NCBI GenBank assembly: GCA_016780345.1
Contig: JADHLZ010000015.1
Span: 1-33,044, forward strand
Direction: 5' to 3'
Length of the DNA stretch: 33,044 nucleotides
Origin: Flavobacteriaceae bacterium
GTDB lineage: Bacteria > Bacteroidota > Bacteroidia > Flavobacteriales > Flavobacteriaceae
Below, piece by piece: positions 1-33,044 of the stretch. The first letter of the stretch is position 1. Each line of letters starts with the position of its first letter. The notes under the pieces were generated by a model, which saw only the letters and a list, made by a program, of their open reading frames with translations, was not told the DNA's origin and did no database searches. A program made the translations under genes and the position numbers.

Positions 1-842
1 ACAATACCATTGAAATTAGTTCAAATCATGGAAAATATGCTTTAGCTTATGCCAAAGGTGATGAGTTTCCTAAAACATTGCCTATAACAGACCCATCTAG
101 TTCAACTATTTCTTCAAAAGTTCTTTTTGAAGCAATAAATACAACAATTTTTGCGTCTGGAAATGATGACTTAAGACCTGTTATGAGTGGTGTCTTTTTT
201 CAATTTTCAAATGAAAATTCAACGTTTGTTGCTACTGATGCTCACAAACTAGTAAGATATGTAAGAACTGACTATAAATCTGAAAAACTTGTAGAATTCA
301 TAATGCCAAAAAAACCTCTTAATGTTCTTAAAGGGATATTAGCTACACAAGATCTTGATGTTAATATTGAATATAATGAAAGTAATGCTAAGTTCGTTTT
401 TTCAAATCTTGCACTTACTTGCAGGTTAATTGATGGTAAATATCCAAATTATGAAGCTGTAATTCCAAAAGAAAATCCAAACGTTCTTATTATTGATAGA
501 ACATTATTGTTAAATTCAACAAAAAGAGTTAGTATTTTTTCCAATAAAACTACTCACCAGATTAGATTAAAGATAAATGGAAACGAATTAATAATTTCTG
601 CTGAAGACCTCGATTATAGTAATAAAGCTGAAGAAAGATTAATTTGCAATTACAATGGTGACGATATGCAAATTGGATTCAATTCCAGATTTCTAATTGA
701 AATGTTATCTAATTTGTCATCTGAAGAAGTAAAATTAGAATTATCACTTCCAAATAGAGCAGGAATATTAACTCCATCAAAATCCGACTCAAAAAATGAA
801 ACGATAACGATGTTGGTTATGCCTGTTATGTTAAATAATTAG
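1..842 (+). CDS. dnaN: DNA polymerase III beta subunit (sliding clamp), 5'-truncated by window edge
   Basis: This is the ring-shaped processivity clamp that tethers DNA polymerase III to DNA. The reading frame is open from base 3 (no start in the window) and runs 279 codons to TAG at 840-842. The family is usually about 370 residues, so roughly the first 90 are missing off the left edge. Visible family hallmarks are the GKY...GDEFP segment near the beginning, the FVATDAHKL segment typical of the middle domain, [16 protein letters not shown], and the carboxy-terminal motif ending in [10 protein letters not shown], equivalent to the usual 'MPMRL' clamp end. A TTG inside the frame at 78 is not a real start. 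The gene converges on the aldehyde dehydrogenase and overlaps it by 4 bp. Confidence 0.96.
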
Positions 843-2419
843 AGGTAATAATCTGTTCTAATAAAGTGAGATTTTTTTGAGTCAATCATTTCTCTAAGAA
901 TATTTTTGTTTAACTCGTTGTCTTTTGATGCTACAAATGTTCGAATTGAAAAAGACCTTAATGCATCATGAACACTTAAAGTAGATACTGCAGAATCTTT
1001 TCTTCCCGTAAATGGATAAATATCTGGTCCCCTTTGACAAGCGCTATTTAAATTAACCCTACATACAAGATTAACCATTGAGTCAATAATTGGACCTAAA
1101 GTATCAACATCTTTTCCGAAAATACTTACCTGTTGACCGTAATTAGACTCAGACATATATTTGATTGGTTTTGAAATATCTTTAAATGAAATTATTGGTA
1201 TAACAGGCCCAAATTGTTCTTCTTCAAAAATATTCATATCTTTTGATACGGGGTAAAGAACAGCTGGAAAAACAAAATTCTTTTGTTTAATTCCTCCTTT
1301 TTTATTTATTATTTTAGCCCCTTTACTTACAGCATCATTAATTAAATCAGAAATATATTTAGGTTTTGTCGGCTCTGGAAGTGGAGTCAATAATGTGTTT
1401 TCCCAAGGAAGTCCAAGTTTTAATTTATCAACAGCTTTGGAAAATTTATTCAAAAATTTTTCTTTAATATCCTCATGAACATATAATATTTTAAGTGCTG
1501 TACATCTTTGTCCATTAAATGACAAAGTACCTGAAATACACTCCTCAACTGTTAAATCAATATCGGCATCTTTTAAAATAATTCCAGGATTTTTTGCTTC
1601 TAATCCTAAAACTAAACGTAATCTGCTTTTTTGAGGATGTAAATCTTGAAGAGAAATTGCAGAGGAACTATGACCAATTAATGCTAAAACGTCAACTTTT
1701 CCCGTTTCCATTATTGGGGTAGCTATTTCTCTTCCTCTACCGAACACTATATTAACGACACCTGGGGGAAAAGACTCTTTGAATGCATTAAGTAAAGGAG
1801 CAATTAAAAGAACTCCGTGTTTAGCTGGTTTAAAAATTGTTGTATTACCCATTATAATAGCTGGAATTAGTAATGCAAACGTTTCATTAAGGGGGTAATT
1901 ATAAGGGCCTAAACATAAAACAACACCAAGAGGTCCTCTTCTTATCAAAGCTCTAACTCCAGATTTGTTTTGAAATGTAGCACCTTTTCTATCAATAATC
2001 TTATATTCTTCAATAGTATCATTTATGTACTCTACTGTTCTATCAAATTCTTTTATAGAATCATTTAAATTTTTACCAATCTCCCACATTAAAAGTTTTA
2101 TAATCTTATCTCTTTCAAGAATCATTTTTTTAACAAAATTTTCCATACAATTGATTCGTTCGTAAACCTTCATAGTAGGCCATGATCCTTGTCCGTAATT
2201 GTATGCTTTATGTGCAGAATCCAATGCTTTTAAAGCATATTCAGCAGACATTTCAGGGGTGTTACCAATTAAAAATGGTTCTTTATCTTCAGAATCGCAT
2301 AATAAAGTGGAATAAACTTTTGCTTGTTTTCCAATCCACGAAGATATTTTACCATCAATCAAATACTCAGTATGATTGATAATTTTTTCTAATTTAAACT
2401 CTTTTGGAATATTTGTCAT
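839..2419 (-). CDS. GapN-like aldehyde dehydrogenase (putative NADP-dependent non-phosphorylating glyceraldehyde-3-phosphate dehydrogenase)
   Basis: A 526-residue soluble aldehyde dehydrogenase. The order is family-typical: the Rossmann-side segment GPYNYPLN with Asn about 174, FKPAK with Lys about 197, the GLEAKNPG loop at about 272-279, and SFNGQRCTA with the catalytic Cys about 306. The C-terminal [16 protein letters not shown] signature resembles ALDH11/GapN enzymes, which oxidise glyceraldehyde-3-phosphate to 3-phosphoglycerate while making NADPH. The usual LELGGK general-base motif reads LGLEAK here, so the acidic residue is shifted by two positions; I believe this is a subfamily trait, but the substrate is inferred. 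It starts 9 bp after the ilvC stop on the same strand, so it is probably the last gene of the ilv transcript. Its end overlaps dnaN. Confidence 0.8.
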
Positions 2420-2428
2420 TTCTTTAAT

Positions 2429-3898
2429 TTAAACAATTTTTTTCATTGAAGTCATAGAAGCTCTTAATTTTTTTCCAATAATTTCAACAGGATGATTTCT
2501 TATTTTATCATTTACTTCAATTAATTTTGTGTTATCAATTTTGTCTGATAGTTTAAACTTTTCTCCAATGTGTTTATTTTCAATTTTATTGAAAAAGTCA
2601 TTTAATAATGGCTTACAAGCATGATCAAATAAATAACATCCATACTCAGCTGTATCTGAAATAATTCTATTCATTTCAAATAGTTTTTTCTTAGCAATTA
2701 AGTTCGCAATTAATGGAGTCTCATGTAATGATTCGTAATAAGCAGATTCTTCTTTAATACCTGAACTTGTCATAGTTTCAAATGCTAATTCTACGCCAGC
2801 TCTAATGAAAGAAACCATAATTAGCCCGTTATCAAAAAAATCTTGTTCAGAAATCACATCATCAGATGGTTCCGTTTTCTCAAAGTTAGTTTCACCTGTA
2901 ATTGATCTCCAATTTAATAAATTGTAATCATTGTTATTCCAATCATCCATCATAGATGATGAAAAATGTCCAGACATAATATCGTCCATATGTTTTTCAA
3001 AAAGAGGTCGCATTATATATTTCAATTCCTCAGAAAGATTATACGATTCAATTTTTGCAGAATTATTTAACCTATCCATCATGTTTGTTATTCCTCCATG
3101 CTTTAATGCTTCAGTGATTGTTTCCCAGCCATATTGAATTAATTTTGAGGCATATCCAGGATTAATTCCATTTTCTACCATTTTATTAAAAGAAAGAATT
3201 GAAGCTGTTTGTAACACACCACAAAGTATAGTCTGTTCACCCATAAGGTCTGATTTTACTTCAGCAACAAAAGAAGATTCTAAAACTCCAGCTCTATGGC
3301 CACCAGTAGCAACTGCATAAGCTTTTGCTACATCCATACCAATATTTAATGGATCATTTTCTGGGTGCACAGCAATCAGTGTAGGAACTCCAAATCCTCT
3401 TTTGTATTCTTCTCTTAATTCAGATCCAGGGCTTTTTGGAGCAACCATTATAACAGTGATATCTTTTCTAATTTTTATACCTTCCTCAACAATATTAAAA
3501 CCATGAGAATAAGAAAGAATGGAGTTCTCTTTCATCAATGGCATTAATTTATTTACAACATTTGTATGATTTTTATCTGGAGTTAAATTTAAAACCATAT
3601 CACAATTTGGAATTAATTCTTCAAAGGTCCCTACATTAAAATTATTTGATGTAGCATTTTTAAATGAATCCCTTTTTTGATCAATTGCTTCTTGTCTTAA
3701 TGCATATGAAACATCTAGACCTGAATCTCTCATGTTTAGACCTTGATTAAGTCCTTGAGCACCACAACCTACAATGACAATTTTTTTGTTTTTTAACGCA
3801 TCAACTCCTTTATTAAACTCAGAAGAGTTCATAAATCTGCACTTTCCTAATTGTTCTATCTTTTGACTTAAAGTCAATGTGTTGAAATAATTTTTCAT
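2429..3898 (-). CDS. ilvC: ketol-acid reductoisomerase (NADP+), class II long form
   Basis: Converts acetolactate or acetohydroxybutyrate to the dihydroxy acids of valine and isoleucine synthesis, using NADPH and magnesium. At 489 residues it is the long, Escherichia coli-type (class II) enzyme, not the roughly 330-residue short form. The NADPH-binding fold has [18 protein letters not shown] at about 43-60. The [16 protein letters not shown] segment and the metal-binding segment [14 protein letters not shown] are both intact, and a duplicated knotted helical domain fills the second half. ATG start. It lies 2 bp after ilvN and 9 bp before the GapN-like gene in the minus-strand ilv operon. Nothing looks broken. 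Confidence 0.97.
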
Positions 3899-3900
3899 TT

Positions 3901-4434
3901 TTATTTATCTGTATTTAATCCTAATATGTTAGAAATATTCATCGGTTCTTTTGAAACTGAAATTCTACCAGATCTAACAAATTGTAAAAGACCGTATGGT
4001 TCGAGTTCCTTGTAAAGTTTTTCTGTTTCCTCTCTCCATCCAGTTTTTTCAATAACAAAATAATTTGGAGAAACAGTCACCATATTAGCTTGACTATTCT
4101 TTATTATTTTTTGAATATGTTTTTCATCAAACAAAGATTTAGATTTAACCTTATATAGAGCTGTTTCTAAAAAAATAGTTTCTTTATCAGTATGGTAAAA
4201 TGAAGATATAACTTCAATTTGTTTATTAATTTGCTTTATTATTGACTTTATCATGATTTCTGAAACATTAACCACAATAACAAACCTAAAAATATTATCA
4301 ATTTCAGATTGGGAAGTAGTTAAACTTTCAATATTAATATGTCTTTTTAAAAAAATAGCAGAGATTCTGTTTAATAATCCAATGTTATTTTCAGTGTAAA
4401 TAGAAACGGTAAAAGTTTGCTTTAAGCTATTCAT
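3901..4434 (-). CDS. ilvN: acetolactate synthase small (regulatory) subunit
   Basis: This is the regulatory partner of the large subunit encoded immediately upstream. It normally stimulates catalysis and gives valine feedback sensitivity. The 177 residues begin with an ACT domain (about residues 5-80) whose [20 protein letters not shown] stretch is the usual start of acetohydroxyacid synthase small subunits. The C-terminal half contains the second conserved region with [18 protein letters not shown] and ending in [10 protein letters not shown]. The length is typical of IlvN/IlvH. The start codon lies exactly at the ilvB stop (no gap) and ilvC begins 2 bp after its stop, so translation of the three genes is probably coupled. 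Confidence 0.95.
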
Positions 4435-6129
4435 TTATTCAAGTCTTATTTCTGAAACAGAAGCTCCAGTTGGAATCATTGGAAAAACATTATCCTCTTT
4501 TTCAACCTTTACCTCTAAAAAATAGGGTTTTTTTGATTTAATCATTTTGTTAACAGCAGATTTTAAATCTTTTCTTTTGGTTACTCGGTCTGCCTCAATA
4601 TAATAACCTTTGGCTATGGCAACAAAATCAGGATTTACTAGTTCAGTTGAAGCATATCTCTTTTCAAAAAACATTTGCTGCCACTGTCTAACCATTCCTA
4701 AAAAATCATTATTCAAAACCACTATCTTTACAGCGCTATTTGTTTGAAAAATGGTGCCCAATTCTTGAATTGTCATTTGATATCCTCCATCACCTATTAC
4801 GGCAACAACCTCTCGATTTGGGGCTCCCATTTTAGCTCCTAACGCAGCAGGAAGGGCAAATCCCATAGTTCCTAATCCACCTGAAGTTACATTTGATTTT
4901 GATTTGTTAAACTTAGCATATCTGCAAGTTACCATTTGATGTTGTCCAACATCAGTAACAATAATTGCATTTCCTTTACATGATAAATTAATTTCTTTAA
5001 TTACCTCGGCCATTGTTAATCCTTTTTTTGACGGGTTAATTTCTTTATCGATGACTTTACTAAATTCTATATTATAATAATTTAAAAATTCATTTAGCCA
5101 ATTATCATGTGAATTATTTTTAACTAAACTTTTTAATATGGGAAGAGTGGATTTAATATTACCAAGAATTGGCACATCACATTCAACATTTTTATTTATT
5201 TCTGCAGGATCAATTTCCATATGAATGATCTTTGCTTGCTTAGCATAAGTACTCAAATTTCCTGTTACCCTATCGTCAAATCTCATTCCTATTGCAATTA
5301 ATAAATCACATTCGTTAGTTAAGACATTAGGACCATAATTTCCATGCATACCAACCATACCGACATTAAGTCTATGATCAGTAGGTAATGCTGAAAGACC
5401 TAATATTGTCCATGCGGCGGGAATACCTGTTTTTTCAATGAATTCTTTAAATTCTTGTTCTGCATTTCCTAAAATAACACCTTGACCAAAAACAATGAAG
5501 GGTTTCTTCGCTTTGTCAATTAATTTAGAAGCCCTTTTAATCATGTCTAACGAATAGTCAGGAATTGGATTATAGCTCCTGATAGAATAGCATTTTTTAT
5601 AGGAATACTCCATCATTTCAAATTGAGCATCTTTGGTTATATCTATTAACACAGGACCGGGTCTTCCAGATTTTGCAATATAAAAAGCTTTAGCTAAAAC
5701 AATTGGAATGTCAACAGCTTTAGTAACTTGACAATTCCACTTAGTAACAGGTGTTGAAATACCAATAATGTCAGTTTCTTGAAATGCATCAGTACCAAGT
5801 AGATGCGATGCAACTTGACCTGTAATACATACCATTGGTGTTGAATCAATTTGAGCATCTGCTATTCCTGTTATCAAATTTGTAGCTCCAGGTCCTGAAG
5901 TTGCCATAACGACCCCTACATTACCAGTAACTCTTGAAAACCCTTGTGCAGCATGAGTAGCACCTTGCTCATGTCGAGTTAATACATGATTTAGCTTATC
6001 TTGAAATTTATACAATTCATCATATATTGGCATAATAGCTCCACCAGGATATCCGTAAATAAGATTTACATCTTCCTCAATAAGTGATCTAATCACTGCC
6101 TCGGCTCCGGATATTTTTAAACTACTCAT
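4435..6129 (-). CDS. ilvB: acetolactate synthase large (catalytic) subunit
   Basis: Thiamine-diphosphate enzyme that condenses two pyruvates, or pyruvate with 2-oxobutyrate, in the first common step of branched-chain amino acid synthesis. The 564 residues show YGYPGGAIMPIYD at the N-terminus and the catalytic Glu about 54 in TRHEQGATHAAQG. They also show the FAD-domain region around SGPGATN, and the cofactor motif GDGGYQM starting near residue 444 and followed about 25 residues later by LNN. FLGMVRQWQ, a region that lines the herbicide/substrate channel, is present. It is in the ilvD-B-N-C operon, directly abutting ilvD and ilvN. Full length with all key motifs intact. Confidence 0.97.
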   Translation of the reverse strand: MSSLKISGAEAVIRSLIEEDVNLIYGYPGGAIMPIYDELYKFQDKLNHVLTRHEQGATHAAQGFSRVTGNVGVVMATSGPGATNLITGIADAQIDSTPMVCITGQVASHLLGTDAFQETDIIGISTPVTKWNCQVTKAVDIPIVLAKAFYIAKSGRPGPVLIDITKDAQFEMMEYSYKKCYSIRSYNPIPDYSLDMIKRASKLIDKAKKPFIVFGQGVILGNAEQEFKEFIEKTGIPAAWTILGLSALPTDHRLNVGMVGMHGNYGPNVLTNECDLLIAIGMRFDDRVTGNLSTYAKQAKIIHMEIDPAEINKNVECDVPILGNIKSTLPILKSLVKNNSHDNWLNEFLNYYNIEFSKVIDKEINPSKKGLTMAEVIKEINLSCKGNAIIVTDVGQHQMVTCRYAKFNKSKSNVTSGGLGTMGFALPAALGAKMGAPNREVVAVIGDGGYQMTIQELGTIFQTNSAVKIVVLNNDFLGMVRQWQQMFFEKRYASTELVNPDFVAIAKGYYIEADRVTKRKDLKSAVNKMIKSKKPYFLEVKVEKEDNVFPMIPTGASVSEIRLE

Positions 6130-7803
6130 TTATAAATCTGTTACACATCCGTTTGATGCGTTTGAAACGCTTTTACAATATTTATATAATATACCTCTTT
6201 TAAATTTCAAATCTGGTTTTACCCAATAAGATCTTCTGATAGACAATTCTTTTTCAGAAAGTTCAACATCAATTGAATTATCAATGGTGTTGATAGTTAT
6301 TTTATCACCATTCTCAATTAAAGCGATATTACCTCCATCTTGGGCTTCTGGGCATATATGTCCAACAACAAAACCATGAGTGCCTCCAGAAAATCTACCA
6401 TCAGTGATTAATGCGACATCCTTTCCTAAACCAGATCCCATTATTGCAGAAGTAGGTTTTAACATTTCTGGCATACCTGGACCACCTTTTGGACCAACAT
6501 ATCTAATTACAACAACACTACCTTTTTTAACTTTACCTTCTTTTATCCCATCATTTGCTTCTTGTTCAGAATTGAAAACAATTGCTTTTCCTGAGAATAA
6601 CAATCCTTCTTTTCCTGTAATTTTTGCAACAGATCCCTTAGATGCTATATTTCCATAAAGAATTCTTATGTGACCTGATTTTTTAATTGGATTAGAAATT
6701 GGTTGAATAATTTTTTGATCAGAATCTAATGGCTTAATTTTTTTTAAATTTTCTGAAATTGTTTTTCCAGTTACTGACATACAATCTCCATTCAACAATC
6801 CTTCCTCAAGCATGTATTTCATAACTCCAGGGATTCCTCCTACATGATGAAGATCTTCCATCAAAAATTTACCACTTGGTTTTAGATCAGCTAAAAATGG
6901 GGTAGCTTCAGATATTTCCTTAAAATCATTTATTGTGAAATCTATATTTGCACATCTAGCTATTGCCAATATATGTAAAACAGCGTTAGTAGATCCACCC
7001 AAAACTGAAATTAATTTGACAGCATTAATTATAGATTCTTTTTTTAATATATCTAATGGTTTAATATCTTTTTTAATCAAATTATCAATATAAAAACCTA
7101 TTTCATTGCACTCATCTAATTTATTTTTACTTGTTGCGGGATTGGATGAATTATATGGAATTGACATTCCCATTGCTTCTATTGCTGAAGACATTGTATT
7201 AGCTGTATACATCCCACCACAAGCTCCAGCTCCAGGGCATGCATTTTTAATTACATTTAAAAAATCCTCATCATTAATTTTTCCAGAAACTTTTTCTCCC
7301 CAAGCTTCAAAAGCAGAGACAACATCTAATTTCTTTCCGTTATGACATCCTGGTGCAATTGTGCCTCCATAAACAAGAATCGAAGGTCTATTTAATCTTA
7401 ACATTGACATTAATGCACCTGGCATATTTTTATCACAACCAACAACTGTTATAACTGCATCATAAGCCATTGCTTGAACAACTGTTTCGATAGAATCTGC
7501 AATTATATCTCTTGAAGGTAAAGAATAACGCATACCTTGTGTGCCCATGGAAATACCATCACTAACCCCAATTGTATTGAAAATAAGACCAACTAAACCT
7601 GAATTAATAACACCTTCTTTAATTTTTAATGAAAGATCATTAAGATGCATATTACAAGGATTACCCTCATAACCTGTACTAGCTATTCCAACAAAAGGTT
7701 TAGGAAAATCTTCAGATCTTAAGCCAATTGCATGAAGCATAGCCTTAGCTGCAGGTTGAGAAGGATCCTGTGTTATAGCTTTACTATATTTATTTAAAAT
7801 CAT
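6130..7803 (-). CDS. ilvD: dihydroxy-acid dehydratase
   Basis: Iron-sulfur dehydratase giving 2-oxoisovalerate and 2-oxo-3-methylvalerate, the last common step of valine/isoleucine synthesis. The 557 residues carry the three cluster-binding cysteines at about C50 (GNPCNMHL), C123 (VGCDKNMPG) and C195 ([14 protein letters not shown]). The C-terminal signatures [14 protein letters not shown] and [13 protein letters not shown] are also present. It is the first gene of the minus-strand operon and begins only 3 bp after the U-tract of an intrinsic terminator in its leader (7807-7838), so expression probably requires antitermination. ATG start. The next gene, ilvB, begins directly at its stop. Confidence 0.97.
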
Positions 7804-7901
7804 CTTAAAAAAAAACCCCTAATTTCTAAAATTAGGAGTAGAATTAGAATATTTAAAATTACATAAAAATTATAATTAATATTATTGTTATATATTATTA
7901 T
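7800..7901 (-). promoter_or_regulatory. ilv operon leader: competing hairpin and Ile/Leu/Val-rich reading frame
   Basis: On the minus strand, CTAATTCTA (7839-7847) can pair with TAGAAATTAG (7819-7828) with a single bulge. This would consume the descending arm of the terminator and give an antiterminator. An open frame without ATG, GTG or TTG runs from 7901 to a TGA at 7800-7802 that overlaps the ilvD ATG as ATGA. Its section at 7821-7862 reads V-I-L-N-I-L-I-L-L-L-I-L-E-I, so 12 of 14 codons are branched-chain amino acids, including four CTN leucine codons. A separate ATG opens a five-codon frame (7888-7905, M-N-N-N-I). The structures are seen directly; ribosome-mediated attenuation is an inference, weakened by the lack of a normal start codon. 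Confidence 0.5.
7807..7838 (-). terminator. intrinsic terminator in the ilvD leader (attenuator candidate)
   Basis: Read on the minus strand, CTCCTAATTT, loop TAG, AAATTAGGGG form a 10-bp stem with one G-U pair, followed at once by nine U residues. The hairpin occupies 7816-7838 and the U-tract 7807-7815. No minus-strand gene lies upstream that it could terminate, and ilvD starts 3 bp later. It therefore sits between the ilv promoter and the first gene, as in transcription attenuation. Confidence 0.85.
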
Positions 7902-7952
7902 TCATATTTTTACGAAAATCTCAATTTTAATATTAAAATAAATTATTTTTTT

Positions 7953-9332
7953 ATGGATAAATCACTAAAATCTATTATTAACAACCAAATAAATTATTTT
8001 TCATCAAAAAAAACTATTGATATTGATTTAAGAATTAATTCTTTAAAAAATCTTTTAAGAGAAATTAAATCTTCTGAAGATGAAATAGAAAGTGCTTTAT
8101 TCAAAGATTTAGGAAAATCAAAAGGAGAAAGTTATTTAACAGAAATTAATTTTGTTTATACAGAAATTAACATTGCAATTAAAAATATTCGTAGATGGGC
8201 AAAAAGAAAATCAGTTAGATCTTCTTTAATTAATTTTCCTTCTTCAGATTATATTATACCCGAACCATACGGATTAACTCTTCACATATCACCATGGAAC
8301 TATCCATTTCAATTATCAATTGCACCTTTAATTGGTGCAGTTGCAGCTGGAAACACCGTAGTTTTGAAACCGTCAGAATATTCAAAAAACACTAGTCTTT
8401 TACTTGAAAAAATACTTTCTAATGTCTTTGATCCTAGTCATGTGGTTGTTGTAAATGGTGGTGTTGATATATCAACTAAGTTGCTTGAATTTAAATGGGA
8501 TTATATCTTTTTTACTGGAAGCATAGGAGTTGGAAAAATAATTGCAAAAGCTGCTGCAAAGAATCTAACACCAACTACTTTGGAACTTGGGGGTAAAAAT
8601 CCATGCATTGTTGATGAAACAGCTTCGATAGAAATATCAGCAAAAAGAATTGTTTGGGGAAAATTTACCAATTGTGGTCAAACTTGTATTGCACCAGACT
8701 TTATAGTGGTTAGTAAAAAAATTAAAGAAAAATTCATTTATGAATTAAAAAAACAAATAGTTAAAACATATGGGAACAATGTTGTAGATAATGATGAATA
8801 TGGAAGAATTATTAGTGATAAACATATGAATTATTTAGTTTCTCTTTTAGAAAAAGAAAATATAATACATGGTGGAAAATTTAATTTTGATGATAAATTT
8901 TTTGAACCAACTCTTGTTGAAATAAACAATTTAGAATCTAAAATAATGGAGGATGAAATATTTGGGCCTATCCTACCAATAATTGATTACGATGACTTTA
9001 AAGAAGTACACGATATCATAAAAAAATACTCTCATCCCCTAGCTCTATATATTTTTACCAAAAAGAAGAAATTTGGACGAAAATTTTTAGAATCCTATCC
9101 TTTTGGAGGAGGTGCAATTAACGATACTGTTATGCATATAGCCAATGATAGACTTCCATTTGGAGGAGTAGGACAAAGTGGAATGGGTAAATATCATGGA
9201 GAATCTACTTTTAATACCTTTTCTCACTTTAAGGCATACCTTAATAAACCACTTTGGATTGATCCTCCTCTTAGATACCCACCATTTAAAAACAAAATAA
9301 ATTTTTTAAAAAAAATATTAAAACTAATTTGA
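7953..9332 (+). CDS. class-3-type aldehyde dehydrogenase (fatty/aromatic aldehyde dehydrogenase-like)
   Basis: NAD(P)-dependent oxidation of an aldehyde to its acid. The 459-residue length, without the extra N-terminal segment of class 1/2 enzymes, and the motifs fit the ALDH3 group: HISPWNYPFQL with Asn about 116, VLKPSEYS with Lys about 139, and FFTGS at about 186-190. The general base is Glu about 211 in TLELGGKNP, and the catalytic Cys is about 245 in NCGQTC. A hydrophobic and basic C-terminal tail (ending near KINFLKKILKLI) may allow membrane contact, as in fatty-aldehyde enzymes. It is divergent from the ilv operon. The nitroreductase gene follows after 4 bp, suggesting co-transcription. 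The actual substrate cannot be read from the sequence. Confidence 0.88.
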   Translation: MDKSLKSIINNQINYFSSKKTIDIDLRINSLKNLLREIKSSEDEIESALFKDLGKSKGESYLTEINFVYTEINIAIKNIRRWAKRKSVRSSLINFPSSDYIIPEPYGLTLHISPWNYPFQLSIAPLIGAVAAGNTVVLKPSEYSKNTSLLLEKILSNVFDPSHVVVVNGGVDISTKLLEFKWDYIFFTGSIGVGKIIAKAAAKNLTPTTLELGGKNPCIVDETASIEISAKRIVWGKFTNCGQTCIAPDFIVVSKKIKEKFIYELKKQIVKTYGNNVVDNDEYGRIISDKHMNYLVSLLEKENIIHGGKFNFDDKFFEPTLVEINNLESKIMEDEIFGPILPIIDYDDFKEVHDIIKKYSHPLALYIFTKKKKFGRKFLESYPFGGGAINDTVMHIANDRLPFGGVGQSGMGKYHGESTFNTFSHFKAYLNKPLWIDPPLRYPPFKNKINFLKKILKLI

Positions 9333-9336
9333 TAAA

Positions 9337-10059
9337 ATGAAAGAAATGAAAGTGTCAGAAGCGATAAAATATCGTAGATCTGTTAGAGTTTTTGATGATA
9401 AAAATATAGATTCTGAAAAGGTTAAAAATTGTCTTATCAACGCAACTTTAGCTGCCAATAGTAGTAATTTACAACTATGGGAGTTTGTCCATGTTGAAGA
9501 CAAAAAAATTCTCAAAGAATTATCAAAAGCGTGCTTTAACCAGAACGCAGCAAAAACTGCAAAACAGTTAGTTGTTATCGTAGTTAGAAAAGATTTGTGG
9601 AGTGAAAGAGCGAAATGGAATATTAAAGAAATTAAAGATCAATCTAATAAAAATGATATTACTATTAAAAGATTAAATCAAGCTACAGTATATTATAATA
9701 AGATAATTCCAACTCTATATTTTGATTTGTTTGGTTTATTAGGATTTTTTAAAAGCTTAATTTTTCAAGCCATAGGTCTATTTAGACCCACTATGCGACA
9801 AGTAACAAGCACTGACACTAGAATAGTTGCTCATAAAAGTGCTGCATTAGCAGCTCAAAACTTTATGATTAGTATGGCAGGCATTGGCTACGACACATGT
9901 CCAATGGAGGGTTCTGACACTTTACTTGTAAAAAAAATCCTTAAGCTTAACAGAAAAGCAGAAATTAGCATGGTCATTGGATGTGGACTTAGAACAGAAA
10001 AGGGTATATATGGGGAACAACTAAGAGTTCCATTTAATCAGGTATATACTTATATTTGA
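9337..10059 (+). CDS. nitroreductase-family FMN oxidoreductase
   Basis: A 240-residue protein of the nitroreductase fold, which binds FMN and uses NAD(P)H to reduce quinones, nitro compounds or enones. The N-terminal YRRSVRVF segment (RRSVR at 13-17) is the flavin-phosphate binding motif. ANSSNLQLWEFV follows at about 41-52 and IGYDTCPMEG in the C-terminal half. A hydrophobic insert around residues 125-150 (FDLFGLLGFF...) separates the two halves and could be a substrate lid or membrane-touching element. ATG start; a second in-frame ATG at residue 4 is possible. Its neighbours are an aldehyde dehydrogenase (4-bp gap) and a flavin reductase (13-bp gap). Specific substrate unknown. Confidence 0.85.
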   Translation: MKEMKVSEAIKYRRSVRVFDDKNIDSEKVKNCLINATLAANSSNLQLWEFVHVEDKKILKELSKACFNQNAAKTAKQLVVIVVRKDLWSERAKWNIKEIKDQSNKNDITIKRLNQATVYYNKIIPTLYFDLFGLLGFFKSLIFQAIGLFRPTMRQVTSTDTRIVAHKSAALAAQNFMISMAGIGYDTCPMEGSDTLLVKKILKLNRKAEISMVIGCGLRTEKGIYGEQLRVPFNQVYTYI

Positions 10060-10072
10060 TTTTTATTTTTAA

Positions 10073-10543
10073 ATGGATCAATCTCTTTTCAAAGAAATTT
10101 GCGGCACCTTTCCAACAGGTGTAACAATAATAACATCAAAAAAAAACAATATTGATTATGGATTTACTGCAAATTCATTTACATCAGTTTCACTAAATCC
10201 TCTATTAGTTCTTTTCTGTCTTGACAAGAATTCTACATCCAACGAAGCACTTAATAAAAATGATTTTTTTGTAGTTAATGTATTAAGTAATAATCAAAAA
10301 AAAATTTGTTTTCAATTTGCTAATACTAAATTAAATCAGAATGAAAGATTTGATAAAATTTCTACAAAAATTTCAAAAAAAGGAATTAAAATAATTTCAA
10401 ATTCTTGTTCATTTATTGAATGTAAAATAAAAGAAAAATTTGATGGTGGAGACCATTATATTTATATAGGAGAATGTATAAATGGGGAAATTAACGATGA
10501 AATTAAAGATCCATTAATATACCATAGAGGTAAAATATTATAA
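10073..10543 (+). CDS. flavin reductase-like FMN-binding protein
   Basis: A 156-residue split-barrel flavin-binding protein related to the small reductase components of two-component monooxygenases (HpaC/ActVB type). These reduce free FMN or FAD with NAD(P)H. Motifs seen are FPTGVTIIT at 13-21, GFTANSFTSVSLNP at 30-43 and the conserved GDHYIYIGE at 126-134. The full domain is present. It follows the nitroreductase after 13 bp and probably shares its transcript. No partner monooxygenase is in the window, so its flavin customer is unknown. Its 3' end overlaps the convergent dsbD by 6 bp. Confidence 0.87.
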   Translation: MDQSLFKEICGTFPTGVTIITSKKNNIDYGFTANSFTSVSLNPLLVLFCLDKNSTSNEALNKNDFFVVNVLSNNQKKICFQFANTKLNQNERFDKISTKISKKGIKIISNSCSFIECKIKEKFDGGDHYIYIGECINGEINDEIKDPLIYHRGKIL

Positions 10544-12490
10544 ATTATTTAAACCTTCTTTGAGCCAATTCAAATAATTATCCTTTGATGTGTATTGAAT
10601 AGGTTTGTTTAGGATCCGTAAATCCTTATCCAAAAGCACGTAATAAGGTTGTGATGCACTTTTGAAGTTGATTGCTTGAAAAGTAGATGATTTATCACCT
10701 ATTGTTTTAATTTGTTTTGATTTTCCAGATTTATATTTTAATATTATCTGATCTTCTTTTGGTAATTCTTTTCTGTCATCAACGTAAAGAGAAATCAAAA
10801 CAAATTCATCATTGATCAATTTGAACACTTCGGGATCAGTCCATACGTTTTCTTCAATCCTTCTACAATTGACACATGCCCAACCTGTGAAATCTAAAAG
10901 AATAGGTTTTCCTTGAGATTTGGCATAACTATAACCTGATTTAAAATCCTTAAAACAATTAAGACCCAGAGGGCAATCATTTGATTTTGGGTATATGGAA
11001 TAAAAAGAGGGAGGACTGAATCCACTAAGAAGTCTTGCTTTTTGAGAACCACTAGGTAATAAAGCAGGAAATAAGTATAATGCAGCTCCTAAAAAAACAA
11101 ACCCTAAAATATAGTTAAATCTAGGTGTTTTAATTTTCTTTGTTTCATGTGGGAATTTAAAGGCTCCAATCAAATAAAGAAATAATAAAACAGAAACGAC
11201 AAACCAAATACCAATAAAAACTTCTCGTTTAAGTATCCCCCAATGTTCAACTAAATCGGCATTTGACAAGAACTTAAATGCAAATCCTAATTCTAAAAAA
11301 CCTAAAATTACTTTAAAAGTATTCATCCAACTTCCTGATTTTGGTAGGGTTTTTAATAGATTGGGAAACAGGGCAAAAATAGTAAATGGCAAAGCTAAAG
11401 CAAGGCCAAATCCTAACATGCCAATGGTTAGCTGAAAAGCTCCACCTTGAGAGGTAATGGAACCAACCAACAAGGAACCAAGTATTGGTCCAGTACATGA
11501 AAACGAAACCAGAACAAGGGTAAGAGCCATAAAGAAAATTCCTATAAACCCTCCAATGGAATTTGATTTGGAGTCAATTGAATTTACCCAACTAGCTGGA
11601 AGAGTTATCTCATAAAATCCAAAAAATGAAAAAGCAAAAAGAATAAAAACTATAAAAAATAAAATATTTAAATATGCATTAGTTGATACGCTATTTAAAA
11701 TTTCTGGATCTAATGAGTCTAAAAAATGAAAAGGTATACTTAAAGCCAAATAAATCCCAACAATAAAAAAACCATAAAGAAAAGCATTAAATTTTGAATT
11801 ACTTTTGGATTCATTGTTAGTAAAAAAAGAAACAGTCAATGGGATCATTGGAAAAACACAAGGAGTTAATAAAGCCAATAAACCACCAATAAATCCTAGT
11901 ATTAAGAGATTTAGATAAGAATTAGAAGAAAATGAGTCAGAAGAATCATTAATAGATTCTAACAATTGTTTATCCTTTAAATTTAATAATAATGGATTGT
12001 TTTCTTCAATTATAAAAGAAGTCAAATCCTGATTTTGAATTTTTAATTTAGAACCATCAAATTTAAAAACCAAATCGGCTTCTCTAAAAATACAAACCAC
12101 ATCATCACAAGCTTGATATTCAACTATTGCATTGTAGGTAGAAATTATATTGTTTGTTTCTACTTTTTGAACAAAAGTTGCTTTATCCTCGAAATAGGTT
12201 TGATCAATATTAAATATGGGATCAAATTTAGTAATTGACTCAGATTCAATTGTTTTATCAATTAGTTCAATCGAACTAATTTTTTTATAAATAAAAGAAG
12301 TAGGAATAGCACCACCTTTTTGTAAATTTTGAGAATATAATCTCCAACCCTTTTCAATATATGTATTAGTAATTAATTCAAATTTATTTTCAGAAATTTT
12401 ATTAACCTCAGTTTGAAAAGTAACAGGATTTTGAGAAAAAATAATACCACTTATTAAACAGAAAAAAAAAGGGAAAAATTTATTTATCAA
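10538..12490 (-). CDS. dsbD: thiol:disulfide interchange protein DsbD (CcdA-like membrane domain plus thioredoxin domain)
   Basis: Carries electrons from cytoplasmic thioredoxin across the inner membrane to periplasmic thiol proteins. The 650 residues begin with a signal peptide (about 1-20), then the alpha domain with the pair C128/C133. An eight-helix membrane domain (about 193-480) has its two cysteines in TPCVFPM (C211) and SCTGP (C332). The C-terminal thioredoxin domain has WACVNC (C539/C542). Another pair, C506/C512, lies just before it. All three canonical redox pairs are present. The start is TTG at 12490: an in-frame stop lies shortly upstream and no early ATG exists, while this start gives a good signal peptide. 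It overlaps the 3' end of tilS by 11 bp. Confidence 0.94.
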   Translation of the reverse strand: MINKFFPFFFCLISGIIFSQNPVTFQTEVNKISENKFELITNTYIEKGWRLYSQNLQKGGAIPTSFIYKKISSIELIDKTIESESITKFDPIFNIDQTYFEDKATFVQKVETNNIISTYNAIVEYQACDDVVCIFREADLVFKFDGSKLKIQNQDLTSFIIEENNPLLLNLKDKQLLESINDSSDSFSSNSYLNLLILGFIGGLLALLTPCVFPMIPLTVSFFTNNESKSNSKFNAFLYGFFIVGIYLALSIPFHFLDSLDPEILNSVSTNAYLNILFFIVFILFAFSFFGFYEITLPASWVNSIDSKSNSIGGFIGIFFMALTLVLVSFSCTGPILGSLLVGSITSQGGAFQLTIGMLGFGLALALPFTIFALFPNLLKTLPKSGSWMNTFKVILGFLELGFAFKFLSNADLVEHWGILKREVFIGIWFVVSVLLFLYLIGAFKFPHETKKIKTPRFNYILGFVFLGAALYLFPALLPSGSQKARLLSGFSPPSFYSIYPKSNDCPLGLNCFKDFKSGYSYAKSQGKPILLDFTGWACVNCRRIEENVWTDPEVFKLINDEFVLISLYVDDRKELPKEDQIILKYKSGKSKQIKTIGDKSSTFQAINFKSASQPYYVLLDKDLRILNKPIQYTSKDNYLNWLKEGLNNL

Positions 12491-13760
12491 TTTTAGATAT
12501 TTTAAAATTTAAATTTTGTTCATTATACTTTCTTTTATCAAACCTTATGCCAACTAACCATAAAATATGATCACAATCTTCGACAACCAACTGCTCTTCT
12601 TTTTCATATTTCGATAATTTTTTATCCTTAAATATTTTAGAGATTAGCTTTTTCCCTTTCATTCCGGTTGGATATATATAATCACCTCTTATCCATCTTC
12701 TAATAGTGATTGGAAAATTTATATTTTTTTTATCAAGGTATAAAGAATTATCTAGTCTTTCATTAAAATCACCTTCTTCTATTTTAATATTATCAGGTAA
12801 TGTAAAATCTGTACTATTGTTATAAAAAAAATTCTCAATTTTTTTGTTGTTATTTTTTTTTAGCAATAAGTTTTCCCTGTCACTTAATAATGAATATTTT
12901 TTTGAGTGAATTATTTTCCCGGTTGATGAAAAACATAAGTCAAAAATTTCATTTGAGTTTTTAAAACCATAATTCTTAAATAACCTAAATATAAAATTTT
13001 GATCCAAAGATTTAATAACATGTTTTTTTATTTGTATGATGTTAGGCTTAGATTTAAAATGCTTCTTTTTAAAATCATAAATAACCTGTTCAATTATTAA
13101 ATTATCTTTTTTTAAATAACTAATAGTATTGGAAAAATTTTTGATAAATTCTGGATTTAGTTCAATTAAGAGTGGAACAATATTGTTTCTAAATTTATTT
13201 CTTAAATAATCACTTTTTGAATTTGATGAATCTTCCCTCCATTTTAAATTACATTGTTTAGCGTATTCTATAAGTTGATTTTTTGAATATGTTAATAAAG
13301 GTCTGACAACATTATAATTCTCTTCTTTTATCCCAAGTAAACCCTCTAAACCTGTAGATCTTGAAATATTAATTAGAAAAGTTTCTAAACTATCTTCCAA
13401 ATGATGACCAGTCAAAATGTAATTTATCTTGTAAGTTGTTGACAGCTCATGAAACCATTCATATCTTAATTTTCTAGCTGACATTTGAATAGAATTATTT
13501 GGAATATTGGTATTAAATTCTTTGTAATGAAAAGTAATATTGTTTGATTTACAATAATTTTTAATAAAATCAGCATCATCATCGCTTTCATCATCTCTTA
13601 ACTTAAAATTACAATGAGCAACACTAATATTGTAATTTAAATTTTGAAATAATTTTAACAAAACCATGCTATCGACTCCACTACTTACACAAATAAGAAG
13701 TTTCTTACCAATAATATAAGAGAAATTTTTTTCTATATGTTTTTTAAAATCTATTAGCAT
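12480..13760 (-). CDS. tilS: tRNA(Ile)-lysidine synthase
   Basis: Modifies the wobble cytidine of the minor tRNA-Ile(CAU) to lysidine so that it reads AUA, an essential step in a genome with many AUA codons. The 426 residues have the N-terminal PP-loop ATPase domain, with SSGVDS at 26-31, then AHCNFKLRDDESD and GHHLEDSLETFL. The C-terminal substrate-binding domain contains RRWIRGDYIYPTGMKGKKLISKIFKDKK. The PP-loop normally reads SGGxDS; the first glycine is serine here. ATG start. It follows pabB with a 31-bp gap and overlaps dsbD by 11 bp, so the three are probably one transcript. Confidence 0.93.
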   Translation of the reverse strand: MLIDFKKHIEKNFSYIIGKKLLICVSSGVDSMVLLKLFQNLNYNISVAHCNFKLRDDESDDDADFIKNYCKSNNITFHYKEFNTNIPNNSIQMSARKLRYEWFHELSTTYKINYILTGHHLEDSLETFLINISRSTGLEGLLGIKEENYNVVRPLLTYSKNQLIEYAKQCNLKWREDSSNSKSDYLRNKFRNNIVPLLIELNPEFIKNFSNTISYLKKDNLIIEQVIYDFKKKHFKSKPNIIQIKKHVIKSLDQNFIFRLFKNYGFKNSNEIFDLCFSSTGKIIHSKKYSLLSDRENLLLKKNNNKKIENFFYNNSTDFTLPDNIKIEEGDFNERLDNSLYLDKKNINFPITIRRWIRGDYIYPTGMKGKKLISKIFKDKKLSKYEKEEQLVVEDCDHILWLVGIRFDKRKYNEQNLNFKISKIDK

Positions 13761-13791
13761 TTGGTGGCAATATTACATAAAAAATAAATTA

Positions 13792-15078
13792 TCAATTTAA
13801 TGACAAAATCATAGCCTCTCCTTTAAGCAAACACTCGTTGTATTCATCAATAGGTGTTGATTTTGCTGTGATAGCACTACCAACATGAAATGATAGATAA
13901 TCTAATTTAGAATTATATATTAGTGATCGGATAACTACATTAAAATCAAAGTTTTTTTCTGGATCTATAAAACCAACTGCTCCACTGTATAATCCACGTT
14001 TAGTAACTTCAAAATCATCTATAATTTTCATTGCTTTAATTTTTGGTGCGCCAGTCATACTTCCCATAGGAAATGTACTTGAAATAATTTTTCCAAAGTT
14101 TAAATTTTGATCAATTTCAGACTCTATAGTTGAAATCATTTGATGTACTTGTTCAAAAGGATAAACTTCACACAATTCTTTAACATTAACAGATCCAGGT
14201 TTTGAAAATCTTGACATATCGTTTCGAACCAAATCAACAATCATTATATTTTCTGATCTTTCTTTATTATTTAAACCTAGATTTATCATTAAGTTTTTAT
14301 CAACTTTAGAATCTTTATCTCTTCTTTCAGTGCCTTTAATTGGTTGAGATATCAATCTATTGTCTTTTTTCTTCAAATATCTTTCAGGAGATGAAGAAAT
14401 AAGAGATAATTCATTAAATTTAAACAATACACTCATTGGAGATTTTGAAATAGAATTTAAATTTCTGTAAACCTTAACAGGATCAATTTTTGCTTTTTCA
14501 CAGAACCATTCAAAACAGAAATTTACTTCATAAATATCTCCTAAAAAAATATGTTCTTTTATAGTATTAATTTTACTTAAATATTGTTCTTTAGATAAAG
14601 TTGATCTCATGACAGGAGTGTTAAAAGTCTTATTTTCACTCTCAACTGAAAAATCGTTAATATTAATCCAGTCTTTTTCAATCTCTTCTTTATTTATGTA
14701 AAGAGCTTCAATCTGGTCTTTTCTAATTATCCATATTTTTCTGGGTTGAAAAAAAAAGAGATTAGGTAAATTAAAATTATCTCGATTTTTACTTTTTAAG
14801 TTTTCAATTTCATTTTTTAGATCATAATTTAAATAACCAAATATCCAATCCTTAGTTTGATCTATATAATTATCAAGTTTTTTGATAGAATCAGAAACAG
14901 TAAAGGGTGTTTTAGAATGTACTTCGCAGGCACATATACATTCGTAATCTCCAAGTTTATTAATGTAATTATTAGAATTTAAAAAAATTGATGTTGAAAA
15001 AGAATCTGACCAACTTAGCAACTTCTGTTTAAAAAAGGATATATCATTTGATTTAAACTTTTTTGTGAATCGTTTCAA
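13792..15078 (-). CDS. pabB: aminodeoxychorismate synthase component I (para-aminobenzoate synthase)
   Basis: Makes 4-amino-4-deoxychorismate from chorismate for folate synthesis. The 428 residues show the chorismate-binding signatures GDIYEVNFCFEW (about 180-191), SSSPERYL, VDLVRNDMSR, MGSMTGAPKIKAM and GLYSGAVGFIDP. SQPIKGTERR at about 244-253 places a lysine (K248) where PabB enzymes have their catalytic lysine; TrpE usually reads PIAGT at this place, which favours PabB over anthranilate synthase. The start is TTG at 15078, since an in-frame TGA lies four codons upstream and the first ATG is far inside the domain. It is divergent from the arginine operon, with a 224-bp structured spacer between them, and is first in pabB-tilS-dsbD. 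Confidence 0.9.
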   Translation of the reverse strand: MKRFTKKFKSNDISFFKQKLLSWSDSFSTSIFLNSNNYINKLGDYECICACEVHSKTPFTVSDSIKKLDNYIDQTKDWIFGYLNYDLKNEIENLKSKNRDNFNLPNLFFFQPRKIWIIRKDQIEALYINKEEIEKDWININDFSVESENKTFNTPVMRSTLSKEQYLSKINTIKEHIFLGDIYEVNFCFEWFCEKAKIDPVKVYRNLNSISKSPMSVLFKFNELSLISSSPERYLKKKDNRLISQPIKGTERRDKDSKVDKNLMINLGLNNKERSENIMIVDLVRNDMSRFSKPGSVNVKELCEVYPFEQVHQMISTIESEIDQNLNFGKIISSTFPMGSMTGAPKIKAMKIIDDFEVTKRGLYSGAVGFIDPEKNFDFNVVIRSLIYNSKLDYLSFHVGSAITAKSTPIDEYNECLLKGEAMILSLN

Positions 15079-15192
15079 TTTTTTATTTCAAATTTAATTA
15101 ATTGTTTTTTATAAAATAAATCTTTGCTATTTGATTTTTTTTTATGAGTTTTGTATTAAATGAATTTTAAAAATAAAAATTTTAACACCTCA

Positions 15193-15200
15193 CTTACTTT
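15193..15200 (+). promoter_or_regulatory. possible -7 promoter element for the arginine operon
   Basis: TTACTTTG matches the Bacteroidota -7 consensus TAnnTTTG at seven of eight positions and is followed by C, as is common. There is no good TTTG -33 box 19-21 bp upstream, so support is modest. If used, transcription would begin inside the GC-rich island and give a leader of about 100 nt. Confidence 0.3.
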
Positions 15201-15232
15201 GCCCGCCCCTCGTCGCGCCCGCCCTTTTGGGT
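15201..15232 (+). other. GC-rich island with two GCCCGCCC copies; G-quadruplex motif on the minus strand
   Basis: In a region otherwise composed almost only of A and T, about 30 bases are mainly C and G. GCCCGCCC occurs at 15201-15208 and again at 15217-15224. The minus strand therefore has four G-runs in the order G3-C-G3, an 8-base spacer, then G4-C-G3, a near-canonical intramolecular quadruplex motif. GCCC-TTTT-GGGT (15221-15232) could form a short hairpin on the plus strand. The function is unknown. It lies between the divergent pabB and arginine operons. Confidence 0.6.
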
Positions 15233-15246
15233 ATTATTCTATTTAG

Positions 15247-15268
15247 GAAACTAGGTGAGTCCAGTTTC
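15247..15268 (+). other. RNA hairpin candidate in the leader of the arginine operon
   Basis: GAAACT-A-GG, loop TGAGT, CC-AGTTTC forms an 8-bp stem with one bulged A, 34 bp before the GTG start of the first arg gene. GTGAG in and next to its loop could pair with CTCAC at 15189-15193, a possible pseudoknot or long-range contact. There is no U-tract, so it is not an intrinsic terminator. It could be a structured leader or a protein site; no known family is recognised. Confidence 0.4.
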
Positions 15269-15302
15269 GTTTCGATTCAATCTTAATTAAATTTTAACCA
15301 TA

Positions 15303-15833
15303 GTGAAAATAACAGTCGCTTCTTTGAAGCATATTAAATATTGTGATATAATTTCAGAAACAATAAGTTCTTCTGCAAAAGTTAGAGGAACTGGAATTGC
15401 ATTAAGAACACCAGATTATATTAAGAAAAAAATTGAAAACAATAACGCTATAATCGCTACTGAAAATTCAGAATTTGCTGGTTTTTGTTATATTGAAATT
15501 TGGGGTCATGGAAAATACGTTGCTCATTCAGGATTAATTGTATCACCAAAATTTAGAGGAAAAGGACTAGCAAAAAAAATAAAAAAGTTAACCTTTCAAC
15601 ATTCTTTAAAAAAATATCCTGATTCAAAAATATTTGGAATTACCACTGGTCTTCCAGTAATGAAAATAAATTATGAATTAGGATACAAACCTGTAACATT
15701 CTCTGAACTAACTGATGATGAGGAGTTTTGGAAGGGATGTCAAACTTGCAAAAATTATGATATTCTAAACAGAACTAACAAACAAATGTGTTTATGTACA
15801 GGAATGTTATATGAACCAAAAAAAAATATATGA
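15303..15833 (+). CDS. GNAT-family acyltransferase heading the arginine operon (putative N-acylglutamate synthase)
   Basis: A 176-residue GCN5-related acyltransferase. The acyl-CoA pyrophosphate-binding motif is visible as SPKFRGKGLAKKI at about 81-93, and the usual second half contains INYELGYKPV. As first gene of an arginine operon that otherwise lacks argA and argJ, it is the natural candidate to acylate glutamate (acetyl or succinyl); this role is inferred from context. A C-terminal cysteine set, C146/C149 and C163/C165, looks like a small metal-binding or redox knuckle and is not part of the normal GNAT fold. The start is GTG at 15303. Its TGA overlaps the argG ATG as ATGA. Confidence 0.82.
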   Translation: MKITVASLKHIKYCDIISETISSSAKVRGTGIALRTPDYIKKKIENNNAIIATENSEFAGFCYIEIWGHGKYVAHSGLIVSPKFRGKGLAKKIKKLTFQHSLKKYPDSKIFGITTGLPVMKINYELGYKPVTFSELTDDEEFWKGCQTCKNYDILNRTNKQMCLCTGMLYEPKKNI

Positions 15834-17011
15834 AAAAAATAGTATTAGCTTATAGTGGAGGATTAGACACCTCATATTGTTTAAAAAAATTATCTAACGA
15901 AGGTAATGAAGTTCATGCAGTTAATATCAACACTGGAGGATTCACAATTATTGAAATTGAAGAAATTAAAGAAAAGGCACTTAAATTAGGTGCACACTCA
16001 TTTGTTTCAATTAATTCAGTTAAGTCTTATTATGAAAAAATTATTAAATTTTTAGTTTTTGGAAACGTACTTAGAAATAATACTTATCCTCTTTCTGTTA
16101 GCTCCGAAAGAACAATTCAAGCAATAGAAATTGTAAAATATGCTAATAAATATAATGCGTCTCATATTGCTCATGGAAGTACTGGCGCAGGAAATGACCA
16201 AGTTAGATTTGATTCAATATTTCAAATACTTGCACCTAATAAAAAAATCATAACACCAATTAGAGAATCATCTTTATCTAGACAAAATGAAATTGATTAT
16301 TTATTGAAATCTGGCATTAATATTTCTTGGGATAAAGCCAAATATTCAATAAATAAAGGGCTTTGGGGTACTAGTGTTGGAGGAGATGAAACTTTAACAT
16401 CAAATTTAAAACTTCCTGATGAAGCATTTCCTGGAAAGCTAGAAGAATTCAACAAAAAAGATATTGTTGTAACATTCAAAAAAGGGGAACTTATTGGATT
16501 AAATGGAGAATTTTATGATCCAGTAACATGTATAGAACTAATAAATAAAGAATGTGATAAATTTTGTATTGGAAGAGATATTCACGTTGGTGATAGTATT
16601 ATTGGGATTAAAGGAAGGGTTGGATTTCAAGCTGGTGGGCCTTTGATGATAATAAAATCTCATCATCTACTTGAAAAACATACATTAACAAAATGGCAAC
16701 AATACCAAAAAGATCAATTATCTAATTTTTATGGAATGCATCTTCATGAGGGTCAATATTTAGATCCTGTTTTAAGAGATATTGAATCTTTTCTTCAAAG
16801 TAGTCAAAAAAATGTTAGTGGTGAAGTTTACATAAGCCTATATCCATATAGATTTACTTTAAATGGAATAAAATCTGACAATGATTTGATGAATTCAGAA
16901 TTTGGTTCTTACGGTGAAGAAAATAAGAAATGGTCTTCTGAAGACGCTAAAGGTTTTATAAAAATTATTTCTAATCAAAATAAAATTTATCAATATGTCA
17001 ATAACAAATAA
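15830..17011 (+). CDS. argG: argininosuccinate synthase
   Basis: ATP-dependent joining of citrulline and aspartate, the penultimate step of arginine synthesis. The 393 residues start with the PP-loop AYSGGLDTS (about 7-15). They also contain the AHGSTGAGNDQVRF segment and the later GRVGFQAGGPLMIIKSHHLLEKHTL region in the C-terminal domain (quoted here as its recognisable core). The family is usually about 400 residues, so it is complete. It is the second gene of the operon. It overlaps the upstream acyltransferase by 4 bp and argC by 17 bp, which implies coupled translation. Confidence 0.96.
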   Translation: MKKIVLAYSGGLDTSYCLKKLSNEGNEVHAVNINTGGFTIIEIEEIKEKALKLGAHSFVSINSVKSYYEKIIKFLVFGNVLRNNTYPLSVSSERTIQAIEIVKYANKYNASHIAHGSTGAGNDQVRFDSIFQILAPNKKIITPIRESSLSRQNEIDYLLKSGINISWDKAKYSINKGLWGTSVGGDETLTSNLKLPDEAFPGKLEEFNKKDIVVTFKKGELIGLNGEFYDPVTCIELINKECDKFCIGRDIHVGDSIIGIKGRVGFQAGGPLMIIKSHHLLEKHTLTKWQQYQKDQLSNFYGMHLHEGQYLDPVLRDIESFLQSSQKNVSGEVYISLYPYRFTLNGIKSDNDLMNSEFGSYGEENKKWSSEDAKGFIKIISNQNKIYQYVNNK

Positions 17012-17984
17012 AATAAAAGTTGGAATTGTTGGAGGATCAGGATACACAGGTGGAGAATTAATAAGACTACTTGTTAATCACCCAAAAGTTGATATTAGCT
17101 TTGTAAATAGTAAAACCTACACAGGAAAAAAAGTTGTTGAGATTCATAAAGATTTAATTGGTGAAACAGAAATTAAATTTATTGGTGAAATCAAAGATTG
17201 TGATTTAATGTTTCTTTGTTTAGGACATAATAAATCAGAAGAATTTCTAAGAAAAACATCAATTAATACAAAAACTAAAATAATCGATTTAAGTCAGGAC
17301 TACAGATTAGAAAAATCATTTAAAGTAAAAGATGAAAAAAGAAATTTTGTATATGGACTTCCTGAACTTTATAAACAGAAAATAAAAACAGCGAAAAATA
17401 TTTCAAATCCTGGTTGTTTTGCAACTGCTATAGAAATTGGTTTAATACCCTCAGTTGAAAAAAAATATATTCATGGTGAAGTTCACACAAATGCAATAAC
17501 AGGAAGCACTGGAGCTGGAATTGTGCCTTCAAATACAACTCATTTTAGTTGGAGAAATAACAATGTGTCAAATTATAACGTATTCAATCACAGGCATTTA
17601 AACGAAATTTATCATCATTTAAATCAACTTTCAAATGAAATCAAAATTAATTTTATTCCAGTAAGAGGAAACTTTTCTAGAGGAATATTTTGTACAAGTT
17701 ATTTTAAGTCTAATGTTAAAATTGAAAAAATTAATGAACTGTATAGCCACTATTATAAAAATCATCCATTTGTACACATTTCTAAAAATGAAATTAGTTT
17801 AAAAGAAGTTATAAATACAAATAAATGTATTCTTCATTTAGCTAAAGTCAATGACAAAATATTAATTACATCAATTATTGATAATTTAATTAAAGGTGCA
17901 TCTGGACAAGCTATTCAAAATATGAATTTAATGTCTGGTTTTGAAGAAACGACCGGTCTTAACTTAAAATCATCAATTTTTTAA
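16995..17984 (+). CDS. argC: N-acyl-gamma-glutamyl-phosphate reductase
   Basis: NADPH reduction of N-acylglutamyl phosphate to the semialdehyde in the acylated ornithine branch. The 329 residues have the nucleotide-binding GIVGGSGYTGGEL at 10-22 and the catalytic cysteine about C141 in SNPGCFATA. Typical ArgC features SGTGAG-like TGSTGAG and PVRGNFSRGIF are also visible. Whether the acyl group is acetyl or succinyl cannot be told from this protein. The start at 16995 lies inside the end of argG (17-bp overlap); it gives a short lead before the Rossmann motif and is the only reasonable ATG. Confidence 0.95.
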   Translation: MSITNKIKVGIVGGSGYTGGELIRLLVNHPKVDISFVNSKTYTGKKVVEIHKDLIGETEIKFIGEIKDCDLMFLCLGHNKSEEFLRKTSINTKTKIIDLSQDYRLEKSFKVKDEKRNFVYGLPELYKQKIKTAKNISNPGCFATAIEIGLIPSVEKKYIHGEVHTNAITGSTGAGIVPSNTTHFSWRNNNVSNYNVFNHRHLNEIYHHLNQLSNEIKINFIPVRGNFSRGIFCTSYFKSNVKIEKINELYSHYYKNHPFVHISKNEISLKEVINTNKCILHLAKVNDKILITSIIDNLIKGASGQAIQNMNLMSGFEETTGLNLKSSIF

Positions 17985-17997
17985 AAAATAATAAATA

Positions 17998-18048
17998 ATG
18001 AAATTTTCATCCTCTTTTGAAAAAATTAATCAAATATCATCAAAATGA
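17998..18048 (+). CDS. possible 16-codon mini-ORF coupled to argD
   Basis: In the only real gap of the arginine operon, ATG at 17998 opens a 16-codon frame (MKFSSSFEKINQISSK). It ends in TGA overlapping the argD ATG as ATGA, the same overlap used by real gene pairs in this operon. It may be a tiny translated leader that delivers ribosomes to argD, or chance. No homologue is recognised and the composition (many Ser, Lys, Ile) is uninformative. Confidence 0.2.
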   Translation: MKFSSSFEKINQISSK

Positions 18049-19172
18049 ATTTATTTAATGTATATCCACTTTACGAAATGACACCATCACATGCCAACAT
18101 GTGTTATGTATTTGACAAAAAAGGAGAAAAATACCTAGATTTATATGGAGGGCATGCTGTTATTTCAATTGGACACAATCATCCTAATTATATTAAATCT
18201 CTAACAAATCAATTAAATAAAATTGGATTTTATTCAAATTATATAATTAACGATTTACAAAAAGAAGTAGCCAATGAAATAATACAACAATCTAATTGTC
18301 ATAATTATAAATTATTTATGACAAATAGTGGAGCTGAATCCAATGAGAATGCTTTACAAGTTGCTTCATTTTATAACAAAAGAGAAAAAATAATTGCATT
18401 TAAAAATTCATTCCATGGAAGAAGTAACGCTGCTCTTAGTATAACTGATAATTATAAAATTAAATCAGAAATAAATAAAAAAATTAATGTAATACACATA
18501 GAATTTAATGACAAAGCAAACTTTGATAAAGAAATTTCAAAGGGAGATGTTAGTTCAGTAATTTTTGAGTCAATTCAAGGAGTTGGAGGATTGGATCAAC
18601 CAAGTACAGATTTTATTAAACACATCTCAAAAAAATGTAAAGAATATGATACATGTTTAATTGCTGATGAAGTTCAATCTGGATTTGGAAGAACAGGAGA
18701 TTTTTTTGCATTTCAAAATCATGATATAAATCCTGATATTATATGTATGGCCAAAGGAATGGGAAATGGTTTTCCTGTTGGTGGAATTCTGATTAAAGAT
18801 CATATAAAACCAAGTTTTGGCATGCTAGGAACAACATTCGGAGGAAATCATCTTGCATGTTCAGCAGTATTATCAGTGTTAAAAACCATAAAAGAAGAAT
18901 CTTTACTTTCAAATGCTAAGGAAATGGAAATTTATTTTAGAGAAAAAATTTCAAAAATCAAATCAGTAATTAAAATTAAAGGAAGAGGACTAATGCTGGG
19001 TATTGAATTTGATTTTGAAACTGCGCAGTTAAGAAAAAATCTAATTTTTAATCACAAAATATTCACTGGTGGAAGTGCTAACAAAAATCTTCTTAGAATT
19101 TTACCACCACTTAATATTAACAAGTCTCATATTGATATGTTATTTAACGCTTTAAAGGAGGAACTAAAATGA
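18045..19172 (+). CDS. argD: N-acylornithine aminotransferase (class III, PLP-dependent)
   Basis: Transfers an amino group to N-acylglutamate semialdehyde to form N-acylornithine. The 375 residues are typical of ArgD. Signatures are DLYGGHAVISIGHNHP at about 32-47, TNSGAESNENALQ at about 93-105, FHGRSNAALS, ADEVQSGFGRTG with Asp about 208, and the PLP lysine K237 in CMAKGMGNGFPVGG. There is some possibility of a dual role as succinyldiaminopimelate aminotransferase, as in other bacteria. It overlaps argF' by 4 bp. A 60-bp gap separates it from argC, the only break of that size in the operon. Confidence 0.94.
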   Translation: MNLFNVYPLYEMTPSHANMCYVFDKKGEKYLDLYGGHAVISIGHNHPNYIKSLTNQLNKIGFYSNYIINDLQKEVANEIIQQSNCHNYKLFMTNSGAESNENALQVASFYNKREKIIAFKNSFHGRSNAALSITDNYKIKSEINKKINVIHIEFNDKANFDKEISKGDVSSVIFESIQGVGGLDQPSTDFIKHISKKCKEYDTCLIADEVQSGFGRTGDFFAFQNHDINPDIICMAKGMGNGFPVGGILIKDHIKPSFGMLGTTFGGNHLACSAVLSVLKTIKEESLLSNAKEMEIYFREKISKIKSVIKIKGRGLMLGIEFDFETAQLRKNLIFNHKIFTGGSANKNLLRILPPLNINKSHIDMLFNALKEELK

Positions 19173-20119
19173 AAAAATTTATAAAATGTAACGACTTAAT
19201 TGATTTTGAATTATGCGTTAATCAAATTATTGATTCAAAAAAAAACCCAACAAAAGAAGTTTACAATAAAGAAGGGAAAGTTCTTGGTTTGATTTTTTTC
19301 AATCCTAGTTTAAGAACAAGATTGAGTGTTCAAAAAGCTGCAATAAATTTGGGAATGAGAATAATATGTATGAATATTAAAGATGAAGGATGGCAACTTG
19401 AATTTGACGATAATGTAATTATGAATGGAGATAAAGCTGAACATGTAAGAGAAGCTGCAAAAGTTATTTCAACCTATTGTGATATTATTGGTATAAGGTC
19501 ATTTGCAAATTTATCTAATAAAAAGTCAGATTTAGAAGATAACGTAATTAATTCTTTTGTGAAACACTCAACAGTTCCTATTATTAATTTAGAAAGTGCT
19601 ATAAGTCACCCTCTGCAATCTTTAGCAGATGCAATAACTATTAAAGAGATGAGTAAAGTAAAAAAACCCAAAATAGTATTATCGTGGGCGCCACATCCTA
19701 AACCCCTTCCCCACGCTGTAGCTAATTCATTTATTGAAATGTGTACACTGTGCAATTTTGATTTGACTATTGCTAATCCATTAGGATACGATTTAGATAA
19801 AAAAATTACAAAGGGATATGAAATTATTCATCAACAGAATGATGCTTTTAAAAATGCAGATTTTATTTATGCAAAAAACTGGTCATCTTTTGATGATTAT
19901 GGAAAAGTAAATCTATGCGACAACTCTTGGACTATTGATGAAAATAAAATGAGTTTAACTAATGAAGCTTATTTTATGCATTGTCTGCCAGTAAGAAGAA
20001 ATATGATTGTTACTGATTCGGTATTAGAGTCAAACTGTAATATTACTATAGAACAAGCAAGTAATAGAGTTCATGGAACTCAATTTATACTTAATGAATT
20101 ATTAAAAAATGAAAACTAA
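19169..20119 (+). CDS. argF': N-acylornithine carbamoyltransferase (N-succinyl- or N-acetyl-ornithine)
   Basis: Carbamoylates N-acylornithine to N-acylcitrulline, replacing the ordinary ornithine carbamoyltransferase. The 316 residues have the carbamoyl-phosphate motif FFNPSLRTR at 43-51. WQLEFDDN and MNGDKAEHVREAA (about 85-97) follow, with HPLQSLADA in the middle and HCLPVRRN near the C-terminus. The WQLEF and MNGDKAEH region marks the acyl-specific subfamily rather than classic ArgF. Residue 90 is Ala near the position where the family literature places Glu in acetyl-specific and Pro in succinyl-specific enzymes. This leans towards succinylornithine but needs alignment. It overlaps argD by 4 bp and argB by 11 bp. 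Confidence 0.9.
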   Translation: MKKFIKCNDLIDFELCVNQIIDSKKNPTKEVYNKEGKVLGLIFFNPSLRTRLSVQKAAINLGMRIICMNIKDEGWQLEFDDNVIMNGDKAEHVREAAKVISTYCDIIGIRSFANLSNKKSDLEDNVINSFVKHSTVPIINLESAISHPLQSLADAITIKEMSKVKKPKIVLSWAPHPKPLPHAVANSFIEMCTLCNFDLTIANPLGYDLDKKITKGYEIIHQQNDAFKNADFIYAKNWSSFDDYGKVNLCDNSWTIDENKMSLTNEAYFMHCLPVRRNMIVTDSVLESNCNITIEQASNRVHGTQFILNELLKNEN

Positions 20120-20885
20120 ATTAACGATCGTAAAAGTTGGCGGAGTTATTATAAATGACAATTTATTATTTGAAGAATTTATGAAAAGTTTTTCAAAAAT
20201 TAATGAAAATAAAATAATTGTTCATGGGGGGGGTATTATTGCATCAAATTACATGATAAGACTAGGAATAATACCCAAAATGGTTAATGGGAGAAGAATA
20301 ACAGATTCTGAAACACTAGATGTTGCTATTATGACTTATGCAGGACTGGTTAATAAAAAAATTGTTTCAAATCTACAGAAATTAAATTGTAATTCAATTG
20401 GCTTATCAGGAGCTGATGGTAATTTAATCAAATCAAAAATCAGAAAAGTAAACAAAATAAATTATGGTTTTGTAGGGGATATTGAAAAGATTAATGATCA
20501 ATTTTTATTAAACCTACTAAACTCAAATTTAACACCCACAATTTGTTCTATAACTCATGATAAAAATGGGCAACTTTTAAATACTAATGCTGATACTATA
20601 GCATCTGATACAGCTATAGCGATGTCTAAACACTACAATGTTACATTAAAATATTGCTTTGATAAATCAGGATTGTTAATGGATCAAAACACTAACACTA
20701 GTATTAAAAAAAACTTAACCAAAAAAGAATTTAAAAAACTTGTTGAAAATAAAATAATTAGTGGTGGAATGATTCCTAAATTAGAAAACTGTTTTAAAGC
20801 ATTAGAAAACGGAGTGAATAACATTTATGTAGGTAATATAGATATTATCAATACAATTGACAATTGTACAAAAATTACACTCTAA
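20109..20885 (+). CDS. argB: N-acylglutamate kinase
   Basis: Phosphorylates N-acetyl- or N-succinyl-glutamate in the second step of the pathway. The 258 residues match the short, hexamer-less type (as in E. coli), lacking the roughly 30-residue N-terminal helix associated with arginine-inhibited enzymes. Allosteric inhibition here is therefore unlikely (inference). VKVGGVIINDN and IVHGGGIIASNYM at the N-terminus bind phosphates. NGRRITDSETLD and ISGGMIPKLENCFKAL are the usual later motifs. A run of eight G bases (20226-20233) codes for the HGGG motif. The ATG start overlaps argF' by 11 bp; the stop TAA shares one base with the next ATG. Confidence 0.94.
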   Translation: MKTKLTIVKVGGVIINDNLLFEEFMKSFSKINENKIIVHGGGIIASNYMIRLGIIPKMVNGRRITDSETLDVAIMTYAGLVNKKIVSNLQKLNCNSIGLSGADGNLIKSKIRKVNKINYGFVGDIEKINDQFLLNLLNSNLTPTICSITHDKNGQLLNTNADTIASDTAIAMSKHYNVTLKYCFDKSGLLMDQNTNTSIKKNLTKKEFKKLVENKIISGGMIPKLENCFKALENGVNNIYVGNIDIINTIDNCTKITL

Positions 20886-21940
20886 TGAAAGAATTAAAAT
20901 TAAAATCTATTGAACTATTAAAAAAGCTGATTCAAATCGAGTCATTTTCAACTAAAGAGTATAATACTTCTAAACTAATTCAAAATTGGTTTAAAGAAAA
21001 CAATATAATTTCGCATAGATATAAAAATAACATTTATGCTTTTAATAAATATCATGATTCTAAAAAACCGTACATATTGTTAAACTCTCATCATGATACT
21101 GTTAGACCAAATTCTGGATATACTTTAAATCCCTTTGAAAGCATAATTAAAGACAAAAAACTATTTGGACTGGGAAGTAATGATGCAGGTGGAGCATTAG
21201 TTTCTTTAATGGTTGTTTTTTTACATTATTTCCATAGAAATGACTTAAAATACAACTTAATTATATTAACTTCAGCCGAAGAAGAATCATCGGGAGATAA
21301 TGGAATTACATCAATAATTCCCAAATTACCAAAAATAGATTTTGCAATTGTTGGTGAACCTACATTAATGAAGATGGCTATAGCCGAGAGAGGATTAATT
21401 GTTTATGATTTAATAGTTAATGGTACAGGCTCACATGCAGCTCACAAAAATAACGATAACCCAATTATTAAATCAATTGATGTATTAAAATGGATAGATG
21501 AATTAAGTTTTGATAAAGAATCAGCTTTTTTAGGAAAAGTTAAGGCTACAGTTACTCAAATAAATGCAGGAGATCAACACAATGTAGTTCCTTCAAATCT
21601 TACTATGGTTATGGATGTGAGGGTTAATGATTGTTATACAAACAAAGAGATTAATGATTACTTAGTTAAAAACTCTCCTTGTTTTATAAAAGCAAGATCT
21701 CTTAATTTGAATTCATCTTCAATTGATTCTAATCATAAAATAGTTTTAGCAGCAAATAAGTTAAACATTGAAAAATATGGATCTCCTACTCTTTCGGATC
21801 AATCAAAAATGTCCTTTCCCTCTGTTAAGATAGGTCCTGGAGATTCAAAAAGATCACATATAGCAAATGAATTTATATACATTAAAGAAATTGAGGAAGC
21901 CATACCAAAATATATAAATCTTTTAAACGAATTACTTTAA
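20885..21940 (+). CDS. argE: M20-family deacylase, N-acylcitrulline/N-acylornithine deacylase-like
   Basis: A zinc-dependent M20 peptidase-family enzyme that removes the acyl group, most likely from N-acylcitrulline because the carbamoyltransferase of the operon is acyl-specific. Metal-site segments are LNSHHDTV, GSNDAGGALVS with the bridging Asp, TSAEEESSG with the catalytic and ligand Glu, and VGEPT. The dimerisation domain has GSHAAHKNNDNPI. I place the start at ATG 20885, overlapping the argB stop by one base (TAATG), giving 351 residues. A TTG at 20864 would add seven residues inside argB and is less likely. It is followed by argH after 10 bp. Confidence 0.88.
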   Translation: MKELKLKSIELLKKLIQIESFSTKEYNTSKLIQNWFKENNIISHRYKNNIYAFNKYHDSKKPYILLNSHHDTVRPNSGYTLNPFESIIKDKKLFGLGSNDAGGALVSLMVVFLHYFHRNDLKYNLIILTSAEEESSGDNGITSIIPKLPKIDFAIVGEPTLMKMAIAERGLIVYDLIVNGTGSHAAHKNNDNPIIKSIDVLKWIDELSFDKESAFLGKVKATVTQINAGDQHNVVPSNLTMVMDVRVNDCYTNKEINDYLVKNSPCFIKARSLNLNSSSIDSNHKIVLAANKLNIEKYGSPTLSDQSKMSFPSVKIGPGDSKRSHIANEFIYIKEIEEAIPKYINLLNELL

Positions 21941-21950
21941 AAAAACTATT

Positions 21951-23234
21951 ATGAAACTTTGGAATATAGAAAACAATCTTAATAAAAAAATTGAAAAATT
22001 TACAGTAGGAAAGGATAGAATTTATGATTTACACATCGCCAAATTTGATGTTATTGCATCAATAGCACATGCTAAGATGTTAAATAAAATTGGAATTCTA
22101 ACAAATGATGAATCTGAAAAAATTTTAAATAAACTAAATGAGATATACCAAGATATAACTTTAGGAAACTTTAATATTGAGGATGAATTTGAGGATGTTC
22201 ACTCAAAAATAGAATCAATTTTAATTAAACATTTAGGTTTAATTGGAAAAAAAATACACACAGGAAGATCTAGAAATGATCAGGTTTTAGTAGCAACTCA
22301 ACTTTTTCTAAAAAATGAAATTATAAAAATAAAAGAATTGTCAGTTAAATTATTTGATACACTATTGTTTTTAGCTAAAAAAAATAAAAACAAATTACTT
22401 CCTGGGTATACTCATCTTCAAGTAGCAATGCCTTCATCATTCGGCTTATGGTTTTCATCATATGCTGAAAACTTAATCGATGATATTTTATATTTGAACA
22501 CTTCCTTTCAAATTAATAATCAGAACCCACTTGGAAGCGGAGCTGGATTTGGAAGTTCATTTAAAATTGATAGAGATTTCACTACTAAAGAATTAAATTT
22601 TGATGATATAAAATATAATGTTGTATCAGCACAAATGAATAGAGGGAAAGTAGAAAAATCTGTTATTATTGCTATAAATTCAATTGCTGGTACTTTAGCT
22701 AGATTATCATCAGATGTATGTTTTTACATGAGTCAAGAACTTAATTTTATTTCTTTTCCTGAAGAAGTTACCACAGGTTCCAGTATAATGCCTCATAAAA
22801 AAAATCCAGATGTTTTTGAGCTTATTAGAGCTAAATGCAACTCATTACAATCACTTGTAAATGAATTTAATATTCTTTCAATAAATCTAACTAGTGGTTA
22901 TCATAGAGATATGCAATTGTACAAGGGGAAAACTATTGAAGCAATAATTGAAATAAAAGATTGTTTAGAAATTCTAGATTTTACAATAAAAAAAATTAAA
23001 ATTAGAGATAACATTTTAGACGATAGTAAATACGACTATGTTTTTTCAGTTGAAAACTTGAACGAATTAGTTAAAAAGGGTTATTCATTTAGAGATGCAT
23101 ATATGCAAATTTCAGAAAATATTAAGAATAATAGTTTTATTCCTAAACGAGATTTTAAACATGTTTTAAAGGGAAGTATAGGTAATTTATGCTTAGATAA
23201 AATTAAAGCAAAAATGTATAAAGCTATTAATTAA
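21951..23234 (+). CDS. argH: argininosuccinate lyase
   Basis: Splits argininosuccinate into arginine and fumarate, the last step of the pathway. The 427 residues include EDVHSKIE, TGRSRNDQV at about 103-111, YTHLQVAMPSS, and the superfamily signature GSSIMPHKKNPD at about 275-286 on the flexible catalytic loop. The C-terminal segment is a little short compared with the usual 450-460 residues, but all active-site regions are there. It is the last gene of the arg operon; its 3' end overlaps convergent lpdA by 4 bp, with no obvious terminator hairpin in between. Confidence 0.95.
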   Translation: MKLWNIENNLNKKIEKFTVGKDRIYDLHIAKFDVIASIAHAKMLNKIGILTNDESEKILNKLNEIYQDITLGNFNIEDEFEDVHSKIESILIKHLGLIGKKIHTGRSRNDQVLVATQLFLKNEIIKIKELSVKLFDTLLFLAKKNKNKLLPGYTHLQVAMPSSFGLWFSSYAENLIDDILYLNTSFQINNQNPLGSGAGFGSSFKIDRDFTTKELNFDDIKYNVVSAQMNRGKVEKSVIIAINSIAGTLARLSSDVCFYMSQELNFISFPEEVTTGSSIMPHKKNPDVFELIRAKCNSLQSLVNEFNILSINLTSGYHRDMQLYKGKTIEAIIEIKDCLEILDFTIKKIKIRDNILDDSKYDYVFSVENLNELVKKGYSFRDAYMQISENIKNNSFIPKRDFKHVLKGSIGNLCLDKIKAKMYKAIN

Positions 23235-24634
23235 ATATGAAGAGGTCTATTTTCGGTGGCAGCTAATGCTGCTTCCTTTATTGCTTCAGCATATGTGGGG
23301 TGAGAATGGCTCATTCTGGAAACATCTTCAGCAGATGCTCTAAATTCCATTGCAGTTACTGCTTCAGCTATTAAATCTGCAGCTCTTGCAGCAATAATAT
23401 GGACTCCTAGAATTTCATCAGTTTTTTTGTCAGCCAATATTTTAACAAAACCGTCAACATCCATACTTGCTCTAGATCTACCCAATGCTCTCATCGGAAA
23501 TTGTCCACACTTAAACTCAACACCATTTTCACTTAATTCCTGTTCTGTCTTACCTACAGAGGCAACTTCAGGCCATGTATAAATAACATTAGGTATTAAA
23601 TTATAATTAATGTGAGGTTTTTGATTTGCTATAATTTCAGCAACCAAAACACCCTCCTCTTCCGCTTTGTGTGCTAACATAGGTCCTTTTATGACGTCAC
23701 CAATCGCAAAAATATTTTCATCAATTGTTTGCAATCTGTCATTTACTGAAATCTGTCCTCTTTCATTTGTTACAATTCCAACTTTTTCTAAATCGAGACC
23801 TTTTGTATAAGGTTTTCTTCCAACTGAAACCAAACAGTAATCACCATCAAAAGTAACAATATTAGCATTTGAATCTTCACAAGTTACTGTAACAATATTA
23901 TTTTTAGAAATAATTTCAGTAACCTTATGAGAAAGATTGAAATTTATTTTTTGTTTTCTAAAAATTCTTAAAAGTTCTTTAGAAATGGATTTATCCATAA
24001 ATGGGGTAATCTTGTCAGAATATTCAACTATTGATACCTCTGAACCTAATCTACTATATACTTGCCCTAACTCTAATCCAATAACTCCTCCACCAATAAC
24101 AATAAGTTTTTTTGGAATTTCTTTAAGTTGAAGAGCTTCAGTTGAAGATATGATTCTTTCCTTATCAAACTTAGCAAATGGTAAAGAAATGGGTTTAGAT
24201 CCAGTTGCTATAACAGCTTTTTTAAAATTTATTTTTTTTTCATCATTAACAGTTGAAATTCTTATTGTTTTATTGTCAAGAAATGACCCAATTCCATTAA
24301 AAACTGAAATTTTATTTTTAGACATCAAAAAATCTATTCCTTTTGTAGTTTGTTCTACAACAGAATTCTTTCTTGAAATCATTTTTTTTAAATCAACTTT
24401 AATAGTACCATCAATTTCAATTCCGTGAGTTGAAAAATTATTAACGGCTTCATGAAAATGATGAGAAGAATCTAATAATGATTTTGAAGGTATACATCCC
24501 ACATTCAAACAAGTTCCACCAAGAGTATCATATTTTTCTATAATTGCAGTTTTCATTCCTAATTGTGCACATCTTATTGCACAAACGTATCCACCTGGTC
24601 CTGAACCTATAACAACTACATCAAAATTTTCCAT
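23231..24634 (-). CDS. lpdA: dihydrolipoyl dehydrogenase (E3)
   Basis: FAD flavoprotein that reoxidises dihydrolipoamide in pyruvate, 2-oxoglutarate and branched-chain 2-oxoacid dehydrogenases and the glycine cleavage system. The 467 residues show GSGPGGYVCA at about 10-19, the redox disulfide in GGTCLNVGC (C42/C47), and the NAD site VIGGGVIGLELG at about 179-190. FAIGDVIKGPMLAHKAEEEG and the active-site HPTYAEA near the C-terminus, with the His-Glu pair, are also present. ATG start. It is monocistronic as far as visible. It is divergent from nhaC across a 97-bp spacer with a perfect TATTTTTG -7 box and a 34-bp palindrome. Confidence 0.97.
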   Translation of the reverse strand: MENFDVVVIGSGPGGYVCAIRCAQLGMKTAIIEKYDTLGGTCLNVGCIPSKSLLDSSHHFHEAVNNFSTHGIEIDGTIKVDLKKMISRKNSVVEQTTKGIDFLMSKNKISVFNGIGSFLDNKTIRISTVNDEKKINFKKAVIATGSKPISLPFAKFDKERIISSTEALQLKEIPKKLIVIGGGVIGLELGQVYSRLGSEVSIVEYSDKITPFMDKSISKELLRIFRKQKINFNLSHKVTEIISKNNIVTVTCEDSNANIVTFDGDYCLVSVGRKPYTKGLDLEKVGIVTNERGQISVNDRLQTIDENIFAIGDVIKGPMLAHKAEEEGVLVAEIIANQKPHINYNLIPNVIYTWPEVASVGKTEQELSENGVEFKCGQFPMRALGRSRASMDVDGFVKILADKKTDEILGVHIIAARAADLIAEAVTAMEFRASAEDVSRMSHSHPTYAEAIKEAALAATENRPLHI

Positions 24635-24646
24635 TTATTTTTTTTT

Positions 24647-24654
24647 CAAAAATA
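24647..24654 (-). promoter_or_regulatory. -7 promoter element of lpdA
   Basis: On the minus strand TATTTTTG is a full match to the Bacteroidota TAnnTTTG element, 12 bp before the lpdA ATG. About 21 bp further upstream is TTTA, a partial -33 box. The palindrome at 24661-24694 spans that upstream box, so a protein bound there would block or assist this promoter. Confidence 0.45.
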
Positions 24655-24660
24655 CAAATG

Positions 24661-24694
24661 TTTTATTTTAATTCATAAATGAATTAAAATAAAA
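24661..24694 (+). repeat. 34-bp perfect palindrome between lpdA and nhaC
   Basis: TTTTATTTTAATTCAT, two A bases, then the exact reverse complement ATGAATTAAAATAAAA: 16-bp arms with no mismatch. It lies in the spacer of two divergent genes and overlaps the probable lpdA promoter. There is no U-tract logic needed for terminating a divergent spacer, so an operator or cruciform-like site is likelier than a terminator, although the sequence is only A/T-rich with a central ATTCAT. Confidence 0.7.
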
Positions 24695-24731
24695 TAAAGT
24701 ATATTATTCTAAGTAGTTATATATTAGCAAT

Positions 24732-26180
24732 ATGGGAAAAATTAAGGATAAAAATACAAACGTAATTAACTTGACTCTCAATGAATCTTTATTACCAATT
24801 TGTATTCTAATTATCATGTTATCATTTAATGTTTATATCTATGGTGAAGATAGTATGAGCGGTTCTAATCAATTTATTCTGTTGATGGGAGCTGCGGTTG
24901 GAATATTTGTTGGAATAAAAAAAGGGCTTAACTTTAAAATCATACTTGATCAAGTTGCAGAAAATTTAAAATCAGTAACAGGGGCTATTATAATTTTACT
25001 ATTTGTTGGTGCTCTTTCTGGTACTTGGCTAATTAGTGGTATAATACCCTCTATGATATATTATGGATTAAAAATTCTACATCCGTCATTTTTTCTACCA
25101 TCTTGTCTAATAATATGTGCTATTATTTCTATAGCTACAGGAAGCAGTTGGACAACATCTGCAACAGTAGGTATTGCTCTTATTGGAATTTCAAAAGCTA
25201 TTGGAATTCCAGTTGAAATGTCTGCTGGAGCTATAATATCTGGAGCTTATTTTGGTGACAAATTATCCCCTCTTAGTGACACTACAAACCTTGCACCTGC
25301 TATTTCTGGTTCAAATTTATTCACTCATATTAGATACCTTACAATTACTACCATACCTACTATAACAATTAGTCTTTTAATTTTTATAATTCTTAATTTT
25401 TACACTTTATCCTCAGGACCAACTGATAATACTTCCCTACTAAAAGCAATTAATGGGACGTTTAATATAACTCCTTACGTTTTTATTGTTCCTATGATTG
25501 TTATTATTTTAATTATTAAAAAAACACCTCCAATTATAGCATTATTTACTGGAACAATTTTAGGTGGATTTTTTGCTTTAATTTTTCAGCAAGACATATT
25601 GACTCAACTATCTAGTTCATCGGTTTTTACACTTAAAGGTGCATACAGTTCTATAATAAATTCAATTACAATAGATACTAATATTGAATCTGGAAATATT
25701 GAATTAAACGACTTGTTTTCAAGTGGAGGGATGTATGGCATGATGAATACAATATGGTTAGTAATTACAGCTATGGTTTTTGGCGGAGTAATGGAATCTA
25801 TAGGAGCTTTAAAAAAAATTACAGTTTCAATATTAAATCTTGGAAAATCAACTTTCTCTTTATTTAGTAGCACAGCAGTTAGTTGTATCGCAGTTAACTT
25901 AACAACATCTGATCAATACTTAGCAATTGTTATTCCTGGAAAAATGTTTCAAAAAGCTTTTAAAGAGAAGGGGTTGGCTCCAGAAAACTTAAGCAGAACT
26001 CTTGAAGACACTGGTACTGTTACTTCAGTTTTAATTCCTTGGAATAGTTGTGGAGCTTATCAATCTACAGTCTTGGGTGTTGGAGTTATTGATTACTTTG
26101 TTTATGCAATTTTTAATTGGTTAAGTTTTTTTATGACACTAATTGTTGCTGGACTTAATTATAAGATCAAAAGAATTTAA
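24732..26180 (+). CDS. nhaC: Na+/H+ antiporter, NhaC family
   Basis: Inner-membrane antiporter using the proton or sodium gradient for ion homeostasis. The 482 residues are mostly hydrophobic, about 11-12 membrane segments by eye. The family motif region reads GSSWTTSATVGIALIGI, then SGAYFGDKLSPLSDTTNLAPA, with Asp and Ser/Thr residues typical of ion-coordinating sites in NhaC. The C-terminal half has a repeat-like TTSDQYLAIVIPGKM and LIPWNSCGAY. Other IT-superfamily substrates (such as malate-lactate, MleN) cannot be excluded. ATG start. ftsK follows after 39 bp with its own good promoter box, so it may be a separate transcript. Confidence 0.88.
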   Translation: MGKIKDKNTNVINLTLNESLLPICILIIMLSFNVYIYGEDSMSGSNQFILLMGAAVGIFVGIKKGLNFKIILDQVAENLKSVTGAIIILLFVGALSGTWLISGIIPSMIYYGLKILHPSFFLPSCLIICAIISIATGSSWTTSATVGIALIGISKAIGIPVEMSAGAIISGAYFGDKLSPLSDTTNLAPAISGSNLFTHIRYLTITTIPTITISLLIFIILNFYTLSSGPTDNTSLLKAINGTFNITPYVFIVPMIVIILIIKKTPPIIALFTGTILGGFFALIFQQDILTQLSSSSVFTLKGAYSSIINSITIDTNIESGNIELNDLFSSGGMYGMMNTIWLVITAMVFGGVMESIGALKKITVSILNLGKSTFSLFSSTAVSCIAVNLTTSDQYLAIVIPGKMFQKAFKEKGLAPENLSRTLEDTGTVTSVLIPWNSCGAYQSTVLGVGVIDYFVYAIFNWLSFFMTLIVAGLNYKIKRI

Positions 26181-26207
26181 ATACTAAAATTTAAATATTT
26201 ATTTTTG
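26176..26207 (+). promoter_or_regulatory. promoter candidate for ftsK-lolA-lptF-ribB
   Basis: TATTTTTG at 26200-26207 is a perfect TAnnTTTG box followed by C. TTTA at 26176-26179, 20 bp upstream, approximates the -33 TTTG box. A start site 5-7 bp after the box would leave only about 7 nt before the ftsK ATG at 26220, a very short leader. Confidence 0.45.
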
Positions 26208-26219
26208 CTTTAAACCTCT

Positions 26220-28565
26220 ATGACTAAAATTTATAACAGATTGAAAATTTTTTTTAGGGTATCTAGGTCTCAACAAATAATGTTTGGGGTATTTTTAATT
26301 CTGTTATCAATTATTGTATTTTCTTCTTTAGTTTCATATTTAGAAACTTGGAAAGCAGATCAATCAGAGTTAGATGGTTTTTTCGATAAAGATTCTGAAA
26401 CTTTAAACATAGCCAGAAAATTTGGTTCAATTATAAGTCACCTTCTTATTTATATTATGTTTGGTATTTCATCTTTTATATTTCCTATTCTACTATTTGT
26501 TTCAGGACTTACTTTATTTGTTGATGCTAGTACTAATAAACTTTTAGATAAATGGTTTTGGGGAATAATTATAATGTTGTGGTTTTCTCTTTTTTTTGGT
26601 CATTTCTCCTCAAATTACATTTATTCCGGTTCTATAGGATATGAGATTAACAAAGTCTTAATGGTTTACATTGGTAAAATTGGAATAATATCAATCTTGG
26701 TATTCATTTTATTGTCTTATATAGTGTTAAGATTAAAAATAACACCAGAAAAAACATTTATTTTTATTAAAAGGCTAATTCCAAATCCTAATTCTAATTC
26801 TAATTCTAATTCAAAAGATAATAATGATGAATCATCCGAATTTGAAATAAAAGAAACTGAAGAAAAAATAAGTAAGTTTAATTTCAAAAACGAAGAAACA
26901 AAACCAACAATTCAAAACTTTTCTTCCTATGAAAAAAATAGTGAATCTGAAATAGTAAAAGAAGAAATAAAAATTAAGATAGAAAGTACTGAAAAAGAAG
27001 AAATATTAGATGAAGATGTAATTGCTAAAAGTTTAGTTAAAAAATTTGGAGAATACGACCATACTTTAGAATTAAAAAACTTTAAACCTCCATCAATAGA
27101 TTTACTTAATGAATATGATAAAGGAGGTGTTATAACAATAAATGAAGAAGAATTAGAAGAAAATAAAGAAAAAATTATTGATACCTTAAAAAATTATAAA
27201 ATAGGAATTGATCAAATAAAAGCTACCATAGGTCCTACTGTAACATTATATGAAATAATACCAGAAGCTGGTATTAGAATTTCTAAAATCAAAAATCTAG
27301 AGGATGACATTGCATTATCTTTATCTGCACTTGGAATTAGAATAATAGCTCCAATTCCTGGAAAAGGAACTATTGGAATTGAAGTTCCTAATAAAAAACC
27401 AACTATAGTTTCAATGAAATCAGTTCTTTCTTCAAAAAATTTCCAAGAGGCTGAAATGGAATTACCACTTGCACTAGGGAAAAATATAAGTAATGAAACT
27501 TTTGTTGTTGATCTTTCCAAAATGCCTCATCTGCTTATGGCAGGTGCTACAGGTCAAGGAAAGTCAGTTGGTCTTAATGCGGTTTTGACTTCACTTTTAT
27601 ATAAAAAACACCCATCTGAAGTAAAGTTTGTTTTGGTAGATCCTAAAAAAGTTGAACTCACTTTATTTAATAAAATTGAAAGACACTATTTAGCGAAATT
27701 ACCGGACACAGATGAAGCAATAATTACGGATAATAAAGCTGTAATAAAAACTTTAAATTCTTTATGCATTGAAATGGATAACCGTTATGAAATGCTTAAA
27801 AATGCAATGTGTAGAAATATTAAAGAATACAATGCAAAATTTAAACAAAGAAAATTAAATCCTGACTCAGGAAATATATTCTTGCCTTACATAGTTTTAA
27901 TTATTGATGAGTTTGCAGATTTAATAATGACTGCTGGAAAAGAAGTTGAAACTCCAATAGCTAGGTTAGCACAATTAGCAAGAGCTGTTGGCATTCATTT
28001 AATAATTGCCACTCAAAGACCCTCAGTTAACGTTATAACAGGTTTAATTAAAGCAAATTTTCCTGCAAGAGTTGCTTTCAGAGTTACATCTAAAATAGAT
28101 TCTAGAACAATATTAGATAGCGGGGGTGCAGATCAATTAATTGGAAAAGGAGATATGCTATATACTCAAGGGAATGAACTAATTAGGATTCAATGTGCTT
28201 TTGTAGATACACCAGAAATTAATAAAATAACGGACTTTATAGGTTCTCAAAAGGCTTATGCTACTGCTCATGAATTACCTGAGTATATTGGTGAAGAGAG
28301 TCTATCTTCTTTAGATTATGATATTGAAGATAGAGATGTTTTATTTAAAGAGGCTGCTGAAATAATAGTTATGGCACAACAAGGTTCAGCATCATTATTA
28401 CAACGCAAAATGAAATTAGGGTACAATCGTGCAGGAAGAATAATAGATCAATTAGAGGCTGCGGGAATTGTTGGTCCATTTGAAGGTAGTAAAGCTCGGG
28501 ATGTATTAATTTTAGATATAGCTTCATTAAACTCATTTTTGGAAAACGAAAAAAGTTTGTCATGA
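26220..28565 (+). CDS. ftsK: DNA translocase FtsK
   Basis: Membrane-anchored ATPase that pumps chromosomal DNA through the division septum and activates XerCD at dif. The 781 residues start with four membrane segments (about 20-42, 67-95, 105-125, 140-165). A low-complexity linker follows (about 185-275) with an (Asn-Ser)n stretch encoded by a hexanucleotide repeat, then many Glu/Lys. The motor has Walker A GATGQGKS near 442, VLVDPKK, Walker B IVLIIDEFADL and ATQRPSVNVITG. The C-terminal gamma winged helix covers the last 65 or so residues (LLQRKMKLGYNRAGRIIDQL). Full-length. Its TGA overlaps the lolA ATG as ATGA. Confidence 0.97.
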   Translation: MTKIYNRLKIFFRVSRSQQIMFGVFLILLSIIVFSSLVSYLETWKADQSELDGFFDKDSETLNIARKFGSIISHLLIYIMFGISSFIFPILLFVSGLTLFVDASTNKLLDKWFWGIIIMLWFSLFFGHFSSNYIYSGSIGYEINKVLMVYIGKIGIISILVFILLSYIVLRLKITPEKTFIFIKRLIPNPNSNSNSNSKDNNDESSEFEIKETEEKISKFNFKNEETKPTIQNFSSYEKNSESEIVKEEIKIKIESTEKEEILDEDVIAKSLVKKFGEYDHTLELKNFKPPSIDLLNEYDKGGVITINEEELEENKEKIIDTLKNYKIGIDQIKATIGPTVTLYEIIPEAGIRISKIKNLEDDIALSLSALGIRIIAPIPGKGTIGIEVPNKKPTIVSMKSVLSSKNFQEAEMELPLALGKNISNETFVVDLSKMPHLLMAGATGQGKSVGLNAVLTSLLYKKHPSEVKFVLVDPKKVELTLFNKIERHYLAKLPDTDEAIITDNKAVIKTLNSLCIEMDNRYEMLKNAMCRNIKEYNAKFKQRKLNPDSGNIFLPYIVLIIDEFADLIMTAGKEVETPIARLAQLARAVGIHLIIATQRPSVNVITGLIKANFPARVAFRVTSKIDSRTILDSGGADQLIGKGDMLYTQGNELIRIQCAFVDTPEINKITDFIGSQKAYATAHELPEYIGEESLSSLDYDIEDRDVLFKEAAEIIVMAQQGSASLLQRKMKLGYNRAGRIIDQLEAAGIVGPFEGSKARDVLILDIASLNSFLENEKSLS
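26788..26811 (+). repeat. hexanucleotide tandem repeat (CTAATT)4 inside ftsK
   Basis: Four exact copies of CTAATT code for alternating Asn and Ser in the linker between the FtsK membrane and motor domains. A change in copy number would alter linker length by two residues per unit without shifting the frame. Confidence 0.85.
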
Positions 28566-29206
28566 AAAAAACAACTTTGTACACACTATTATTATTTGTA
28601 TTTAATTTTTTATCCTCGCAAAACGATGAAAGAGCTAGTTCTCTTTTAGAAGAGGTTACAAATAAAATAGATACAGCTGTTAGTTATTCAATTGATTTTA
28701 CTTACACTCTTCAAAATGAAATAGAAAATATTAATCAGGAATCAAATGGATTTATAGTTATTGAAAATGACAACTATCTTTTAGATTTTATGGGAATTAA
28801 ACAATTATGTGACTCGAAAAAAATATACTCAATAGTTTCTGAAAATGAGGAAATTATAATTTCAGATATTAAAGAAAATCAAAATAGTGAGTCGATAAAA
28901 CCCTCTAAATTATTAAATTTTTATCGAGAAGGATACTTAATTCTGTGGGATAAAATAGAAAATTACAAATCTAGTAAGTTACAATTTGTAAAATTAATAC
29001 CAAGTAAATCAAATTCTGACATTGATTATTTATTATTAGGTATTGATACTAAAACAAAAAACATTCAAAAAATAGTTGAAATAGGAAAGAATAAAACAAA
29101 AACTGTTTTAACTATAAATTCAATTATATATAATCCTGAAATTGATAAAAATCTATTCATTTTTAATGAAAATGATTACCCAAATTATTACATCGAAAGT
29201 TTATAA
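28562..29206 (+). CDS. lolA: LolA-like outer-membrane lipoprotein carrier
   Basis: Periplasmic chaperone that ferries lipoproteins from the LolCDE exporter to the outer membrane. The 214 residues begin with a signal peptide (about 1-20, cleavage near SSQ-N). The repeated beta-strand pattern follows, including the SIDFTYTLQNE and GFIVIENDNYLLDF strands, which are the LolA core. Sequence conservation in this family is low, so the call also relies on position between ftsK and the LptF/LptG permease gene, a layout I associate with flavobacteria. The start overlaps ftsK by 4 bp and lptF/G follows 2 bp after the stop. Confidence 0.82.
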   Translation: MKKTTLYTLLLFVFNFLSSQNDERASSLLEEVTNKIDTAVSYSIDFTYTLQNEIENINQESNGFIVIENDNYLLDFMGIKQLCDSKKIYSIVSENEEIIISDIKENQNSESIKPSKLLNFYREGYLILWDKIENYKSSKLQFVKLIPSKSNSDIDYLLLGIDTKTKNIQKIVEIGKNKTKTVLTINSIIYNPEIDKNLFIFNENDYPNYYIESL

Positions 29207-29208
29207 AA

Positions 29209-30678
29209 ATGAAAATTATAGATCGTTATATATTAACATCTTATCTAAAAAATTTTTTTAGTTTCTTTTTTATAATAATGTTAATTTTTATAATCCAAAT
29301 TATTTGGGTTTTTATTGATGATCTTGCTGGAAAAGAAGTTGATTTTGAAATTATTTTTAAATTTTTACTTTATTATTCACCAAAACTTTTACCTTTAGTA
29401 GTTCCTCTCACGGTTCTACTAGCTTCAATAATTACTTTTGGAAATCTTTCAGAACAGTATGAGTTAGCTGCAATAAAATCTTCTGGTGTATCTCTTTTTA
29501 GATCGATGAGAAGTATTATAGTTGTTAATTTAATATTGTGCTTTGTAATGTTTTTTATTGCAAATAGTCTTATCCCCTTTGCTGAATTTAAATCTTATAA
29601 TCTTAGAAAAAATTTAGCAAAAGTAAAACCTGCACTTGCAATTACCGAAGGAGTTTTTAGTGATGTAAACAACATTAACATTAAAGTTGAAAAAAAACAC
29701 GGTCCTAATAAAAATTTATTAGAAAATATTATTATCCATCAAAACACATACAATTCTAAGAATACATTAGTTATAATTGCAGAACGTGGTGAATTAAAGT
29801 CAAAAGAGTCAAGTGATATTCTTCAATTAATATTAAATAACGGTAAAAGATATGAAGAAATTCAAACTAGTTCTCAACCAAACAATAAACAAGTATCTCC
29901 TCATTCTTTGGTAACTTTTGAAAAATACATAATGAATATTGATTTAAGTGAATTTAATCAAGTTAATTTCAATGATGAAAAGTTTAATAATACTTTTAGA
30001 ATGCAAAACATTTCACAATTAAAGTTTAGCATTGATTCTTTATCTAAAAATTTGGATTTTAGATATGAAAATTTTTCCAAGAATTTTTATACTAGAACAG
30101 GAATTACAAATTTTACTAGAAATGTACGAACAGATAGCTCTTATAAAGATTCTATTTTATATGATGGTTATAAGAATCATTTAAAAGACTATTCTATAAA
30201 AAAAAGATTTGATATTATTGAGGATGCAATAAATCTAATAAATGGTCATATTCAAGTCTTAGAAAGTCAAAAAGATAATTTTTTTGTAAAAGAAAAAATA
30301 ATAAATCTTCATAAGTCAAATCTTTATGATAAGTATGCAATTGGATTAGCGTCTATTATCTTGTTTTTTGTTGGAGCTCCTCTTGGAGCAATAATAAGAA
30401 AAGGTGGAATCGGTCTTCCAATGGTTATATCTTTAATATTATTTCTAATCTATCATTTCGTTGGCACTTTTAGTAGAAATGCAGCAGAAGATGGTAGTAT
30501 TGATTCTTTTACTGGTAGTATAATTCCAAATGTAATTATGTTACCATTGGGGTTATATTTAATTTTTAGAGCAAGTTCTGACAAATCAATATTAAGTTTT
30601 GATAAAATATTATATTCTTTTAGATTATTTTTAACAAAAATTTCTTCATTAAAAATAAGATTCATAAACAAAAAATGA
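29209..30678 (+). CDS. LptF/LptG-family permease (lipopolysaccharide export)
   Basis: Inner-membrane component of the Lpt ABC transporter that extracts LPS. The 489 residues have three membrane segments at about 15-37, 53-76 and 98-122. A large periplasmic domain (about 125-375) is predicted beta-jellyroll, and three more segments lie in the last 115 residues. Typical sequence features are the start IDRYILTSYLKNFF and ELAAIKSSGVSLFRSMR on the cytoplasmic coupling helix, and GAPLGAIIRKGGIGLP in the second half. The family has two similar members (LptF and LptG) and I cannot tell which this is. It overlaps the following ribB gene by 4 bp (ATGA). Confidence 0.9.
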   Translation: MKIIDRYILTSYLKNFFSFFFIIMLIFIIQIIWVFIDDLAGKEVDFEIIFKFLLYYSPKLLPLVVPLTVLLASIITFGNLSEQYELAAIKSSGVSLFRSMRSIIVVNLILCFVMFFIANSLIPFAEFKSYNLRKNLAKVKPALAITEGVFSDVNNINIKVEKKHGPNKNLLENIIIHQNTYNSKNTLVIIAERGELKSKESSDILQLILNNGKRYEEIQTSSQPNNKQVSPHSLVTFEKYIMNIDLSEFNQVNFNDEKFNNTFRMQNISQLKFSIDSLSKNLDFRYENFSKNFYTRTGITNFTRNVRTDSSYKDSILYDGYKNHLKDYSIKKRFDIIEDAINLINGHIQVLESQKDNFFVKEKIINLHKSNLYDKYAIGLASIILFFVGAPLGAIIRKGGIGLPMVISLILFLIYHFVGTFSRNAAEDGSIDSFTGSIIPNVIMLPLGLYLIFRASSDKSILSFDKILYSFRLFLTKISSLKIRFINKK

Positions 30679-31802
30679 GTGCAATTAAACTTAACAACAT
30701 AAAAGATGCTATTGATGATATTAAAAATGGTAAAATCATAATTGTTGTTGATGATGAAAATCGTGAAAATGAAGGTGATTTTGTGTGTGCTGCAGAAATT
30801 GTAACCCCCGAAATCATAAATTTTATGGCAAAACATGGAAGAGGTTTAATTTGCACCCCTATATGTGAAAATAGATCTAAAAAACTAGACCTATATCCTA
30901 TGGTAACGAATAATACTGATCCAATGAATACTGCCTTTACAGTTTCTGTCGATTTAAAGGGGAATGGTGTAACTTCTGGAATATCTGCCTCAGATAGATC
31001 AAAAACAATAAAAGCATTGGTTGATAAACAAACTAAACCAGACGATTTAGCCAGACCTGGACATGTTTTTCCATTAATCGCTAAAGATGGTGGTGTTTTA
31101 AGACGGACAGGACATACTGAAGCAGCTATAGACTTTGCAAGATTAGCTGGATTTGCTCCGGCTGGTGTAATTTGTGAAATTATGACAGAAGATGGATCAA
31201 TGGCAAGACTTCCTGAACTTATTAAAATTGCAAAAAAACTTAATCTTAAAATAGTTTCTATTGAGGATCTAGTAGCCTACAGAATGAAGCATGACAGCTT
31301 AATTATAAGGAAAGAATCTTTCATTTTTAACACAAAATTTGGGGACTTTAATTTATTGGCGTTTCAACAAACTAATAATAGTCAAATACACTTAGTTCTT
31401 CTGAAGGGAGAATGGAACGATGACGAACCAGTTTTAGTACGAATAAATTCATCAATTACAAATAATGATATACTTACATCCTTAACATCAAAATCAAATA
31501 AAAAACTTGATGGAATTTTTAATAAAATTAATCAATCTAAAAAAGGAGTTATAGTATTTATTAATCAACCTCCTAATCCAATAAATATTTTATTAAGATT
31601 GAGTGAGATAAAAAAACTTCAATCTAAAGGCGAATTTAAGACACCTCCTGTCATAATGGATGAAAAAGATTTTGGAATTGGAGCGCAAATATTACATGAT
31701 TTAAAAATTCACAAAATCAAGCTATTGACTAATAGTACTAAGATAAAAAGGGTTGGGATGATTGGTTATGGTTTAGAAATAGTTGAGTACATTAAGTATT
31801 AA
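30675..31802 (+). CDS. ribB: 3,4-dihydroxy-2-butanone-4-phosphate synthase with degenerate GTP cyclohydrolase II domain (RibBA-like)
   Basis: The N-terminal half (about 1-205) is a complete RibB domain making the four-carbon riboflavin precursor from ribulose-5-phosphate. It carries DDENRENEGD at about 26-35, HGRGLICTP and RRTGHTEAAIDFARLAG. The C-terminal half (about 210-375) follows the GTP cyclohydrolase II fold, with TKFGDFNLLAF, LVLLKGEW and FGIGAQILHDL. It has lost the catalytic set: the SECLTGD...RCDCG zinc region is replaced by NSSITNND...TSKSN with no cysteines, and the RQEGRGIG loop reads NQPPNPIN. It should therefore lack RibA activity. The length (375) is close to that of true RibBA. 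It overlaps lptF/G by 4 bp. Confidence 0.93.
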   Translation: MSAIKLNNIKDAIDDIKNGKIIIVVDDENRENEGDFVCAAEIVTPEIINFMAKHGRGLICTPICENRSKKLDLYPMVTNNTDPMNTAFTVSVDLKGNGVTSGISASDRSKTIKALVDKQTKPDDLARPGHVFPLIAKDGGVLRRTGHTEAAIDFARLAGFAPAGVICEIMTEDGSMARLPELIKIAKKLNLKIVSIEDLVAYRMKHDSLIIRKESFIFNTKFGDFNLLAFQQTNNSQIHLVLLKGEWNDDEPVLVRINSSITNNDILTSLTSKSNKKLDGIFNKINQSKKGVIVFINQPPNPINILLRLSEIKKLQSKGEFKTPPVIMDEKDFGIGAQILHDLKIHKIKLLTNSTKIKRVGMIGYGLEIVEYIKY

Positions 31803-32589
31803 AAAACCACAATCTCATTGACATAAAAATAACCATAATTAAGAGAAATACTTTAATAACCTTTTCTCCTTTTTTTACTGACCACCTGCTCGAAAACCAT
31901 CCTCCTAAAAAATTTCCTGATGCTAAAAAAAATGCATAAATCCAATTTATTTTACCAGCAATAGCAAATGTTATAATAGCTCCTGTTGTATAGATTAAAA
32001 CAATGACAACTTTTGTAGCATTAACATTAATTAAATTAAGTTTATTATAAAAATGTAAAAATAACATAATAACAAAACCAATACCTGCATTTATAAATCC
32101 ACCATAAATACCAATAAAAAAAAATGCTATTATGGAAATAAAAAGATGTTTTCCTACTATTCTTTCACTAACTTCTAAATTATCAATCTTAGGTTTAAAA
32201 ACTATTGTAATAACAACTATTATCATTATAATTGCTAATATTTTATTAAAGATCTCACCTTTAATATCTACAGCAATTTGAGCACCTATTAATGCACCAA
32301 ATAGGGCTGAAAGTCCCAAATAGACGTTAAAAGGATAATTTGATACTCCTTTACTTTTAAAACCGGCACTAGCAGAAAATGCTGACATAAAAATTGCAAT
32401 TCTATTGGTTCCATTGGCTACTGAAGATGGTAAACCCATAAAAATCATTAAAGGAAGTGTAATTAATGATCCGCCACCAGCCATTGTATTTATAAAACCT
32501 GCTATAAATCCTGCTAAAATTAACAAAGGATAATGCCAGTAAAACAAATCTATATCAAACACAATATAAATGTATAAAATAGATAGCAT
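31792..32589 (-). CDS. TauE/SafE-family membrane permease (putative sulfite/organosulfonate exporter)
   Basis: A very hydrophobic 265-residue inner-membrane protein with about eight predicted helices. The first repeat begins with LAGFIAGFINTMAGGGSLIT (about 23-42), and a matching second copy GIYGGFINAGIGFVIML lies in the middle; this internal duplication is characteristic of the TauE/SafE (DUF81) family. Transport of sulfite, sulfoacetate or related anions is known for some members; the substrate here is unknown. I choose the ATG at 32589 rather than a TTG at 32616 that would add nine residues. It overlaps the convergent ribB gene by 11 bp. Confidence 0.87.
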   Translation of the reverse strand: MLSILYIYIVFDIDLFYWHYPLLILAGFIAGFINTMAGGGSLITLPLMIFMGLPSSVANGTNRIAIFMSAFSASAGFKSKGVSNYPFNVYLGLSALFGALIGAQIAVDIKGEIFNKILAIIMIIVVITIVFKPKIDNLEVSERIVGKHLFISIIAFFFIGIYGGFINAGIGFVIMLFLHFYNKLNLINVNATKVVIVLIYTTGAIITFAIAGKINWIYAFFLASGNFLGGWFSSRWSVKKGEKVIKVFLLIMVIFMSMRLWFFNT

Positions 32590-32647
32590 ATAAAAGTTTA
32601 GTAAAAATTGGTTCAAAATAAAAAGGAAGTTATATTTGCAATCTATT

Positions 32648-32732
32648 GGAGAAATGGCAGAGTGGTCGAATGCGGCAGTCTTGAAAACTGTTGAGGGTCA
32701 CACCTCCGGGGGTTCGAATCCCTCTTTCTCCG
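32648..32732 (+). tRNA. tRNA-Ser (anticodon UGA)
   Basis: The acceptor arms GGAGAAA and TTTCTCC pair fully. The anticodon stem GCAGT/ACTGT closes a seven-base loop CTTGAAA with anticodon TGA, reading UCA. A long variable arm and the T arm GGGGG-TTCGAAT-CCCTC (one G-U) confirm the serine class. The discriminator is G. The 3' CCA is not encoded (CAA follows), so it must be added post-transcriptionally. Confidence 0.97.
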
Positions 32733-32738
32733 CAAAAG

Positions 32739-32770
32739 CCCTTGTAAGTTATTGATTTACAGGGGTTTTT
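32739..32770 (+). terminator. intrinsic terminator after tRNA-Ser
   Basis: CCCTTGTAA, nine-base loop, TTACAGGGG give a 9-bp stem with one G-U pair, followed by TTTTT, A and another five T. It begins 6 bp after the tRNA end and should close the tRNA transcript. Confidence 0.85.
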
Positions 32771-32776
32771 ATTTTT

Positions 32777-33044
32777 GGTTGCCTATATCGTTGCCTTTAC
32801 TACTCTTAACTCTTACTAAGTTAATATAAAACTTTGTTTAAGCTTAAATTAATTTAAATACAGACGTTACCTAAATTTTAATTCATAAATAGCTGTTTTT
32901 CAATAATTTATAAAAGATACTTACAATATTAAATGTTTAATTTTCAGAAAAAAATCAAGATTTTATTGGATGTTTAAGTGCTTAAATAAATAATATTTAG
33001 GACAAAAGATTAAAAAATCTGTGTCAACCCTATAAAAAATGACC
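32777..33044 (+). other. non-coding tail, no gene recognised
   Basis: About 270 bp rich in A and T, with no credible reading frame on either strand and no second RNA gene. The only structure seen is a 12-bp-period direct repeat, GTTGCCT at 32778-32784 and 32790-32796, directly after the tRNA terminator, and a short palindrome TTTAAGCTTAAA further on. It could hold the promoter of a gene beyond the right edge. Confidence 0.6.

Follow-up and report, generated by a model that had tools for sequence, protein, structure and literature searches.

In the Salmonella speF leader, the short ORF orf34 carries two consecutive Arg codons; pausing at low arginine changes the folding of the leader, with consequences for Rho termination and for RNase G, both of which act on the folding outcome (PMC6386406). 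The strong codon bias of attenuator leaders has been discussed (PMC1183508). Closer to the organism considered here, transcriptomics of F. psychrophilum reportedly gave hints of attenuation by leader peptides upstream of amino-acid operons; the conserved elements listed in the relevant section include those before pheA and hisG and others, none of them before arg (PMC9723704). Among small structured RNAs, the GUCCY-hairpin motif (Weinberg 2010) is listed for Bacteroidetes and Proteobacteria (PMC2864571). In the passages of two large structured-RNA discovery papers reached by term search, the arg leader described below is not mentioned.

The window, the whole 33 kb stretch of DNA analyzed here, has a GC content of 28.1% and comes from an incomplete (78%) assembly. 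Its arg operon begins with a GNAT acetyltransferase gene, judged by operon position to be a probable N-acetylglutamate synthase gene, and diverges from a pabB-like gene across a short spacer (Table 1). An earlier note on this DNA had singled out about 30 bases of nearly pure G/C in the spacer, and the island is real: no other 32-nt stretch of the window is as GC-rich (25/32, at 15201). The two plus-strand copies of GCCCGCCC that had been reported are both present, in different frames (CCC-GCC vs GCC-CGC-CC). The island was taken for a non-coding element; it is instead coding, not a non-coding aptamer. It holds the arginine codons of a leader ORF that is unannotated and had been missed, and owes its composition to the Arg, Pro and Ala codons of that ORF. 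GC islands within AT-rich genomes can thus be leader-peptide codons rather than aptamers, which calls for caution.

Table 1. Coordinates of the arg leader and neighboring features in the window.
Feature	Position	Strand	Basis or remark
Divergent spacer	15079-15302		Between minus-strand chorismate-binding gene (pabB-like) and plus-strand arg operon
Promoter-like pair TTTG-N19-GAGTTTTG	15123-15153	+	Sequence, inferred; resembles flavobacterial -33/-7 signal (TAnnTTTG, one mismatch)
Leader ORF, 28 codons, 87 nt, peptide MNFKNKNFNTSLTLPAPRRARPFGYYSI	15160-15246 (ATG 15160, TAG 15244-15246)	+	Translation; homologous Arg-rich ORFs in the same place in congeners and family
GC-rich island, inside leader ORF	15193-15236	+	Includes codons for PAPRRARPFG
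Presumed regulatory Arg codons CGT CGC (GCC) CGC	15211-15222	+	Codon usage
hp1, GCCC-UUUU-GGGU	15221-15232	+	5' arm overlaps Arg codons
hp2, GAAACU-(A)-GG-UGAGU-CC-AGUUUC, conserved core AGGUGNGUCC	15247-15268	+	Covariation
G-poor linker from hp2 to operon start codon, candidate Rho-loading stretch	15269-15302	+	Family base composition
GNAT acetyltransferase gene, first gene of the arg operon, GTG start	15303-15833	+	Pfam Acetyltransf_1
argG-argC-argD-argF-argB-argE-argH	15830-23234	+	Pfam domains

Ordinary Shine-Dalgarno rules do not hold in Bacteroidota. The promoter-like pair ends 6 nt before the leader ATG in the window, and transcription would start near 15158, 2 nt ahead of the ATG. Across the family, TAnnTTTG ends 2-10 nt before an in-frame start in 59/198 leaders, against 4.0 expected, and at exactly 7 nt in 40 of them; in F. 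psychrophilum this motif sits at -12 to -5 (PMC9723704), so the leader mRNAs would be nearly leaderless. The ORF lies between this putative promoter and the first structural gene, and several of its codons specify arginine, the product of the operon, as expected of a ribosome-mediated attenuator.

The Arg codons of the leader stand out against those of the window's genes. The 27 main ORFs of the window (n = 282 Arg codons) use AGA 224, AGG 27, CGA 17, CGT 10, CGG 3 and CGC 1 times; CGY (CGT or CGC) thus makes up 11/282 Arg codons in the window genes vs 3/3 in the leader. Family leader peptides contain a mean of 4.2 Arg, concentrated toward the end and in rare CGY codons; of 476 Arg codons that precede the last two, 376 are CGY. 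An open Arg frame of 20 codons or more is seen in 113/114 dereplicated leaders, as against 40 and 31 for the other two frames. A 90%-complete congener has tRNA-Arg anticodons TCT, CCT, TCG and ACG, of which tRNA-Arg(ACG) reads the leader CGY codons; the window's own 78%-complete assembly gave tRNA-Arg TCT and TCG only.

Thirteen congeners keep the locus, all with the Arg-rich ORF in frame, and the C-terminal third of their peptides reads, exactly or nearly, R-R-A-R-P-F-G-Y-x-S-I-stop; only L015, the most divergent of them, differs, its peptide ending RRVRPVCV. In most homologous peptides the ending is (R)RRP, and the UAA stop then falls inside the GUAA tetraloop of hp1. RRP-stop is the commonest ending outside the window's genus, being found in 108/119 among the pattern matches listed; the scan pattern forces CGC-CCG-T and so partly imposes RRP, while the stop and the upstream Arg codons remain free evidence. 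In 98 dereplicated peptides of this type, only the last 3-4 residues are strongly conserved, which fits codon sensing. Five leader peptides searched against Pfam and NCBIfam HMMs gave no match even at E up to 10.

In L065, L079, L105 and relatives, an extra small inverted repeat (GAGCA..TGCTC or GGGC..TCCC), possibly a pause hairpin, lies inside the ORF upstream of the Arg codons. Two loci of another family (L026 and L028) have Arg-rich leader peptides ending YRRRPVRV and RRRRPVRR, followed in the same position by a different second hairpin, AATGGT-TACGT-ACCATT or AATGAT-TACGT-ATCATT, with one compensated pair.

Two hairpins accompany the ORF. In most of the family hp1 has the form CGCCC-GUAA-GGGUG and varies little; L024 and L127, in which the peptide lacks the Pro-stop, carry the compensatory CGCAC-GUUU-GUGCG, which suggests that hp1 is kept as an RNA hairpin for its own sake. 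The second hairpin, hp2, is the 8-bp hairpin that the earlier note had placed right after the island: in the window it has 8 pairs (6+2, with a bulged A), a dG of about -7.6 kcal/mol, and starts directly after the stop codon. In general, its stem has about six pairs and leads, through a bulge of 1-4 nt that is A or UA in most cases, to GG-UGNGU-CC. As judged by comparison of leader sequences, hp2 is the best-supported RNA element of the region. In 96 matches (94 leaders and 2 weak extra ones) aligned to the model, double compensatory changes occur at 6/6 outer-stem pairs and 99.3% of cells are paired, in an alignment fitted to the structure; the covariation score is 0.343 vs 0.129 ± 0.008 for shuffles, with 0/500 reaching it. 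Independent swapping of 3' arms among loci gives 5.79/6 hp2 pairs for the true arms vs 4.91 ± 0.06. RNAalifold on a MAFFT alignment returned just 6 pairs because the bulge shifts the register, and the covariance model was used instead.

While the stem of hp2 varies, its core AGGUGNGUCC is nearly invariant, GG/CC being invariant in the covariation set; the sole compensated inner-pair change seen, GG/CC to GA/UC, is in L285 (AGATGTGTTC). The distance between hp1 and hp2 is 11-15 nt in nearly all loci. Folding energy is not unusual against shuffles (z about 0), so the structural evidence rests on comparison, not stability. When the hp2 loop was compared with every other leader segment, no k-mer partner was enriched and most were depleted. 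Among the fetched loci, the core occurs with a pairing stem only at the arg operon; other AGGTGWGTCC sites in these loci lack the stem, and hp2 was rejected as a general factor site. The core may resemble the complement of the 16S 3' end. At gathering score, Rfam 15 finds tRNA alone in the window, and a permissive search of 15050-15350 finds nothing meaningful.

The region was scanned for with R1, a covariance model of hp1 and hp2. Of 249 genomes sampled from the same family, R1 matches 169 at E up to 1, with roughly a single match in each. Among 79 loci fetched in this way, 75 have the GNAT gene directly downstream and 2 a different GNAT-like gene followed by argG, so that 77/79 point to the arg operon; the other 2 are weak matches without the hp2 core. 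A scan of 84,980 GTDB genomes with the pattern CGCCCGTNNGGGTR-N13-22-AGGTGNGTCC gives at least 119 matches: among the 119 listed, 115 are followed at a distance of 48-105 nt by the GNAT gene that opens the arg operon, 2 precede a different GNAT gene and argG, and 2 are cut by contig ends. All 80 titles listed for these matches belong to Flavobacteriaceae, Flavobacteriales or unclassified Bacteroidetes. In the range G036 to G103, the GNAT gene is likewise missing from 14/14 tested family genomes without a motif match. In genus g146 (L283-L289 except L285; large-genome Flavobacteriaceae), the GNAT gene is kept and the leader motif is absent; another arginine control is expected there. Four loci (L067, L104, L154 and L225) keep the arg leader before a different GNAT-like protein, followed by argG; the window's GNAT as query does not find this protein, and these lineages have possibly replaced their N-acetylglutamate synthase.

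Two other attributions of the element were tried. As a pabB unit it was rejected: pabB adjoins only 12/109 loci tested, mainly in the window's own genus, and the element therefore belongs to the arg operon. As a dispersed repeat it was rejected since it is single-copy in its own genome. Neither of the outcomes named as fatal to the original suspicion, lack of conservation in sister genomes or dispersal unrelated to arg genes, has occurred; the block is, as proposed, under selection, and it is conserved in sister genomes.

Comparison among genomes brings out the ORF, its Arg codons, both hairpins, their spacing and the link to the arg operon. A short leader ORF closing with end-product codons that overlap a conserved hairpin has the anatomy of a ribosome-mediated amino-acid sensor. 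The region is the leader of the arg operon and probably acts as a ribosome-mediated arginine sensor, or attenuator; the earlier surmise of an arginine-responsive leader at this place is very probably right, and the element goes with the arg operon rather than with pabB. The absence of argR, likewise noted earlier, extends to 60/60 relatives, with the same search positive in 8/14 control genomes, Bacteroides included; the literature searched contained no account of how arginine synthesis is controlled in these ArgR-less relatives. The same genome (L305, contig C18) has a textbook histidine attenuator: within about 150 nt upstream of hisG, a leader peptide, MKLTHTFHHHYNILKRVI, is followed by a strong terminator, CCGTTTG...CAAACGGG, with a T-run, and similar leaders are found in congeners and several other families. 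This lineage thus uses attenuation logic. Counted against an arginine sensor are the lack of an intrinsic terminator and of an antiterminator, the GNAT gene without the motif in genus g146, and the incompleteness of the window's assembly.

Translation of the leader, stalling, the response to arginine, the direction of control and its readout would follow from this anatomy in the following way. Transcription would start a few bases ahead of the 28-codon ORF, and a ribosome would translate the leader peptide. When Arg-tRNA is short, the ribosome would stall on the CGY codons directly preceding and overlapping hp1; sitting on the 5' arm of hp1, it would keep the transcript occupied, and hp1 could not form. 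When arginine is plentiful, the ribosome would finish and leave, hp1 would form beside hp2, and expression of the operon would be reduced. The readout would be something other than an intrinsic terminator, most likely the action of Rho on the G-poor sequence that follows hp2, or else processing of the RNA.

An intrinsic terminator after hp2 was sought and rejected: at least 5 T in the following 8 nt are found at just 14/193 loci, leaving no U-tract at 179/193, and the mean of 2.4 T of 8 is below the 3.5 of the downstream sequence. The leaders revealed neither a competing antiterminator nor a conserved alternative pairing. The 42 nt after hp2 have family means of C 0.151 and G 0.058, vs C 0.170 and G 0.155 in control sequence upstream of other genes, and the rho gene is present in the window's own genome; Rho-dependent termination is therefore plausible, as in the Arg-codon leader of Salmonella speF, where RNA processing is described too (PMC6386406). 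In our view the most likely readout is termination by Rho in this G-poor sequence or processing of the RNA at hp1 and hp2. If Arg-codon sensing holds, our judgement, which is not a computed value, favors Rho, at somewhat less than an even chance; it gives RNA processing or stability a clearly smaller share, a factor binding hp2 slightly less than that, and an unrecognised terminator the smallest.

Against a plain attenuator, the core of hp2 is more conserved than a stem needs and may bind something. A tentative elaboration, to which we give limited credence, is a two-part sensor in which the ribosome reads the CGY codons while the AGGUGNGUCC core of hp2 serves as a binding site that turns ribosome position into expression; the ligand could be arginine, a protein of the arginine pathway, or a termination or processing factor. 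If true, this would amount to repressor-free arginine control in a large bacterial family.

That hp1 or hp2 is the intrinsic terminator of a classical attenuator is unlikely. A scan of the window called hp1 terminator-like, and T is moderately frequent just behind hp1 (mean 3.8 of 8); few T follow hp2, however, and since the 5' arm of hp1 overlaps the Arg codons, with the stop in the loop in most relatives, a coupled ribosome would block hp1. The real his terminator of the same genome, moreover, looks quite different from either hairpin.

Proline before the stop is typical of arrest peptides. The common RRP-stop ending could accordingly point to nascent-chain arrest, in which the C-terminal Arg-Arg-Pro would stall the terminating ribosome together with free L-arginine, as tryptophan does with TnaC, rather than with uncharged tRNA as the signal. 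Yet the Pro-stop is lost in the window's genus (RRARPFGYYSI), in L018 and L113 (RRPL...) and in L024 and L127 (RRTFVRA), while the Arg codons and hp1 stay; no residues further up the peptide show the strong conservation expected of a TnaC-like arrest peptide, and the CCC arm of hp1 accounts for the Pro. We rate arrest a shade lower than the classical terminator.

Improbable, and a little more so than arrest, is an arginine aptamer or protein-binding hairpin, in which hp2, with hp1, would bind arginine or an arginine-pathway protein and the ORF would be secondary. The near invariance of the core despite a variable stem, its restriction with a pairing stem to the arg operon and the narrow hp1-hp2 spacing are what such an element would predict, but hp2, at 22 nt, would make a small amino-acid aptamer, Rfam offers no match, and the Arg-codon ORF and its codon choice are left unexplained.

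The regulatory G-quadruplex and CTCAC pseudoknot proposed in the earlier note have next to no probability: the four minus-strand G-runs exist, but their loops of 1, 8 and 1 nt miss the canonical pattern (loops up to 7 nt), four runs occur in only 3/14 congeners (window included) and a canonical match in 0/199 family leaders, and the good pairing of CTCAC with the hp2 loop, possible in the window, where the single-sequence fold even prefers 8 bp of CUCACUUA/UAGGUGAG, is not conserved, as none of the other 13 congeners has CTCAC and the motif is depleted upstream of hp2 family-wide (8 loci vs 18.7 expected).

The arginine sensor that we favor relies on a known principle; the arg leader adds to it a design with no intrinsic terminator and an arg-specific hairpin, matching no Rfam, Pfam or NCBIfam entry. 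It is a concrete candidate answer for arginine control in the majority of the Flavobacteriaceae sampled, bacteria that matter for carbon turnover in the sea. It also suggests that the place taken by a repressor in many studied bacteria can be filled by a leader peptide. With a conserved arg-specific hairpin in place of an intrinsic terminator, it offers a good system for studying the readout of ribosome stalling in Bacteroidota.

ArgR/ARG-box control has the same target genes, and its regulator is absent from all the relatives searched. The GUCCY-hairpin resembles hp2 in being small, carrying GUCC in its name and occurring partly in Bacteroidetes, whereas in hp2 GUCC is followed mainly by a purine; the resemblance is no more than a lead (PMC2864571). 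The TnaC type (PMC8429421) is alike in its short peptide and, for most relatives, the Pro before the stop, but in the arg leader the Pro-stop is dispensable in several genera and the upstream residues are not strongly conserved. The his, trp and leu attenuators likewise have a leader peptide rich in the product amino acid; in the arg leader, no intrinsic terminator or antiterminator is seen, and a second, arg-specific conserved hairpin is present instead. The closest working analogue is speF orf34 (PMC6386406): both are short ORFs with consecutive Arg codons, and Rho may act in the arg leader, where a G-poor stretch follows hp2 and the genome has rho. No sequence relation is expected, and while orf34 governs ornithine decarboxylase, the arg leader has the AGGUGNGUCC hairpin and precedes a whole arg operon.
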